Shown here piece after piece: positions 1 through 64,000 of a DNA stretch of 64,000 nucleotides. Positions within the stretch are counted from its first letter, which is position 1. Every line of letters begins with the position of its first letter. The translations under genes and the position numbers were made by a program. Below the pieces are notes generated by a model that was given only the letters and a program-made list of their open reading frames with translations, ran no database searches and was not told where the DNA came from. The stretch is from Bacteroidota bacterium (GTDB lineage: Bacteria > Bacteroidota > Bacteroidia > Chitinophagales > Chitinophagaceae). The stretch is from NCBI GenBank assembly GCA_030706605.1, contig JAUZOE010000011.1, positions 1 to 64,000 on the forward strand. The letters run 5' to 3'.

Positions 1-129
1 AGGCTTGGTGGATGGAAAGGTTATGTCTCTCAAAGATGCGCTGGCTTAATTACCATCAGAAACGGGTTAGAAAAATTTTATCTCATCTATGAAGGATGGA
101 TGATAGCTAAAGATGTGGGTACACGGTAG
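1..129 (+). CDS. IS4-type transposase, C-terminal end (partial)
   Basis: Frame 1 is open from the window edge to a TAG at 127-129 and gives 42 residues. They begin with a short LGGWKGY segment followed by SQR, G-L-I-T-I and a GLEKFYLIYEGW run. This pattern resembles the extreme C-terminus of IS4-family DDE transposases, where a GG-W/F-x-G turn precedes a final helix with G-L-x-x-x and a G-W motif. The catalytic residues would lie upstream, outside the window, so I cannot tell whether the copy is intact. No terminal inverted repeat can be assigned because the left end is missing. The family call comes from recall of a short segment, so a different transposase family remains possible. Confidence 0.5.
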   Translation, partial: RLGGWKGYVSQRCAGLITIRNGLEKFYLIYEGWMIAKDVGTR

Positions 130-612
130 GTTGCAAACGAGACCAAGAAGAGGTAGCGGGATGTATCAGGTAAGAGATTGCTTCGTCGTGCCTCCTCGCA
201 AAGACAAGCGCCCTAGTGGATTGCCGTTAGTCAATGACAGGTGCTTCAGAGGATTACAGAATTGCCATTCATTGAAGCGGTACGGTGGCGATGGCCGAAC
301 AAACACGCGGAGCGATTGGGTTGTTCTTGAACTTTTTGGTTACTTTTTCTTTCAAGAGAAAAAGTAACAAGCAATTCCATTCATGTATGTTATCATTACC
401 TGGAAGTGCATCACACAAAGTAAAAAATCCTTAGTGGTAAAATAAAAATTTCCCGAAGGCGAAGTTGGAATATTCATTTGAAAAATAAATATTTTACTAT
501 GTTTTAAGGTAATAGGGATTGCAGATAGTACAGGATAGTTGATGATAATTCTGTACTACTTTTATATAAACGTATATCATTTTGTCCTGGCTAATTAAAA
601 TTCTTATTTACG
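130..612. other. gene-free region downstream of the transposase, repeat-like
   Basis: No convincing gene lies between the transposase stop and the GH78 start. Bases about 165-370 have a less AT-rich composition than the neighbours (stretches such as CTTCGTCGTGCCTCCTCGC) and end in a perfect hairpin. The look is that of a dispersed intergenic repeat or of IS-flanking sequence rather than of coding DNA. Bases 370-612 are AT-rich and should carry the promoter of the rhamnosidase gene, but I find no exact TAnnTTTG box. The assignment as a repeat rests on composition and needs a genome-wide self-comparison. Confidence 0.4.
339..368. repeat. perfect 12-bp hairpin (terminator-like or repeat end)
   Basis: GTTACTTTTTCT (339-350) pairs perfectly with AGAAAAAGTAAC (357-368) around a TTCAAG loop. 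The arms are T-rich and A-rich, so the structure could act as a bidirectional terminator after the transposase, or it could mark the end of a dispersed element. No T tract follows the right arm. Confidence 0.5.
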
Positions 613-3354
613 ATGCTTAAAAAATACACTCCCTTTAGTTATTTCCTGTTGCTGGTATTTTCTTCATTTTTTCTCCTGGCATCAACTGTAACTGTTGCTC
701 AGGTAAAAGTTGAAAACCTGCTTATAGAAAACCTGGCTAATCCCATAGGTCTTGGAGTTCAGCAACCTGGGTTTACCTGGCAGCTAATCAGCGACAAAAG
801 AAATGTTGTCCAGGCTGCCTATGAAATTAAAGTTTACTCATCCTTAAAACACAAGGAGATTAGTTGGAGTTCAGGAAAAGTTTTGTCTGATCAGTCTGTT
901 CACGTTCTTTATGAAGGCAAGCCTTTGCAAAGCGGACAAAAATATTCCTGGCAGATAAGAGTGTGGGATAACAGCGGCACACCTTCTTCGTGGAGTGAGC
1001 CAGCTTTTTTTGAAACAGCCTTCTTTGATGTGAGTGACTGGAAAGCCAAGTGGATACAGCCCGGCTATACAGAAGATAGTATTTTGCGCTCAAGCCCCTT
1101 ATTCAGGAAACAATTTACTGCGAAGAAAAAAATAAAATCAGCTACCGCGTATATCACAGCACATGGTTTGTATGAAGCACAGATCAATGGCCAAAGAGTA
1201 GGAGATGCCTATTTTACACCAGGCTGGACAAGTTATAACAAACGGCTTCAGTACCAGGTATATGATGTAACTAATTTATTAAAGAAAGGAAGCAATGCGG
1301 TTGGTGTTACACTGGGCAGTGGTTGGTACAGGGGGCATCTTGCATGGGACAACAATAAAAATATTTATGGAAAAGATATTTCACTTTTGCTTCAGTTAGC
1401 CATTACTTATAATGATGGTACTACAGAAACAATAGTTTCGGATAAAAGCTGGAAATCCAACACTGGCAGCATTATTAGTTCAAGCATTTATAATGGTGAG
1501 ACGATAGATGACCGGGCCAAAAAAACAGGATGGACAATGCCGGGGTATGATGACACCCGCTGGAGTGACGTAAAAATTGGTAATTTCTCCGACAACAACC
1601 TGGTAGCAACTTATAATGAACCGGCCAAAAAACATGAAACATTTAAACCGGTAAAAGTGATTACTACTCCCAAAGGAGAAAAGGTGATCGACTTCGGACA
1701 GAACCTGGTAGGCTGGGTTATGCTGAAAGTAAAGGGTAATGCCGGAGATACTGTTATAATAAAACATGCAGAGGTATTAGATAAAGAAGGAAATTTCTAT
1801 ACTACCAATCTTCGCGCAGCTAAAGCTACTTCAACCTATATACTCGATGGAAAAGGTGAAGAATATTTTGAACCTCATTTTACGTACTATGGTTTCCGCT
1901 ATATAAAAGTTGAGGGGATTAAAGGGAATTTAAATCCTGATGATTTTACAGCCGTAGCTATTTATGCCGACATGAAAGAAACCGGCACTTTCTCTACATC
2001 CAATGCAATGATCAATCAATTGCAGCATAATATCCAGTGGGGACAAAAAGGGAACTTTTTAGATGTACCTACCGACTGCCCACAAAGAGATGAACGCCTC
2101 GGTTGGACAGGTGATGCGCAGGCCTTTTCAAGGACCGCTACTTTTAATATGGGGGTAAATAATTTTTTTGACAAATGGATGAAAGATGTTGCTGCTGATC
2201 AGTTTGCTGATGGCAGAGTGCCTCATGTGGTCCCCAATGTGCTTGGGCCCGGTGCAGGAGGTTCTGCCGGCTGGAGCGATGTCGCCACCATTGTTCCCTG
2301 GAATATGTACCTCGCTTATGGCGATAAGAAAATACTGCAAGATCAATATAGCAGTATGAAAGCATGGGTTGAGTATATGCACAAGCAAAGTCATAATGAT
2401 CTCTGGAATACGGGCTCCCATTTTGGTGACTGGCTTTTCTATCGCCCGGATGATGATAATAGTGGAAGAGCAGCCGTTACAGATAAATACCTTATAGCAC
2501 AATGTTTCTATGCGCACTCTACCCAACTATTGCTCAACACGGCAAAAGTATTGGGCAAAACTGATGATGTCGTTTTCTATACCAATTTGCTTCAGAAAAT
2601 AAAAAATGCTTTTTTAAAAGAATACATGACTCCAAATGGTCGACTGGTTTCCGGTACGCAAACAGCTTATGTACTGGCATTGAATTTTGATATGTTACCT
2701 GAATCTTTGCGTGCGCAGGCAGCAGGAAGACTGGTAGAAAATATAAAGAATTACAATAATCACCTCACTACCGGTTTTCTGGGAACTCCTTATCTCTGCC
2801 ATGTTTTAACACGCTTTGGTTATGATGATGTTGCTTATAAATTATTATTACAGAAAACTTATCCATCATGGTTGTATCCTGTAACAATGGGAGCAACAAC
2901 GATATGGGAAAGATGGGATGGAGAAAAGCCAGACAGTACTTTTGAAAATCCCGGAATGAATTCATTTAATCATTATGCTTATGGGGCAATAGGCGATTGG
3001 ATGTACCGTAAAATGGTTGGAATTGATACCTATGAAGATGGAGTTGGTTACAAGCATATAAAGATTCAGCCCCATATTGGAGGAGGCTTTACGTATGCAT
3101 CTGCCAGCCTTGAAACCTACTATGGTAAAGTAAGTAATAGTTGGAAAGTTGAAGGCGATAAAATTTTAATGGATGTTCAAATACCGGCGAACACAAAGGC
3201 AACAATTTACGTTCCTTCTAAAGACGAAGCCTCAGTTTTTGAGGGTGATAAAGCGTTATCATTTTTAAAAGACATAATAGTTTTAAAAGTAGAGGATGGG
3301 TATATAATATTGAAAGTAGGTTCAGGTAAGTATCATTTTACTTCCAAACTATGA
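613..3354 (+). CDS. secreted alpha-L-rhamnosidase, GH78
   Basis: This 913-residue protein should hydrolyse terminal alpha-L-rhamnose from pectins, flavonoid glycosides or other rhamnosides, outside the cytoplasm. It starts with a signal peptide (hydrophobic about residues 8-27, cleavage near VAQ at 28-30), followed by N-terminal beta-sandwich domains and the (alpha/alpha)6 catalytic barrel. The GH78 hallmark is at residues 488-501: D488, E494 and D501 lie in DCPQRDERLGWTGD, with E494 the expected general acid. A second conserved glutamate, E766 in TIWERWDG, is the likely catalytic base. Length is normal for the family. It stands alone: the next gene is convergent and no SusC/SusD pair is near, so the substrate cannot be inferred from context. 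A strong hairpin terminator follows. Confidence 0.93.
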   Translation: MLKKYTPFSYFLLLVFSSFFLLASTVTVAQVKVENLLIENLANPIGLGVQQPGFTWQLISDKRNVVQAAYEIKVYSSLKHKEISWSSGKVLSDQSVHVLYEGKPLQSGQKYSWQIRVWDNSGTPSSWSEPAFFETAFFDVSDWKAKWIQPGYTEDSILRSSPLFRKQFTAKKKIKSATAYITAHGLYEAQINGQRVGDAYFTPGWTSYNKRLQYQVYDVTNLLKKGSNAVGVTLGSGWYRGHLAWDNNKNIYGKDISLLLQLAITYNDGTTETIVSDKSWKSNTGSIISSSIYNGETIDDRAKKTGWTMPGYDDTRWSDVKIGNFSDNNLVATYNEPAKKHETFKPVKVITTPKGEKVIDFGQNLVGWVMLKVKGNAGDTVIIKHAEVLDKEGNFYTTNLRAAKATSTYILDGKGEEYFEPHFTYYGFRYIKVEGIKGNLNPDDFTAVAIYADMKETGTFSTSNAMINQLQHNIQWGQKGNFLDVPTDCPQRDERLGWTGDAQAFSRTATFNMGVNNFFDKWMKDVAADQFADGRVPHVVPNVLGPGAGGSAGWSDVATIVPWNMYLAYGDKKILQDQYSSMKAWVEYMHKQSHNDLWNTGSHFGDWLFYRPDDDNSGRAAVTDKYLIAQCFYAHSTQLLLNTAKVLGKTDDVVFYTNLLQKIKNAFLKEYMTPNGRLVSGTQTAYVLALNFDMLPESLRAQAAGRLVENIKNYNNHLTTGFLGTPYLCHVLTRFGYDDVAYKLLLQKTYPSWLYPVTMGATTIWERWDGEKPDSTFENPGMNSFNHYAYGAIGDWMYRKMVGIDTYEDGVGYKHIKIQPHIGGGFTYASASLETYYGKVSNSWKVEGDKILMDVQIPANTKATIYVPSKDEASVFEGDKALSFLKDIIVLKVEDGYIILKVGSGKYHFTSKL

Positions 3355-3433
3355 TTAATTTAAAACTATGGTTTAAGGTTGGGTAAGAAATTTAATTATT
3401 AAAATTATTCTCATAGTCGTGCAGTTAACACGC

Positions 3434-3465
3434 CTGGGGACTGTTTCTACAGTTCCCAGTTTTTA
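3434..3465 (+). terminator. intrinsic terminator after GH78 gene
   Basis: CTGGGGACTGT (3434-3444) pairs with ACAGTTCCCAG (3449-3459) over a TTCT tetraloop. The 11-bp stem has one G-T pair and is followed by TTTTTATTTT. It lies between convergent genes and serves the plus-strand rhamnosidase. Confidence 0.8.
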
Positions 3466-3484
3466 TTTTCTAAAAAGCCTAATT

Positions 3485-5038
3485 CTATTTCTGTTTATTT
3501 ATTTTATCCACTACTACCCTGTAATAGGGGTCTTCCCATACATTAACATCAATGATAGAGGCCGCATTTTTTAATAATAATTTACAGTCATCACTCAGGT
3601 GACGCAGATGAAGTTTTTTGCCTGCATTTTTATATCGTTCGGTAAGCTTGTTGAGTGCTTCGATGCCACTCATATCTACAACGCGGCTTTCCCTGAAATC
3701 TATAATTACTTCTTCAGGATCATGTGGAACATCAAATTTTTCATTGAAAGCGGAGACAGAACCAAAGAAAAGAGGACCGTAAATTTCATAATGCTTGGTC
3801 CCGTTTTCATCTATATATTTTTTAGCCCGTATACGTTTGGCACTTTCCCAGGCAAACATCAGGGCCGACATGATGACGCCAATTAATACCGCCAGAGCCA
3901 GGTTGTGCAATAAAACGGTAATAGCCGCAACTAAAATACCCACGAAAATATCATGCCTGGGCATTTTTCCAATCATTTTTATACTTGCCCATTCAAATGT
4001 GCCGATAGCCACCATTACCATTACCCCGGTGAGGGCAGCCATTGGCACTTTTTCAATCAGGGATGAACCAAACATGATAAAAACGAGTAGCATTACCGAG
4101 GCAATAATCCCGGAGAGCCTGGCCCTTGCCCCGGAAGAAATATTGATCAGGCTTTGACCTATCATAGCACAACCACCCATGCCCGAAAATAAACCCGATA
4201 CTATATTGGCGGTGCCCTGTGCTACAGCCTCTTTATTTCCGCGACCCCGGGTTTCGGTAATTTCATCAATAAGGTTAAGGGTTAATAGACTTTCTATTAA
4301 GCCAACGCCTGCCATTATTAAAGCATAAGGAAAAATGAGTTGTAAAGTTTCCATAGAAAAGGTTATTCCAGGAATATGGAAAGGAGGAAATCCCCCTTTA
4401 ATAGAGGCTATGTCACCTACTGTCTTTGTATCAATATGAAATCCGATCACAATAGCCGAAATGATCAGGATAGCGACTAATGAAGACGGGATAGTTTTGG
4501 TAAGTTTGGGCAAGCCCCAGATAATAATCATGGTTAGAAGAACCAGGCCAATCATCAGGTATAATGAATTGCCATTCATCCAATGCAAAACTCCTGCAGA
4601 ATCGGGAACCTTGAACTGCACGAGTTGCGACATGAAAATGATGATGGCCAGGCCATTTACAAAACCGAACATAACCGGGTGGGGTACCAAACGTATAAAT
4701 TTTCCTAAACGAAGTGCGCCTGCAATAATCTGGAAAATACCTGCTAATACTACAGTGGCAAACACATATTCTACGCCATGCGTTTTGGCTAATGCTACCA
4801 GTACAACGGCAACGGCCCCTGTAGCTCCTGAAATCATGCCGGGTCTTCCCCCAAATATTGAGGTAACAAAACCCATAGCAAAAGCAGCATACAATCCTGT
4901 AAGGGGAGAAAGCCCCGCAATGATGGCGAATGCCACAGCCTCAGGTATCAAGGCCAATGCAACGGTTAATCCAGATAAGATTTCATTTTTATAATTTACT
5001 TTCTGATTAAAATCAAATAAGTTAAGATAAGCCTTCAT
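3485..5038 (-). CDS. SulP-family anion transporter with STAS domain
   Basis: A 517-residue inner-membrane protein. Residues about 15-390 form repeated hydrophobic segments typical of the SulP/SLC26 fold, with a family-like start (LSGLTVALALIPEAVAFA), the G-L-Y-A-A-F segment after the first helix, and Gly-rich turns such as GGRPGMISGATGAVA. Residues about 415-512 form a cytoplasmic STAS domain (EEVIIDFRESRVVDMSGIEAL). SulP proteins move sulfate, bicarbonate or other anions, and the sequence alone does not settle which. No sulfate-assimilation or carbonic-anhydrase gene is adjacent. It is monocistronic, with a candidate promoter box about 140 bp upstream. Confidence 0.9.
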   Translation of the reverse strand: MKAYLNLFDFNQKVNYKNEILSGLTVALALIPEAVAFAIIAGLSPLTGLYAAFAMGFVTSIFGGRPGMISGATGAVAVVLVALAKTHGVEYVFATVVLAGIFQIIAGALRLGKFIRLVPHPVMFGFVNGLAIIIFMSQLVQFKVPDSAGVLHWMNGNSLYLMIGLVLLTMIIIWGLPKLTKTIPSSLVAILIISAIVIGFHIDTKTVGDIASIKGGFPPFHIPGITFSMETLQLIFPYALIMAGVGLIESLLTLNLIDEITETRGRGNKEAVAQGTANIVSGLFSGMGGCAMIGQSLINISSGARARLSGIIASVMLLVFIMFGSSLIEKVPMAALTGVMVMVAIGTFEWASIKMIGKMPRHDIFVGILVAAITVLLHNLALAVLIGVIMSALMFAWESAKRIRAKKYIDENGTKHYEIYGPLFFGSVSAFNEKFDVPHDPEEVIIDFRESRVVDMSGIEALNKLTERYKNAGKKLHLRHLSDDCKLLLKNAASIIDVNVWEDPYYRVVVDKINKQK

Positions 5039-5178
5039 AATTATGACGGTTTAAAATCGATTTAATAAATAGATTGAAATTTTTTGTTTGTTCTACACTC
5101 CCGGAATAAACAGAAAATACCTGGTAATAACGGTAGAGTAACTGCAGAGAGATGTATTCTTTTATTCCACTTCGGGCG

Positions 5179-5186
5179 CGAAGGTA
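5179..5186 (-). promoter_or_regulatory. candidate -7 box for the SulP gene
   Basis: The minus strand reads TACCTTCG, a one-base variant of the Bacteroidota TAnnTTTG box. It lies in the divergent region between the SulP gene and the DUF6089 gene and would give a leader of about 135 nt. No clear TTTG -33 element was identified. Confidence 0.4.
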
Positions 5187-5340
5187 AAGAAAAAAAATTT
5201 TATATGTTTGTTGGGGCAAACCTGTCTTTATTCAAAAGAGAAAAAGCTGAAATAGCATCGCATTGATTTTTTAATTAGCGGGTGAAATTTATTTTAGTTT
5301 TATTTATCATTAAAAGTGCTGTATTAACGGCTACTGGTAC

Positions 5341-5348
5341 TATTTTTG
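5341..5348 (+). promoter_or_regulatory. TAnnTTTG -7 box for the DUF6089 gene
   Basis: TATTTTTG matches the Bacteroidota -7 consensus exactly and ends 38 bp before the ATG at 5387. It also argues against the upstream in-frame GTG at 5282 as the start, because that codon would lie before the transcript. Confidence 0.5.
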
Positions 5349-5386
5349 CCATAAGGAGTATTCAAATTATCCAAACCAGGTTTTTT

Positions 5387-6232
5387 ATGAAAAATTTATT
5401 TATATCTGTTACCTTCTTTCTGCTTGCCAACGTGGCTATCGGGCAAAAGTTTAATTTTAATCTGTTTGCCGGCGCTACTAATTACCAGGGCGATTTGCAG
5501 GATAAAGCATATACTTTTAACCAGGCACACCTGGCTGGGGGCTTTGGGCTTTCTTATGATCTTACTGATCATTTTTCATTGCGGTCAGGTATATTGTTTG
5601 GTAAGTTGTCTGCCAATGATAAATATGGAAGAAACAAAGCAAGGAATTTGAATTTTACCTCAAACCTCACTGAAGTAAACCTCGGCGTTGAATATTTAAT
5701 TACTCCTTTGGGAGATCATGTACTTACGCCATACGTTTTTGCAAGTCTGGCTCTTTTTCATTTTAACCCATATACCAGGGATACCACGGGAAGGCAATAT
5801 TATTTGCGCCCCTTGAGTACAGAAGGACAGGGCTTTGTTTCGGGGAAAAATTATTATAACCTGACCCAGGTTTCCATACCTTTTGGAGGAGGTGTAAAGA
5901 TGGCTTTGAGCGACAATATTAATGTTGGCCTTGAACTGGGTTTTAGAAAAACATTTACTGATTATATTGATGATGTGAGCGGGACTTATGTAGATGAGTC
6001 ACTGCTTCTTGCTAACCGGGGGTCGAAAGCTGCAGAACTAGCTTATCGCGGAAATGAACTGAAAAATGGAAGCCCTTATCCTCCGGGGGGAACAAAGAGA
6101 GGAGGATCTGCTCATCATGATTGGTATTATTTTACAGGGCTGACTCTTTCTTTCAGGCTTGGTAGTGGAAATGGTCTTGGATATGGCAATGGAAAGCATT
6201 CCCAGTATGCCTGCCCTGTAAATGTAAGATGA
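5387..6232 (+). CDS. DUF6089-type outer-membrane beta-barrel protein
   Basis: A 281-residue envelope protein. I chose the ATG at 5387 because it gives a clean signal peptide (MKNLFISVTFFLLANVAIGQ) and lies downstream of a TAnnTTTG box. The mature part has alternating hydrophobic, aromatic and glycine-rich strands (FNLFAGATNYQGDLQD, GGFGLSYDLTDHFSLRSG, VNLGVEYLITP), as expected of a small beta-barrel. Bacteroidota proteins of this length and opening are usually filed as DUF6089 or porin-family proteins of unknown role. Nothing in the neighbourhood indicates a partner. Confidence 0.75.
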   Translation: MKNLFISVTFFLLANVAIGQKFNFNLFAGATNYQGDLQDKAYTFNQAHLAGGFGLSYDLTDHFSLRSGILFGKLSANDKYGRNKARNLNFTSNLTEVNLGVEYLITPLGDHVLTPYVFASLALFHFNPYTRDTTGRQYYLRPLSTEGQGFVSGKNYYNLTQVSIPFGGGVKMALSDNINVGLELGFRKTFTDYIDDVSGTYVDESLLLANRGSKAAELAYRGNELKNGSPYPPGGTKRGGSAHHDWYYFTGLTLSFRLGSGNGLGYGNGKHSQYACPVNVR

Positions 6233-6281
6233 CAGTATATAAGAAAGTTTGGATTCCAATTTTCACCTTTGCAGTATCAAT

Positions 6282-6289
6282 TATCTTTG
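6282..6289 (+). promoter_or_regulatory. TAnnTTTG -7 box directly before the UbiD-family gene
   Basis: TATCTTTG matches the consensus exactly and ends 7 bp before the ATG at 6297. If used, transcription would begin almost at the start codon. It supports 6297 over the upstream in-frame TTG at 6249. Confidence 0.5.
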
Positions 6290-6296
6290 CCATACT

Positions 6297-8252
6297 ATGG
6301 CGTATAAAAATCTTTCTGAATTTATTGATGTTCTTGAAAAAGAAAATGAACTTATCCGTATTAAAGAATATGTAAATCCCCGCCTGGAAATTGCTGAAAT
6401 TACAGACAGGATCAGCAAAAGCAAAGATGGAGGAAAAGCATTGCTTTTTGAGAATACGGGTTGCGATTTTCCGGTGCTAATGAATGGTTATGGAAGCGAA
6501 AAAAGAATGTGCCTTGCACTGGGGGTTCATGATTTGAATGATGTGGCAAAAGAGATAGAAAACCTGTTTCACCTGCTCTCCTCTCCCAAAGAAAATTTAT
6601 TGGATAAGTTAAAACTTTTACCAAAGCTTGGGCAATTTGCCAGTTGGATGCCAAAGGTAATTAGTGGCAGAGGAGAATGTCAACAAGTGGTTATGGAAGA
6701 TCCGGATATAACACGGCTTCCAGTGATTACCTGCTGGCCAAAAGATGGAGGGCCTTTTGTAACTCTTCCGATTATTCATACAAAAGACCCTAACAATCAT
6801 TCAAGAAATGTAGGTATGTACCGGATGCAGGTTTTTGGGCCAAAACTTACGGGCATGCATTGGCACAAGCATAAAGTATCGGCAAAGCATTTTAATGAAT
6901 ATAAAAAAACCGGAACCAGGATGCCTATAGCGGTTGCGCTCGGTGGCGATCCGGTATATGCCTATGCTGCCACGGCTCCTTTACCCGAAAACGTAGATGA
7001 ATATATGCTTGCCGGGTTTTTGAGAAAGAAAAAAGTGGAGTTGGTAAAATGTATTTCTCAGCCTGGAGTGGAAGTGCCTGCCGACGCCGATTTCATAATT
7101 GAGGGGTATGTTGATCCTGCCGATGAACTAATATGGGAGGGGCCTTTTGGCGATCATACCGGTTATTATTCTTTGCCCGACTGGTATCCTAAATTTCATA
7201 TCACCGCTATCACACATAAGAAAAATGCAGTGTACCCGGCAACGATCGTAGGTATTCCACCGCAGGAAGATGCATGGTTGGGAAAAGCGACGGAAAGAAT
7301 ATTTTTAGCGCCTATTAAAATGACATTGGTGCCTGAAATCGTGGATATGGAAATGCCTGTAGAAGGAGTATTTCACAACCTGGTGATGGCCAAAATACAA
7401 AAGGATTATGCAGGGCAGGGGCAAAAAGTAATGAATGCTATGTGGGGGGCGGGACAAATGATGTTTAACAAAATATTGGTGGTGGCCTCCCCTGAACCAT
7501 CCAAAGAAGGGGAATCCGGAACTTATAATCTTAGTGATTATTTAAGTGTTGCAAAAGATGTTTTTAAAAATTTAAATTCTTCCCTTGATATTTATTTTTC
7601 GCAAGGCCCTATGGATGTGCTGGATCACAGTTGCAGCAAAATGGGCTTTGGCGGTAAAATGTGCATAGATGGAACTTTTAAATATGACGAAGAAAAGGAT
7701 GATCGTTTTTTAAATGAAAAATCCCTGTTTTCTGCAGCACATGCCGGGGAACTTTTAAAGTCTTTTCCTGAAATAAAGATGATTAATTTCTCTTTAATTC
7801 AACAGGAAATTCCCTGCCTGCTTATTTCTGTTGAGAAAAACAGGAAGCTCCATGTTAAAGAATTACATGATGCAATTCTACAATTTCCATTTACGGAAGG
7901 CATAAAAATGATTTTGTATATAGAGCATACAGTTGATGCTAATGATTTGCCTGTTGCTCTCTGGCGTTTTTGCAATAACCTGGATCCCAAACGCGATCAT
8001 TTTATCAGTAAAAAATCATCTTCATCGGATACTGATAAATATCTTGCATGCATTGGGTTTGATGGTACATTGAAGACAAAAGAATTTGATGATTTTTATC
8101 GAGACTGGCCCAATATTATTATTGCTGATGATGCAACTATTGCTTCAGTTGATGCAAAGTGGGAACGACTTGGTATTGGCAATTTCATTCCTTCTCCTTC
8201 TCTAAAATTTAAAAATCAAATGTATGGGGAAGAGGCGGTAGTGGCAATATAA
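6297..8252 (+). CDS. UbiD-family prenylated-FMN decarboxylase
   Basis: A 651-residue cytoplasmic enzyme of the UbiD/Fdc family, which uses prenylated FMN made by a UbiX partner to decarboxylate aromatic or unsaturated acids. Diagnostic residues are E281 and D286 in EGPFGDHTGYYS, which correspond to the family's catalytic Glu-x4-Glu/Asp pair, and the RNVGMYRMQ region that normally carries the catalytic arginine. The chain is longer than E. coli UbiD (about 500 residues), as is common for Bacteroidota homologues usually labelled menaquinone biosynthesis decarboxylase. That substrate is an inference: no menaquinone genes or ubiX lie nearby. The start at 6297 (MAYKNL) fits the family. Confidence 0.9.
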   Translation: MAYKNLSEFIDVLEKENELIRIKEYVNPRLEIAEITDRISKSKDGGKALLFENTGCDFPVLMNGYGSEKRMCLALGVHDLNDVAKEIENLFHLLSSPKENLLDKLKLLPKLGQFASWMPKVISGRGECQQVVMEDPDITRLPVITCWPKDGGPFVTLPIIHTKDPNNHSRNVGMYRMQVFGPKLTGMHWHKHKVSAKHFNEYKKTGTRMPIAVALGGDPVYAYAATAPLPENVDEYMLAGFLRKKKVELVKCISQPGVEVPADADFIIEGYVDPADELIWEGPFGDHTGYYSLPDWYPKFHITAITHKKNAVYPATIVGIPPQEDAWLGKATERIFLAPIKMTLVPEIVDMEMPVEGVFHNLVMAKIQKDYAGQGQKVMNAMWGAGQMMFNKILVVASPEPSKEGESGTYNLSDYLSVAKDVFKNLNSSLDIYFSQGPMDVLDHSCSKMGFGGKMCIDGTFKYDEEKDDRFLNEKSLFSAAHAGELLKSFPEIKMINFSLIQQEIPCLLISVEKNRKLHVKELHDAILQFPFTEGIKMILYIEHTVDANDLPVALWRFCNNLDPKRDHFISKKSSSSDTDKYLACIGFDGTLKTKEFDDFYRDWPNIIIADDATIASVDAKWERLGIGNFIPSPSLKFKNQMYGEEAVVAI

Positions 8253-8483
8253 ATATTGAATGAGAGCATAACTATGGTCAGATTATTGAGGATGTTATAT
8301 TATTGAATGGAAGAAGCCTTCGCAATAAATTTTTGTACCCGGAGTTATTTAATTTCAAGGGTGGAAGTCTGTTACGTTTAAGTAGTTGAAAAGGTTAAAA
8401 TGTTTCAAACAAAAGCGCCCCTGTTTAAAAAACAGACTTATTTGGGTAAATTAGTTATTGAAAAACAGCTTAAAATTTTAGAA

Positions 8484-9167
8484 ATGAATAAAATTTTCAA
8501 AATCCATAAAGTAACATTGATTTTTATGGCTATACAAATTAGTTTTTTGCATGCAGATGCTCAATATAAGTCCTATAAAATTTCGGTAAAAGGAGATACC
8601 ATAAATGCAATTGACAGCAAAGGATTAAAACAGGGTAAATGGGTAGTACATGTTGATGCGTTGCGGGGCGAGCCGGGTTACGAAGCTGAAGGGATTTTTG
8701 TAAATGATAAAAAAGAAGGGCTGTGGAGAAAATACACTTTGGCGGGTGATATAATAGCTATAGAAAATTATAAAAATGGAGGGAAAGACGCGCTTTCTCA
8801 ATATTTTACACCCTTAGGCGGAGATTTGTTAAGAGAAGAAAACTGGCGTGCCTATAATCCTGATGCGCCATATGATACCATTCCTGTGTATGGTACAGGT
8901 AGCAACGAAATTCTTAGTTTTAAAATTGTCAAAGCAAAGGAATACAGTGTAAAAAACGGCAACTGGACTTATTATGATCCCCGAACAGGTAGAATCGAAA
9001 AAATTGAGAAATATGATCGTGGACTTTTATTAGATCAGCCCAAACCTGCTGAAACCGTTATTGATGAACCTATGAAAAAAATAGTTCCTAAAGAAGTACA
9101 GGAGTATCAAAAAAAGAACAGTGGAAAGCGAAGAGTTAAGGTGCGTGATGGACAAACAGGAAACTGA
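8484..9167 (+). CDS. YwqK/MORN-like repeat protein, exported
   Basis: A 227-residue protein, probably exported. I chose the ATG at 8484 because it gives a basic n-region and a hydrophobic stretch ending near HADAQ; an in-frame ATG at 8400 would add 28 residues before the signal peptide. The body holds MORN-like units with the pattern G-x-W-x-x-Y: GLKQGKWVVHVD, KKEGLWRKYTLAGDI and VKNGNWTYYDPRTGRIEKIEKYDRG. Such repeats are found in proteins automatically named YwqK-family antitoxin, but there is no toxin partner here and the name should not be read as a function. The C-terminus is lysine- and arginine-rich (about residues 190-227). Function unknown. Confidence 0.65.
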   Translation: MNKIFKIHKVTLIFMAIQISFLHADAQYKSYKISVKGDTINAIDSKGLKQGKWVVHVDALRGEPGYEAEGIFVNDKKEGLWRKYTLAGDIIAIENYKNGGKDALSQYFTPLGGDLLREENWRAYNPDAPYDTIPVYGTGSNEILSFKIVKAKEYSVKNGNWTYYDPRTGRIEKIEKYDRGLLLDQPKPAETVIDEPMKKIVPKEVQEYQKKNSGKRRVKVRDGQTGN

Positions 9168-9202
9168 TAAATATTTTTATTATTGTAGTATAAATAAAAA
9201 AT

Positions 9203-9234
9203 GGGCAACAAGTTATTGTTGCCCTAATTTTTTT
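9203..9234 (+). terminator. intrinsic terminator; remainder of the 9168-9492 gap is empty
   Basis: GGGCAACAA (9203-9211) and TTGTTGCCC (9216-9224) form a perfect 9-bp stem with a GTTA loop, followed by TAATTTTTTTGG. The rest of the 325-bp gap between these convergent genes is very AT-rich, with no gene or structured RNA I can recognise. Confidence 0.85.
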
Positions 9235-9492
9235 GGTCTTTCAATAAATAAATTTTAACTCATCGACCTTTCATAAAAACTTGAATTTAGGTGTTGAAAC
9301 ATAAGTTATTGGACTATAACAATTTGCTTTCTTTGTGGATATTGGCTTATTAGTGCCAAAACTATGCCAAAAAATATGAAAAATTTAATACATTGATTAT
9401 TATTTAATATTAAATATTAATTTTAAATATGTATGTTGAAAAGAGTAAATTGATTAGGTTTTCAAGAAAGTGAATTAATAATACTGGGCTAT

Positions 9493-10323
9493 CTATTTTA
9501 TAGTTTGCTCTATAAAATATTTATGAAAAAACAATAATTGGTAACAAACAGCATTGCTCCAATAATCCCAATTATGGGTGCCATTTCTTTCTGTATAATC
9601 ATGAGGGATTTTCAATTTTAAAAGTTCCCCGTGCAATTTCCTGTTGTTTTCTATAAACGGATCATTGATGCCACAATCAAAAATTATTGCAGGAATTTGA
9701 GCAGGGATTTTCTTCATAAGATTTACTACAGAATAATCGTAAAAATTATTATTGTGAAGCGTATCTCCAAGAACATCAGTCAGTTCATATTTATTTTTCC
9801 AGGGAGTAAGATCTACAACACCACTCATACTTCCTACGGCTCCAAAAAAATCAGGGTGTCTCCATGCAATAGATAAAGCGCCATGGCCGCCCATGCTTAA
9901 ACCGGCAATAGCACGATAATTTCTTTTGGCAATTGTATGGAAATGGGAGTCAATGAAATTGGGAACTTCGGTAGATATGTAGGTTTCATATTTGATGCTG
10001 CTGTTTACCGGGCTGTCAAAATACCAACTGTTATAATGCCCGTCAGGACATACTATAATTATTTGAAATTCATCAGCTTCTTTTTTAATTTTAGGAACTT
10101 TTTTAACCCAGTCGGAATAATTGCCACTATATCCATGCAGAAGGTAAACTACAGGAAAATGTTTATTGCTATTATTATAGGACTGAGGTAGTATCACTAT
10201 ACATTTACTATTCGTATGCATTGCAGTACTGTATATGCTTACAGTATCCACAGATGCTGCCTTTAAAGTAGTTTGAAGAAATACCAGGGCCAAGATAAAT
10301 ACAAATTTTTGGTATTTTTTCAT
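9493..10323 (-). CDS. secreted alpha/beta-hydrolase esterase (PF00756 type)
   Basis: A 276-residue secreted serine esterase of the esterase D / feruloyl-esterase-like family, probably cleaving acyl esters on carbohydrates. The signal peptide covers residues 1-23 (cleavage after LKAAS). The oxyanion region is LLHGYSGNYSDW. S143 in GLSMGG is the nucleophile, D216 or D221 in FDCGINDPF is the acid, and H250 in GTHNWDYW is the base. Its ATG overlaps the stop of the phosphohexomutase gene upstream by 4 bp (ATGA), so the two are translationally coupled. The coupling to a sugar-phosphate enzyme hints at sugar metabolism, but the substrate cannot be read from sequence. Confidence 0.88.
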   Translation of the reverse strand: MKKYQKFVFILALVFLQTTLKAASVDTVSIYSTAMHTNSKCIVILPQSYNNSNKHFPVVYLLHGYSGNYSDWVKKVPKIKKEADEFQIIIVCPDGHYNSWYFDSPVNSSIKYETYISTEVPNFIDSHFHTIAKRNYRAIAGLSMGGHGALSIAWRHPDFFGAVGSMSGVVDLTPWKNKYELTDVLGDTLHNNNFYDYSVVNLMKKIPAQIPAIIFDCGINDPFIENNRKLHGELLKLKIPHDYTERNGTHNWDYWSNAVCYQLLFFHKYFIEQTIK

Positions 10324-12041
10324 TTTAAATTCATAGAGTTAATAATATTCTGAATCTTTTCATCAAGCATTTGTTTTGTTTTATCAAAATCATTGATGTC
10401 TTTTAATGGCATATTGATACTGAAATAGAACTTAATTTTTGGTTCGGTACCGCTTGGTCTTGCGGAAATTTTACTTCCATCTTCAGTGATAAATTGTAAA
10501 ACATTGCTTTTGGGTAAGTTGATTTTTTCTGTTTCTCCTGTTGCAATATTTTTTTTCTCTTGTGACTGGTAATCTAATAAATGCATTACGGTGCTTCCTG
10601 CAATTTCTTTTGGGGGATTATCGCGGTATTCCTGTATCATATCCGCGATTTCTTTTGAACCATTCATTCCTTTTTTCGTAAGAGAAATAAGTTGTTCGTA
10701 ATAAAATCCATTTTCCACATATAACTCTATTAACTTATCAAAAAGTGTTTGGCCTTTTTCTTTTGCTACTGCTGCCATTTCACAAATGATGGCTACAGCA
10801 CTTACAGAATCTTTATCGCGTACTTTATCGCCTATCATCAGCCCAAAGCTTTCTTCTCCACCCACTACATAGTTTTCTTTTCCTTCTTTTTCTCTTATCA
10901 ATTCTGCAATCCATTTAAAACCGGTGAGTACATTGTAGCAGTTTATATTATTTTTTTGGGCAATTACGTCTATCATATCTGTGGTGACAATGGTTTTTAT
11001 GACCATATCATTGGATCTTGCTTTGCCTTCATTTTTCCGGGCTTCAATTATGTAATTAAAGACCAGCAGGGCGGTTTGGTTTCCGTTTAATAATACCCAT
11101 TCTCCATGATTATTTTTTACGCCAACACCTACTCTGTCAGCATCAGGATCGGTACCCAACAAAATATCCGCATCCAGTTCTTTTGCTTTCTTTAAACCAA
11201 TGCTCATGGTTTCTTTTTCTTCCGGATTGGGATAAATTACCGTGGGGAAATTTCCGTCAGGGGTCGCTTGCTCTTCCACGATATGAACATTGTCAAATCC
11301 AAATGAAGCCAGCGCTTTGGGCACTAGAGCGATACCTGTGCCGTGTATAGGAGTGTACACAATTTTAAGGTCATGCTGTTTGGCACAGATGTCGGGATTT
11401 ACACTCAATCCTTTCACCATGTCAAGATAAGCTTCGTCCATATCTTTTCCAATGATGGTAATATTATCTTCTTTGCCTTCCCATTTTACATCATCCAGGT
11501 TTTTGATTTTCTCTACTTCAGTAATTACATTTTTATCATGAGGCGGCACCATTTGTCCGCCATCATCCCAGTAAGCTTTGTAGCCATTATATTCTTTTGG
11601 GTTATGTGATGCTGTAATGACCACTCCGCCCTGGCAACCTAATTGCCGAATTGCAAAACTCAATTCTGGAGTGGGCCGGATAGATTCAAATAAAAAAACT
11701 TTAATTCCATTGGCTGCAAATATGTGCGCGGCTATTTCTGCAAACTGTCGGCTGTTATTTCTTACGTCGTGAGCAATAGCTACTTTTACTTCTTTAAAAC
11801 ATTGGTTTAAATAGTTGGCGTAACCCTGGGTTGCCATCCCTACGGTATATTTATTCATCCGGTTAGTGCCAACTCCCATGATGCCGCGAAGGCCTCCGGT
11901 ACCAAATTCCAGGTCTTTATAAAATGCATCTTCCAGTTGAGCCGGATCTTCTTTTTGCAGATGATGAATTTCGTTTTTTGTAGTTTCATCATAGTTGCCA
12001 GTAAGCCATTCGTTTATTTTCTTTTCTGTTTTTTCTTGCAT
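10320..12041 (-). CDS. phosphoglucomutase/phosphomannomutase-family phosphohexomutase
   Basis: A 573-residue cytoplasmic alpha-D-phosphohexomutase interconverting sugar 1- and 6-phosphates. Domain landmarks are all present: the phosphoserine S145 in TASHNPKEYNGYK, the Mg2+ loop GTDPDADRVG at 296-305, the sugar-binding loop GGEESFG at 394-400, and the C-terminal phosphate-binding loop ARPSGTEPKIKFY. The length and the GTGGLRG segment near residue 50 match the PGM2-like subgroup common in Bacteroidota, so glucose-1-P, mannose-1-P or phosphopentose activity is possible. It is first in a two-gene operon with the esterase downstream (4-bp overlap) and divergent from the DUF2279 gene. Confidence 0.93.
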   Translation of the reverse strand: MQEKTEKKINEWLTGNYDETTKNEIHHLQKEDPAQLEDAFYKDLEFGTGGLRGIMGVGTNRMNKYTVGMATQGYANYLNQCFKEVKVAIAHDVRNNSRQFAEIAAHIFAANGIKVFLFESIRPTPELSFAIRQLGCQGGVVITASHNPKEYNGYKAYWDDGGQMVPPHDKNVITEVEKIKNLDDVKWEGKEDNITIIGKDMDEAYLDMVKGLSVNPDICAKQHDLKIVYTPIHGTGIALVPKALASFGFDNVHIVEEQATPDGNFPTVIYPNPEEKETMSIGLKKAKELDADILLGTDPDADRVGVGVKNNHGEWVLLNGNQTALLVFNYIIEARKNEGKARSNDMVIKTIVTTDMIDVIAQKNNINCYNVLTGFKWIAELIREKEGKENYVVGGEESFGLMIGDKVRDKDSVSAVAIICEMAAVAKEKGQTLFDKLIELYVENGFYYEQLISLTKKGMNGSKEIADMIQEYRDNPPKEIAGSTVMHLLDYQSQEKKNIATGETEKINLPKSNVLQFITEDGSKISARPSGTEPKIKFYFSINMPLKDINDFDKTKQMLDEKIQNIINSMNLK

Positions 12042-12083
12042 GATTTATTATTTTACAATTTGAAGATATTCATTTTTGCTTTA

Positions 12084-12118
12084 TTTGAATCTATGAATAA
12101 ACATTCCCCGTATTTTTG
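12084..12118 (+). promoter_or_regulatory. Bacteroidota promoter (TTTG-N23-TATTTTTG)
   Basis: TTTG at 12084-12087 and TATTTTTG at 12111-12118 are spaced by 23 bp. The -7 box ends only 4 bp before the ATG at 12123, so the transcript is predicted to be leaderless or nearly so. Upstream in-frame starts (for example 12093) would fall inside or before the promoter. Confidence 0.6.
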
Positions 12119-12122
12119 CCGA

Positions 12123-13121
12123 ATGTTTTTATCAATCCATAGGAAAATAATTATTTTTCTACTACCCTTTTTCTTTTATTTTTTTTCATTGACAGTTGGG
12201 TATTCGCAAAATACTTTCAAGCCGGGTATTACCTTAAATAAATTGGAAAATTATAAAGATTCTTCAAAATATCCTTATAATAAAAATCGGGTAAGATTAG
12301 TTACGGCTGCTAATATAGTCGGTTATGGCGGCACTTTGATAGCGCTCAATTCTATTTGGTATTCAAAATATCCCAGGTCTGGTTTTCATTTTTTTAATGA
12401 TGATGCAGAATGGTTACAGATGGACAAAGTTGGCCATGTTTATAGCGCTTATCTTGAGAGTAATGCAACTATGGAAATGTGGAGATGGGCGGGACTTTCA
12501 CGCAAAAAAAGAATCTGGCTTGGTGGGTTAAGTGGTGTTGCTTATCAGTCTATCATTGAAGTTCTGGATGGATTTTCTTCTGAATATGGATTTAGCCCCG
12601 GAGACTTTGTTGCTAACATAGTGGGATCTGCAACATTTATTTCCCAGGAGCTGGCATGGAACGAGCAAAAGATTAAAATCAAATTTTCAACTCACAAGAG
12701 AAATTATAAGGAAGCAGATTTAAACGCAAGAGCCAATGATTTATATGGAAATACAGAAGCGGAAAGAGCCATAAAAGACTACAATGCTCAATCATATTGG
12801 TTTAGCGCCAATATTCAATCTTTTTTTCCTGAGACAAAATTGCCCCGTTGGCTGAATGTGTCAGTTGGGTATGGTGCTGAAGGCATGTTTGGAGCCAGGA
12901 GTAATATCGCTTTAGATAAAAACGGGAATGTGATTTTTGACCGGAGTGATATTGAACGTTATCGTCAATGGTACCTTGCTCCGGATATAGACTTTACTAA
13001 AATACGAACCAATAGAAAAGGAATAAAAATCTTATTATTTGTATTGAATTCTTTCAAATTTCCTACACCCACATTAGAATTTTCTAAGGGCAGTTTTAAA
13101 GGCCATTGGTTGGTTTTTTAA
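12123..13121 (+). CDS. DUF2279-family exported protein
   Basis: A 332-residue exported protein. I chose the ATG at 12123 because it gives a short basic n-region (MFLSIHRK), a long hydrophobic core and a cleavage region near GYSQ, and because the promoter boxes end just before it. The DUF2279 core is visible as DKVGHVYSAYLES, followed by WAGLSRKKRIWLGGLSG and EVLDGFSSEYGFSPGDFVANIVG. The pattern of conserved His, Glu and Asp within hydrophobic helices recalls membrane-embedded VanZ-like or YfiM-like proteins. The family has no established function. It is divergent from the phosphohexomutase and convergent with the phosphoribosyltransferase. Confidence 0.8.
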   Translation: MFLSIHRKIIIFLLPFFFYFFSLTVGYSQNTFKPGITLNKLENYKDSSKYPYNKNRVRLVTAANIVGYGGTLIALNSIWYSKYPRSGFHFFNDDAEWLQMDKVGHVYSAYLESNATMEMWRWAGLSRKKRIWLGGLSGVAYQSIIEVLDGFSSEYGFSPGDFVANIVGSATFISQELAWNEQKIKIKFSTHKRNYKEADLNARANDLYGNTEAERAIKDYNAQSYWFSANIQSFFPETKLPRWLNVSVGYGAEGMFGARSNIALDKNGNVIFDRSDIERYRQWYLAPDIDFTKIRTNRKGIKILLFVLNSFKFPTPTLEFSKGSFKGHWLVF

Positions 13122-13156
13122 TTCTTTTTTCTCCGGAAAAGAAATATGTCTGCAGG

Positions 13157-13654
13157 TTAAGGATTTATCCTCGCTCCTAATATTTCGCCACCCTCCGTTT
13201 CTACAATAATTTTTTCAGATAAAGCAGTAGAAATAGACAGCCCGACATAATCGGGTGTTACCGGGAATTCTTTATGGCTTCTTTCAACTAAAACCAGTGT
13301 TTGTATTTTTTTAGGATAAAAATCGAGGAATGGCTTTAATGCATATAATAAAGTCCTACCGGAGTTGACAACGTCGTCTGTTATGATTACAATTTTATTT
13401 TCAAAATCAATTTCATCAGAAACAGAAGCATTTTTGGGATCTTTTTTATTAAGATTGATCCCAATTACTATGATTTCACCTTTGAAAATTTCTTTTAAAA
13501 ATCCGTGAAGAATATTAGCGATAATTAATCCGTTTTTTTTGATACCTGCGATTATGATCTGCTTTTCGTTTATATTATGTTCGGTAATTTCATAAGCTAT
13601 TCTTTGTATTTTTCTATAAGCTATTTCTTTGGACATGATAAAATTAGCGGGCAT
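13157..13654 (-). CDS. PyrR-like phosphoribosyltransferase
   Basis: A 165-residue type I phosphoribosyltransferase. The PRPP-binding loop is IVIITDDVVNSGRTLLYAL (two acidic residues followed by S-G-R-T), and the flexible-loop and hood regions fit the PyrR / Hpt-like group (ELSxxLSEKI-like tail, VERSHKEFPVTPDYVG). Bacteroidota members of this type may be uracil or purine PRTases or PyrR-like regulators; no pyrimidine operon is nearby to decide. The ATG at 13654 gives MPANFIMSKEIA, which matches the usual N-terminal pattern of these proteins better than the internal ATG at 13636, but either is possible. It is transcribed alone. Confidence 0.8.
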   Translation of the reverse strand: MPANFIMSKEIAYRKIQRIAYEITEHNINEKQIIIAGIKKNGLIIANILHGFLKEIFKGEIIVIGINLNKKDPKNASVSDEIDFENKIVIITDDVVNSGRTLLYALKPFLDFYPKKIQTLVLVERSHKEFPVTPDYVGLSISTALSEKIIVETEGGEILGARINP

Positions 13655-13799
13655 AATTACAATTTATAGTGAATGATTTTAATTTACAATGTACGATGTA
13701 AAAAGCGCAAAATTATAAAAAATCCTGTGTCTTAATTAACCCTTGTTTCATACTGAACAATCAGTTACAAAAGAGTATCTTAGCATTCTATATTATTAT

Positions 13800-15113
13800 A
13801 TGCAAATTGTACAGCAAATTTTATTTATTCTTTTAACGGGATTCGCAATTTTCTTTTTTGTTACTAAGGTAAAAGAGATTTCTGCTAATATTCATTTAGG
13901 CCGCGAAGAAGTGATAAGCGGGCATAAAAAAGAGCGTCTGAGAAATTTACTACTCCTGGCTTTGGGGCAAAAGAAAATGTTTCGGTATCCATTGGTAGGG
14001 ATTATGCATTTTGTAATTTATGCAGGATTTATCATTATTAATATTGAAGTTGCAGAGATTGTATTGGATGGTATTTTTGGAACACATCGCATGTTTGCCG
14101 GCTTTCTCGGCGGGTTTTATACTTTCGTTATTAATTTTTTTGAAATACTGGCGATGGCTGTTTTGCTGGCGTGTGTGATTTTTTTGATAAGAAGAAATGT
14201 TTTGAAATTAAAGCGTTTTATGAAGCGGGAGATGGCTGGCTGGCCGCACAGGGATGCGAATTTAATTCTTATTGCAGAGATTATTTTGATGAGTTTATTT
14301 TTAACGATGAACTCTGCTGACAGGGCTTTGCAATTGCAGGGAAATCTGCATTATCCGGATCATGGTAATTTTATTTTATCAGGTTTTCTGGCTCCCATGC
14401 TGCAAAGTATTTCGGGTACTTCTTTAGTAAGTATTGAGCGCACCTGCTGGTGGTTGCACATTGCCGGTATTTTTGCTTTTTTAAATTATCTTCCCTATAG
14501 TAAGCATTTTCACATTTTGCTTGCTTTTCCTAATGCTTATTATAAGCCTATTGTACCAAAGGGGGAAATGCAAAATATGGAGAGCATTGAAAAAGAAGTT
14601 CAATATATTTTTAAACCAGAACTTGCCCCAGCTAACCCTGAAGCTCAGACGCAGAAATTTGGTGCAAAAGATATTTTTGATTTAAGCTGGAAAAATTTGT
14701 TTGATGCCTATACCTGCACTGAATGTGGAAGGTGCACGGCCGCCTGCCCTGCTAATATTACCGGTAAACTATTGAGTCCGCGAAAAATAATGATGGATAC
14801 CAGAGACAGAATGGAAGAGGTAAGAAAAAATATAAAGATCAATGGCTCATTTACTGATGACGGGAAAACCCTTTTACATGACTATATTACCACGGAAGAA
14901 ATAAGAGCCTGCACCTCATGCAATGCCTGCGTGGAAGAATGTCCTGTTAGTATTAATCCGCTGGGTATTATTTTTGAACTTCGACGCTCCCTGGTAATGG
15001 AAGAAAGTGATGCGCCTGCAGAATGGAATAGCATGTTCAGTAATATTGAAAATAACTTTGCTCCATGGAAATTTAGCCCTGAGGATCGAGATAAATGGAG
15101 ATCAGAATTGTAA
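13800..15113 (+). CDS. membrane-anchored dicluster 4Fe-4S electron-transfer protein
   Basis: A 437-residue inner-membrane protein. The N-terminal half (about 1-260) has several transmembrane helices resembling a NarI/HdrE-like membrane module, with histidines in H-F-V-I-Y-A-G, T-C-W-W-L-H and Y-S-K-H-F-H that could ligate haem. The C-terminal half carries two 4Fe-4S motifs: C306, C309, C312, C316 (CTECGRCTAACP) and C371, C374, C377, C381 (CTSCNACVEECP). This is the architecture of heterodisulfide-reductase-like or (Fe-S)-binding quinone-linked carriers. Such proteins usually sit beside a CCG-domain (Fe-S) partner, but the next gene is convergent and unrelated. The ATG at 13800 follows a TATCTTAG near-promoter box; an upstream TTG at 13743 is less likely. 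Confidence 0.85.
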   Translation: MQIVQQILFILLTGFAIFFFVTKVKEISANIHLGREEVISGHKKERLRNLLLLALGQKKMFRYPLVGIMHFVIYAGFIIINIEVAEIVLDGIFGTHRMFAGFLGGFYTFVINFFEILAMAVLLACVIFLIRRNVLKLKRFMKREMAGWPHRDANLILIAEIILMSLFLTMNSADRALQLQGNLHYPDHGNFILSGFLAPMLQSISGTSLVSIERTCWWLHIAGIFAFLNYLPYSKHFHILLAFPNAYYKPIVPKGEMQNMESIEKEVQYIFKPELAPANPEAQTQKFGAKDIFDLSWKNLFDAYTCTECGRCTAACPANITGKLLSPRKIMMDTRDRMEEVRKNIKINGSFTDDGKTLLHDYITTEEIRACTSCNACVEECPVSINPLGIIFELRRSLVMEESDAPAEWNSMFSNIENNFAPWKFSPEDRDKWRSEL

Positions 15114-15195
15114 ACCGGCATCTGCAATAATATGATAGCAATGCCTGATCTTCAAATGAACTTATAACCACTTTATGATAATTTCGGCAGCTATA

Positions 15196-16521
15196 TTACA
15201 AACTTCTTTTCCCATCAAAATTTTCTAATTCTTTAGCAACTGCACTTAAAAAAATAGATCCCAGGGAGCCATCGATGATCCTGTGATCATAGCTTAAGGA
15301 AATAAACATCATATGGCGAATGGCAATGCTGTCACCTTGTTCGGTTTCAATAACTACCGGGCGTTTTTTAATAGCTCCCACGGCCATGATGGCAACCTGA
15401 GGCTGGTTAATGATTGGAGTTCCCATGAGGCTGCCAAATGTTCCAACATTGGTTAGGGTAAATGTTCCGCCTGCAGTATCACCAGGATTTAATTTATTAT
15501 TTCGTGCAGAATTGGCAAGTCCGTTTACCTGTTTGGCAAGCCCGGTTAAATTTAATTGATCAGCATTTTTTATAACAGGAACAATCAGATTTCCGGAGGG
15601 CATTGCAGTGGCCATCCCGATATTAATATCTTTTTTTACTATGATGCGATCTACATCAACACTACTGTTAATTAAGGGATATTTCTTAATACATTTTACA
15701 ACTGCCTCTATAAATAAAGGGGTATAAGTTATTTTTTCTCCTTCACGTTTTTCAAAATCTTTCTTTACTTTTTCGCGCCACAAAACAAGGTTTGTAACAT
15801 CACACTCTATAAAACTGGTAACGTGTGCACTTGTATTCTGGCTGTCAATCATATGTTTGGCAATCATCTTACGCATGCGATCCATTTCAATAATTTCTAC
15901 ATTCCCCGAAAAAATAGTGGGAGCCTGGTATTCATGTTTCGATGTTTCTGCGGGTAATTCTTGTACTTCTGTTGTATGTGTCGGTTCCGCCTGTTTATGT
16001 TGTGGTGCATTCTTCCTGTCTTCCAGATAAGCCATAATATCCTTTTTGCTAACCCTTCCATCCTGCCCGGTGCCTTCCATATGCTCAAGTTCGCTCATGG
16101 AAATGCCTTCACTTGCGGCAATATTCAAAACTAAGGGAGAATAAAAACGGATGCCAAAACTGCCATTACCCGTGGATTTTTTTTCTTCAGGTTGGTAAGG
16201 GACTTCTTCTACCACATTGGCATCTTCGTATTGTGGAGAGGAAACGGATTTTTTTATATTTTCAGTCTGACCAGTTTCAACTCCTGTATCAATTTTTGCT
16301 ATTACGGATCCTATGGGCACTACATCATTTTCTTTAAACAGTATTTCTGTAATAATTCCTTCCGCAACAGAAGGTACCTCGCTATCAACTTTGTCCGTAG
16401 CAATATCAAGCACAGTTTCATCCTGTTCCACTTTATCTCCCGGCTTTTTATGCCATTTTAAAATAGTGGCTTCCATGATGCTCTCTCCCAACTTGGGCAT
16501 TATTAAATCTACCATGCTCAT
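15196..16521 (-). CDS. 2-oxoacid dehydrogenase E2, dihydrolipoamide acyltransferase
   Basis: A 441-residue E2 component that transfers acyl groups from lipoyl-lysine to CoA. The lipoyl domain covers residues 1-78, with the lipoylated K44 in DIATDKVDSEV. A peripheral subunit-binding domain lies at about 122-165 (LNIAASEGISMSELE, then GTGQDGRVSKKDI). The catalytic domain ends with H413 and D417 in SYDHRIIDG. There is a single lipoyl domain. Whether it belongs to the branched-chain, 2-oxoglutarate or pyruvate complex cannot be settled from this alone; no E1 gene is in the window, and the E3 gene lies 0.9 kb away on the other strand. The start could also be the ATG two codons later. Confidence 0.92.
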   Translation of the reverse strand: MSMVDLIMPKLGESIMEATILKWHKKPGDKVEQDETVLDIATDKVDSEVPSVAEGIITEILFKENDVVPIGSVIAKIDTGVETGQTENIKKSVSSPQYEDANVVEEVPYQPEEKKSTGNGSFGIRFYSPLVLNIAASEGISMSELEHMEGTGQDGRVSKKDIMAYLEDRKNAPQHKQAEPTHTTEVQELPAETSKHEYQAPTIFSGNVEIIEMDRMRKMIAKHMIDSQNTSAHVTSFIECDVTNLVLWREKVKKDFEKREGEKITYTPLFIEAVVKCIKKYPLINSSVDVDRIIVKKDINIGMATAMPSGNLIVPVIKNADQLNLTGLAKQVNGLANSARNNKLNPGDTAGGTFTLTNVGTFGSLMGTPIINQPQVAIMAVGAIKKRPVVIETEQGDSIAIRHMMFISLSYDHRIIDGSLGSIFLSAVAKELENFDGKRSL

Positions 16522-16557
16522 AAAAGTAATTTAAAATTTATTTTAAAACCAATGTGC

Positions 16558-16565
16558 CAAAATTA
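16558..16565 (-). promoter_or_regulatory. TAnnTTTG -7 box for the E2 gene
   Basis: The minus strand reads TAATTTTG, an exact match to the Bacteroidota -7 consensus, about 36 bp upstream of the E2 start codon. No convincing -33 TTTG was found. Confidence 0.45.
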
Positions 16566-16658
16566 AGTAAAAAAATATTGTTGAATTTTGCTTTTGTTTT
16601 TAATATTCCTGGTAAAAAAAGATCTTTCAATTTGGCCTGGGCGAATAAAATATTACCC

Positions 16659-17222
16659 TTAATCAAAAACGGAAAATATCCTGTTTACTTTTACAAACCG
16701 TGGAATAAAATAAGAGTTCATTTCTGAGATCATCACTCCTTTACTTACAGAGGCATGTATGAATTTTATTTCACCCTTTTTATTTTCTGTAATGATGCCC
16801 ATATGACCAACTACACCACTTTTGGGATTAGTTCCGGCAAATAAAATAATATCGCCTCTTTTACTTTTTTCTATTGGGATTTCTGCACCCGTATTTGTAA
16901 AATCGGATGAAATGCGTGGAACAGATATTTTAAAATGGTTGAAAACATAACTGATAAACCCCGAGCAATCAAACCCGTTTTCTTTTATGGCCGAACCATA
17001 AGCATATTTTGTGCCGATTAGCTTTTCTGCAAAAGCTACTATTTTATTGGCAGAAATATTTTTGGTGTCGATAGCATACGAAGGCACTTTCTTTTTGATG
17101 ATAATTGTGCTGCGAATCTCGCTTGTTTTAGTTTCTGCAGGTTTGTTTAATTTCCTGGAAGTACTGCAACCGGTTATTATGAAAATAGAAATAAGGGAAG
17201 TAAAATATAATATATTTTTCAT
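16659..17222 (-). CDS. NlpC/P60 (C40) cell-wall peptidase lipoprotein
   Basis: A 187-residue lipoprotein. The signal sequence ends in a lipobox IITGC with C19 as the lipidated residue. The NlpC/P60 catalytic domain occupies about residues 58-187: nucleophile C86 in FDCSGF, H140 in GVVGHMGI and H156 in KFIHAS. Members cleave the D-Glu-to-diamino-acid bond of peptidoglycan stem peptides. It probably acts from the outer membrane in the periplasm. It is downstream of no close same-strand gene and reads toward the E2 promoter region. Confidence 0.9.
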   Translation of the reverse strand: MKNILYFTSLISIFIITGCSTSRKLNKPAETKTSEIRSTIIIKKKVPSYAIDTKNISANKIVAFAEKLIGTKYAYGSAIKENGFDCSGFISYVFNHFKISVPRISSDFTNTGAEIPIEKSKRGDIILFAGTNPKSGVVGHMGIITENKKGEIKFIHASVSKGVMISEMNSYFIPRFVKVNRIFSVFD

Positions 17223-17308
17223 GCTGAGCTATTTAAATGATTGCAAATATTGAATTAAAGTTGCATACGCCTTCCCGTTATTTTGCAATAATCCAATAAG
17301 ATACAGTT

Positions 17309-17339
17309 TTTGTGCTTTGCATATTCTAAAGTATTTTCG
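17309..17339 (+). promoter_or_regulatory. promoter of the dihydrolipoyl dehydrogenase gene
   Basis: TTTG at 17309-17312 and TATTTTCG at 17332-17339 are separated by exactly 19 bp. The -7 box has one deviation from TAnnTTTG. The leader to the ATG at 17384 would be about 38 nt. Confidence 0.5.
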
Positions 17340-17383
17340 CAGCGATTTTAAATATCATTTTCAAATAACAAATTTATACTCAA

Positions 17384-18772
17384 ATGGCATACGATTTAAT
17401 AGTATTGGGCAGTGGTCCGGGCGGATATCCGGCGGCAATCAGGGCTTCACAATTAGGCAAAAAAGTAGCGATAGTAGAACGTGAAAATCTTGGAGGTATA
17501 TGCCTCAATTGGGGCTGTATTCCTACAAAAGCCCTACTTAAAAGCGCCCAGGTTTTTGAATATGCCAAGCATGCTGCAGATTATGGAATAGAAGTAAATG
17601 ATCCCAAACAAAACTTTGGTAATGTAATTAAGCGCAGCAGAGGGGTTGCAGATAAAATGAATAAAGGTGTCCAGTTTTTGATGAAGAAGAATAAAATTGA
17701 CGTGATAATGGGCAACGGAAAATTAATAGCCGCTAATAAACTTGAAGTTACTGCTGCTGACGGTAATAAGCAAGTATTGGAAGCTGCTAACATCGTTATT
17801 GCTACCGGTGCAAGAGCAAGAGAATTGCCGGCGCTAAAATTAGATGGTAAGAAAATAATTGGCTACCGAGATGCCATGAATTTACCTGATCAGCCAAAAT
17901 CTATGATTGTAGTTGGGTCAGGAGCTATCGGTACTGAGTTTGCTTATTTTTATAACAGTATGGGAACAAAGGTGACCATAGTGGAATTTCTACCAAGAAT
18001 AGTTCCTGTGGAAGATGAAGATATTTCTAAAGAATTGGAAAAAAGTTTTAAAAAACAAGGTATCAGTATAATGACTAATAGTGAAGTTACCAGTGTAGAT
18101 ACCAGTGGTGACGGCGTAAAAGCTACCATAAAAACTCCCGAAGGCGAAGTTGCCCTTGAAGCAGATATATTGTTAAGCGCTGTGGGTATTACCGCTAATA
18201 TTGAAAATATTGGTTTGGAAGAGTTGGGCATTGCAACAGATAAAGGAAGAATTATCGTAGATGCCAATCAACAAACTAATATTCCGGGAATTTATTCTAT
18301 CGGTGATTGTACACCTCACCAGGCTCTTGCGCATAAAGCCACCAAAGAAGGCATTAATGCAGCAGAACATCTTGCCGGTGAAAAACCAGGTCATATTGAT
18401 TATAATAATGTACCCGGATGTACTTATTGCTCACCCGAAATAGCTTCTGTAGGCTATACAGAAAAAGCTGCTAAAGATGCGGGATACGAAGTTAAAGTAG
18501 GCAAATTTCCTTTTATCGCCAGTGGTAAAGCAGTATCTGCCGGATCTCCGGAAGGATTTGTAAAAATAATTTATGATGCAAAGTATGGTGAATTATTAGG
18601 ATGCCATATGATAGGTAATAATGTTACGGAATTAATTGCTGAAGTAGTAGTTGCCCGTAAGCTGGAAACTACTGCCCATGAAATATTAAATGCGATTCAT
18701 CCACACCCGACAATGAGTGAAACTGTGAAAGAAGCAACTGCGGTGGCTTATGGAGAGGCAACTGATATTTAA
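17384..18772 (+). CDS. lpdA: dihydrolipoyl dehydrogenase (E3)
   Basis: A 462-residue flavoprotein that reoxidises dihydrolipoamide of 2-oxoacid dehydrogenase or glycine cleavage complexes with NAD+. Visible are the FAD Rossmann motif GSGPGGYPAA at residues 9-18, the redox disulfide C40 and C45 in GGICLNWGCIPTK, the NAD-binding GSGAIGTEF, the FAD-binding GDC near TNIPGIYSIGDC, and the dimer-interface catalytic pair H441 and E446 in HPHPTMSE. Length is normal. The E2 gene is nearby on the opposite strand, which suggests but does not prove that they serve the same complex. Confidence 0.96.
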   Translation: MAYDLIVLGSGPGGYPAAIRASQLGKKVAIVERENLGGICLNWGCIPTKALLKSAQVFEYAKHAADYGIEVNDPKQNFGNVIKRSRGVADKMNKGVQFLMKKNKIDVIMGNGKLIAANKLEVTAADGNKQVLEAANIVIATGARARELPALKLDGKKIIGYRDAMNLPDQPKSMIVVGSGAIGTEFAYFYNSMGTKVTIVEFLPRIVPVEDEDISKELEKSFKKQGISIMTNSEVTSVDTSGDGVKATIKTPEGEVALEADILLSAVGITANIENIGLEELGIATDKGRIIVDANQQTNIPGIYSIGDCTPHQALAHKATKEGINAAEHLAGEKPGHIDYNNVPGCTYCSPEIASVGYTEKAAKDAGYEVKVGKFPFIASGKAVSAGSPEGFVKIIYDAKYGELLGCHMIGNNVTELIAEVVVARKLETTAHEILNAIHPHPTMSETVKEATAVAYGEATDI

Positions 18773-18791
18773 GAAATAAAAGTTACAAATG

Positions 18792-18846
18792 AAGAATCAT
18801 GGATTAAGAATGTGAATTTTTTGATTCATGATTCTTTTATAGAGCC
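18792..18846 (+). terminator. long-loop hairpin after lpdA
   Basis: AAGAATCATG (18792-18801) pairs perfectly with CATGATTCTT (18837-18846), with a 35-nt AT-rich loop and only TTAT after it. It probably marks the end of the lpdA transcript but is a weak intrinsic terminator. Confidence 0.4.
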
Positions 18847-19019
18847 TCTATAAAAATAGCCTATGTTTTCTATTCGCTATCCGGCTATTTTGCTATATAA
18901 ATCCTTTTATTTTCATAAACATCGCAAATGGTAATTTAGAAAATTCCTATTCTCGTTATCTTTCCAATATTATTAATGCTTAATATAGTATATATTTTTT
19001 AAAATTTAAATAAGAAACT

Positions 19020-19301
19020 ATGAAAATCAACTTACAAACATTGCACTTTAAAGCCAGTGATGATCTTAAAAATTTTGTGGAAGATAAAGTTAGCAAACTG
19101 GCACATTTTGATGATTCCATTATAAGTGCAGAAGTAACTTTAACTGAAGATGGAAACAGTATTGATAGTAAAGTGTGCGATGTCAGGTTGGTAGTGCCGT
19201 GTAATGATGAATATGTAAAGAAACATGCTGTATCTTTCGAAGAAGCTATTGCTGATGCTGTTGATGTTCTTAGAAAAGTATTAACTGATAAAAAAAGATA
19301 A
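19020..19301 (+). CDS. hpf: ribosome hibernation promoting factor, short HPF/RaiA form
   Basis: A 93-residue member of the HPF/RaiA (sigma54-modulation) family, which binds the 30S subunit and shuts down translation in stationary phase. The family pattern is visible: MKINLQTLHFKASDDLKNFVEDKVSKL at the start, the E-V-T-L strand, a D-V-R-L-V-V-P strand and the closing helix FEEAIADAVDVLRKVL. There is no C-terminal dimerisation domain, so it is the short form. It is preceded by a 247-bp gap with a weak TATCTTTC box at 18957-18964 and followed after 22 bp by a convergent gene. Confidence 0.9.
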   Translation: MKINLQTLHFKASDDLKNFVEDKVSKLAHFDDSIISAEVTLTEDGNSIDSKVCDVRLVVPCNDEYVKKHAVSFEEAIADAVDVLRKVLTDKKR

Positions 19302-19323
19302 TTAATATTTTTAAATATTGCTA

Positions 19324-20448
19324 TCAATATTGGAGATCAGTTTCTACAGGGTAATGATCTGAGTAGGGGACATGTATTGTCTGAAACTGGTTTACTTTAA
19401 ATCGTTTGTCAGCCAAAATATAATCAATTCGCAAAGTGGGTGAAATAAAGCGAAAGGTGCGTCCTATCCAGTATCCTTTTTTAAGAAATGTGTCCTGCAG
19501 TTTTCCTTTCGCCTTAAAATAAGTGCTTGAGTTAGGCACATCATTAAAATCGCCGCAAATGAATGCGGGATAGGGGCTTTCGGCAATTTTTTGTTCAACC
19601 AGCTCTGCCTGGTTATAACGCGCAATATATCCTCTTTTTAATTTAGATACAATTGTCCGGGATTCATGAAACCCGGGATCTGTTGCCCGTTTTAGTCTGC
19701 TTAAACTTTGGTATTCAGAACTTTCAAAATGAACTGATTGTAAATGTGTGGCAAATATCCTGAATATTTTATCGTTCACTTTTATATCCGTATAAAGCAA
19801 ATGTTCATCTGATTTTTCTGGATTAAATCCGAATTTTGCAGAATCAATCATGGGGTATTTTGAAAAAATGGCAATTCCACTTTCGTAATCATTTTTATAA
19901 TTTTCGCTAGGAACAAAATAATGATAAAGGAATCCCATTTTAGTAATAGCTGAAATATTGGACTTAAAATAATCCGTATCTGCAGATTCAAAAAATTCTT
20001 CGAAACACATAACATCTGCATCTTGTTTCTCTAATAAATTCATCATCAAAGGGCGAAAACTGTGTTCTCCTTTTTTCTCTTTTCTTTTTTTATTATCCTC
20101 ATCCCAGCTCGACACATTCCATTGCAAAACCCTTATGCTATTGGTCGGCTTGCGGGGAGAAAATTGACCAGGCAAATGAAATGAGAATACTGCAATTATT
20201 TGTTGAAATCCCAGGAGCAGGGCGATTAAGGAAACCCATGCCCATCCTGATTTTAAAATTGCCCATAAAAGAATAAGACAAAAAAGTGCGAAAAATATAA
20301 TAGGAAAAGCCAGGCCCGGTAAAGCGATAACCCAATACTCTTTGGTATTGATATAAGGGACAAGGCAAACCAGCAGGTAAATGAGAATTACAAAGCAGTT
20401 GGTAATAACTAATAATTTTCTGAATACGGATTGTTTAAATTTTGACAT
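19324..20448 (-). CDS. membrane-anchored EEP-family nuclease/phosphatase, copy 1
   Basis: A 374-residue protein with three N-terminal transmembrane helices (about residues 10-95) followed by an endonuclease/exonuclease/phosphatase (EEP) domain facing one side of the inner membrane. Metal and catalytic motifs are all present: QWNVSSWDE, CFEEFFE, GDFNDVPNSS and the terminal SDHYPVE. Possible substrates are nucleic acids, phospholipids or sugar phosphates; sequence does not decide. It is the second gene of a tandem pair: the upstream copy (20492-21604) ends 43 bp before it and shares the same layout and motifs, so this is a recent local duplication. Confidence 0.85.
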   Translation of the reverse strand: MSKFKQSVFRKLLVITNCFVILIYLLVCLVPYINTKEYWVIALPGLAFPIIFFALFCLILLWAILKSGWAWVSLIALLLGFQQIIAVFSFHLPGQFSPRKPTNSIRVLQWNVSSWDEDNKKRKEKKGEHSFRPLMMNLLEKQDADVMCFEEFFESADTDYFKSNISAITKMGFLYHYFVPSENYKNDYESGIAIFSKYPMIDSAKFGFNPEKSDEHLLYTDIKVNDKIFRIFATHLQSVHFESSEYQSLSRLKRATDPGFHESRTIVSKLKRGYIARYNQAELVEQKIAESPYPAFICGDFNDVPNSSTYFKAKGKLQDTFLKKGYWIGRTFRFISPTLRIDYILADKRFKVNQFQTIHVPYSDHYPVETDLQY

Positions 20449-20491
20449 TTAAAATTGCTTTAAAAAATCATTTTGAACCCAGGTAATGTTT

Positions 20492-21604
20492 TTAATAGGC
20501 AAGATCTGTTTCAATCGGGTAATGATTAGAGTAAGGAACATGAATTACCTGGAATTGTTTTGCTTTAAATTTTTTATCAGCAAAAATATAATCTATTCGT
20601 AAGGTTGACGAAATAAAAGGAATAGTTCTCCCAAAACCAGAACCTTTTTTAAGAAATGGATCCTGTAAATTCCCTTTTACCAGGAAATACGAACTTGAAT
20701 TGGGTACATCATTAAAATCGCCGCATACAATTGACGGGTATGGACTTTCGGCTATTTTTTTACCGGTAAAATCTGCCTGATTGTAACGAAATTCGTAACC
20801 TCGTTTAAATCTTGTTAAAAGAGAGCTGGTATAGCCAAAATCTGTTTCTTTTGCTGAATTCATCCAGTTAGATATATGATACTCAGATTCGTCAAAATAA
20901 ACAGGTTGTAAATGAGTGGCAAATATTCTGAAAATTTTGTCTTTAATTTTTATATCAATATAAAGTAAGTGTTCACCAGTATAATTTCTTTTATAACTGA
21001 AACTGGATGAATCAATAATGGGATATCTCGAAAAAATAGCAGTTCCTGTTTGGTGTTCATCTTCATCAGTACTTAGTCTTACAAAATAATAATAGGGGAA
21101 TCCCATTTGAATGATAGCTGATATATTGGGTTTAAAATAGCCTGTATCTTTTGGTTCGAAAAATTCTTCAAAACAAAGAATATCTGCGTTTTGTTTTTTT
21201 ACTAATTCGAGCATAGGCAATCGAAAGCTATTTCCCCCAAAAGCCTTTTTATTTCCTTCATCCCAACTGGTAACATTCCACTGGATAACCCTTAAGGTAT
21301 TGGGTTTCTTATCCTGTTTGAAGGTTTTAGGCAGATTGAAACTAAATACAACGAGGATTTGCTGAAAACCCATGAGTAAAGCCACCAGAGAAATCCATCC
21401 CCATTTTGACTTTAGGAAAATCAAGATGATAATAAAAATAATAAGACCGGAAACCAAGAAAGGGAAAATAAGCCCCGGAAAAGCCATGATCCAGTTTTCG
21501 CCGGTATTGACAAATGGAACCAGGCAGGTGATTAAGTATGCAAGGATTACTATACTATTTACTGCAATTAATATTCTTCTGAATAATGATATTTTTCCTG
21601 TCAT
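20492..21604 (-). CDS. membrane-anchored EEP-family protein, copy 2 with SNH motif
   Basis: A 370-residue paralogue of the adjacent gene, with the same three N-terminal helices and EEP domain. Shared landmarks include QWNVTSWDE, CFEEFFEPKD and CGDFNDVPNSSSYF. The final EEP motif reads SNHYPIE, where the neighbour has SDHYPVE: the codon is AAT (Asn) instead of GAT (Asp). In DNase I and APE1-type enzymes this Asp lies next to the catalytic His and helps position metal or the His, so activity may be reduced or altered. It is first in the tandem pair, with a promoter-like GAAAGATA (minus-strand TATCTTTC) at 21633-21640. Confidence 0.85.
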   Translation of the reverse strand: MTGKISLFRRILIAVNSIVILAYLITCLVPFVNTGENWIMAFPGLIFPFLVSGLIIFIIILIFLKSKWGWISLVALLMGFQQILVVFSFNLPKTFKQDKKPNTLRVIQWNVTSWDEGNKKAFGGNSFRLPMLELVKKQNADILCFEEFFEPKDTGYFKPNISAIIQMGFPYYYFVRLSTDEDEHQTGTAIFSRYPIIDSSSFSYKRNYTGEHLLYIDIKIKDKIFRIFATHLQPVYFDESEYHISNWMNSAKETDFGYTSSLLTRFKRGYEFRYNQADFTGKKIAESPYPSIVCGDFNDVPNSSSYFLVKGNLQDPFLKKGSGFGRTIPFISSTLRIDYIFADKKFKAKQFQVIHVPYSNHYPIETDLAY

Positions 21605-21892
21605 TATTTTCGTTTAAATTTTTTTTGTTTGGGAAAGATAATAATGAATTTGTGATAAGCATAAGTTCAATTTACCGTTTTCCCGGTGGCTTTCTTCATA
21701 AATTATTTTTAGACAAAGACAGACTCATCGGTTATTTCTTTGAAGTCCATCATCAAAAAGGTAGGCAACAGGGTTGGGGTTGAAGCTACATAAATCATTT
21801 TTCAAGTTTCCCGGTTATCCCAAAGTAGGGTAGGTTATCCAACAATTATCTCGGCATAGCAAAGTATTCAATAGAGCCAATAACAACCTATT
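21605..21892. other. spacer between EEP pair and ClC gene, nothing identified
   Basis: This 288-bp spacer carries the weak promoter-like box for the EEP pair (21633-21640). A 65-codon open frame across it has no recognisable domain, no promoter and no compositional support, so I do not call it a gene. Confidence 0.5.
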
Positions 21893-23686
21893 TTATAAAA
21901 TTTCATTTCCCTGCCGCTTAAGTATGTGCCTGTATTTAGTAAAGATGCTATTTTTTGTTACAAATCCAAGATATTGATTATCCCGGCTGATTACAGGTAG
22001 AATACGTGTATCCATGCTGTCCATTATTTGCATTACTTCGGACATATTCGTATCTACATTAATAACCCTGTCGGGTGGGTGGGCTATGTCTTTAATAGGG
22101 CGGCTATGGTCCTCTGCATTTTCACTCACCAGTAGTTCCAATAACTGGTCACTATAAATTATACCTGTTAATTCACCTTCCTGGTTAACCACGGGGAAAA
22201 TATTCCTGGAAGTATGCACAATATCAAAGCTGCGGCTATGGGGAGTATCATCGGGACTAAGAATCACAAAATCCTTCTCTAAAAGGTATTTTAATTTTAT
22301 TCTTCTTAGTACATTGTGGTCTTTATTTTCCAATGTTACTAAATTTCCCTGTTCAGCTAATATTTTGGTATAAATGGAATATTTTAGAATTCCTTTGTTA
22401 ATAAAATAGGATATGGCGGATACCATCATCAAAGGTACCATCATCGCATAACCCCCGGTTATTTCGGCAGCAAGAAAGATACCTGTCAGTGGGGCGTGCA
22501 TTACGCCACTTAAAGATGCTGCCATGCCCGCAATAATAAAATGTGTAACATTAAGGTGAACCATCCCCGTTTGATTCAGGCCAAAAGCAAAGACGAAACC
22601 TAATAAACCTCCTACCACCATGCTTGGGCCAAACATACCACCATTGCCGCCACTTCCCAGTGTGATGATGGAGGCAAGTGATTTTCCGACTACCGTAAAT
22701 ATTCCAAATAATAAAATAGCCCAGGAAATTGTCTGGTATTTTGAAAAAAAACTGTTTGCCAGTAGTGATTCAAATTTACCGTCCAATAATTTTTGAATCG
22801 TAATATATCCCTCTCCATAAAGGGCCGGGATCAGTGCTATCATAATTCCTAGGGTAATACCACCGATCAATACCCTGTTGTATTTATTTTTAATTTTCCC
22901 GAAAACCCTGGACAAATAGGTATTAAGGCGGCTGAAATAAACGGAATAAATACCAACAAGGATACCTAGGGCAATATAATACCCAAAAGCATGCATGACC
23001 CAATCTCCTGTTACCAACACAAATAAAGGTTCTGTATAAATTAGTTGTGAAACAACTGTGGAGAAGGCTGAAGCTATTAACAGAGGAATCATTACAGGTA
23101 TCGAAAATTCAGGCAATATTACCTCAATGGCAAAGATCATCCCGGCTACAGGGCTGTTAAATGCACCTGAAATGCCTGCTGCTCCCCCACATGCCAACAA
23201 TAGTGAGGTTTCCCGGTAGTTCAGCCCAAAAAAGCGGCCGATATTAGAACCAATCGCAGCACCACTGGATACGGCCGGGGCCTCTAATCCTGCAGATCCT
23301 CCAAGGCCAACAGTTAAAGCACTGGTAATCACCTGGCTGTAAATGTTGTGAAAATCAACCTTACTGGAATTGTGGGAAATGTTATAAAGAATTGGTGCAA
23401 TGCCGTGTTTGAACTTTGTACGCCTGATAAACGTGTGTATGTAAAAAACAGTAAGAAAAATTCCAATGAGTGGGAAGAAAAAATAGAGATAGTATTTATA
23501 TTCCCAATGCAAATCGTTTTCAAGAAAGCTGGCAACCTGGTGAGTAAGCTCCTTTAAAACGGATGAAGCGATTCCTCCCAAAATGCCAACAACGGCTGCA
23601 GCAATTATTAAAAAATTGGAATTTGAAATTCTAACTTTACGCCATTGATTGATTTTTTCAATATATTTCAGGAGCTTCTCGTACAT
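21893..23686 (-). CDS. ClC-family chloride channel/transporter with CBS pair
   Basis: A 597-residue ClC protein. Residues up to about 420 form the ClC helices; the gating-glutamate region reads GSAGLEAPAVSSG, a variant of the usual GREGP, and the later anion motif is GNGGMFGPS. The GSGIP-type loop is replaced by HGIAP, so anion selectivity may differ from classical members. The C-terminal 130 residues hold two CBS domains (DFVILSPDDTPHSRS.. and VINVDTNMSEVMQIM..), which often sense adenine nucleotides. I chose the ATG at 23686, because the upstream in-frame TTG at 23731 lies inside a perfect promoter box. It is divergent from a second, distinct ClC gene. Confidence 0.9.
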   Translation of the reverse strand: MYEKLLKYIEKINQWRKVRISNSNFLIIAAAVVGILGGIASSVLKELTHQVASFLENDLHWEYKYYLYFFFPLIGIFLTVFYIHTFIRRTKFKHGIAPILYNISHNSSKVDFHNIYSQVITSALTVGLGGSAGLEAPAVSSGAAIGSNIGRFFGLNYRETSLLLACGGAAGISGAFNSPVAGMIFAIEVILPEFSIPVMIPLLIASAFSTVVSQLIYTEPLFVLVTGDWVMHAFGYYIALGILVGIYSVYFSRLNTYLSRVFGKIKNKYNRVLIGGITLGIMIALIPALYGEGYITIQKLLDGKFESLLANSFFSKYQTISWAILLFGIFTVVGKSLASIITLGSGGNGGMFGPSMVVGGLLGFVFAFGLNQTGMVHLNVTHFIIAGMAASLSGVMHAPLTGIFLAAEITGGYAMMVPLMMVSAISYFINKGILKYSIYTKILAEQGNLVTLENKDHNVLRRIKLKYLLEKDFVILSPDDTPHSRSFDIVHTSRNIFPVVNQEGELTGIIYSDQLLELLVSENAEDHSRPIKDIAHPPDRVINVDTNMSEVMQIMDSMDTRILPVISRDNQYLGFVTKNSIFTKYRHILKRQGNEIL

Positions 23687-23728
23687 TAATTCCGGACAAA
23701 TAATTTTTATTTTTAAATAAAATTTGAG

Positions 23729-23762
23729 CAAAGGTAATTACAAAAAAATCATGATCATCAAA
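23729..23762 (-). promoter_or_regulatory. promoter of the CBS-containing ClC gene (TTTG-N22-TACCTTTG)
   Basis: On the minus strand TTTG (23762-23759) is followed after 22 bp by TACCTTTG (23736-23729), an exact Bacteroidota promoter. It sets the translation start at the ATG at 23686. Confidence 0.65.
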
Positions 23763-24194
23763 TAACGATTTAAGCATGGAACTATCAGTTTCCGAATTAC
23801 AGGATGAACTGATTTACGCTGATTGGGCGAATTAGCTAGTAAGCCTGATAATCCTAAGCAAGTGGATCAATATAAAGGAAGCCTGGACGAAATCCTTTAA
23901 AAGTGAGTTTCTCCTGTAGCTATAGTTTCTTTTCCTCCAAATTTTTTTTAGTTTATAGCCGGAAGCATTGAGGGAAAACCATAAGCAAAAAACTGCATTT
24001 AGAGTTATTGATAAGCTGGTTTATAATTTTCCATTGCCGGGAGATAAAATATTTGACTGTAGAAAAATTTCGGTGTATGAATTTCAGGAGAGGAGTAGAA
24101 GCAGAGCAGTGGTTAATTTTAATTAAAGCATGAATATTTACTAAATAATAGTATCTTGATGGAAATTTATTTCATATTCTTGAGGGAAAGTTAA
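23763..24194 (+). other. divergent ClC spacer with decayed-gene appearance
   Basis: No intact gene is present. From 23776 an ATG opens a 19-codon frame (starting MELSVSELQDELIY) that stops at a TAG. Later, about 23960-24125, an open frame without an ATG encodes a protein-like stretch including FRVIDKLVYNFPLPGD and ends at a TAA. The segments are in different frames with stops between, as expected for a degraded gene, but the similarity is only in character; I recognise no family. The stretch also must hold the promoter of the plus-strand ClC gene. Confidence 0.35.
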
Positions 24195-25586
24195 ATGGGA
24201 AATTATTATTCAAGGGCATTTCAAACTTTTAGAAAAGTATTAAAAAGGTCATTTGACAGGATAAACAATGAAAAAATCAAACGGAATATATTACAGGCGC
24301 TTCCATTTTGGGTCGCATCCATTATTACAGGATTGACTGCTGTTTTTTATTCAAAAGTTTTTGCTTATCTGGAATACCTGGGCTTGAGCATTTTTCATCA
24401 CCATAATTGGGCGATCTTTATTTTGTCGCCGGTTTGTTTTTTAATTGCCTGGTGGTTAGTAATACGCTTCGCACCCAATGCCCGCACGAGTGGTATTCCG
24501 CAGGTAATGGCAGCTATTGAATTAGCCAATCCGCGGCACGATAAAAAAGTGGGGAAATTATTAAGCTTGAGAATCCTAGTGATAAAAATTTTATCAAGTT
24601 TTTTTATGATTTTCGGCGGTGGTGCTATAGGGAAAGAAGGGCCTACCATACAAATGGCTGGCACTATTTTCAGAAAGATAAATGAGTGGTTGCCGTCTTG
24701 GTGGCCGAAAATATCAAAGCGGAACATGATCATGGCAGGGGCAGCAGCAGGACTGGCAGCAGCTTTCAATACTCCTTTGGGTGGAATCGTTTTCGCAGTG
24801 GAAGAATTAACAAAAGTTCATTTTAGCTATTTCAAAACATCACTTTTTACCGCGGTTATTATTGCCGGTTTAACAGCCCAGGGCTTGTTGGGTTCCTATT
24901 TATATCTTGGGTTTCCCGACGTTACGCATCTTTCAAAGCTGATAATTTTCCCGGTGCTACTGGTAGCTGCCATTGCGGGATTATTAGGGAGTTTAATGTC
25001 AAAAGTTATATTGATAATCTTTGATTGGAAAAAAAAATTCAAAGGGAAGAACCAGCATATTTTATATGCATTATCCTGCGGTATTATAATTGCGGCTATA
25101 GCATTTTTCTTCGATCCCCGTATCCTGGGTTCTGGAAAGCAGATAATGACGACATCACTTTTTACTGTAAATAAAAATGTTCACTGGTACACGGCTATTT
25201 TTCGGATTCTTGGAACCACCTTAAGTTTTACCACCGATGCCTCTGGGGGTATATTTGCACCTGCACTTGGCGCAGGTGCAGGGGTGGGATCGTTACTTGC
25301 CGGATGGCTAGGGGTTTCTGCTTCGGGGTCTAACCTGCTTATTCTTTGTGGTATGGTGGGGTTGTTAACGGGCGTTACCCGCACTCCTTTCACCTCCGCC
25401 ATCCTTGTCCTTGAAATGACAGACAGGAATAGCGTGATTTTTCATTTAATGATTGCAGCGCTAGTGGCAAGTATTGTTTCCCTGCTGGTGGATAAACATT
25501 CCCTGTACGATCATATAGGCGTTAATTTTCTTCACAACCTGCAACACGAAAATAATGACCTGACTCCACCTCCAGCATCCAAATAA
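24195..25586 (+). CDS. ClC-family chloride channel/transporter without CBS domains
   Basis: A 463-residue ClC protein of the inner membrane. Its three anion-pathway motifs are close to the classical form: TSGIPQV (GSGIP-type), GKEGPTIQMAG with the gating Glu, and SGGIFAPALGAGAGVG (GxFxP-type). There are no CBS domains; the chain ends in a short polar tail. Whether it is a Cl-/H+ exchanger, a channel or a fluoride carrier cannot be read directly. It is divergent from a second ClC gene of clearly different sequence, so the two are not recent duplicates. Downstream lies the ribosomal L35-L20 unit with its own promoter. Confidence 0.9.
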   Translation: MGNYYSRAFQTFRKVLKRSFDRINNEKIKRNILQALPFWVASIITGLTAVFYSKVFAYLEYLGLSIFHHHNWAIFILSPVCFLIAWWLVIRFAPNARTSGIPQVMAAIELANPRHDKKVGKLLSLRILVIKILSSFFMIFGGGAIGKEGPTIQMAGTIFRKINEWLPSWWPKISKRNMIMAGAAAGLAAAFNTPLGGIVFAVEELTKVHFSYFKTSLFTAVIIAGLTAQGLLGSYLYLGFPDVTHLSKLIIFPVLLVAAIAGLLGSLMSKVILIIFDWKKKFKGKNQHILYALSCGIIIAAIAFFFDPRILGSGKQIMTTSLFTVNKNVHWYTAIFRILGTTLSFTTDASGGIFAPALGAGAGVGSLLAGWLGVSASGSNLLILCGMVGLLTGVTRTPFTSAILVLEMTDRNSVIFHLMIAALVASIVSLLVDKHSLYDHIGVNFLHNLQHENNDLTPPPASK

Positions 25587-25644
25587 CGAAAAATATTTTC
25601 CTGTCCAGCCTCCAATTTTTCAGTTTTTATTTAAAATAATATCC

Positions 25645-25652
25645 TACCTTTG
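25645..25652 (+). promoter_or_regulatory. TAnnTTTG -7 box of the rpmI-rplT unit
   Basis: TACCTTTG matches the Bacteroidota -7 consensus exactly. It lies 58 bp after the end of the ClC gene and predicts a leader of about 120 nt before rpmI. No clear -33 TTTG is present. Confidence 0.6.
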
Positions 25653-25659
25653 CGCCCGA

Positions 25660-25776
25660 TTCAGTTTTTTATGTTTTAGCTGAAAAAGTCTTTTTTAAAA
25701 CATATTGCCCACATGGCTCCATAAGTTCCCGTCTGTTCGGGACGCCGGTAAGGGTGTAAAAATAAAATATTAGAAA
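25660..25776 (+). promoter_or_regulatory. structured 5' leader of rpmI-rplT, candidate L20-type autoregulation
   Basis: The predicted leader contains an AT-rich nested inverted repeat (GTTTTA ... TAAAAC around AAAAAGTCTTTTT, about 25672-25701) and a GC hairpin at 25725-25743 (GTTCCCG, TCTGTT loop, CGGGAC). Leaders of L20 operons in other bacteria bind L20 and repress the operon; that this one does so is inference. No open frame in it looks coding. Confidence 0.4.
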
Positions 25777-25974
25777 ATGCCAAAGGTTAAAACCAACTCT
25801 AGCGCCAAGAAGCGCTTTAAAGTAACCGGTACCGGTGAAATTACTTTTCAAAAAGCTTTTAAACGACATATTCTGACCAAAAAAACTACTAAGCGTAAAC
25901 GCAATATGCGAAAAAAAGGCTCAGTAAGTTCTGCCAACAGGCCATTTGTGATGAGGCTGCTCAGGATGAAATAA
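25777..25974 (+). CDS. rpmI: 50S ribosomal protein L35
   Basis: A 65-residue, highly basic protein with the L35 signature: start [20 protein letters not shown], central [12 protein letters not shown] and C-terminal [11 protein letters not shown]. It binds 23S rRNA in the large subunit. It is followed by rplT after 107 bp. In many bacteria infC (IF3) precedes it; here the preceding gene encodes a ClC protein. Confidence 0.97.
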
Positions 25975-26081
25975 AAGTTTGTGTTCGCTTCCTGATAGGA
26001 AAAGAAAGAAATCAATTCAATAAATAATTTATTTTAGAAAGGAAATTCCGGATCTAAAAATACAATCAAAAAATATTAATT

Positions 26082-26426
26082 ATGCCACGTTCATCAAATG
26101 CTGTAGCATCAAGGGCCAGAAGGAAAAAAGTTCTTAAAGCTGCTAAAGGCTATTATGGGAAAAGAAAAAATGTTTATACCGTTGCTAAGAATGTAATGGA
26201 AAAAGGTATGACTTATAGTTATGTAGGTCGTAAATTAAAAAAACGTGAATACCGTGCATTATGGATTGCCCGTATCAATGCAGCAGTAAGGGCTGAAGGT
26301 ATGAATTACAGCCAGTTCATGTTTAAACTGAAAGAAAAAAATATTGATCTTAACAGGAAGATACTTGCAGATATGGCTATGAATGAGCCTGAAAGTTTTA
26401 AGAGCCTTATTGTATCAGTGAAATAA
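26082..26426 (+). CDS. rplT: 50S ribosomal protein L20
   Basis: A 114-residue basic protein with the L20 pattern: [29 protein letters not shown], then [22 protein letters not shown] and [21 protein letters not shown]. It is needed early in 50S assembly and in other bacteria also represses its own operon. It shares a transcription unit with rpmI and ends at a strong intrinsic terminator. Confidence 0.97.
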
Positions 26427-26453
26427 TTTGCACGATATTGTAAACTATAATCC

Positions 26454-26485
26454 AACCGCTTCAAAAAAATGAGGCGGTTTTTTTA
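26454..26485 (+). terminator. intrinsic terminator after rplT
   Basis: AACCGCTTC (26454-26462) pairs with GAGGCGGTT (26471-26479), with one T-G pair, and is followed by TTTTTTAT. It ends the rpmI-rplT transcript. Confidence 0.85.
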
Positions 26486-26515
26486 TTTGTATGAATACAT
26501 CTTCATTTACATTTG
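26486..26515 (+). promoter_or_regulatory. promoter of the arginine-decarboxylase-like gene (TTTG-N18-TACATTTG)
   Basis: TTTG at 26486-26489 and TACATTTG at 26508-26515 are 18 bp apart. The promoter begins right after the rplT terminator and leaves a leader of about 25 nt to the ATG at 26547. Confidence 0.6.
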
Positions 26516-26546
26516 TAACTATTTTAAAAGCAGTTAATACTTTTTA

Positions 26547-27944
26547 ATGAATAATACGTACAATGACCTCGTACAGCAAACCTTTAAGTTTCCACAGGAA
26601 GGCTATGAACTTAAAGAAGGTTACCTTCAATATAATGATGTAGATGTAAAAGCATTAATTGATAAATACGGCACACCTTTAAAATTTACTTTTTTGCCAA
26701 AAATTGGTATGCAAATCAATAAGGCAAAAAAAATGTTTGCAAATGCCATTAAAAAGCACAAATACGAAGGGAAATACAATTATTGTTATTGTACTAAAAG
26801 TTCACATTTTTCTTTCATTGTTGAAGAAGCTTTGAAACATGATATTCACCTGGAAACTTCCTACGCTTATGATATTGAAATTATTAATAAGCTATATGAA
26901 AGAAAGAAAATCACAAAAGATACTTTTATTATTTGCAATGGGTTTAAACAAAAATCATATACCAGCCGCATTGCCCGCTTATTAAATACAGGCTTTAAAA
27001 ACGTAATTCCTATTCTTGACAATAAAGATGAATTAAAAGCCTACCGTAAATCGGTTCGGGTGCCTTTTAATATTGGGATACGTGTAGCCGCAGAAGAAGA
27101 ACCTAATTTCCCATTTTATACCTCACGATTAGGCATACGCGTAAAAGATATTCTCGAATTCTATGTGGATGAGATAGAAGGTAATGAACATAGGTTCCAG
27201 CTAAAGATGCTGCATATATTTTTAAATAAGGGGATAAAAGATGACGTTTATTACTGGAGTGAACTCAATAAAGTGATCAATCTTTATTGCCAGCTTAGGA
27301 AAATTTGCCCTGAGTTAGATTCCATTAATATTGGAGGTGGATTTCCTATAAAACATTCATTGGGATTTGAGTATGATTACCAGTTTATGATTAATGAAAT
27401 TGTAAGGAATATTAAGGTCGGATGTAAAAAAAGCAAAGTTCCGATGCCGAATATTTTTACTGAATTTGGTAGCTATACGGTAGGAGAAAGCATGGCACAT
27501 ATTTACAGTGTAATTGGAGAAAAAATGCAAAATGACCGCGAAACATGGTATATGATTGACTCATCTTTCATAACTACACTCCCTGACACCTGGGGTATAG
27601 GGGAAAAATTCCTGATGCTTCCGGTAAATAAATGGAATAATGAATATCAAAGAGTAACACTTGGGGGCATTACCTGCGACAGTCATGATTATTATGATTC
27701 TGAAGAACATATTAATGAAGTATTTCTTCCAAAAGTAGGCGAGGGCGAACCTCTATATATTGGCTTTTTTCACACAGGTGCTTACCAGGATCAGATCAGT
27801 GGTTATGGCGGTATCAAGCATTGCCTTATTCCTTCTCCAAAATATATTGTAGTTGATTATGATAAAAATGGGAAACTGGTTGATTGGGTTTATGCAAAGG
27901 AGCAAACTGCGCAAAGCATGCTCAAAATATTGGGGTATAAATAA
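26547..27944 (+). CDS. arginine-decarboxylase-like PLP enzyme, fold type III
   Basis: A 465-residue protein of the alanine-racemase-fold decarboxylases (Orn/DAP/Arg_deC group). K84 in CYCTKSSHF is the expected PLP lysine, GGGFPIKHS is the phosphate-binding glycine loop, and C377 in GGITCDSHDYYD is the conserved cysteine of the active site contributed across the dimer. Bacteroidota proteins like this are usually named SpeA-type arginine decarboxylase and feed agmatine to polyamine synthesis. They are shorter than E. coli SpeA (about 650 residues). No agmatine deiminase or spermidine gene is nearby, so substrate is an inference. It has its own promoter and terminator. Confidence 0.85.
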   Translation: MNNTYNDLVQQTFKFPQEGYELKEGYLQYNDVDVKALIDKYGTPLKFTFLPKIGMQINKAKKMFANAIKKHKYEGKYNYCYCTKSSHFSFIVEEALKHDIHLETSYAYDIEIINKLYERKKITKDTFIICNGFKQKSYTSRIARLLNTGFKNVIPILDNKDELKAYRKSVRVPFNIGIRVAAEEEPNFPFYTSRLGIRVKDILEFYVDEIEGNEHRFQLKMLHIFLNKGIKDDVYYWSELNKVINLYCQLRKICPELDSINIGGGFPIKHSLGFEYDYQFMINEIVRNIKVGCKKSKVPMPNIFTEFGSYTVGESMAHIYSVIGEKMQNDRETWYMIDSSFITTLPDTWGIGEKFLMLPVNKWNNEYQRVTLGGITCDSHDYYDSEEHINEVFLPKVGEGEPLYIGFFHTGAYQDQISGYGGIKHCLIPSPKYIVVDYDKNGKLVDWVYAKEQTAQSMLKILGYK

Positions 27945-27974
27945 ACTGTCATCTTGAAAATAACTTGAATAGTC

Positions 27975-28010
27975 AAAAAAAGGCTGCCCACTTTTGCGAC
28001 AGCCTTTTTT
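27975..28010. terminator. bidirectional intrinsic terminator
   Basis: An A-run plus GGCTG pairs with CAGCC plus a T-run (27975-27986 with 28000-28010). The structure serves both the plus-strand decarboxylase gene and the convergent minus-strand hsp20 gene. Confidence 0.85.
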
Positions 28011-28035
28011 AAGTTACTATTTTCTATTACTGAGA

Positions 28036-28461
28036 TTATTTAATAGCTATTTCTTTTGGTTGCACTTTTACTTCTTCTTTTTTGGGAAGTGATAAGATTA
28101 AGAGCCCGTTCACATATTCCGCATCAATACTGTCTATATTGATTTTTTCGTCAAGTGTGAAGGATCTTTTAAAAGATTGTGCAATAAATTCTCTTTTAAT
28201 AAATTGTTTGGTTTCTTCTTTTTGTTCTTCATTTTTTTCAAAAGAAACTGTAAGAATGTTTTTGTCAACAGTAATTTTAAAATCCTCCTTTTTTCTTCCG
28301 GGAACATTAAACTCCAATTGATAATTATCATTGGTTTCCCAAATATTTACTGCCGGAAAATAGGTATTATTAGTTCTGGAAGCTGGCAAGTCGTTTAACA
28401 AATTGTCCAGGAAATAGTCGAGTGATTTTAAAGTGGGTTGATTAAATTTTAGTGTTGTCAT
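28036..28461 (-). CDS. Hsp20/alpha-crystallin small heat-shock protein
   Basis: A 141-residue cytoplasmic holdase chaperone. The alpha-crystallin domain covers about residues 38-135: AVNIWETNDNYQLEFNVPG, KEDFKITVDKNILTV, then FKRSFTLDEKIN and the family A-x-x-x-N-G-L-L-x-L-x-L-P-K pattern (EYVNGLLILSLPKK). I chose the ATG at 28461; an upstream in-frame start at 28569 would add 36 unrelated residues. A C-terminal EIAIK tail may supply the I-x-I/V oligomerisation motif. Transcribed alone, convergent with the decarboxylase gene. Confidence 0.92.
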   Translation of the reverse strand: MTTLKFNQPTLKSLDYFLDNLLNDLPASRTNNTYFPAVNIWETNDNYQLEFNVPGRKKEDFKITVDKNILTVSFEKNEEQKEETKQFIKREFIAQSFKRSFTLDEKINIDSIDAEYVNGLLILSLPKKEEVKVQPKEIAIK

Positions 28462-28643
28462 GATTTTTATATTTTTTAAGTTTTTAAATGATTTTGTCAT
28501 TTCATTCTCAAAATAAATACCAATCCATAAAATTCGATTAAGAGAAGGATATATAAGGCATAATGGCATTTATTACTTTCTGAGACTGACAATGTTTCCG
28601 AAGCGTATTAATAATACAATGTTTTTTTAACCTTTAAGTGTCG

Positions 28644-28651
28644 TAAATTTG
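28644..28651 (+). promoter_or_regulatory. TAnnTTTG -7 box for the bacilliredoxin gene
   Basis: TAAATTTG matches the consensus exactly and ends 18 bp before the ATG at 28670. Confidence 0.5.
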
Positions 28652-28669
28652 CATCCTAAAATTTAAACT

Positions 28670-29083
28670 ATGTATCCAGAACAAATAGTAATTCCAATGA
28701 AGGAAGAATTAATCCAAAATGGGTTTTCTGATTTGGTAACTGATGAACAAGTTGATAAGGCGATAGCCCAGGATGGTACTACATTGGTAGTGATCAATTC
28801 TGTCTGTGGCTGTTCTGCAGGAACTGCACGGCCGGGCGTTTTGCTGGCACTTGAGTCAAGCGAAAAAAGACCCACTCATTTGGCCACAGGTTTTGCCGGA
28901 TTTGATTATGAGGCAGTGAATAAAATTCGCGAACACTTGTTGCCATACCCTCCCTCTTCACCATCTATTGCATTATTTAAAGATGGTAAATTGGTTCATT
29001 TTCTTGAAAGGCACAATATAGAAGGAGCATCAGCACAAATGATCTCAAGTAATCTTGTTGCTGCTTTTGAAGAGTATTGCTAA
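28670..29083 (+). CDS. BrxA/BrxB-type bacilliredoxin
   Basis: A 137-residue thioredoxin-fold protein of the YphP/YqiW family. The active site is C46-G47-C48 in NSVCGCSAG, the CxC type typical of the family, and the ends (MYPEQIVIPMKEEL and FEEYC) also match. In Firmicutes these proteins remove bacillithiol from mixed disulfides; the thiol used by this organism is not known from the window. It ends at a strong terminator, so it is monocistronic. Confidence 0.93.
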   Translation: MYPEQIVIPMKEELIQNGFSDLVTDEQVDKAIAQDGTTLVVINSVCGCSAGTARPGVLLALESSEKRPTHLATGFAGFDYEAVNKIREHLLPYPPSSPSIALFKDGKLVHFLERHNIEGASAQMISSNLVAAFEEYC

Positions 29084-29098
29084 GCAGAATTTATACTT

Positions 29099-29125
29099 AA
29101 ACCCTGCAAAATAAATGCAGGGTTT
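29099..29125 (+). terminator. hairpin terminator after the bacilliredoxin gene
   Basis: AAACCCTGCA (29099-29108) and TGCAGGGTTT (29116-29125) form a perfect 10-bp stem with an AAATAAA loop, followed by GATTTACTTTT. Confidence 0.75.
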
Positions 29126-29192
29126 GATTTACTTTTAACGCTATTCTATGGTGATAAGAAGAAAATTAATTAGCCTTAACTAAACGGTTACT

Positions 29193-30524
29193 ATGTATCC
29201 CAATTTATATTACGCACTTAATGACTGGTTTGGTTGGAAAATTAATGCATTCAAGATTTTTTACACTTTTGGAATCTTTGTAGCCCTGGGATTTATTATT
29301 TCGGCTTATTTCTTAACCCTGGAATTGAAGCGTAAAGAAAAGCAAGGTCTTCTAATTCCCCGTGAAGAAACTATCATTACAGGTAAGGCTGCTTCCTTTA
29401 TTGATTTATTCATTAACGGGTTAGTCGGTTTTATTTTTGGGTATAAACTTATTGGAGCTTTTATCGAGAGCCGTCACCAGGGAGTAGATTTGCAGGAATA
29501 TATTTTTTCTTCATCAGGTAGTTGGGTGGGGGGAGTAATAGTAGCTGCAGTCCTTATTTATTTAAAATACCGTGAAAAGGATAAGCAGAAACTTGCTGTT
29601 CCAGAAAAAAGAACGATCAGGATATGGCCTCATGACAGGGTTGGGGATATAGTAATCTTCGCTTTGGTATTTGGAATTATAGGTGCCAAGCTTTTTGATA
29701 ATTTTGAAAATTGGGACAGGTTCATCCAAGACCCGATTGGTAATTTACTTTCACCCAGCGGTCTCACTTTTTATGGAGGACTTATCTGTGCCACAATTGC
29801 TATTTTAATTTATGCAAGAAAAAAAGGTATCGGGCTTCTTCATTTGATTGATGCAGCAGCTCCCGCACTTATGATTGCTTATGCAATTGGAAGAATAGGA
29901 TGTATGGTGGCAGGTGATGGTGATTGGGGAATTTTTAACAGCGCTTACATAAGTGATGTTCCCGGGCACTCGGTTCCGGCAACCCCTGAACAGTTTCAAC
30001 AGAAACTAAAAGAAAATTCTACTTATTTTTTAAATGGCTCTGTGGTTGATCCTTCGGGTGCTACTACTATGGTTACCGACCGCCACGAAGAATCCCTGGA
30101 TAAAGTGCCACATAAAAGTTTCAGAGGCCCCGGTTTTTTGCCTACATGGTTGTTTGCTTATACCTATCCGCATAATGTGAATGAAGATGGTATCCTATTG
30201 CCTGACTGTGAAGGGAAATATTGCCGGGCATTGCCACAGCCGGTATTCCCTACTCCATTATATGAAATCATTTCCTGTGGATTCTTATTCCTGATACTTT
30301 GGGCGATAAGGAAGAAAATTGTTGTTCCTGGGGTTATGTTTTGTATATATCTTATTATGAATGGTATTGAAAGATTTTTGATAGAAACTATTCGTGTGAA
30401 TACTACTTATTCTATTTTTGGAATACATCCCACTCAAGCAGAACTCATTTCTGCGGCATTGGTCATCGCAGGTATTGCAGGAATTTTTGTCTTTAATAAA
30501 AGATATAGGAATACTGAATTCTGA
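29193..30524 (+). CDS. lgt: prolipoprotein diacylglyceryl transferase, long form
   Basis: A 443-residue integral inner-membrane enzyme that transfers diacylglycerol from phosphatidylglycerol to the lipobox cysteine. Family landmarks are G233-R-I-G in YAIGRIGCMVAGDGDWG (the signature, with the essential Arg 234) and the C-terminal P-L-Y-E, followed by RFLIETIRVN. It is much longer than E. coli Lgt (about 290): an insertion of some 80 residues follows the signature (about 246-335), containing polar sequence and two Cys (PDCEGKYCRALP). Long Lgt forms are known in Bacteroidota. The consumers of its product are visible in the window, such as the NlpC/P60 lipoprotein. Confidence 0.9.
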   Translation: MYPNLYYALNDWFGWKINAFKIFYTFGIFVALGFIISAYFLTLELKRKEKQGLLIPREETIITGKAASFIDLFINGLVGFIFGYKLIGAFIESRHQGVDLQEYIFSSSGSWVGGVIVAAVLIYLKYREKDKQKLAVPEKRTIRIWPHDRVGDIVIFALVFGIIGAKLFDNFENWDRFIQDPIGNLLSPSGLTFYGGLICATIAILIYARKKGIGLLHLIDAAAPALMIAYAIGRIGCMVAGDGDWGIFNSAYISDVPGHSVPATPEQFQQKLKENSTYFLNGSVVDPSGATTMVTDRHEESLDKVPHKSFRGPGFLPTWLFAYTYPHNVNEDGILLPDCEGKYCRALPQPVFPTPLYEIISCGFLFLILWAIRKKIVVPGVMFCIYLIMNGIERFLIETIRVNTTYSIFGIHPTQAELISAALVIAGIAGIFVFNKRYRNTEF

Positions 30525-30762
30525 TGAAATCAGTAATTTATCTCTGATAATAATCGTCATGATTTGTAAAAAAATCACCCTATTCCACAATCTGCTATTT
30601 AAGTTCGAGAAGCCTGTTACATATCTCAATACTTTCTAAATTTTTAGTGTTTTATTTTAATCAACTTGTGTATCCTGTCAATTGAACTTTCCATCTTCTT
30701 TATCCGTTTACATAAAATCCTTACCAGTTGTATAAAATTATTTACCATTCATGTATGACTAT

Positions 30763-30783
30763 GTACTATGTAAAACAAAGTAC
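30763..30783. promoter_or_regulatory. operator-like palindrome at the barrel-gene promoter
   Basis: GTACTATGT (30763-30771) and ACAAAGTAC (30775-30783) form an inverted repeat with 8 of 9 pairs around AAA. It ends one base before the -7 box and fills the space between -33 and -7, where a bound repressor would block RNA polymerase. The half-site ACTATGT also occurs just upstream (30758-30764), and ACATAGTA follows at 30810-30817. The regulator is not in the window. Confidence 0.5.
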
Positions 30784-30784
30784 T

Positions 30785-30792
30785 TAGTTTTG
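30785..30792 (+). promoter_or_regulatory. TAnnTTTG -7 box of the barrel gene
   Basis: TAGTTTTG matches the consensus exactly and lies 35 bp before the ATG at 30828, immediately downstream of the palindrome. Confidence 0.6.
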
Positions 30793-30827
30793 TATTGTAA
30801 TATTGAAAACATAGTAATATAATAAAA

Positions 30828-33290
30828 ATGAAAAAGTCAACATTCTTTACAATTTTAATGCTAATTAGCACCTCCTTTTGCTTTGCACAAACCCCTTATG
30901 GATCTATAAAAGGATCTGTTATGGATGGAGGCGACCAGGAAATAATAGATGCCGCCACAATCTCTCTTTTTAATGCCAATGATTCTGTGCTGGTGAAAAT
31001 AAATCTTGCCGATAAAGGCGGGAATTTTTTATTTGATCATATTCCTTACGGTAAATATTATTTGTTAGCTACTTCTACTGGACACCTGCAAACCTATAGC
31101 CCGGTTTTTAACGTTAAAGATACATTTCCCGTTTCGGCGGGTATTATTCATTTAAAAGGTAATGTAAAAGCGCTCAAAGAAATAAAAATAGAGTTTAAGA
31201 AGCCTTTTATTGAAAGGAAAATTGACCGTACGGTTATTAATGTTGATGCCTCTATTACCAATGCAGGGACTACGGCATTGGAAGTACTTGAAAAATCTCC
31301 AGGTGTAACGGTTGATAAGGATGGAAATGTGAGTCTGAAGGGGAAAGCGGGAGTGATGATCATGATGGATGGCAGGCCATCCTATCTTAGCGGACAGGAC
31401 TTGGCGAATCTTTTAAAGAATATGCCATCATCATCAATAGATCAAATTGAAATTATGACCAATCCTTCTGCAAAATATGATGCTTCAGGAAATTCAGGAG
31501 TTATCAACATAAAGATGAAAAAAAATAAATTGAGAGGCCTGAATGGAAGTATTAGTTCGACAATACTACAATCAATCTATACAAAGACCAATAACAGTTT
31601 CAATCTTAATTATCGGGCAGGGAAATTTAATCTTTTCAGTAATTACAGTTATTCGCTTTGGCAAAACAAGCAGGAAATGTACATCCTGAGAAAATTTAGG
31701 AATGCCAACACGAAAGAAATAGAAACAATATTTGATCAAAATTCTTCTGTGAAGAACAATGGTCAATATCATAATCTGAAGTTGGGGATGGATTTTTATG
31801 CCAATAAGAAAACTACTGTAGGAATGGTATTTTCAGGCTATTTAAATCCTTCAGATAATAATAGTAACAATCAGACCAATTTGAATAATTCAAAGAATCA
31901 GATTGATTCAATAGTGCTTGCCAAAAATACTGAAAGAACAAAATCGAATAATTTTGCTACCAATTTTAATCTCCGCCATGTTTTTGATTCTGCCGGAAAA
32001 GAATTTACCGTGGATTTGGATTACCTGGATTACTATCAGAAATCTGATCAGCTTCTAATCAACAATTTCTTAAATCCTGATTTTTCTGTAAGAGCCGATC
32101 CTTCAGAACTCAAAGGGTACCTGCCTTCAAAGGTGAAAATTTATTCTGCAAAAACTGATTTCACATTCCCTCTTAAAAATACAGCTAAAATAGAAACAGG
32201 GTTAAAAAGCAGTTACGTTACTACAGACAATGATGCTCTTTATCAAAATAATACCCCTTCGGGATATGTTACAGACGAAGGAAAAACCAATCATTTTATT
32301 TATGAAGAAAACATTAATGCTGCGTATGTAAATTATAGTCAACAAATAAAAAAATGGGGATTCCAGGCGGGTTTGCGTGCTGAAAATACTAACGCAAAAG
32401 GTAACCAGGAAGGAAATTCATCACATCCCGATTCTGTTTTTACAAAAGGATACACTAACCTTTTTCCAACAGCTTACTTAAGTTTTGCTGCTGATGACAA
32501 AAATACCTTTTCTTTAAATTATGGACGAAGAATTGACCGGCCCGCTTACCAGGATTTAAATCCGTTTTATTATTTTCTTGATGAATATACCTATCGGGTA
32601 GGCAACACCGGGCTTCAACCCCAGTTTTCAGACAATTTTGAATTATCCCATACGTATAATGGATTTTTAACTACTACACTTAACTATAGTGAAATTCATC
32701 ACGTTTTTACCCAGGTACTTAAGCAAATAACCAGTGAAAGAAAAACCTTTCAGACTCCGGAAAATATTGCTTCGAAATCGAATTTTGGAATTGCTATAAG
32801 TGCCAATTTCCCTGTGACTAAATTCTGGAGTACCAATTTATATACTAATGTAAGTCATGATACTTACAAAGGACAACTTAGCGGTGGGATGCTTAATGTA
32901 AAAAATACCGGTTTCTTTTCAAATATGAATAATCAATTCAAATTCTCAAAAGGGTGGAGTGCTGAATTAAGCGGGTTTTACCAATCAAAAGGAATAAGAG
33001 GCCAGATAGTAATGAACCCAATGTGGAGAATGGATGCAGGTGTACAAAAACAAATATTAAAAAAGAAAGGAAGTTTAAAATTAAGTGTACGTGATATTTT
33101 CAAAACTCAAAATTTTTCAGGAAGTGTCAATTACCAGGATATTGATCTGCATATCAGGAATACGCAAGACAGTAGAATTGCATCACTTACCTTTTCCTAT
33201 AGGTTTGGAAAGCCAATGCAAAACCAACGGCATAGAAGAACAGGTGGCGCTTCTGACGAACAAAGCAGGGTTAAAACAACAGACAATTAA
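30828..33290 (+). CDS. TonB-dependent-receptor-like outer-membrane barrel (PF14905 type)
   Basis: An 820-residue outer-membrane protein. A signal peptide (MKKSTFFTILMLISTSFCFAQ) is followed by a carboxypeptidase-regulatory-like beta-sandwich (about 25-105), a plug-like domain (about 130-225, with NAGTTALEVLEKSPGV and IEIMTNPSAKYDASG) and a long barrel with aromatic strand ends. This is the architecture of Bacteroidota TonB-dependent receptor paralogues that lack a SusD partner. No TonB box is obvious, and no SusD or siderophore gene is near. The ligand is unknown. Its promoter holds a palindromic operator, so it is probably inducible. The C-terminal tail after the last strand is polar and basic. 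Confidence 0.88.
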   Translation: MKKSTFFTILMLISTSFCFAQTPYGSIKGSVMDGGDQEIIDAATISLFNANDSVLVKINLADKGGNFLFDHIPYGKYYLLATSTGHLQTYSPVFNVKDTFPVSAGIIHLKGNVKALKEIKIEFKKPFIERKIDRTVINVDASITNAGTTALEVLEKSPGVTVDKDGNVSLKGKAGVMIMMDGRPSYLSGQDLANLLKNMPSSSIDQIEIMTNPSAKYDASGNSGVINIKMKKNKLRGLNGSISSTILQSIYTKTNNSFNLNYRAGKFNLFSNYSYSLWQNKQEMYILRKFRNANTKEIETIFDQNSSVKNNGQYHNLKLGMDFYANKKTTVGMVFSGYLNPSDNNSNNQTNLNNSKNQIDSIVLAKNTERTKSNNFATNFNLRHVFDSAGKEFTVDLDYLDYYQKSDQLLINNFLNPDFSVRADPSELKGYLPSKVKIYSAKTDFTFPLKNTAKIETGLKSSYVTTDNDALYQNNTPSGYVTDEGKTNHFIYEENINAAYVNYSQQIKKWGFQAGLRAENTNAKGNQEGNSSHPDSVFTKGYTNLFPTAYLSFAADDKNTFSLNYGRRIDRPAYQDLNPFYYFLDEYTYRVGNTGLQPQFSDNFELSHTYNGFLTTTLNYSEIHHVFTQVLKQITSERKTFQTPENIASKSNFGIAISANFPVTKFWSTNLYTNVSHDTYKGQLSGGMLNVKNTGFFSNMNNQFKFSKGWSAELSGFYQSKGIRGQIVMNPMWRMDAGVQKQILKKKGSLKLSVRDIFKTQNFSGSVNYQDIDLHIRNTQDSRIASLTFSYRFGKPMQNQRHRRTGGASDEQSRVKTTDN

Positions 33291-33415
33291 TTTTTAATAA
33301 AGAGGGGATTCATGCAAATTGTAAGTTGTGTTAATCTCCACTTTATTTTTATCAGTTTACTTCCTGGTGTCAGAAGTATCTGCCTTTAGAACAGGCAAAA
33401 AGAATAAAAGCTTCA

Positions 33416-33439
33416 ACAGGCATTCTGCCTGTCATTTTT
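33416..33439 (+). terminator. short hairpin terminator after the barrel gene
   Basis: ACAGGC (33416-33421) pairs with GCCTGT (33427-33432) over ATTCT, followed by CATTTTTT. A second AACAGGC occurs 25 bp earlier. The T-run merges into the next gene's -7 box. Confidence 0.55.
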
Positions 33440-33447
33440 TATCTTTG
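33440..33447 (+). promoter_or_regulatory. TAnnTTTG -7 box for yajQ
   Basis: TATCTTTG matches the consensus exactly and ends 27 bp before the ATG at 33475. It directly abuts the terminator of the preceding gene. Confidence 0.55.
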
Positions 33448-33474
33448 CCATATATAAATTAAAAAATATCAGTC

Positions 33475-33963
33475 ATGCCATCATTCGACCTTGTAAGTAA
33501 AGTAGATCTTCAAACTCTCGATAACGCTATAAACACTGTGGAAAAAGAAATTAAGAACCGGTTTGATTTTAAGGGTAATCATGTAGTTATTGACCTTAAT
33601 AAAAAAGAGTTTAAACTAAATTTGGAAGCTGACAGTGAAATGAAAATGTCTCAAATTACAGATGTGCTGATTAGTAAAAGTATGAAGCAAGGACTTGCCG
33701 CTGAAATATATGATTTGAGTAAAGAACCGTATCAAAGTGGCAAAATTGTAAAAAAGGAAATTCCGGTACGGAATGGTATCAACCAGGTAGATGCCAAAAA
33801 AATAGTAAAACTGATTAAAGACGGAAATTTTAAAGTGCAGGCTGCCATCATGGACGATATAGTGAGAGTTACTTCCAAAAAAATTGATGATTTACAGGCA
33901 GTAATACAAGCCTCCAAAGGTTGGGATCTTGGCCTTGCTTTGCAGTTTGTTAATATGAAATAG
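33475..33963 (+). CDS. yajQ: YajQ-family nucleotide-binding protein
   Basis: A 162-residue protein of the conserved YajQ (DUF520) family. The start MPSFDLVSKVDLQTLDNAIN, the F-D-F-K-G-N strand and the end GWDLGLALQFVNMK are diagnostic. Some homologues bind cyclic di-GMP or tRNA/GTP; which applies here is not known. Length is normal. It is transcribed alone. Confidence 0.95.
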   Translation: MPSFDLVSKVDLQTLDNAINTVEKEIKNRFDFKGNHVVIDLNKKEFKLNLEADSEMKMSQITDVLISKSMKQGLAAEIYDLSKEPYQSGKIVKKEIPVRNGINQVDAKKIVKLIKDGNFKVQAAIMDDIVRVTSKKIDDLQAVIQASKGWDLGLALQFVNMK

Positions 33964-34025
33964 GTAGTTCCAGGCATGTTAATACATCGATTCTCAAAGT
34001 GAGGAAATGAGTTTGGATTTTTCGT

Positions 34026-34056
34026 TTTGCAGGTATTTATTTATTCATTAACTTTG
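34026..34056 (+). promoter_or_regulatory. canonical Bacteroidota promoter of the L31 gene
   Basis: TTTG at 34026-34029 and TAACTTTG at 34049-34056 are separated by exactly 19 bp. This is the cleanest consensus promoter in the window. Confidence 0.75.
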
Positions 34057-34102
34057 CACCTTTAAAAAATACATGGCAAAATCCATGTTAAAAACAAAAA
34101 AT

Positions 34103-34354
34103 ATGAAAAAAGACATACATCCATCAAATTACAGATTTGTAGTTTTTCGCGATATGAGTAACGGTACCATGTTTTTGAGCCGCTCAACTGCAGCTTCTAA
34201 AGAAACAGTACAATGGGAAGATGGTAAAGAATATCCTGTAATAAAATTGGAAATTTCAAATACTTCTCATCCTTTTTATACCGGTAAAAATATGCTGGTA
34301 GACACTGCGGGTCGTATTGATAAGTTCAAAAAACGTTACGCAAAAAAGCAATAA
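34103..34354 (+). CDS. rpmE2: 50S ribosomal protein L31, type B
   Basis: An 83-residue L31 of the zinc-free type B: the start [20 protein letters not shown] matches, the CxxC zinc ligands of type A are absent, and the end [15 protein letters not shown] fits. I chose the ATG at 34103; an in-frame ATG at 34073 would add ten residues ([10 protein letters not shown]) not usual for the family. It is preceded by a canonical promoter and followed by an intrinsic terminator. Confidence 0.93.
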
Positions 34355-34378
34355 TGATTTTTTAATTTTGATTTTTTT

Positions 34379-34403
34379 ATCCCCCTTCATTGGGGGATTT
34401 TTA
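34379..34403 (+). terminator. intrinsic terminator after L31 gene
   Basis: ATCCCCC (34379-34385) pairs with GGGGGAT (34392-34398) over TTCATT and is followed by TTTTATTTC. Confidence 0.85.
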
Positions 34404-34444
34404 TTTCATCATACGCATTTTAATATTAATAAGTAGCTTAGCGA

Positions 34445-35482
34445 ATGAGAATTTTGCTCGATGATATTTCTTTTGGTAATTCTTTTTTCCCTTTTGGAGT
34501 TGTTCGTTCCATAGCGCATGTAAGAATAGGTGTCCTCACTATTTTTCAAAAATGGCAGTTTTATTTTCCGGGCAAAATATTCATTGCTTCTGAAAATTTA
34601 ACTCACGATGCAGGGGACGATTTGACGATAACATTTCCCGCCAATTTTGTCCCTTCTTTTGAAATGATAAAAGAAATTTCTGTTGAAAAACAAAAGTCGG
34701 CTTATATGTCTGGTGGCAAAATATTGGAACATCCCTGGCAATTATTTGAATACAATGATTGGGCCATCAACCAAGATTTTAAAATGATTACAGCCGGGAG
34801 GGTTGCAGAAAATATCCCATCTTCCAACCAGGTTATTTGTCCTGAAAATATTTTTATTGAGCCTGGGGCAAAAGTTAATTTTTCAATTTTAAATGCGGAA
34901 AAAGGACCTATTTATATTGGTAAAAATGTGGAAATAATGGAAGGATGTTTACTTCGTGGCCCCATTTCAATTGGAGAAAACAGTGTTCTGAAAATGGGGT
35001 CCAAAATATATGGAGCTACTACTATTGGCCCATATTGCCTCGCTGGTGGCGAAATAAAAAATTCAATATTAATGGCCTATTCTAATAAAGCTCATGATGG
35101 ATATCTGGGCGATTCGGTAATAGGAGAGTGGTGCAATTTGGGAGCGGGAGCCAGCAATTCTAACCTGAAAAATAATGCTTCAATTGTAAACGTGTGGAGT
35201 AAAGAAAAAAATACCTTTATCAATGCCGGAATAAAATGCGGGTTGTTGATGGGAGATTATAGTCGTAGTGCCATCAACACTTCTTTTAATACCGGAACCG
35301 TTGTAGGCATCTGTTGTAATGTTTTTGGAAATGCATTCCCCAAAAAATTCTTTGATAATTTTTCATGGGGAAATGAAAAGTATATTTTTGAAAAAGCGAT
35401 TACTGATATCAATAATTGGAAAAAATTAAAAAACCAGGAAATAACCGAAAAAGAAATACAAATATTAAAAACCATCTATTAA
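34445..35482 (+). CDS. sugar nucleotidyltransferase-like protein with left-handed beta-helix
   Basis: A 345-residue GlmU-like protein. The N-terminal part (about 1-130) corresponds to the reduced nucleotidyltransferase-like domain found in Bacteroidota (NTP_transf_4 type); the classical G-x-G-T-R-M loop of GlmU is not evident. Residues about 130-300 form hexapeptide repeats of a left-handed beta-helix (IFIEPGAKVNFSIL, PIYIGKNVEIMEG, PISIGENSVLKMG). Activity is therefore uncertain; a sugar-1-phosphate acetyl- or nucleotidyl-transferase role in envelope precursor synthesis is plausible. It precedes tpiA by 13 bp, so the two are probably cotranscribed. Confidence 0.8.
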   Translation: MRILLDDISFGNSFFPFGVVRSIAHVRIGVLTIFQKWQFYFPGKIFIASENLTHDAGDDLTITFPANFVPSFEMIKEISVEKQKSAYMSGGKILEHPWQLFEYNDWAINQDFKMITAGRVAENIPSSNQVICPENIFIEPGAKVNFSILNAEKGPIYIGKNVEIMEGCLLRGPISIGENSVLKMGSKIYGATTIGPYCLAGGEIKNSILMAYSNKAHDGYLGDSVIGEWCNLGAGASNSNLKNNASIVNVWSKEKNTFINAGIKCGLLMGDYSRSAINTSFNTGTVVGICCNVFGNAFPKKFFDNFSWGNEKYIFEKAITDINNWKKLKNQEITEKEIQILKTIY

Positions 35483-35495
35483 AAAAATAAAAATT

Positions 35496-36257
35496 ATGAG
35501 AAAACAAATTGCCGCAGCCAACTGGAAAATGAATTTGACACTTCAACAAGCCAATGAATTATTGGATGAAATCACCAATAAAAACATTTCGCTTTCACCA
35601 GATCAGCAGGTTGTTTTTGGAGTGCCTTTCCCTTATCTTCTTTTAGCCAGTGAAAAAGTAAAAAGCAATGCAGGATATTTTATTGCTGCGCAAAATTGTT
35701 ATAACCAGGCTTCCGGAGCTTATACCGGCGAGGTAAGCGCTGTTATGCTGTCTTCTTGTGAAATTGGATTTGTAATTATTGGGCACAGTGAAAGACGGGA
35801 ATACTTTTGGGAAGACAATGAAATGCTGGCTCAAAAAGTAGATATCTGTTTAAGCAATGGATTGAAACCTATTTTTTGTTGTGGCGAGCCATTAGAAATA
35901 AGGGAAGCTGAAACACAAAATGCTTATGTGGAAACCCAAATAAAAGAAAGCTTGTTTCACTTGGAATCATCAGCGCTTCATAATTTTGTAGTAGCCTACG
36001 AGCCAATATGGGCAATAGGTACAGGCAAAACTGCCAGTGCAGAACAGGCGCAGGAAATGCATGCACATATCAGGAGTGTTTTTGCCCAAAAATATGGGAA
36101 TGATATTGCAGAAAGTATTTCAATATTATATGGTGGAAGCGTAAAGGCCAATAATGCAAACGAAATTTTTGGTAAGAAGGATGTAGATGGAGGCCTTGTT
36201 GGTGGAGCATCATTGAAAGCAGATGAATTTGCGGAAATTATAAAAGGCTTGAAATAA
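35496..36257 (+). CDS. tpiA: triosephosphate isomerase
   Basis: A 253-residue glycolytic TIM-barrel enzyme interconverting dihydroxyacetone phosphate and glyceraldehyde 3-phosphate. Catalytic residues are all in place: N9 and K11 in AANWKMN, H97 in GHSERR, E169 in AYEPIWAIGTG. The closing loop is followed by the phosphate-binding YGGSV and GGLVGGAS. Length and start are standard. It follows the nucleotidyltransferase-like gene by 13 bp. Confidence 0.97.
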   Translation: MRKQIAAANWKMNLTLQQANELLDEITNKNISLSPDQQVVFGVPFPYLLLASEKVKSNAGYFIAAQNCYNQASGAYTGEVSAVMLSSCEIGFVIIGHSERREYFWEDNEMLAQKVDICLSNGLKPIFCCGEPLEIREAETQNAYVETQIKESLFHLESSALHNFVVAYEPIWAIGTGKTASAEQAQEMHAHIRSVFAQKYGNDIAESISILYGGSVKANNANEIFGKKDVDGGLVGGASLKADEFAEIIKGLK

Positions 36258-36359
36258 AAGGAAAAGAGAACAGAGGTTAAAAGTTGGAGAAGGATTTTTT
36301 TCAAGAGCTAGGTATGACACCTTTTTGAAAAGTTTTAAGGAGTGCTGATTTAAAATACC

Positions 36360-36393
36360 CCGGGAGAGTCTGGTTAAAGTACAAATCTCCCGG
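36360..36393. terminator. hairpin between convergent tpiA and GH28 genes
   Basis: CCGGGAGA (36360-36367) pairs perfectly with TCTCCCGG (36386-36393), with an 18-nt loop. It has no T tract (CCTTATTA follows), so it is a structural or Rho-assisted terminator candidate. Confidence 0.4.
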
Positions 36394-36409
36394 CCTTATT
36401 ACTCATTGG

Positions 36410-37972
36410 CTAAAGATCCTTCTTATCCACTTTTTTTAATTTGGTATCGTCTACTCCATTTACCTGGTGGGTTGAAAAATTGGTGACATTTTTGAGAATG
36501 AATTGAGGAGCACCATCACCTTTTTGAGCATCAATATTGTAAAAACTGGCATCATGAACATCTTCCAATACAAAGGCAGGACGCTCGTCATGATTCATAT
36601 AGCGCAGAACAACATCACTTACTCTCAAACCTTTTACATAACGAAAATACATTCCATAAGCAGGCATAGAGTGCCAGCGATATGGATCGGGGTACATATT
36701 GATATTTTGAGGAACCTCTTTATCAATGGCTTCTTTCGACGCTCCTCCCCTGTAGTAGATACGAATATTACTTAGTGTCAAATCTTCAATGTAATGACCG
36801 GGAATGCCCATAACCATTCCTGCGCCTACTTCAGGAAACTTGGGGCGTCCTCCCACATCGTAAATATTGATATTGCTTAAAGTGATGCGCCGGCAAATGC
36901 CGACCAGAGTACCTTCTGGGCCACGCATTCGTGCATTTAATCGGATAAAGAAAGGAACATCAGTTACATCGCGCATTGTAATATTATTGATTAACACATC
37001 TTCAATCGCCCCTCCATCTGCAGTCTCAATACATATCCCACGGGAATGCTCAAAAACACAATTGTAAACAGTTATATTCTTAAAGCCTCCGTTTGATTCT
37101 GTTCCCAACTTGAAACGGCCGGTAATACTGTGTTTTGCCCCGGGATCTTCGTCTTTAAATTCAGTTTTAAATGTTCCGTTCATTAATGAACCAGGATCAT
37201 ATCCATACACCTGGCAATTGGTTATCGTTACATTTTCGGTAGCACGTGCGTAACCTAGTCCGAAAGAGGATTTTAAACATAGTCCATCATCTGTAGGCGA
37301 GTTAATATTACAATTTGAAACACGAACATTTTTGCAACAATCAATATCAAAAGCATCCCGGTCGGCATCGGCACGAACATTATCAATGGTTAAATTATCG
37401 ACGCCTGTAACCAGGATACAGAAGTGGCCACCATGAAGAATAGAGATATCCTTGATTGTTACGTTATAGCAATTTTTTAAGCCGATTGCTTTGTTGCCAG
37501 ATCCTTTGATATCAGGCTTATCATATGTGTACAGTCCTTTGCCCCAGATCATTCCATTTCCTATGATGGCAATATCGTGAAGGCTATCACCATAAATGAG
37601 GCTGTTTTTCCAATAGCTGTGTCCAAAATCCTGAAACTTTTTATACCACGCATCTTCTTCCTCAGGCAGGTCATATCCTATCCCGTTCATTTCTTTATTT
37701 CCAATTAATATGGCACCTTGATCCAGATATAGAGTTATGTTACTTCTCAAATGAATAGTATAGGAAAGAAAATTACCTGCAGGGAAATAAACTGTTCCAC
37801 CTCCATTCTTTGCTGCAGTCTCTATAGCAGTATTAATTGCCGTAGTATTATTGGTTTTCCCATCGCCTTTGGCTCCGTAATTGAGCACATTGTAATACAC
37901 CTCTTTTGCATTAACAGATAAGGCCATTGTAAATGTCAACAATGCAAATAAAACCAGTTTTGTCTTATGCAT
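36410..37972 (-). CDS. secreted GH28-family pectinase-like protein
   Basis: A 520-residue secreted parallel beta-helix glycosidase of the polygalacturonase family. Signal peptide at 1-22 (ends SVNA). The family start YGAKGDGKTNNTTAIN is present, as is the second catalytic pair D228-D229 in SPTDDGLCLKSS. The first catalytic position lies in DADRDAFDID (D206/D209). The GHG and RIK motifs of typical endo-polygalacturonases are not seen; the corresponding places read SNGGFKN and RGICIET. It therefore probably belongs to a divergent subfamily with a non-standard substrate. It follows the GH29 gene by 30 bp in the same operon. Confidence 0.82.
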   Translation of the reverse strand: MHKTKLVLFALLTFTMALSVNAKEVYYNVLNYGAKGDGKTNNTTAINTAIETAAKNGGGTVYFPAGNFLSYTIHLRSNITLYLDQGAILIGNKEMNGIGYDLPEEEDAWYKKFQDFGHSYWKNSLIYGDSLHDIAIIGNGMIWGKGLYTYDKPDIKGSGNKAIGLKNCYNVTIKDISILHGGHFCILVTGVDNLTIDNVRADADRDAFDIDCCKNVRVSNCNINSPTDDGLCLKSSFGLGYARATENVTITNCQVYGYDPGSLMNGTFKTEFKDEDPGAKHSITGRFKLGTESNGGFKNITVYNCVFEHSRGICIETADGGAIEDVLINNITMRDVTDVPFFIRLNARMRGPEGTLVGICRRITLSNINIYDVGGRPKFPEVGAGMVMGIPGHYIEDLTLSNIRIYYRGGASKEAIDKEVPQNINMYPDPYRWHSMPAYGMYFRYVKGLRVSDVVLRYMNHDERPAFVLEDVHDASFYNIDAQKGDGAPQFILKNVTNFSTHQVNGVDDTKLKKVDKKDL

Positions 37973-38002
37973 TTTGGATTATGTTTTAATGATTACTTTT
38001 AT

Positions 38003-39286
38003 CTATTTGTATGGCGGTTCAGTTCCTTTTGGTTCACCTTTAAAAGTCAATTCAATGACACATAAATAAGGATCGGGTGACGCCTCGGGTAAATCGTGAA
38101 GCCACACCCGGTCGCCTTTTTGCTCAATCCTTGCAAATTGTCCGGTAGATAATAAACGAGCCGATTTTACCTCGCTGCCACACCAGGCAATCGGTACTGT
38201 TGAGCCTGGCCAGCGCTGAATCAGAAGATATACTTTATCGCCAACTCTGGAAGTCATACCCAAATTTGGAGCAACTACTGGCGAAGGCCCGGCACCATAA
38301 ATTGCTTTTCCATTGACGCGTATCCAATCCCCAATTTTTTTCAATGTTTCGGTTTGTTCTGTGGGTAAAGTTCCTTCTCCATCAGGACTAACATTCAGCA
38401 GGAAATTTCCATTTTTCGAAGCACATGAAGCGAGCAATCTTATAATTTCTGCAACTGGCTTGTAATTGCGGTCATTAGGTGCATATCCCCAGGTACGGTT
38501 CATAGTATAACATGATTCCCATGGTCTTGAATTGGCGATAACTTTATTCTCAGGAGTAGCAAAATCACCCGGCAAACCAGAACGATCGTTAATCAGGATA
38601 TTGGGCTGAAGTTTCCGTGCCATTGCTAAAAGTTCTTTTGAGTGCCAGCTTTTTGGGCCATCGACCGTCAGTCCGTCAAACCATAAAATATCTACCTTGC
38701 CGTAATTGGTCAAAAGTTCACGAATCTGTTCCCTGGCCTGATCGGCAAGCAATTTCATTGTATGGGGATTTGTTGGCGCACCCTCAGGCAAAACTCCTGG
38801 GAAATGCCAATCCTTAAGAGAATAATAGAATCCCATTCGCATTCCGGCTTCGTGGCAAGCATCTGCAAATTCCTTTATCAAATCGCGTTTTGCTCCTGTT
38901 TTTGGGGCCGTGAAATCAGAGACTTTGCTGTCGAACAAACAAAATCCATCGTGATGCCTGGTAGTCAGAATTATGTATTTCATTCCGGCAGCTTTTGCTT
39001 TCGCCACCCAATCTTTAGGATTGTATTTTTGAGGATTAAACTGGTTAGCCAATAAAGCATATTCAGAAAAAGGAATGTGTTCCTGGTACATCAGCCATTC
39101 ACCACGTCCGGGACTGGAGTACACCCCCCAATGAATAAACATACCAAATCTGGCATCCTGCCACCACTGTGTTTTGGAATTTTGCTGTTCGGGAGAAGCC
39201 GTTATTCCGGTATTTTGGGCAATTGAATAACTGGTGGTAGTCATTAGCAAAAGTGCTACTGTCAACAATCTAATTATTTGTTTCAT
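38003..39286 (-). CDS. secreted alpha-L-fucosidase, GH29
   Basis: A 427-residue secreted glycosidase with a signal peptide (residues 1-23, ends SIA). The GH29 core is clear: WWQDARFGMFIHWG, TTRHHDGFCLFDS, and the nucleophile D204 in DILWFDGL. The C-terminal region has a short beta-sandwich (VGDKVYLLIQRWPGS..). The predicted product is a retaining alpha-L-fucosidase removing fucose from glycans. It is first in an operon with the GH28 gene, which together suggest a pectin or rhamnogalacturonan-type polysaccharide as target, though no SusCD transport pair is present. Confidence 0.92.
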   Translation of the reverse strand: MKQIIRLLTVALLLMTTTSYSIAQNTGITASPEQQNSKTQWWQDARFGMFIHWGVYSSPGRGEWLMYQEHIPFSEYALLANQFNPQKYNPKDWVAKAKAAGMKYIILTTRHHDGFCLFDSKVSDFTAPKTGAKRDLIKEFADACHEAGMRMGFYYSLKDWHFPGVLPEGAPTNPHTMKLLADQAREQIRELLTNYGKVDILWFDGLTVDGPKSWHSKELLAMARKLQPNILINDRSGLPGDFATPENKVIANSRPWESCYTMNRTWGYAPNDRNYKPVAEIIRLLASCASKNGNFLLNVSPDGEGTLPTEQTETLKKIGDWIRVNGKAIYGAGPSPVVAPNLGMTSRVGDKVYLLIQRWPGSTVPIAWCGSEVKSARLLSTGQFARIEQKGDRVWLHDLPEASPDPYLCVIELTFKGEPKGTEPPYK

Positions 39287-39344
39287 ATCAAAGTATTCGT
39301 TTTCTGAGAAATAGGTTTATTCCTGTTTTTCTAAAAAAATAAAT

Positions 39345-39361
39345 ATAGGGTTTTTCCCTAT
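39345..39361. promoter_or_regulatory. inverted repeat upstream of the GH29-GH28 operon
   Basis: ATAGGG (39345-39350) pairs with CCCTAT (39356-39361) over TTTTT, 59 bp upstream of the GH29 start codon. It could be an operator or a 5' hairpin. No exact -7 box was found beside it. The rest of the 279-bp gap shows nothing else. Confidence 0.35.
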
Positions 39362-39565
39362 TATATAAGATGATATATCAAGAAGATTCAACAGTACTTA
39401 ATAATCTTGAGCCGAGAGAATGAAGAGAACTAATGATGAATAATAATTCTTTGACAAGGGTGTAAGGATGTAAAGACTGGATAAAGTAATTTTATTCAGT
39501 TTAAAAATTAATTTTCATTCATGATCAGCATTTTAATTCCTAATCTGGTTAAATGTTGAAATATT

Positions 39566-40921
39566 TTATTTTGCCAGGCTCTTTATTAAATCATACTTGG
39601 TAACAATGTGATAATCTCCTAATTCATCTTTGCTGAGTACAGCGCCATTATGTTTTGAAATCAAATTACTCAATTTTTCTACAGGCATATCGAAAGGTAC
39701 CACTGGGTATTCTTTTTCCATCACAGAAGCCACTTTTTGTTCTTTTATTTCAGGGTCCGATAATATTTTAATAAACAATCCACCCTCACTAAGTGAACCT
39801 ATTATGTCGTCTCCATTCATTACAGGAATATTTTCGATATCATATTTGCACATTACATCAATGGCCTCTGCTACTGTTTGTTCTTGCTTAACTGTAACTA
39901 ATTTTTGCTCACCCCGTCCTGCAACAAGGTCTTTAAAGGTTTTTACTTCCAGGAACCCCCTTTCCATCATCCATTGATCATTATAAATTTTGCCAACATA
40001 CCGGCTTCCATGGTCGTGAAAAATACAAACTACTACATCCTCTTTTTTTAAGCTGCCTTTCAATTGCAGTAGTCCTTGTAAGCAACTGCCAGCACTATAC
40101 CCACAAAATAATCCTTCTTCTTTTGCAATGCGCCTGGCCATTAATGCGCCATCTTTATCAGTTACTTTTACAAATTCATCAATATATTTCATATCATAAT
40201 TTGCCGGAACAAAATCTTCTCCGATACCTTCACTGATGTAAGGATATACTTCTTTCTCATCAATCTCACCGGTGTCAAAATATTTTTTTAATAAAGATCC
40301 ATAGCTATCAACTGCCCAAACTTTTATATTAGGATTTTTTTCTTTTAAATATTTTCCTGTACCCACAATGGTGCCCCCGGTTCCGGTTGCTACTACAAGA
40401 TGAGTGATTTTGCCCTCTGTTTGTTCCCATATTTCCGGGCCCGTTTGTTCATAATGGGTCTGGCGATTAGCAAGATTATCATACTGATTTACATACCATG
40501 AATTAGGTACTTCTTCTGCAAGTCTTTTTGAAACGGAATAATAAGAACGGGGATCATCTGGCTCCACGTTGGTAGGGCACACAATTACTTCTGCGCCTAC
40601 GGCTTTTAAAATATCAGCCTTTTCTTTGGATTGTTTATCAGTAGTGGTAAAAATACATTTGTAACCTTTTATACAGGCAGCAAGTGCCAGTCCCATTCCG
40701 GTGTTCCCGGATGTGCCTTCAATGATGGTTCCGCCAGGTTTTATTTTTCCTTCTTTTTCTGCGACCTCCAGCATTTTAAGTGCCATGCGGTCTTTTATTG
40801 AATTACCGGGATTAAAGTATTCCACTTTAGCCAAAACAGTGCAAGGCAAATTTTGGGTAATTTTGTTTAGTTTAATAAGAGGGGTATTGCCAATCGTTTC
40901 CAAAACACTGTTCTTCCACAT
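39566..40921 (-). CDS. cystathionine beta-synthase-like PLP enzyme with CBS pair
   Basis: A 451-residue beta-family PLP enzyme of cysteine/cystathionine metabolism. K43 in NPGNSIKDRMA is the PLP lysine, TSGNTGMGLA is the substrate loop and GTGGTIVGTGKYLKE is the phosphate-binding glycine loop. Residues about 335-451 hold two CBS domains (LVTVKQEQTVAEAIDVM.., EKEYPVVPFDMPVEKL..), the architecture of cystathionine beta-synthase rather than plain CysK. I chose the ATG at 40921; the longer in-frame start adds a hydrophobic tail that does not fit a cytosolic enzyme. It is transcribed alone. Confidence 0.92.
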   Translation of the reverse strand: MWKNSVLETIGNTPLIKLNKITQNLPCTVLAKVEYFNPGNSIKDRMALKMLEVAEKEGKIKPGGTIIEGTSGNTGMGLALAACIKGYKCIFTTTDKQSKEKADILKAVGAEVIVCPTNVEPDDPRSYYSVSKRLAEEVPNSWYVNQYDNLANRQTHYEQTGPEIWEQTEGKITHLVVATGTGGTIVGTGKYLKEKNPNIKVWAVDSYGSLLKKYFDTGEIDEKEVYPYISEGIGEDFVPANYDMKYIDEFVKVTDKDGALMARRIAKEEGLFCGYSAGSCLQGLLQLKGSLKKEDVVVCIFHDHGSRYVGKIYNDQWMMERGFLEVKTFKDLVAGRGEQKLVTVKQEQTVAEAIDVMCKYDIENIPVMNGDDIIGSLSEGGLFIKILSDPEIKEQKVASVMEKEYPVVPFDMPVEKLSNLISKHNGAVLSKDELGDYHIVTKYDLIKSLAK

Positions 40922-41019
40922 AATTTTTTTTGTAAAAATAAAAAAAATAAGGGAGAGGCTTCCTGGCAATAATTATTTGCAATAAAGACAAACCGCCTTT
41001 TTTATTTAAAATAATTTTC

Positions 41020-42609
41020 TCAAGGCGTCATTAACTGCAAAGCTTTTTTTACCGTTTTATCGTAGGTGTTATTGACTTCATAATAGCCTTCTGTATTCCA
41101 TATTTGTCGCGCTGTCAATACTTTTATTTGTTTGGAAAGAAGTGATTTTTCGGAAGGATTATTTAGGTTAAAACGAATGGAATCTTTTTGAGCATACATT
41201 TTCAGGTCATTCAGGGTGACGGCATCTGCTACATATTTTTGATCAAAATCGCCTGGGGATGTAAAGGATTTGAATTCTTTTTCATTGTGTAAATAATTCA
41301 AGTAGACGAATTGGCTGATAGTGCCCGACATTAATGCTCTCATTAATTCTTTGTTGTAAGCAGTAGTGTCATAAGGTACAAATACATCAGGAGTAATCCC
41401 CCCTCCATCATATAATACTTTACCCGATTTTGTAGTGAATTTTTTTTCATTTGTATGCTTAATGGAATCAGCAGAATTCATTTCACCACTTCTGAAGCGA
41501 TTCATAAGATCATTGTTATAGGCTTCATTTCCGTTGCTGTATGATTTTTGAATACTCCTACCCAGGGGGGTATAATATCTTGCTACCGTCAACCGCAATC
41601 CGGAACCATCATTCAGTTGATATTGTTCCTGTACTAAACCTTTGCCGAAACTACGCCTTCCTATAATAGTGGCTCTATCCCAATCCTGTAAAGCGCCAAT
41701 CAGCACTTCACTGGCAGAGGCAGTGCCTTCATTGGCAAGCACAATTAATTTTCCGGTTTCAAAAACACCCTCTTTATCGCACCGGTATTCTTTTTTTGGA
41801 GAATGTGCCCCTTCAGTATAAGTAATTAATTTATTGTCGCTCAAAAACTCATCCGCAATATTTGTTGCCTCCGTTAAAATACCACCACCATTATCTCTTA
41901 AGTCCAGTATCAAACTTTTCATTCCTTTTTTTTGAAGTTTATCCATTGCCTGCATAAACTCTCTATAAGTGGTTTCTGCAAATTTGTTCAAACGGATATA
42001 ACCAACTGTATCAGTAATCATATAAGCGGCATCAAGACTATAAAGTGGAATAGGGCCTCTTGTTAGGGTTGCATTTATCTGTTTGCCATCTCTGAGTAAA
42101 GTAATAACGGCATTGCTACCTCCACTACCACGAAGTAATTTTTTTAATGTTTCAGCAGTAATATGCGTTCCTGCAATTAAAGAGTCACCTACTTTTATAA
42201 ATTTGTCACCCACCTGTATTCCTGCTTTATCTGCTGGTCCTTTGGGCAATACGCTCAGTACATTGGTAGTGTCATCCATTATATTAAATTCAACCCCAAT
42301 TCCAAAAAAAACGCCTTCAAGATCTTCATTTACTTCTTTTAATTCTTTTGCAGGTAAATAGATCGAATGAGGATCAAGAGTGGATAATAAGGACTGTATA
42401 GCAATGTCTCCAAGAGAATCTACATTTTCTTTGTCCACATATTTTCTATTGATCAGATCAAGCACTTCCTGAACAGGTTTTTGTTTTTCCATAAAAAAAA
42501 CTCCCCTGTCGGGCATGTTTCCTTTAATTCTATACCCGATAAACATTCCTGCCACCATGCAGATACTTAGAATCACGGGAAGCCATATCTGTAATTTTTT
42601 CTTGCGCAT
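41020..42609 (-). CDS. S41 C-terminal processing peptidase (Ctp) with PDZ
   Basis: A 529-residue periplasmic protease anchored by an N-terminal transmembrane segment (about 8-26). A PDZ domain follows the linker (about 98-180, GVFFGIGVEF to the G-D-x-I repeats). The S41 catalytic core has S298 in GTASASEVL and K323 in RSFGKGLVQ, spaced 25 residues as in E. coli Prc, plus the LILDLRDNGGG strand. It probably cleaves C-termini of envelope or periplasmic proteins. It is divergent from the BadF-like kinase gene with 64 bp between start codons. Confidence 0.93.
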   Translation of the reverse strand: MRKKKLQIWLPVILSICMVAGMFIGYRIKGNMPDRGVFFMEKQKPVQEVLDLINRKYVDKENVDSLGDIAIQSLLSTLDPHSIYLPAKELKEVNEDLEGVFFGIGVEFNIMDDTTNVLSVLPKGPADKAGIQVGDKFIKVGDSLIAGTHITAETLKKLLRGSGGSNAVITLLRDGKQINATLTRGPIPLYSLDAAYMITDTVGYIRLNKFAETTYREFMQAMDKLQKKGMKSLILDLRDNGGGILTEATNIADEFLSDNKLITYTEGAHSPKKEYRCDKEGVFETGKLIVLANEGTASASEVLIGALQDWDRATIIGRRSFGKGLVQEQYQLNDGSGLRLTVARYYTPLGRSIQKSYSNGNEAYNNDLMNRFRSGEMNSADSIKHTNEKKFTTKSGKVLYDGGGITPDVFVPYDTTAYNKELMRALMSGTISQFVYLNYLHNEKEFKSFTSPGDFDQKYVADAVTLNDLKMYAQKDSIRFNLNNPSEKSLLSKQIKVLTARQIWNTEGYYEVNNTYDKTVKKALQLMTP

Positions 42610-42673
42610 ATTATTCTTTGGTCTAATTTTATTTTTTTAAAGAAGTGCAAATTTCCATAATAAACACGATATA

Positions 42674-43525
42674 ATGACGCCAACAGTAAAATTGATTGCC
42701 GATAGCGGCTCCACCAAAACCGAATGGTGCCTTTTAAAAAACAATAAACCTGTCATATTTACAACTCAGGGAATGAGTCCCTATTTTGTAAATAAAGACG
42801 GAATGGAAAAAATAATCAGGGAAGAAGTACTTCCTTTCCTGAAAAAAAATGTGGTAGAAGAAATTTATTTTTATGGGACAGGATGTAAAAACCCGGTAAA
42901 CCTGAAAATGTTTAAAAATGTATTTAAACCTATTTTTCCGAAAGCATTTATAAAGATTGACCATGATCTTTCCGGTGCTGCAAAAGCACTGTGTGGAAAT
43001 GAAAAAGGAATTGCCTGTATATTAGGAACCGGTTCTAATTCCTGCTATTATAATGGAAAACGAATAGTCAAGAATAGCCCCGGTTTAGGATTCATTTTAG
43101 GAGATGAAGGCAGCGGGGCTTATCTTGGTAAAAAAGTAATTCAGCATTTTTTATACGATATTTTTGACAATGACCTTCGATCAAGGTTTGATGCAAAATT
43201 TGTAACTACAGATGCTGAAATTCTTGATGCAATCTATAAACAACCGTTGCCCAACCGATATCTCGCATCCTTTGCTATTTTCCTGGCAGAAAACCGTGGT
43301 CATTATATGATAGAAAATATCATCGAAGATGGATTGAATGATTTTTTTTATACGCACATAATCCGCTACCGGGAAAGTTTTAAATTACCAGTTCATTTTA
43401 CGGGTGGTATTGCATTTGGGTTTAAAGATGTTATAGAGCAACTCTCTATTGGGTATGAATTACAATTGGGCAACATTTTTAAAAGCCCTATGGAAGGATT
43501 GATAAAATATCATCAATCCATATAG
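42674..43525 (+). CDS. BadF/BcrA-type ATPase, N-acetylglucosamine-kinase-like
   Basis: A 283-residue ASKHA-fold protein. The phosphate-1 motif is DSGSTKTEW, the substrate loop GTGSNSCYYNG and the phosphate-2/connect region LGDEGSGAYLGKK; a later adenosine-type strand is VHFTGGIAFGF. Bacteroidota members of this compact type are usually related to N-acetylglucosamine kinase and may salvage peptidoglycan or chitin amino sugars. No amino-sugar genes are adjacent. The length is a little short of human NAGK (344). A bidirectional terminator follows. Confidence 0.85.
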   Translation: MTPTVKLIADSGSTKTEWCLLKNNKPVIFTTQGMSPYFVNKDGMEKIIREEVLPFLKKNVVEEIYFYGTGCKNPVNLKMFKNVFKPIFPKAFIKIDHDLSGAAKALCGNEKGIACILGTGSNSCYYNGKRIVKNSPGLGFILGDEGSGAYLGKKVIQHFLYDIFDNDLRSRFDAKFVTTDAEILDAIYKQPLPNRYLASFAIFLAENRGHYMIENIIEDGLNDFFYTHIIRYRESFKLPVHFTGGIAFGFKDVIEQLSIGYELQLGNIFKSPMEGLIKYHQSI

Positions 43526-43616
43526 GTTAAAAGTGCAAGAGGCAAACCTGTCAGAATAAAAGATAGTTTACTAAATATTCCGAGCCTTTAGCCTAATGTA
43601 TTTGGAGACTCAAAAA

Positions 43617-43649
43617 AAAACTGAAATAAGCCTGGCTCATTTCAGTTTT
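43617..43649. terminator. bidirectional intrinsic terminator
   Basis: AAAACTGAAAT (43617-43627) and ATTTCAGTTTT (43639-43649) form a perfect 11-bp stem, flanked by an A-run on the left. It terminates both the kinase-like gene and the convergent aminotransferase gene. Confidence 0.85.
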
Positions 43650-43668
43650 AACGGGTAGTTGTAAAAAA

Positions 43669-44871
43669 TTACTGTAATTTCTCTAATCCCTTTTTAATTC
43701 TTTTAAATCCTTCTTCGATTTTTTCCATGCTATTAGCAAAAGATATCCTAATATAATCCGGAGCTCCAAAAGCATTTCCGGCAACAGTAGAAACATGGGC
43801 TTCATTTAAAAGATACATGCTCAGGTCGCCCGCATTATTAATGATATGTTCTCCAGACTTTTTCCCAAAATAATATTTTACTTCGGGGAATACATAAAAA
43901 GCGCCATCAGGTTCTGCATATTTTAATTCAGGTAATTCTTCTAATAATTCCTTTACCCGCTGTTTACGTATTGTAAATTCTTTTACCATTTCATATGTTG
44001 GTTCCAGGGGAGCCTCTAATGCAGTAATAGCAGCACGTTGGGTAATAGAGCAGGTGCCACTCGTGATTTGTGCCTGTATTTTTTCACAAGCCTTAGCAAT
44101 TTCTAAATTGGCTGCTATATACCCTAATCTCCATCCTGTCATTGCAAATCCTTTACTTAACCCATTTACAATAATAACTCGGTCTTTGATAGATGGAAAT
44201 TGTGCTATGCTTTCGAGCTTGTCACCACTTTCATTGGTGAAATTAATATACTCATAGATTTCATCACTAATGATACAGATATCAGGATATTTTTCAAACA
44301 CTTTTGCAAGTCCTTCTAATTCAGTTTTTGAATAAACCGATCCGGTGGGGTTACAAGGAGAAGAAAAAATAAAAAGTCTTGTTTTGTCGGTAATAGCTGC
44401 TTCAAGCTGCGCTGGCGTTATTTTAAACTTTGCTTCAGCAGTAGCATTAACAAAAACTACTGTGGCTCTTGCAATCCTGGCTATTTCTGAATAAGAAACC
44501 CAATACGGAGTAGGGATAATTATTTCATCTCCTTCATCAAGAATGCTCAACATGGTATTGGCAATACTTTGTTTGGCGCCGGTACTTACCACAATTTGTT
44601 GCGGAGTATATTCAAGGCCATTATCTCTTAATAATTTTTTGCAAATAGCTTCTCTTAAATCGGGATAGCCAGCCACAGGAGTGTAATGGCTCCAATTGTC
44701 GTCGATAGATTTTTTGGCAGCTTCTTTAATATGTTCGGGAGTATTAAAGTCTGGTTCACCGAGGCTAAGGTCTATTACATCAATTCCTTTTGCTCTTAAT
44801 TCGCGACCAAGTTTGGCCATTTTGATGGTTTCTGGTTCGCTAAATCTTGATAATAGAGATGAGAGTTTCAT
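43669..44871 (-). CDS. class I aspartate aminotransferase family protein
   Basis: A 400-residue fold-type I PLP aminotransferase. K240 in NGLSKGFAMTGWRLGY is the Schiff-base lysine, N174 of the S-P-x-N-P-T-G motif and the FSxPCNPTG stretch bind the cofactor, and R-I-S-F-A at the end supplies the alpha-carboxylate arginine. The sequence fits the Ib subgroup of bacterial aspartate (or aromatic/prephenate) aminotransferases. It carries a near-consensus promoter box and a shared terminator, so it is monocistronic. Confidence 0.93.
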   Translation of the reverse strand: MKLSSLLSRFSEPETIKMAKLGRELRAKGIDVIDLSLGEPDFNTPEHIKEAAKKSIDDNWSHYTPVAGYPDLREAICKKLLRDNGLEYTPQQIVVSTGAKQSIANTMLSILDEGDEIIIPTPYWVSYSEIARIARATVVFVNATAEAKFKITPAQLEAAITDKTRLFIFSSPCNPTGSVYSKTELEGLAKVFEKYPDICIISDEIYEYINFTNESGDKLESIAQFPSIKDRVIIVNGLSKGFAMTGWRLGYIAANLEIAKACEKIQAQITSGTCSITQRAAITALEAPLEPTYEMVKEFTIRKQRVKELLEELPELKYAEPDGAFYVFPEVKYYFGKKSGEHIINNAGDLSMYLLNEAHVSTVAGNAFGAPDYIRISFANSMEKIEEGFKRIKKGLEKLQ

Positions 44872-44892
44872 TTATATTTTTTTTAAACTTTG

Positions 44893-44900
44893 CAAAAGTA
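44893..44900 (-). promoter_or_regulatory. TAnnTTTG -7 box for the aminotransferase gene
   Basis: The minus strand reads TACTTTTG, an exact match, 22 bp upstream of the start codon at 44871. A weak CAGA lies at the -33 position. Confidence 0.5.
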
Positions 44901-45116
44901 AGTGATTGAGCCTTTTCAGAAAAAATAATGATTCGTTAAAGAGTTATTTGTTGGGATATAATGAAGGAAATGCAAGCCTATGCTGCATTTTGAGCAGAAA
45001 TATTTTATGGGAATAATTCCCCTTTCTGTATTTTAATAAAAAAGAAAACAGTTTTGTAGGAAATGGCTTATAAATCCGTATTCAAACTGATTTATAGAAA
45101 TGAAAGACATCTTCAT

Positions 45117-46016
45117 TTAACCTGCGTTACTTAATTCCTCAAAAGCAGCTGTCAGAGGTCTTTCTATTCCATCACCTTTCCACTCGGGAGATCCTGGAAT
45201 TTCGGTAGCTTTTAAAATCTCTTCTTTGGTTTTTCCTGCTTTCATTTCATCATTTGTGAATTTCAATACATTATTTAAATAATCATGAAAGGACAGGAGC
45301 ATATCTTTTTTGCCTGTTACATCATAACCTGAACCGGAGTGCCCGCAAACAAAAAGAGTTTTATCATCATATTTTTTTATGGCTGAATCCAATACTTTTA
45401 TCCAACTTTGAATATTGGCACCGGCGCTGCGGTCAACAAAAGGATGCCGGCGGTTAAAAACCAAATCGCCCACGTGGGCAATATTCGCATGATTAAAATG
45501 AATGATCACATCACCATTGGTATGTGCGGCACCAAAATAATTTATGGCTATTTTTTCTTTGCCGATATCCTCTTTCCAGGTTCCCCCAAATGTTTGATTA
45601 GGATATAATTGTTTGTCTTCCGATTTATTGGCAATAGCTACTCTTTTTTGGTTGGCCAATGAATTTTCATGTGCTAAAACACGGTTTAATAAATCTTTAA
45701 ATGCTATATTACCAGCAGTGTGGTCACCATGATGGTGCGTATTAATCAATAAATGAAAAGGTTGTTCATTTTTTTTCTTAAGTTCATCAATGAGGTGTTG
45801 AGCGGTATCCGGAAATTGTGCGTCAATTACAGTAATACCTTCTTTTGAAAAGTGAAAGGCAATGGTGCCACCTCTTTCAGTAAATATGCCAATATTGTCT
45901 GTGAGCATGGTAATTTTCCATGGTTCATTAATCATTACTTTTACTATTTGCTCTTTACCTAAAGTTAAGGCTCCCAAAGTAAGTAGGGAGTTTTGCAAAA
46001 AAATACGACGATGCAT
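45117..46016 (-). CDS. Tat-exported metallo-beta-lactamase-fold hydrolase
   Basis: A 299-residue MBL-fold hydrolase. The start MHRRIFLQNSLLTLGALTLG has a twin-arginine pattern (RRxFLQ followed by a mild hydrophobic core), so export in folded form is likely. The zinc motif is H94, H96, D98, H99 in THHHGDH, with further ligands in GAAHTNGD and the VCGHSGSG stretch. It resembles the SoxH/quinoprotein-relay-like and general MBL hydrolases; a beta-lactamase activity should not be assumed. It is transcribed alone, divergent from a hypothetical gene. Confidence 0.88.
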   Translation of the reverse strand: MHRRIFLQNSLLTLGALTLGKEQIVKVMINEPWKITMLTDNIGIFTERGGTIAFHFSKEGITVIDAQFPDTAQHLIDELKKKNEQPFHLLINTHHHGDHTAGNIAFKDLLNRVLAHENSLANQKRVAIANKSEDKQLYPNQTFGGTWKEDIGKEKIAINYFGAAHTNGDVIIHFNHANIAHVGDLVFNRRHPFVDRSAGANIQSWIKVLDSAIKKYDDKTLFVCGHSGSGYDVTGKKDMLLSFHDYLNNVLKFTNDEMKAGKTKEEILKATEIPGSPEWKGDGIERPLTAAFEELSNAG

Positions 46017-46091
46017 ATAATGGGTTTTAAAAATTCTGTTTCAAGTTACGAATAAAAATAATTCTCTTTGCAAACACAAATAAATGTAATA

Positions 46092-46634
46092 ATGGATCAG
46101 TTAACATTGGGTATAGGTACGCGGCTTCAGCACATGCAATACGGGCCGGGGGTAATTGTGGGCATTCGTTTGGCTACATATCTTATTTCTTTTATAAATG
46201 AGGGAATTAAAGAAATTGATAAAACAGATGACAAGCTGGAAGAAATTATTCCGGAAAATGTTACCACAGAATTGGAGACTACCAGTGAAGTAGAAAAGTC
46301 GCTACTCAAAATTTTAAGGTTGTGGAGCGATGCATCTGAAATAGTTCCGTTGGGCGACCGTTGGAAAGGCGGAATGATGTTATTGCAACCGGCTGATAAA
46401 AACCAGAAAGCAAAAGAAATTCCTATCGATATTTTTTTTCATAAAATAGTAATGCTTCGTGACAGATTGAGAGTGATGGAACAACAAATTAATGCGCATA
46501 AAATTTTAAGCGATGAAGACAAAGTAAACCTGCAGCAATATATTACCCGTATTTATGGCACGCTCACTACCTTTAATGTGTTATTTAAAAACAAAGAAAA
46601 TTGGTTTATAGGCGATAAGGGAAATGGGGAATGA
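46092..46634 (+). CDS. conserved hypothetical protein, about 180 residues
   Basis: A 180-residue soluble protein without recognised domain. I chose the ATG at 46092 (MDQLTLGIGTRLQHMQYGPG). The start G-T-R-L-Q-H-M-Q-Y-G-P-G-V-I-V-G-I resembles the CarD/RNA-polymerase-interacting-type small beta-barrel opening (G-x-R-V-x-H-x-x-Y-G-x-G-x-I), but this is short and may be coincidence. The middle is acidic, and residues about 100-175 are helical with charged heptads. No partner can be inferred: it is divergent from the MBL gene, with 75 bp between starts. Confidence 0.55.
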   Translation: MDQLTLGIGTRLQHMQYGPGVIVGIRLATYLISFINEGIKEIDKTDDKLEEIIPENVTTELETTSEVEKSLLKILRLWSDASEIVPLGDRWKGGMMLLQPADKNQKAKEIPIDIFFHKIVMLRDRLRVMEQQINAHKILSDEDKVNLQQYITRIYGTLTTFNVLFKNKENWFIGDKGNGE

Positions 46635-46817
46635 TGATTGATTTCGTCAATTTGAGATATATGGTGTTTTACCCCTGGCTTTTGTATGTTATTCAAGTTA
46701 GAAGTGCTGACAGATATAGTACAGGGTGAAGACCTTTGCAAGTCTTGGAATCAAAAGTGATTTTTTATATATTTGTTTATCCTTAAATTGATTAGACCAT
46801 TTTTTAATTTTTAAGTC

Positions 46818-47483
46818 ATGTTTATTGGACATTTTGGTATTGGCTTAGGTGCTAAAAAAGCCGCTCCAAAAATATCTCTAGGAACACTTTTTTTAGCTGC
46901 TCAATTTTTAGATTTACTCTGGCCAGTTTTTTTATTATTGGGTTGGGAGCGTGTTCAGATTCAACCGGGTATCACAAAAATGACTCCCCTCAATTTTTCC
47001 TATTACCCTTTTTCTCATAGTCTGCTGATGGCTTGTATTTGGGGAATTCTTATCGGGTTTATCTATTTTTTCTTTAGAAAAAATTCCAGGAGCGCTTTTA
47101 TCCTCGGGCTTTGTGTAGTGTCTCATTGGGTACTTGATTTATTGGTTCACAGGCCCGATTTACCGTTATATCCCGGTGGAACAAAATTGGTGGGCTTGGG
47201 GCTTTGGAATTGTCCTGTTATTGAAGTAATCCTGGAAGGATCTATTTTTGTTTTGGGGTTAATATTATATTTACGAACTACTAAACCCAGTAACAAGAAA
47301 GGAATTTATGGCTTTTGGGCATTGATAGCTTTCCTTGTACTTATTTATGTAAGCAATCTGCTCGGCCCGGCCCCCACAAATATAAAAGCTATCGCTTGGG
47401 CTGGAGTTTCACAATGGTTATTGGTAATCTGGGCATATTGGGTTGATCTAAATCGAGAATTAAAGGGAAACGGGAATAAATAA
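46818..47483 (+). CDS. polytopic membrane protein, membrane metal-dependent-hydrolase-like
   Basis: A 221-residue inner-membrane protein with about six hydrophobic helices. The start MFIGHFGIGLGAKK and internal SHSLLMACIWG and SHWVLDLLVHRPDLP place conserved His and Asp in and near helices, as in membrane-embedded metal-dependent hydrolases (YdjM/LexA-regulated type). A catalytic role is only an inference. The next gene, a YrdB-like protein, begins 87 bp downstream on the same strand. Confidence 0.7.
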   Translation: MFIGHFGIGLGAKKAAPKISLGTLFLAAQFLDLLWPVFLLLGWERVQIQPGITKMTPLNFSYYPFSHSLLMACIWGILIGFIYFFFRKNSRSAFILGLCVVSHWVLDLLVHRPDLPLYPGGTKLVGLGLWNCPVIEVILEGSIFVLGLILYLRTTKPSNKKGIYGFWALIAFLVLIYVSNLLGPAPTNIKAIAWAGVSQWLLVIWAYWVDLNRELKGNGNK

Positions 47484-47570
47484 ACTGGATTCTCAACACT
47501 GCCGTGTAATTTAAATTGCCTTTTGTAAAATATCCCTGAATGCTGACTGATATATCGAAAAAAGGAAGTG

Positions 47571-47921
47571 ATGACAAATTTAAAATGGTTTAACCTGGTA
47601 CTAAGAGTGCTTATGGAAATAGGTATTGTAGTAGCCTTTGGTTATTATGGCTACCATGCGGGCGGACGCATTGGTTCAAAGATCTTATTAAGTATTGGCT
47701 TCCCATTAATTGGTTTTGGTTTTTGGGGCCTGGTAGATTTTCACCAGTTTGGTAAAATTTCTGAAATTCTGCGTCTTGCCCAGGAATTATTGATCAGTGG
47801 ATTAGCATCAGTAGCTTTGTACATAACTGGTGCTCCTATAGCTGGATTGGCATTGGGCGGTATTTCTATTATTCATCATGCTTTAGTTTACTTGTTTGGA
47901 GATAAACTGCTGAAAAAATGA
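47571..47921 (+). CDS. YrdB-family (DUF2568) membrane protein
   Basis: A 116-residue protein with four hydrophobic helices. The start LKWFNLVLRVLMEIGIVVAFGYYGYHAG and the F-W-G-L-V-D-F segment match the YrdB family, whose function is unknown. A Shine-Dalgarno-like AAAGGAA precedes the ATG at 47571; a GTG one codon earlier is an equal alternative. It probably shares a transcript with the membrane protein before it. Confidence 0.75.
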   Translation: MTNLKWFNLVLRVLMEIGIVVAFGYYGYHAGGRIGSKILLSIGFPLIGFGFWGLVDFHQFGKISEILRLAQELLISGLASVALYITGAPIAGLALGGISIIHHALVYLFGDKLLKK

Positions 47922-48228
47922 AGCCTAACTTTCCTTGTATTGCTTTGAGTGAATGGAATATTGAAAAATATTCTATACATGCTTAGGAGTTTTTCGTTAA
48001 ATAAATTGAAGCATTATTTGCCGAATTATTTTTTTTCATTTAGTAGCTGTGAGTTTGGCTAATCTAATCTCCTGAGTATTTTTTGTTGATACCTCGAAGC
48101 CAATCAAGACTATAAAAAAGAATGAGTTCAACTATTGTATTATTTTTTTAATGAGTATAAATCAACGAGGAATCGTGAAAAATTTCCACTTCAAACCCCT
48201 ATCTTTGCCAACTTCTAAAAATTAAGAT
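47922..48228. other. spacer before secDF
   Basis: No gene lies in this 307-bp AT-rich gap. Its end carries the secDF -7 box. I see no riboswitch, tRNA or repeat in it. Confidence 0.5.
48200..48207 (+). promoter_or_regulatory. TAnnTTTG -7 box of secDF
   Basis: TATCTTTG matches exactly and ends 21 bp before the ATG at 48229. No TTTG -33 element is in the expected place. Confidence 0.55.
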
Positions 48229-51228
48229 ATGAAATTGAAAGGTTTGGTATGGTTTTTTACCATTACGCTTATTCTGATCTCCGTTTACCAGCTTTCTTTT
48301 ACATGGGTCGTTAACAACCATGAAAAGAAAATGAAACTAAAAGCTGAAAAAACTGTAGCGATGACCTACCCCGGGGTTATCGGTGAAAAGAAAGATGCGT
48401 TGGTGCAAAAAACTTTTCAATACTATTTGGATAGTACAAGAGATGAAAAGATTTATCCTGTTTTTGGAACTACTTACCAGAAATCAAAAGAAAATGAACT
48501 TAACCTGGGCCTTGATCTCCAGGGGGGCATGAGTGTTACCATGAATGTGAGTCTTGATGGGTTATTAAAATCATTGAGTAATAATCCAAAAGATCCTGCC
48601 TTAATAAAAGCATTAAACACCACTAATACTGAAAAGTTAACAAGCGACCTTGATTTTATTACCTTATTCGTACAGGTGTTTAAACAGCAAAATCCAGGTG
48701 TTAGTCTTGCTTCTGTATTTGCGGGGGCCGGTAAAACGATTAAATTAAATGATAATGACCAGACAGTTCAGAGCGAATTGCAGGCAATAGCCAAAACGGC
48801 TATTAATCAAACCTACAAAGTACTCCTGAAACGTATTGACCAATTTGGCGTGGCTTCACCTTCTATTAACCTTGACGCTACCAAGGGGATTATTAATGTA
48901 GAATTAGCAGGTGTACAAGATCCGGTAAGAGTAAGGAATCTTTTACAGGCTTCAGCTTATTTGCAATTCTGGGAAGTATATAATATCAGTGAAATTGGGA
49001 AAAATATCGATGATGCTGATAAGGCTCTTGCCGATTACTTAAGTGGTGTGTCAATGGACAATAAGAAAGCAAATGATACGACAAAAGCGACTCTTGATTC
49101 TGCAAAATTATTGGCTAATGAACATCCGCTTGCCAATGTAATCCATTTTATAGGTCCACAACAGGACAGGAATGGCAAACCTTCTTATTATCCGGCTATT
49201 GCCAGTGTAGAACTGAAAGATACCGCTTTGGCAAATAAGTACCTGGATATGGATGTTGTCAAAAACAATTTCCCTGCAAATATTAAATTTCTCTACGGTC
49301 TTGAACAGAAAAATGAAAAATCAGGGCAAAGATATTTTGAATTATATGCTATAAAAACTGTTCCCGGTACCGATAAAGCCAAACTGGAAGGTGAAGGCGT
49401 TGAAGATTCAAAGGCCGATTATGATGAAAGCGGGCGGCCTGCTATTAAAATGCAAATGACACCGGCCGGAAGTCGCACCTGGGCAAAACTGACTTCTGAT
49501 AATGTAGGGCGGCCTATTGCTATTGTACTTGATGATATAGTATATAGTGCGCCTAATGTAAATGGACCTATTGAAGGTGGCAATTCTGAAATAAGTGGCA
49601 ATTTTACAGTGGAAGAAGCGCAGGATTTGGCCAGCATTCTAAAAATTGGAAAAATTGATGCGCCAGCAAAAATTATACAGGAACAAATAGTAGGACCTAC
49701 ACTAGGAAAAGAATCAGTTCATGGTGGGGAAATGGCATTTATTATTTCGTTTTTGGCGATTTTTATTTTAATGTTGGTATATTATAACACTGCCGGTTGG
49801 ATTGCTAATATTGCATTGGTATTTAACCTTCTTTTTACGATAGGTATTTTAAGCGCGTTGGGTGCTACGCTTACTGCGGCGGGTATTGCCGGCCTTGTAC
49901 TGACGATAGGAATGGCAGTGGATACTAACGTAATTATTTTCGAAAGAATTAAAGAAGAACTTGCTCGTGGCAAAAGTCATCAGCAGGCTGTTAGCGATGG
50001 TTACAAAAGATCATATGCTCCTGTAATTGATGCCCACGTTACCGTATTCCTTACTGCGGCTATATTGTTTTATTTTGGGTTGGGCCCTGTATTGGGATTT
50101 GCTACTACTCAAATGCTGGGTATTACCCTTTCATTATTCTGCGGAATTTTAATCTCAAGACTGGTTACTGATATATGGATGACAAGAGAAAGGCATTTCA
50201 AATATTTTACCGGCTTTTCTAAAAAAATATTTCAACATGCGAGTTTTAAATTTATTGAATACAGGAAAGTAGCTTATGTGATTTCAATATTCGTTTTAAT
50301 ATTTGGAGTGGGCTCTTTCATTAACGGATTCAATAAAGGTGTTGAATTTAAAGGAGGCAGAAGCTATACCATACAATTTGATAAAGTAGTAAAATCTGAT
50401 CAAATCCGGGATGAGTTAAAAGCTGCTTTGGATGGTGATAATGTGGTGCTTAAAACTGTTGGAGATGATAAACACCTGGATATAACCACTTCTTATCTGA
50501 AAGGTGTGGACAATGCGGATAGCGCAGTAGAATCCCGGCTGTACCAGGGGCTTAAAGCAGAATTGCCTGCTGGTCTCACTGTACAGCAGTTTGTAAAAAA
50601 TAATATCCAGAGTTCGCAGGTGGTGCAGCCAATCATTTCCAAAGACCTTGAGGCCGGCGCTATTAAAGCGGTTATTTTCGCTATCCTGGCTATTATTCTT
50701 TATATTTTCCTTCGTTTCAGGGATTGGCGTTATTCCCTTGGAACCATTGTAGCCTTGCTCCATGATGTTTTTGTGGCGCTGGCAGTATTTTCTTTCTTTA
50801 AGAATATAGTTCCGTTCCCACTTGAAATTGATCAGCACTTTATTGCCGCTATTCTTACTGTTGTAGGTTTCTCGATGAATGATACGGTAATTGTATTTGA
50901 CAGGATACGTGAAGACAGTCATGCTATGAAGGGAGCTTCCAAGGCTTCTATCATCAACCGGGCTATTAATGATACCTTAAGCCGTACGATTATGACATCA
51001 GCAACTGTATTTTTAACGTTGCTTGCCTTGTTTATATTTGGTGGTGAAGTAACCCGCGGATTTTCGTTTGCAATGTTGATAGGTGTAATCACAGGTACTT
51101 ATTCATCTATATTTGTAGCAGCGCCTATTCTTATGGAATTTGCAAAAGACAAACCTTTGGGCATGGCACGTATTAAATCTAAAGAAGTCAAAAAAACTTC
51201 AAAAAGTAAATTGACTGAAACAAAATAA
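48229..51228 (+). CDS. secDF: SecDF fused protein translocase subunit
   Basis: A 999-residue inner-membrane protein that uses the proton motive force to aid Sec-dependent export. The SecD half (about 1-650) shows the LGLDLQGGMSV start of the first periplasmic domain, an extended P1 region and the helix with GMAVDTNVIIFERIKEE. The SecF half (about 665-999) shows FKGGRSYTIQFDK and GFSMNDTVIVFDRIRED. Separate secD and secF genes are replaced by this fusion in most Bacteroidota. The P1 region between residues 75 and 430 is longer than in E. coli SecD, which is typical of the phylum. It ends at a strong terminator. Confidence 0.95.
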   Translation: MKLKGLVWFFTITLILISVYQLSFTWVVNNHEKKMKLKAEKTVAMTYPGVIGEKKDALVQKTFQYYLDSTRDEKIYPVFGTTYQKSKENELNLGLDLQGGMSVTMNVSLDGLLKSLSNNPKDPALIKALNTTNTEKLTSDLDFITLFVQVFKQQNPGVSLASVFAGAGKTIKLNDNDQTVQSELQAIAKTAINQTYKVLLKRIDQFGVASPSINLDATKGIINVELAGVQDPVRVRNLLQASAYLQFWEVYNISEIGKNIDDADKALADYLSGVSMDNKKANDTTKATLDSAKLLANEHPLANVIHFIGPQQDRNGKPSYYPAIASVELKDTALANKYLDMDVVKNNFPANIKFLYGLEQKNEKSGQRYFELYAIKTVPGTDKAKLEGEGVEDSKADYDESGRPAIKMQMTPAGSRTWAKLTSDNVGRPIAIVLDDIVYSAPNVNGPIEGGNSEISGNFTVEEAQDLASILKIGKIDAPAKIIQEQIVGPTLGKESVHGGEMAFIISFLAIFILMLVYYNTAGWIANIALVFNLLFTIGILSALGATLTAAGIAGLVLTIGMAVDTNVIIFERIKEELARGKSHQQAVSDGYKRSYAPVIDAHVTVFLTAAILFYFGLGPVLGFATTQMLGITLSLFCGILISRLVTDIWMTRERHFKYFTGFSKKIFQHASFKFIEYRKVAYVISIFVLIFGVGSFINGFNKGVEFKGGRSYTIQFDKVVKSDQIRDELKAALDGDNVVLKTVGDDKHLDITTSYLKGVDNADSAVESRLYQGLKAELPAGLTVQQFVKNNIQSSQVVQPIISKDLEAGAIKAVIFAILAIILYIFLRFRDWRYSLGTIVALLHDVFVALAVFSFFKNIVPFPLEIDQHFIAAILTVVGFSMNDTVIVFDRIREDSHAMKGASKASIINRAINDTLSRTIMTSATVFLTLLALFIFGGEVTRGFSFAMLIGVITGTYSSIFVAAPILMEFAKDKPLGMARIKSKEVKKTSKSKLTETK

Positions 51229-51243
51229 TTTTTAAATAAGCAC

Positions 51244-51282
51244 AAAAAAACCTGGTAGTTATTGAAGCTACCAGGTTTTTTT
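51244..51282. terminator. intrinsic terminator after secDF (bidirectional)
   Basis: An A-run plus CCTGGTAG (51251-51258) pairs with CTACCAGG (51268-51275) and T-run. The perfect stem and flanking A/T runs would stop transcription from both sides, including that of the convergent IscA-type gene. Confidence 0.9.
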
Positions 51283-51349
51283 AGATCTGATGGTTCTTGT
51301 CTGTCCGGTCTTTGACTGAGTATTATAACCAGCAGGAGTGAATCCGGTA

Positions 51350-51694
51350 CTAAACTCCAAAAGAACTGCCGCACCCACAAGTAGTGCTTGCATTAGGATT
51401 ATTAAAAGTGAATCCCCGTGAGTTAAGACCACCTTCCCAATCAATTTCCATATTTAAAAGATATATACTTTGGGCAGGATTAATAATACATTGAATTCCT
51501 TCTATATCAAAAATTTCATCTTTTTCGGTTTTATTTTCAAATCCCAGCAGGTATGACATTCCGGAGCATCCGCCTCCTTTGACTCCTATCCGTAAAAATT
51601 TTTCCCCGTCAAAACCTTCTTCATTCATCAGTCGTTTTATTTCATTGATTGCAGAATGAGTTAATGTGACAGGTGCTTTAGTGATTGTTTCCAT
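51350..51694 (-). CDS. A-type Fe-S carrier (HesB/IscA/SufA family)
   Basis: A 114-residue A-type carrier that delivers Fe-S clusters to apoproteins. The three conserved cysteines are present: C43 in GGGCSGMSY, and C106 and C108 in TTCGCGSSFGV. No suf or isc genes are adjacent, so partner and client cannot be stated. It is transcribed alone and convergent with secDF. Confidence 0.94.
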   Translation of the reverse strand: METITKAPVTLTHSAINEIKRLMNEEGFDGEKFLRIGVKGGGCSGMSYLLGFENKTEKDEIFDIEGIQCIINPAQSIYLLNMEIDWEGGLNSRGFTFNNPNASTTCGCGSSFGV

Positions 51695-51821
51695 ATTATT
51701 ACTTTACTTTATTTCAAGAATTTAATTTCTGTTATTCTATATCTAATCTATATCTAAGTTCGCTAATTAAATTAATGAAAGTTCTATTACACAAATTTAC
51801 AACCTTTACTAACGGAATGTT

Positions 51822-51829
51822 TATTTTTG
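51822..51829 (+). promoter_or_regulatory. TAnnTTTG -7 box
   Basis: TATTTTTG matches exactly and ends 15 bp before the ATG at 51845, giving a leader of only about 9 nt. Confidence 0.5.
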
Positions 51830-51844
51830 CTATAAATTATATAA

Positions 51845-52354
51845 ATGTCAACATTTGAAACCGTAATTATCATTCTTCTGCTTGTTTTAGTGTTAACAAT
51901 GATCTGGTTGATAACAGAATTTTCTTCTATCAAAAAAAAAATAGGAGAGGGAACCTCATCAGATCCGGAAACAATTAAACTCAGGCTTCAAGCATATGAA
52001 AGGCTTACTATGTTATCCGAAAGAATTGCCCTGCAAAATATAATATCCCGAACCGGTAATTCAGGTCTAAGCTCACGGCAGATGCAAGCTTCGCTTATTG
52101 ATGCTATAAAAGAGGAATACGAATACAATATCAGCCAGCAAATTTATGTTTCTCCCGAAATCTGGAAATCGGTCAATAATTTAAAAGAACAGAATATTTA
52201 TGTGGTAAATCAACTTGCCTCTACACTTCCTGCGCAGGCAACAGGAATGGACCTGAATAAACAAATTGTTGATTTTTTGATTAATAATCCTAAAGCTTCT
52301 TTGCATAACATTGTATTGGATGCCATCAATTTTGAAGCTAAGAAAATTATGTGA
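51845..52354 (+). CDS. hypothetical single-span membrane protein
   Basis: A 169-residue protein with one N-terminal transmembrane helix (about 5-24, FETVIIILLLVLVLTMIWLI) and a soluble, mostly helical domain (LRLQAYERLTMLSERIAL, then a YNISQQIYVSPEIWKSV stretch). No known domain is visible. It lies 130 bp upstream of the methylmalonyl-CoA mutase gene on the same strand; cotranscription is possible but a functional link is unproven. A short-leader promoter precedes it. Confidence 0.6.
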   Translation: MSTFETVIIILLLVLVLTMIWLITEFSSIKKKIGEGTSSDPETIKLRLQAYERLTMLSERIALQNIISRTGNSGLSSRQMQASLIDAIKEEYEYNISQQIYVSPEIWKSVNNLKEQNIYVVNQLASTLPAQATGMDLNKQIVDFLINNPKASLHNIVLDAINFEAKKIM

Positions 52355-52484
52355 GCGGCTGTTTTAATGTAAAGTACACTTCCTGAATAAATTGGGCTAA
52401 TAATTTCATAAAAAAAGAAATTATCAACATCATACCATAAGAAAAACCGGGGGAAATTTTTGCACCAAGAAAACTAAAATACAC

Positions 52485-54041
52485 ATGAAAAAAATTCTTA
52501 CCGATTCGGGGATAGAAATAAAAAAAGTATATACTTCTAAGGATATTTCTAAACCTATACCGGAAGAAATGCCTGGACAATATCCTTTTACCCGGGGTAT
52601 AAAAGAAGATATGTACCGAGGCAAATTATGGACCATGCGTCAATATGCAGGATTTAGTACTGCTGAAGAGAGCAATCAACGCTACCATTATTTGATCTCT
52701 CAGGGAGTAAATGGATTGAGTGTTGCGTTTGATCTTCCCACCCAGATCGGCTACGACAGTGATCATGCTTTGGCTGAAGGTGAGGTGGGGAAAGTAGGAG
52801 TAGCTATTGATTCATTGGAAGATATGGAGGCGCTTTTTAAAGGGATTCAATTGAAAGATATTTCCACTTCTATGACTATCAATGCAACAGGGTTTATTTT
52901 GTTGGCATTTTATGTAGCCTTAGCCAAAAAACAAGGAGCAGACCTTACCCGGTTACAGGGTACTATTCAAAATGATATTTTAAAAGAATATGAGGCACGC
53001 GGCACTTACATCTATCCGCCACAACCTTCTATGTGTATCATTACTGATATTTTTGAGTGGTGCAGTAAAGAACTGCCCAGGTGGAATACCATTTCTATTT
53101 CGGGTTATCATATCCGTGAGGCAGGAAGTACAGCAGTACAGGAAATTGCCTTTACATTAAGTAATGGCAAAGCTTATGTTCAGGCAGCTTTAAAAAAAGG
53201 ATTGGACATTAATATTTTTGGGAAACGTCTTTCCTTCTTTTTTAATTCGCATAATAACCTTTTTGAAGAAGTAGCTAAATTTCGTGCTGCGCGCAGAATG
53301 TGGGCCAAAATGATGAAAGAACTTGGTGCTACAGATGAAAAAGCAATGATGATGCGGTTTCATACCCAAACAGGGGGAAGTACACTCACCGCGCAGCAAC
53401 CATTGAATAATATCACCAGGGTAACCTTACAAACACTTGCGGCAGTATTGGGTGGTACACAAAGTTTACACACTAATGGTTATGACGAAGCGCTCAACTT
53501 ACCAACAGAGGAAGCTGCGGGGATTGCCTTAAAAACACAACAGATAGTAGCCTTTGAAAGTGGTGTCGCAGATACTGTCGATCCTTTGGCAGGCAGCTAT
53601 TTCGTGGAGAAGCTTACAGATCAAGTAGAGGCGGCATCATGGGAATTGATCGAAAAAGTTGATAGCCTGGGTGGAAGCGTCAGTGCAATAGAACAGGGAT
53701 TTATTCAAAATGAAATTGCCAATAGCGCGTATATCTATCAACGTAATATTGAGACGAATCATAAAATAATAGTAGGAGTCAATGCGTTTATTGCCGATAA
53801 TGAAATAGTGCCTCCATCTTTTAAAATTGATGATAATATACGATTAGTTCAAATTGAAAAGTTAATGGCGCTCAGGGAAAAACGGGACAATAGCTGCGTG
53901 GAAAAATGTTTGAAAAATATTAAGGTGGGTGCAGCTAAAAATGAAAATCTGATGCCTTTAGTGATTGATGCAGTTGAAAATCTGTGTACACTCGGCGAAA
54001 TATCGGATTCGCTGAGATCGGTTTTTGGGGAATACAAATAA
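52485..54041 (+). CDS. methylmalonyl-CoA mutase catalytic subunit without B12 domain
   Basis: A 518-residue TIM-barrel mutase subunit. Y54 in RQYAGFST, R172 in [10 protein letters not shown] and H209 in [11 protein letters not shown] lie at the same spacing as Y89, R207 and H244 of the Propionibacterium methylmalonyl-CoA mutase, where Tyr and Arg contact the substrate carboxylate. Isobutyryl-CoA mutases carry Phe and Gln there, so methylmalonyl-CoA is the likely substrate. The chain ends before the cobalamin-binding domain (no DxHxxG), which must come from another protein not in this window. The epimerase, the small subunit and the meaB-type chaperone are also absent. A hypothetical gene follows after 15 bp. 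Confidence 0.9.
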
Positions 54042-54056
54042 TCTGTAAGAAACTCT

Positions 54057-54491
54057 ATGAAATATTTATTTCTTTTTATCTTCTTGATAGGAGTGCAAAA
54101 AATGTATGCACAAAAATATATTTTACTAGATAAGGAGATGGCAAAGCCTGCACAATATTCTAATTCCGTGACACTTAATAATGAGCATAATGGATTTTTT
54201 CCTGTTGAGAAAAAAAATATGAATCAATTTATAAAAGCTCTTCAGGAAATAGCGAAAAAATTGTCTACTCCGGGTCCGCTGGGACATGCTAAGCAATATG
54301 AAATAGGATGCATAAGTTTCAGGGGACTTACAGTTTCGCAGGCCAATGAAGATCGGTTTGATTATGTACTTACTTCTACCTGTGATGGGGTAAATATTTC
54401 TGTTCACCTTTGCGATTCAAAATCCAGCAATGCAGCCAATGCATTTTATATCACTACATGGATAAAATATATCAAAAGCTATTATAAATAA
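54057..54491 (+). CDS. hypothetical exported protein
   Basis: A 144-residue protein with a signal peptide (MKYLFLFIFLIGVQKMYAQ) and two pairs of conserved-looking features: ISFRGLTVSQANEDRFDYVLTSTCDG and FYITTWIKYIKSYYK. No family is recognised. It starts 15 bp after the mutase stop codon, so it is probably cotranscribed with it; a role in propionate metabolism is not supported by the sequence. Confidence 0.65.
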   Translation: MKYLFLFIFLIGVQKMYAQKYILLDKEMAKPAQYSNSVTLNNEHNGFFPVEKKNMNQFIKALQEIAKKLSTPGPLGHAKQYEIGCISFRGLTVSQANEDRFDYVLTSTCDGVNISVHLCDSKSSNAANAFYITTWIKYIKSYYK

Positions 54492-54518
54492 GATAGGCTT
54501 CTTACTTCCTATTGCTTG

Positions 54519-57326
54519 TTATAGCCCGGTATAAAACGAACGTGTCCTGTTAATTTTCAGATCACGCAGGATTGGAGATTTGGGGCTGATATTAATACTG
54601 AAGAACCGGTAATTTCCTATTGGAGACATAGTAATTCCCATTTGCCAGCAATGTAAATCCCTGGAAATGGAGAGAGAAAGTGGATTAAGTTGTCCCAATG
54701 AAACATTATAATATCCATTAACACCAATTTGCCATTTAGGTGTTAGATTTAGTGTGCCCCCAAAATTAATATTTTGGGAAAATGTCGATTTAAACCCTGA
54801 ATTGAGTATGAATTGTTTTGAGAAAGATAATGAATAGGAAAAATTAACCGACCATGGGATATTAAAATCTGCAAATTCGTTGGGATTATTTTGTATATAT
54901 CCCATTTCACTGTTATACTGGTCCTGGCTATACCCCGAATTTTGTACATAGTTAGATGGGCTCAATTCTGGTTTAGTAGAGCCGCTTTTTTTATCTCCAC
55001 CCTTAAAACTGCTCGATAAAGAAACGCTTCCATTCATTAACCTTCCCAGAGAAATCGGCTTTTGTTTCCATATTAATTCATTAATTCTTCTTCCCTGGCT
55101 ATTTACCTGGTATGGATCTAGATTGGCACTCGCAGTAAAGTTGACTTTATTAAATAAGTTAGTAGATGCCAATACAGTTAAGTTAGAGAATTTAAAAGAA
55201 TCGACGAAGAAATTATAGTTTCCCCTTATACTCAAAGCATCCAAAATGGAAATTTTCTTAAGAGCATTTGCTCCGGTATCTTTTTTATTACGCACTTTCA
55301 TGGAAATGTTATTTTCCAGGCCGAAATTGAATCCCCCAAATGTTCCTGATGAATAAGGCCCATATATGTTGTAACCACTTTCATAATGGGAAAATAAATT
55401 TTTATCTCCAGCAGTATCTACCTGGCTATAATAGTAATTGCTTTTATTAAAATCCGGTTGATAACTCACACCAAAAGTGGGTCTTATTTCATGCCGGATA
55501 GCCTGTATTTTGGCATCTTTGCTTTTCGCGGCAATCATCCCAAAAATTCTTGTGGATACATTTAATCCAAATGCCATTTGTCTTGCTGTATAAAACCCCT
55601 TTTGAATTTTTGTTCTTAAAGTATCATAGGTACTATCCCAGTAACGTGTTATTTTTTTTTGATACCAGGTTTCATCATAACTTACAAATGGTGATAACTG
55701 GAAAAAGCCTATTTGTGGTAATGATAAACTGATGGGAATAGAATGATGAGCACCCCATTGAAGCGTATCAGCTATTTGCTGAAAGATAGACTTGTTTTTT
55801 ACGGTATCGTAAAAAGAAAACCGGTTCTGTGCAGTTCCATTATAGGCAATTCCTATATTTTCATACCATTTAGGGACTCCTGCAAATTCTTTTTTTCTAA
55901 ATGGATAAACAGTACTCATGTTAAACCCTACACTGGGTAAACTTACATTGATAAGTTTTAAATTGGTATTTTGATCATGATTAGCTGTAAGCGTTAAATT
56001 AAAAGGTTTATCCTTCCATGTTTTCGAATAAGCGATGGATGAATTTAATTGATTGCTAAAATTTACATTCGGATTATTCGGAACAAATGAATTATAACTA
56101 CTGCTTCCTGCATTTACACTTGCCATGAAAGTAACGCCAGGTCTTGATTTGGTGTCCTGAGAGTGGCTCCAGGTAATATGGTAACTTCTGTTATGAACAA
56201 AATCCGGATCGCCTTTAAAATTTGAATTAAAATTCTGGATATCAAATGCCAGGTTACCATTATAATGATACTTTTTTGAATACCGGGGATTTATATTTAA
56301 TGACCACCCGCCATAAGAATAAATACTCGATCGCAAAATAATATCCCAATAATCATTTAATACCTTATAATATCCCAAACCATCAAGGCCGATTCCTCTT
56401 TGTTGATTGGTAGTAAAATTGGGAGCTAAAAGTCCTGAGTGTCTTCCCTGGTTTAATGGGAAAATTCCGAACGGCAAATATATGGGGATTGGAATACCTT
56501 CAATCTCCGGGTGCATTGGTCCTGTAATGGCGAGTTTATTAGTAATGAATTTTATTTTATTGCTGACAAAAGCAAAATGTGGTGTATCAAGATCACAGGT
56601 AGTAAACCTGCCTCTTAACGCATAGAAAACATCATTATCCATTTTCTTAATCACCTGGCCATATACATACATGTCGCCTTGCTTAGTATAGGTACTTTTC
56701 GTTAGTCCTTTTCCACTCTTCATATTAAAGCGAATAGAATCACTTTGAGAGGTAAAATCAGCCTGTTTGTATGTGGGTAGAGAAATGACTTTCCCCGTAC
56801 TATCTCTTTTTATAGAAGCAATAATATCTCCTGAGGCCTGGTCAAATGAAATAACAGGAGCTGTTAAATCATTATCCTTATAATTAGTGGTTGCTTTTTT
56901 GCCGTATAAAGTTACTGATTTTGATGGCACATCAATCACCATCGAATCTTCTGCAGTATATTCTACTGATGCTTCAAGAGCATTTTTAGCAGATTTGAAA
57001 GAAATCGTATCTGCGGGGTTTTTAAAAGTAGTATCAATTAAAGTGGTATCAGTTTTAACAAGTGAATCCGGGTTGTTCAGAGTATTGGTGTCGCCTGGAC
57101 TATAATTTTTGCCGGGTATAGTATCATTTAAAAAAATTCGCTTTTCTGCAACAGAAAAATGATTTTCCTTTGATGGAATTGAGGTGTCGGGATTATTGAA
57201 TAAATCTCTCTGAAATGAAACAGAAAGCCTAGTTTTTGTTTTACTTTGCGCAGCCATCATAAACAGAATAGAAACAGCAATTAGCAGGGATATTGATTTT
57301 AAGTTAAATTTGTTTAGAATATGCAT
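54519..57326 (-). CDS. LptD-like LPS-assembly outer-membrane protein
   Basis: A 935-residue outer-membrane protein. The start at 57326 (MHILNKF..) gives a signal peptide; a TTG at 57341 would add five residues. Residues about 130-290 form the periplasmic LptA-like jellyroll (YGKKATTNYKDND, KSGKGLTKSTYTKQGDMYVYG), and the rest is a long barrel with the conserved LPFGIFPLNQGRHSGLLAP and GYYKVLNDYWD stretches. It inserts LPS or related glycolipid into the outer leaflet. It is divergent from the amidase-MCE-ostA operon, whose OstA-like product resembles an LptA-type bridge. Confidence 0.85.
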   Translation of the reverse strand: MHILNKFNLKSISLLIAVSILFMMAAQSKTKTRLSVSFQRDLFNNPDTSIPSKENHFSVAEKRIFLNDTIPGKNYSPGDTNTLNNPDSLVKTDTTLIDTTFKNPADTISFKSAKNALEASVEYTAEDSMVIDVPSKSVTLYGKKATTNYKDNDLTAPVISFDQASGDIIASIKRDSTGKVISLPTYKQADFTSQSDSIRFNMKSGKGLTKSTYTKQGDMYVYGQVIKKMDNDVFYALRGRFTTCDLDTPHFAFVSNKIKFITNKLAITGPMHPEIEGIPIPIYLPFGIFPLNQGRHSGLLAPNFTTNQQRGIGLDGLGYYKVLNDYWDIILRSSIYSYGGWSLNINPRYSKKYHYNGNLAFDIQNFNSNFKGDPDFVHNRSYHITWSHSQDTKSRPGVTFMASVNAGSSSYNSFVPNNPNVNFSNQLNSSIAYSKTWKDKPFNLTLTANHDQNTNLKLINVSLPSVGFNMSTVYPFRKKEFAGVPKWYENIGIAYNGTAQNRFSFYDTVKNKSIFQQIADTLQWGAHHSIPISLSLPQIGFFQLSPFVSYDETWYQKKITRYWDSTYDTLRTKIQKGFYTARQMAFGLNVSTRIFGMIAAKSKDAKIQAIRHEIRPTFGVSYQPDFNKSNYYYSQVDTAGDKNLFSHYESGYNIYGPYSSGTFGGFNFGLENNISMKVRNKKDTGANALKKISILDALSIRGNYNFFVDSFKFSNLTVLASTNLFNKVNFTASANLDPYQVNSQGRRINELIWKQKPISLGRLMNGSVSLSSSFKGGDKKSGSTKPELSPSNYVQNSGYSQDQYNSEMGYIQNNPNEFADFNIPWSVNFSYSLSFSKQFILNSGFKSTFSQNINFGGTLNLTPKWQIGVNGYYNVSLGQLNPLSLSISRDLHCWQMGITMSPIGNYRFFSINISPKSPILRDLKINRTRSFYTGL

Positions 57327-57416
57327 AGCAGTAAGCAACAAAAATAGAGATAATCCAATTAAGGTAATGTGAAGATTAGTAAAACTATAAATACGCGATT
57401 AAAAAAATATTCCTAA

Positions 57417-58418
57417 ATGTTTGAATTTCATAAACCGACTCTTTTTTTATCTAATATAAAAGGGTTTTTTCTTATTATATCTTCTTTATTTTTAATTAAT
57501 GTAAAGAGTTATTCCCAGGTTCCTAAAAAAATAAAAACTATTATTATAGATCCTGGTCATGGCGGTTCTGATAATGGTGCACGTGGTGAATATGAAGGAA
57601 CACTTGGGTCTAGAGAAAAAAATATTACCCTTGCCATATCCATGAAACTGGTAGCTGATTTAAGAAAAGAATTGCCAGATATAAATATTATTCCCACGCG
57701 AACTACAGATGTTTATATGTCTGTTCATGAAAAAGCACAATTTGCCAATGAGCACCATGGCGATCTTTTTGTTTGTATTCATGCAGATGCTGTTCAATTA
57801 AAAACAGGTTCAAGAATTGTGGGCTATAAAAATGAGACTTACCATACTACAAAATATGTTGGTAAGGGGAAAAGCAGGAAAAAGGTGGTTACTAAACATA
57901 CACGCAGGGTTCCCATTAGGCATTATTATAAAATTCCTACTTCGCGCAAAGGGACAAGCACTTTGATATTAGCCGCCCGTCAGTCTGATGACAAAATTAA
58001 AGCATTGGAAGATGGGGATCTGGGTTTTAATACTGACGACGACGATAGCACTGCCAATATTAATTATGAAAGCCCTGAATATAAGGCGAGTGCGCTTTTA
58101 TATTCTCAGAATTATTTTAGAAAGAGTTATCAACTGGCTACGCTGGTGCAGGACCAAGTGGCCCAGGAGACGGGAAGACCTAACCTTGGTGTATGGCAGC
58201 GTCGGGTGGGGCTTTGGGTATTACATGCTACCCAAATGCCAGCCATATTGATAGAAACTGGTTTTGTAGCCAACTATGATGATGAACGTTATTTGAACAG
58301 CGAAAAAGGGCAGGATGAAATTGCTGAGGCCATTACGCAAGCAATTGTCAAATATAAAAAACAGGTAGAAACTCCTAAATCCATATCTGGGAATCCTGTA
58401 ACCAGTGATTCAAAATAA
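57417..58418 (+). CDS. N-acetylmuramoyl-L-alanine amidase (Amidase_3)
   Basis: A 333-residue exported zinc amidase that cuts stem peptides from peptidoglycan glycan strands. Signal peptide or anchor at about 10-33. Zinc ligands are H48 in DPGHGG, E67 in GSREKN and H122 in CIHAD; the catalytic glutamate is E280 in LIETGFVAN. Between H122 and the C-terminal lobe there is a long insertion (about 130-225) with a strongly basic block (GKGKSRKKVVTKHTRR) and an acidic block (NTDDDDSTAN), which may bind the wall or regulate access, as helices do in AmiB/C. It is first in an operon with the MCE and OstA genes. Confidence 0.92.
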   Translation: MFEFHKPTLFLSNIKGFFLIISSLFLINVKSYSQVPKKIKTIIIDPGHGGSDNGARGEYEGTLGSREKNITLAISMKLVADLRKELPDINIIPTRTTDVYMSVHEKAQFANEHHGDLFVCIHADAVQLKTGSRIVGYKNETYHTTKYVGKGKSRKKVVTKHTRRVPIRHYYKIPTSRKGTSTLILAARQSDDKIKALEDGDLGFNTDDDDSTANINYESPEYKASALLYSQNYFRKSYQLATLVQDQVAQETGRPNLGVWQRRVGLWVLHATQMPAILIETGFVANYDDERYLNSEKGQDEIAEAITQAIVKYKKQVETPKSISGNPVTSDSK

Positions 58419-58500
58419 TATTTATTTGGATTCCTCTATTATTAGCTTTGTCAAAAGAAAATGAATTATATTGAGATGATCCATGCCAATAAACTTTTAC

Positions 58501-58508
58501 TATTTTCG
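58501..58508 (+). promoter_or_regulatory. TAnnTTcG variant -7 box before the MCE gene
   Basis: TATTTTCG at 58501-58508 is one base from consensus and lies 59 bp upstream of the MCE start at 58568. It would allow MCE and ostA to be expressed apart from the amidase. Confidence 0.35.
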
Positions 58509-58567
58509 CAGAGTCGATTTTGGAAATGAGCTTTTTATGTTTTTTTTCTATTTAACAAAAAACCAAT

Positions 58568-59578
58568 ATGAAAATTACTAACGAAACAAAAATAGGGATA
58601 TTAGCGGTTGTAGGCATTATTTTACTCATTCTTGGATTTAATTTTCTAAAAGGTAAAAATCTTTTTAAAAAAAATGAATATATCTACGCCGTTTACCAGG
58701 ATGTGCAGGGACTCAAAAAATCAAATCCTGTTGTAATTAACGGACTTCAGGTAGGGAGAATTGAAAGCCTTGATGGTGGAAAAGATATGAAACGTATCTT
58801 GGTTACCGTTAGTCTTTTTAAAGATGTGAACATTCCTGCCAATTCGCTCGCTGTCATTAATCCCAATCTCCTCGGCAGCCCTACATTAGAGATACAATTA
58901 GGTGATACAACGAAGTATTTACAAAGTGGCGATACACTTGTTACCAGTCTTAGTGGTGGCGCTTTTGACCAGGCAATGAAATTAATTAACCCGGTTTTAT
59001 ATGAAGTACGCAATTCTGTAAAATCCTTGGATTCAGTTCTGCATATTATTACAAATGTTTTTGATCCTACAACAAAAAATAATTTAAAAGATATCATCGG
59101 CAATCTTAATACTACTTCAGCTTCCTTTGCAGTTTCTGCCGCATCTTTACAAACCATGATGAATGTCCAAAACGGGGCTATTGCAAAATCATTAGAAAAC
59201 GTAAGTATATTCACGGCCAATTTAAACACTAACAATCAGAAGCTAAATGACATTCTGACTAATACTCAAAAAGCAACAGGGAAATTAGCAGCCATTGATA
59301 TTGAAAAGACACTTGATACATTGAATATTGCTGTGAATAATTTTAAAGAAGGTTCTGCGAAGATAAATAGTAAAGATGGGTCCCTTGGTTTGCTTTTAAA
59401 CGATAAAACTTTATACAATAATCTTGAAGCTACTTCTAATAAAATAAATATTCTTCTTGATGATATAAGAGTACATCCAAAAAGATATGTGAATTTTTCT
59501 GTGTTTGGCAAAAAGGATAAAGGAAATTACATTACTGCTCCCTTGAAAGATGATACCTTAAAAGTGGTTAACCAATAG
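58568..59578 (+). CDS. MCE/MlaD-family lipid-transport protein
   Basis: A 336-residue protein with one N-terminal transmembrane helix (IGILAVVGIILLILGFNFLKG) and one MCE domain (about 37-115: YAVYQDVQGLKKSNPVVINGLQVGRI, VINPNLLGSPTLEIQLGD). The C-terminal 200 residues are helical and Asn/Leu/Ser-rich, as in single-MCE proteins that form periplasmic tubes or tethers. MlaD-like proteins move phospholipids between membranes with an MlaE/F pair, which is not in the window. It lies between the amidase and ostA genes; ostA begins 1 bp after its stop. Confidence 0.9.
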   Translation: MKITNETKIGILAVVGIILLILGFNFLKGKNLFKKNEYIYAVYQDVQGLKKSNPVVINGLQVGRIESLDGGKDMKRILVTVSLFKDVNIPANSLAVINPNLLGSPTLEIQLGDTTKYLQSGDTLVTSLSGGAFDQAMKLINPVLYEVRNSVKSLDSVLHIITNVFDPTTKNNLKDIIGNLNTTSASFAVSAASLQTMMNVQNGAIAKSLENVSIFTANLNTNNQKLNDILTNTQKATGKLAAIDIEKTLDTLNIAVNNFKEGSAKINSKDGSLGLLLNDKTLYNNLEATSNKINILLDDIRVHPKRYVNFSVFGKKDKGNYITAPLKDDTLKVVNQ

Positions 59579-59579
59579 G

Positions 59580-61745
59580 ATGTTTAATACGATAAAATTT
59601 TTATGCCTGCTCTTTTTTTTTCAGGTAAGTTTTATTACATATGCCCAGGTGACACCACAACCTGCTCCTGCACCCGCTAAGGACACGGCAATAACACCTG
59701 TTAAAGATACAGCGATTTTACCGGCTAAAGATACAGTGAGAGAATTTGAAATTATTCGTGGCCCCAGCATGAGGGCTATTAAATTAGATTCAGTAACTAC
59801 ACTTCAAACCATTGCAGGTGGTGCTATCGTAAAACAGGGAACTACTATTTTTCATGGTGATAGCCTGGTAATTAACCCCACAACACACGTTGTAGAAGCT
59901 TTTGGGAATATCGAAATTAACCAGGCAGATTCCCTGCATACCTATGCGCAATACTTAAAATATATGGGGCAGGAAAAAGTAGCCCATCTGACAAAAAATG
60001 TAAAATTGACTGATAAAAAAGGTACTCTTTATACTCAGGATTTTGATTATAACCTCGAATCAGGAATTGGTAATTTTCATAATGGAGGAAAAGTAATTGA
60101 AGGGAAAAATGTGATTACCAGCATCGATGGTACTTATTATGCCGATACAAAAGATATTTATTTTAAAAAGAATGTAAAACTGGATGGTCCCAAAAATCAT
60201 GTGAGGGCCGATTCACTTTTATATAATATGCAAACAAAGCAATCTACTTTTATCAGTGAAACAAATATTAAGAATGATGAGGTGGAAATTAACACAAAGG
60301 AGGGGACTTATGACCTTAATACCGGTAATGCCTTTTTTACCAGTCGTACCACAGTTAAAGATAGTAGCGGTCGCCGTTACACTGCCAATAAAATGGCGCT
60401 TGAAAACAATTCGGGTAATGCCCAACTCGAAGGTGATGCAGTGATTATTGATTCTGCTAATTCATTCATTGCTATTGGGAATCAAATTTTTATCAACAAA
60501 AAAAATAACTCTTTCCTGGCAACAAGGAAACCTGTACTAATTATCATACAAAAAAATGATAGTACTTATATTGCTGCGGATACTATTTATTCAGGATTTA
60601 CCACTTTTGTAAAAAATGAAAATGTTACTCTGAAAAAAGATAGTGTGATCAATGTTAGCCTGCCAGAGAATGAAAAAATACATAATATCGGAAGGGGAGA
60701 TTCACTGTATACGGACTTTTCAAAGCGACAGAAATCAGCAATGGATTCAATAAATGCAACTTTGCCGAAAGCTGATTCTTTAAAATCTCTATTACCTGCT
60801 ATTAATCATCAGCCAACGGTTAACAATAATATCCAGCCGACAGGTGATAGTACTAATAATTTGCCTGGGGCAAAAAAAATGCACGAATTAATTAGAAAAG
60901 AAAGAGATACTTCCCCAAATAAATTACTTCAAAAAGAAAAGCTGTTTATTGATTCCGCAAAAACGAATCCTAATCAAAATGATTCACTTATCAAACCTGA
61001 CAAAGCAAAAATGCCGATGGGGCCCAAAGAAGATATAACCGAAAAGCGGGAAAAAGATCGCGTTATGCCGGGAAATGAAATGGACTCATTGAGCGTTGAT
61101 TCTTTGAAAAAGAAAGATGGAATAATGATTACGGATAGTTCTAAATCAATAAGTGCAGATTCAACAGCTAAAACAGATTCGGTAAGATATTTCCTGGCGT
61201 TTCATCATGTCAGAATATTCAATGATTCGCTTCAAAGTATTTCTGACAGTATGTTTCTTTCAACTAAGGATTCGGTAATCCGTTTGTATTATAGCCCGGT
61301 AATATGGAGCGGACATACTCAAATAACCGGAGACACGATTTATCTTTTTACAAAAAATAAAAAGCCTGAAAGATTATATGTTTTTAATACCGGTATGATT
61401 GTCAATAAAACAAAAGAGGGGTTTTATAACCAGATGGCGGGTAAAACCATCAATGGATATTTTGTGAATGGTAAAATCGATTACATGCGTGTGAAAGGTA
61501 CACAGTCAGAAAGTATTTATTATATGCAGGATGACGACAGTGCTTACATAGGAATGAACCGGGCAACAGGAGATGTAATCGATATTTATTTTAAAAATGA
61601 AGAAATTAAAAAAGTAATTTTTATAAATAATATAAATGGGGATATGTATCCAATGAAAAAGATTCCCGGCGACAAAAGAGAACTAAAAAACTTTCAATGG
61701 CTTGATGAAAAAAGGCCCAAAAATAAACTGGAACTGTTTGAGTAA
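59580..61745 (+). CDS. OstA-like envelope protein (LptA/LptD jellyroll family)
   Basis: A 721-residue exported protein. Signal peptide up to about residue 22 (YAQV). Residues about 45-330 hold OstA/LptA-like beta-jellyroll repeats (IFHGDSLVINPTTHVVEAFGNIEIN, YADTKDIYFKKNVKLDGP, NHVRADSLLYN). Residues about 370-533 are a low-complexity polar linker rich in D, S, K, N and P. Residues about 545-721 form a second strand-rich part (VRIFNDSLQSISDSMFLS.., ITGDTIYLFTKNKKPERLYVFN). The protein is likely a periplasmic bridge for LPS or other glycolipid, working with the divergent lptD gene. ATG follows the MCE stop after one base. Confidence 0.85.
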   Translation: MFNTIKFLCLLFFFQVSFITYAQVTPQPAPAPAKDTAITPVKDTAILPAKDTVREFEIIRGPSMRAIKLDSVTTLQTIAGGAIVKQGTTIFHGDSLVINPTTHVVEAFGNIEINQADSLHTYAQYLKYMGQEKVAHLTKNVKLTDKKGTLYTQDFDYNLESGIGNFHNGGKVIEGKNVITSIDGTYYADTKDIYFKKNVKLDGPKNHVRADSLLYNMQTKQSTFISETNIKNDEVEINTKEGTYDLNTGNAFFTSRTTVKDSSGRRYTANKMALENNSGNAQLEGDAVIIDSANSFIAIGNQIFINKKNNSFLATRKPVLIIIQKNDSTYIAADTIYSGFTTFVKNENVTLKKDSVINVSLPENEKIHNIGRGDSLYTDFSKRQKSAMDSINATLPKADSLKSLLPAINHQPTVNNNIQPTGDSTNNLPGAKKMHELIRKERDTSPNKLLQKEKLFIDSAKTNPNQNDSLIKPDKAKMPMGPKEDITEKREKDRVMPGNEMDSLSVDSLKKKDGIMITDSSKSISADSTAKTDSVRYFLAFHHVRIFNDSLQSISDSMFLSTKDSVIRLYYSPVIWSGHTQITGDTIYLFTKNKKPERLYVFNTGMIVNKTKEGFYNQMAGKTINGYFVNGKIDYMRVKGTQSESIYYMQDDDSAYIGMNRATGDVIDIYFKNEEIKKVIFINNINGDMYPMKKIPGDKRELKNFQWLDEKRPKNKLELFE

Positions 61746-61748
61746 ATC

Positions 61749-62150
61749 TTATTCGTCTTCTTCACTTTCGCTGATTTTTAAATCAGGAAAAATAGCTATT
61801 ACCAAAAGAAGTACAGAACTTACTATCAGTAAATATAATCCATATTCTTTTTTAGGACAGATGGTTGAATAACATGTGGTGAACAAAACATAGGTTTTTA
61901 TTAAATAACCAATGTTGACCGCAACGAAAAACAGCAATGTCCTTTTGGCCCATATTTTATCGAGGTAAATTAAAATAGCGGAACAAACAGCGATAAAAAC
62001 AAAAACTTTCCCAGGCTTGCCATAAATATTCTCCTCAGAAAAAAAACCTGTAAAAGATTTATGAAGATCTGCATAATAGGCCCAGGGTAAAAAACAACTA
62101 ATCAGCAGAACTGCACAGGCAAGAAATCCTGTTATCTTATAATATTTCAT
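61749..62150 (-). CDS. small polytopic membrane protein, unknown
   Basis: A 133-residue protein with four hydrophobic helices and a polar tail of acidic residues (SESEEDE). No family is recognised. Two cysteines sit in TTCYSTICPKKE between helices three and four, outside the bilayer. It is convergent with the OstA-like gene, 3 bp apart, and reads toward it. Confidence 0.6.
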   Translation of the reverse strand: MKYYKITGFLACAVLLISCFLPWAYYADLHKSFTGFFSEENIYGKPGKVFVFIAVCSAILIYLDKIWAKRTLLFFVAVNIGYLIKTYVLFTTCYSTICPKKEYGLYLLIVSSVLLLVIAIFPDLKISESEEDE

Positions 62151-62297
62151 AATTTGGTAAAATCAATACTCTTAAAAATCTTCAAAGTTTGCAAGTATAC
62201 TTCAATATTTTTGATTGCTTTACCTTTTATTGTCTAAAATTGAAAAAGTAAATGATGCTGATAGATTCTTTCTGGTTTTTTTGAGGAGGCTATTTTT

Positions 62298-63713
62298 TTA
62301 CCACAATGGTTTTCCCTGGTAGTAATCCAGCACTTTTGATCGTAAAACAAAATCGTATTTGGCTGTTATTAAATTGGTATTGGTTCTGTCCAGGTTATTT
62401 TTTGCAATTAAATAATCAACTGATGTTATTGCGCCTGCATTAAACCGGATTTCAGCAGAACGAAAAGATTCGGCAAATGAATTTACCTGGTCAAGTAGAA
62501 TTTTATATTTATTGGATGTATTGGTAAAATTTACATAAGCTCTTTCGATAGATTGTTGTAACAAAGTTTTTGTATTCTGCTCTACTAATTCAGTATTTTT
62601 CATATCTATTTTTGCAATTTTTATCCTGCTTCTTACTTGTGAAGCATTAAATAATGGAATCCTCAATCCAAGATTTATGGAGGTAAAAAGATTGTTATTT
62701 AATTGGTGTCCATAGTCGATTTTTTGAGTATTAAAATTATCCTGTTTCGTAATTACCGGAACCTGGTTGCCGTTTATTACTACATAATCAGAAGAAGGAA
62801 CTTCTGAACTGTTTACAAAAAGTGATTGGGTTGCTGCGCTTGAATAATTGGTATTTATATTTCCACTCAAAGAAAGGGTAGGGTATAACTGCCCTTTATA
62901 ATACCTGATAGTTTTTTCAGCACTTTCTGTCCGAAAATGGACTGCTTTTATTTGTGCAAACTGTTGTAAAGCTGTTTGATAAACCTGGTCGGGAGCTACA
63001 TCATAATTCTTGTTAAATGCGTCATTGGGCAATCTCTCAATATCCATATTTTTATTATAAGGGATATTGAGCAATTGCGCCAAATTTAATTTGGCGGTTT
63101 CCAGTGCAGCTTCATTATCTGCTACGGCAATTTCATCATTGGCATATTGTCCTTTCAAATCATAATATTGTGATGGAGGTATTGCTCCTGACTGGTTTAA
63201 AATGTTGAGTCTTTCCACCTGTTTCTCAGTTACGATCTGCTGATCCCTTGAACTTTGCAATATGTCTTCAGCACTGAGAACATTAAGATAAGCAAGGATA
63301 ATATTAATAGTAAGATTGTCTTTTGCCTGTTGCAATTACATTTTGGAAGCTTCATATCCCAACGAATTGCTTTTAATTAAATTATGAAGCGAAGATCCAT
63401 TATACAATAAAAGACTGCTGGAAGCTCCATAAGATGCATAATCAACTTTTTTATTGATATAGCCATTAGTATAAGGGTCAATGCTTCTTCCCTGGTTAAT
63501 GCCATGATCAAGAGATGCGTTAAGATTGGGCAACATTTGAGCTTTAGATTGGTTCCAGTAGATATCTGCTTTTTGCATTTGAAGATCAGATTGATTTACA
63601 TTTAAATTATTGGCAATACCCATTTGTATGGCTTGCTTGAGGGTTAGTTTATTTTGAGCACTCGCATACAAACCTATTAATCCCAATAATAGAGTAACAC
63701 AGATTGTTTTCAT
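62298..63713 (-). pseudogene. TolC-family outer-membrane efflux protein broken by one in-frame stop
   Basis: A TolC/OMF gene read in a single frame for 471 codons but interrupted by a TAA (plus-strand TTA at 63336-63338). The first 125 residues have a signal peptide (ending YASAQ) and the N-terminal OMF pattern (LTLKQAIQMGIANNLNVNQS, PNLNASL); they end at GYEASKM, stop, then continue without shift as LQQAKDNLTINIIL. The second part has typical coiled-coil and OMF ends (AEIRFNAGAITSVDYLIAKN). A single base change of one codon would explain the stop. It follows the ABC ATPase gene by 38 bp. A sequencing error, a real nonsense mutation or a conditional readthrough must be told apart. Confidence 0.85.
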
Positions 63714-63751
63714 ATTCTATTTTATTTTACTAATTTTTAAATTCTAAATTT

Positions 63752-64000
63752 CTAAGACTCTTTCTCAATTCTACCATCCAGCAAGTGAATGATTCTGCTA
63801 CCATATTCAGCATTTTTTTCAGAATGAGTTACCTGTATAATTGTAACTCCTTCGCCATTCAATTCTTTAAAAATATTCATGATCTCTTCACCTTGTTTTG
63901 AATTCAGGTTTCCTGTAGGTTCATCTGCTAATATCAATTTGGGTTTCACAATTAAAGCCCTCGCGATACCCACTAATTGCTGTTGGCCACCGGAAAGCTG
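63752..64000 (-). CDS. ABC transporter ATP-binding protein, C-terminal part (partial)
   Basis: The window ends inside this gene. Visible are the signature LSGGQQQ, the Walker [14 protein letters not shown], and the H-loop in [11 protein letters not shown]. The TGNLNS after Walker B points to the MacB/LolD-type subfamily that drives efflux or lipoprotein release. The N-terminal Walker A is outside the window. It lies 38 bp upstream of the TolC-family gene in the same direction, so they form an efflux operon whose HlyD-type and permease genes would be further upstream. Confidence 0.9.

Follow-up and report, generated by a model that had tools for sequence, protein, structure and literature searches.

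The promoter of an outer-membrane beta-barrel gene in the window (the whole stretch of 64,000 nucleotides analysed here) carries a palindrome just ahead of its -7 box, which raises the question of what protein would bind there and what else that protein would control. We consider it very likely that this palindrome serves as operator for the single PadR encoded in the host genome, which would repress both the barrel gene and its own padR-membrane-protein operon and be released by an envelope signal; an additional LytTR layer of control is less certain.

The operator and the barrel promoter

The barrel protein matches PF14905 (E 3e-118) and PF07715 (E 5e-6) in Pfam, with PF13620 under its cut-off. 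Its closest named relative, at 72% identity, is from Ginsengibacter hankyongi; many Chitinophagaceae are among the remaining matches, which suggests that the host belongs to this family. The gene order at 28036-33290 of the window is Hsp20-like, thioredoxin-like, Lgt and barrel gene; the same order is seen by eye in four of 14 further loci (L287, L288, L292 and L295), the others differing upstream.

The palindrome is composed of two arms around TAAAA, can also be written GTACTATGT-AAA-ACAAAGTAC, and has eight of its nine arm pairs complementary. A single base (30784) lies between its end and the -7 box, and 44 nt lie between its end and the barrel ATG. This agrees with the original prediction, which had put a palindrome directly upstream of a perfect TAGTTTTG box, and the flanking half-site ACTATGT that it reported at 30758 is present as well; the downstream half-site is also there, with its start at 30809 and not at 30810 as first given. 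The features of the promoter are collected in Table 1.

Table 1. Features of the barrel gene and its promoter in the window.
Feature	Positions	Strand	Assignment or basis
Distal repeat half ACCAGTTGTA	30723-30732	+	Putative LytTR-type response-regulator site
Proximal repeat half ACCATTCATG	30744-30753	+	Putative LytTR-type site
Upstream partial half-site ACTATGT	30758-30764	+	Its ATG (30761-30763) lies at the expected position of a Bacteroidota -33 element
Two-fold operator GTACTATG-TAAAA-CAAAGTAC	30763-30783	.	Putative PadR-binding site
-7 box TAGTTTTG (TAnnTTTG type)	30785-30792	+	Direct sequence; phase to operator conserved
Conserved TGTAAT	30796-30801	+	Probable transcription start region (start inferred)
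Downstream half-site ACATAGTA in 5' leader	30809-30816	-	RGTAY conserved in relatives
Outer-membrane beta-barrel protein, 820 aa (OMP_b-brl_3, Plug, weak CarboxypepD_reg)	30828-33290	+	ORF and Pfam

TAnnTTTG is the -7 promoter consensus of Bacteroidota, and N-TAnnTTTG follows the palindrome exactly in 63 of the 75 named-relative barrel loci that have a site. By itself TAGTTTTG occurs at chance level in the window (four found vs 4.5 expected); its conserved feature is the phase relative to the palindrome and not an enrichment of its own. Across the aligned barrel promoters (n = 77), T is found at -2 in 77/77 and G at -1 in 73/77, and the ATG of the upstream half-site would, by its position, be the -33 element. 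In the conserved TGTAAT, alignment columns 33-35 hold G (77/77), T (76/77) and A (77/77). Farther downstream, RGTAY is present 22-50 nt past the palindrome in 67 of the 77 promoters (shuffles: mean 5, maximum 11), and the window's leader copy, AGTAA, does not match RGTAY. The operator thus adjoins the core promoter elements, and its position fits repression, since it falls within what is expected to be the -33/-7 spacer.

The two-fold pattern, allowing up to three mismatches, matches twice in the window against 0.08 expected; the second match (21069, three mismatches) is inside an ORF and scores 8.4 bits by the padR matrix. A scan for Sigma-70 -35/-10 promoters, a type that Bacteroidota would not be expected to use, showed no enrichment (five found vs 3.7 expected).

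Conservation of the site and candidate owners

The host genome comprises 4.27 Mb in 71 contigs and encodes one PF03551 protein above the cut-off (56.7 bits vs 27), PadR, for which the closest solved relative is the PadR-family structure PDB 5h20 (residues 1-108 aligned, E 9e-37), presumably from Bacteroides fragilis. Classical PadR operators have an ATGT/ACAT core. When the genome is searched with GTACTATGYNNNRCATAGTAC at up to three mismatches, two sites are found against one for the reversed control: the window operator and C12:207630-207650, which lies 72 nt ahead of the padR start codon. The looser GTACTWTGYNNNRCAWAGTAC at up to two mismatches gives four sites against none for the control. 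With a matrix built solely from padR promoters, the window site scores 30.2 bits and the padR site, which belonged to the training set, 28.4. A search for the 19-mer at up to two mismatches returned 11 places in the host genome: the window site, the padR site, two at an HTH_34 operon, six in ORFs and one between ORFs (L005). The next-best score among these is 18.5 bits, at the HTH_34 operon, and the remaining places reach at most 11.6 bits. The intergenic one (C6:54763-54781), which precedes a peptidase-like gene, is a weak palindrome with two mismatches and 5.8 bits. A score of 30.2 bits was never reached in 6.4 Mb of simulated DNA (100 sequences of 64 kb).

The original prediction had implied a trans-acting regulator, possibly of PadR type, and had proposed looking for a PadR gene whose promoter shares the motif. 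Both the motif and such a gene are found, with the same inverted repeat in the two promoters, and the PadR reading is supported because the only other strong operator match in the genome sits in the promoter of its sole PF03551 gene. The gene after padR encodes a 737-aa membrane protein with PspC, LiaI-LiaF-TM, Toastrack and borderline HAAS matches, the last scoring 25.8 bits on the full protein and 27.1 on its N-terminal part against a cut-off of 27. Judged by domain content, padR and the PspC-Toastrack gene are predicted to form a HAAS-PadR envelope-stress dyad, with the HAAS match borderline.

The association of the operator with padR extends through the family. Of 195 family genomes, 173 have a padR relative (E <= 1e-8), and in the best 30 loci from these 173 the operator is present in 30/30, matching at 13 or more of its 16 fixed positions. 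Its start lies 64 to 418 nt upstream of the start codon; an extra gene accounts for the longer distance at L104. TAnnTTTG follows 12-13 nt past the operator in 28/30 of these promoters. Exact GTACTWTGYNNNRCAWAGTAC occurs in 96/195 family genomes (111 sites, summed from the table) with no control matches, so that the motif is not at the random frequency that the original prediction had named as its refutation, and in the host genome alone the excess is small (two vs one). Of thirty exact-site loci, 17 stand ahead of padR, 10 ahead of a barrel gene of this family, one ahead of an HTH_34 gene and two ahead of a small protein. Across the phylum, exact sites were found in 15 of 296 genomes and control matches in none; of the nine sites outside the family, six precede padR or a padR operon, one an HTH_34 gene and two other genes, and none of the nine precedes a barrel gene. 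Autoregulation therefore looks the older and wider link. In another family of the same class (L140, L141, L143 and L144), a padR operon with the same operator starts with a DUF4870-type gene, assigned by Pfam for L141 and by the likeness of the products for the other three.

Barrel promoters show the same site. Among the best 80 of 532 named relatives, 75 of the 79 testable loci score at least 10 bits by the padR matrix, against 0/79 in an intragenic control scan of the same loci; those below are L212 (8.5) and, lower, L173, L203 and L224. In the best 30 barrel loci from family genomes, a set that overlaps the named one in species, the operator is present in 27 of 28 testable loci, L033 and L034 being left out for having less than 100 nt upstream; L020 is without it and L032 has just 12 of the 16 fixed positions. 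In 12 picked genomes (the host's own genus and genomes whose barrel site was mostly already known), a search at up to two mismatches found the padR site in 12/12 and the barrel site in 11/12, with 57 sites in total vs 17 for the control; the congener G134 has padR and its site and no barrel site at this threshold. Three genomes speak against the pairing by keeping a site with no matching PadR in the assembly: G008 (99% complete; L014, L152) retains the barrel operator at L014, and its PF03551 protein is of another PadR subfamily with no such operator nearby; G048 (83% complete) likewise retains the barrel operator, and an exact site is present in G112 (69% complete), both of them lacking any PadR match.

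A similar palindrome, YACTTTG-N5-CAAAGTR, is observed around an HTH_34 regulator gene on contig C66 (L002/L073) and its relatives (L074-L102), with a CreD gene downstream of the regulator gene in the host genome. This is probably a second, separate, autoregulated system. The half-site spacing is identical to that of the window operator, the right arm CAAAGTAC matches, two such sites stand at the host's HTH_34 operon, and the window site reaches 23.3 bits with an HTH_34 matrix made from 57 sites in 30 loci, so this small winged-helix protein might be taken as the owner. However, leave-one-out classification separates the padR and HTH_34 motifs at 30/30 and 57/57 sites, the padR matrix is preferred at 27/27 barrel sites, and the window site scores higher with it (30.2 bits). 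The HTH_34 operator has T as the fifth base of both arms, and the left arm in the window has A there. The barrel site is intact in the congener G045, where HTH_34 is matched with an E-value of only 1.5e-9 at best. Ownership by the HTH_34-CreD regulator, against which the matrix comparison decides, is accordingly judged very unlikely; cross-binding at the window operator is conceivable, given its 23.3 bits.

A different regulator could also bind the palindrome and control padR as well, an arrangement that would give identical sequence data and that would accommodate both the retention of the site in G008 and its occurrence upstream of other genes (L139, L142, L127 and L128). Yet a site at all 30 padR loci and at padR operons in other families is what autoregulation predicts, and no alternative candidate emerged among the loci analysed here; we regard this explanation as unlikely. 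Far less credible still is a palindrome that reflects promoter shape or chance and has no ligand. The chance-level occurrence of the -7 box and the small excess over control in the host genome would suit it, but the palindrome is far above chance, is conserved at about 50% protein identity and is absent from the intragenic control. PadR is thus the preferred owner, as the original prediction had supposed; that account was well supported but incomplete, having missed a LytTR-like repeat upstream, and the HTH_34 look-alike lay outside its view.

The upstream direct repeat

Conservation of the barrel promoters ends about 45 nt upstream of the palindrome (77 aligned: 76 named and the window), and this region holds a direct repeat, RCCRNTYATC-N10-RCCRTTYR. 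Its proximal half starts 19-21 nt before the 21-mer in 76/76 relatives and 19 nt before it in the window, and the start-to-start period is 20 in 70/76 relatives and 21 in the window. At a fixed offset the repeat reaches at least 12 bits in 73/76 named barrel promoters, an in-sample count since the matrix was trained on the same 76, in 0/30 padR promoters and in 2/400 random positions. Both halves of the window repeat together score 17.9 bits, compared with a median of 24.3 in the relatives, and another place in the window scores 19.5. The layout is that of LytTR sites: two repeats of 9-11 nt with a spacer of 11-13 nt, upstream of the core promoter.

Exact matches to the repeat number 23 across 79 family genomes, vs two for the control; the host genome and G045 have none. 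In 14 of the 23 a palindrome lies 12-14 nt downstream, 12 of these being at barrel genes; one (L264, genome G055) stands 100 nt ahead of the padR palindrome, one (L263) precedes a small protein without a good palindrome, and the remaining seven have neither.

In 16 of the 76 named loci, which are those with at least 1,400 nt upstream, the gene immediately before the barrel gene, in the same orientation, is that of a LytTR-type regulator, called by likeness to the host LytTR proteins; at L224 it is split over two frames. None of the 30 padR loci has such a gene next to padR. Among 14 further barrel loci, three (L284, L285 and L290) have an adjoining LytTR-type regulator, in each case with an ORF of 384-391 aa ahead of it. 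For L285, the one locus run through Pfam, a His_kinase match was found in one protein and Response_reg and LytTR in the regulator. The row of probable LytS-type kinase, LytTR regulator and barrel gene at these three loci is a candidate cognate two-component system; the L284 and L285 regulators are the same as those of L229 and L201. The 18 adjacent regulators compared are 67-100% identical to one another and 27-39% identical to six of the seven host LytTR proteins, the short L268 being left out. A scan of the host's seven LytTR loci for the direct repeat gave at best 17.1 bits (L266), which falls within the chance matches of the window (up to 19.5), so no host LytTR regulator is named.

The repeat resembles LytTR response-regulator sites and, as a second conserved element, suggests two-component activation of the barrel gene. 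For the window, activation is less certain than repression, because its repeat (17.9 bits, period 21) is below the median of the relatives.

Palindromes are also found ahead of other genes (L127, L128, L139, L142, L245, L258, L280, L281 and L282). The genes at L127, L128, L245, L258, L263 and L282, in several genera, encode small proteins (144-147 aa) that look secreted, and the promoters of all of these except L263, which has the repeat alone, combine repeat, palindrome and a -7-like box; the box ends in TTTA, not TTTG, in L128, L245 and L282, and the repeat is weak in L282. Repeat scores at loci fetched by the palindrome alone are 24.4 (L127), 21.0 (L128) and 11.1 (L282). Pfam gave no match for the small proteins of L127 and L128, and a repeat-matrix scan found no direct repeat at the palindromes of L139, L142, L280 and L281.

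Proposed mechanism and known systems

We computed a shared, phased and conserved site together with the identities of the genes it precedes, and from these we infer binding, repression and release by envelope stress. A PadR dimer occupying the -33/-7 spacer of the barrel promoter, with its centre near -26 relative to the probable start, would block RNA polymerase by excluding it from the promoter. The same PadR is predicted to repress its own operon of padR and the HAAS-PspC-LiaI/LiaF-TM-Toastrack membrane protein gene. Under the published dyad model, PadR would let go once the membrane protein senses an envelope signal, and expression of the sensor operon and of the barrel gene would rise together. 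As a second and less certain layer, a LytTR-type response regulator may activate the barrel promoter from the upstream direct repeat.

On balance, by a narrow margin, we favour a rigid composite module of the Chitinophagaceae, in which two envelope-sensing systems would meet on one outer-membrane barrel gene: LytS/LytTR activation from a direct repeat centred near -61, and HAAS-PadR-PspC repression from the palindrome in the -33/-7 spacer. The module may act as a portable regulatory cassette, since it is also found upstream of the small proteins that look secreted and are unrelated to the barrel. Taken singly, the parts are all of known kinds; their joining on a single promoter and the defined target are new to us, and a search of the open-licence literature returned no paper on this operator or target. 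If true, the convergence of a LytTR two-component system and the dyad on one promoter would tie the make-up of the outer membrane to the sensing of stress at the inner membrane, and such a link would span a large bacterial family.

As described in the excerpted text of PMC11237479, the HAAS-PadR dyad is connected with the phage-shock (PSP/Lia) response to envelope stress and, on the basis of gene neighbourhoods, was put forward as an alternative there to two-component systems, with the HAAS protein passing an envelope signal to PadR. The host system is similar in having a standalone PadR wHTH gene beside a gene for a protein with PspC, LiaI-LiaF-TM, Toastrack and borderline HAAS. It differs from the neighbourhoods described there in having a predicted operator and an unlinked outer-membrane barrel as a second target. 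The dyad thereby gains a predicted operator, together with a conserved and clearly defined candidate target beyond its own operon, and its model becomes directly testable.

The E. coli LytTR regulators YehT and YpdB bind two repeats of 9-11 nt separated by a spacer of 11-13 nt, and the YehT oligonucleotide holds ACCGCTTA and ACCACTCA, similar to the RCCRNTYA of the barrel promoters (PMC4847170, in the excerpted text). Unlike the YehT and YpdB sites, the window repeat is a putative site, known from sequence, with no regulator tied to it. The Listeria PadR proteins LftR, LadR, LstR and LltR, as presented in the excerpt of PMC6624303, resemble the proposed system in their small regulons and autoregulation; they are from a Gram-positive organism, however, and their targets are efflux pumps and an FtsW/RodA homologue instead of an outer-membrane barrel.
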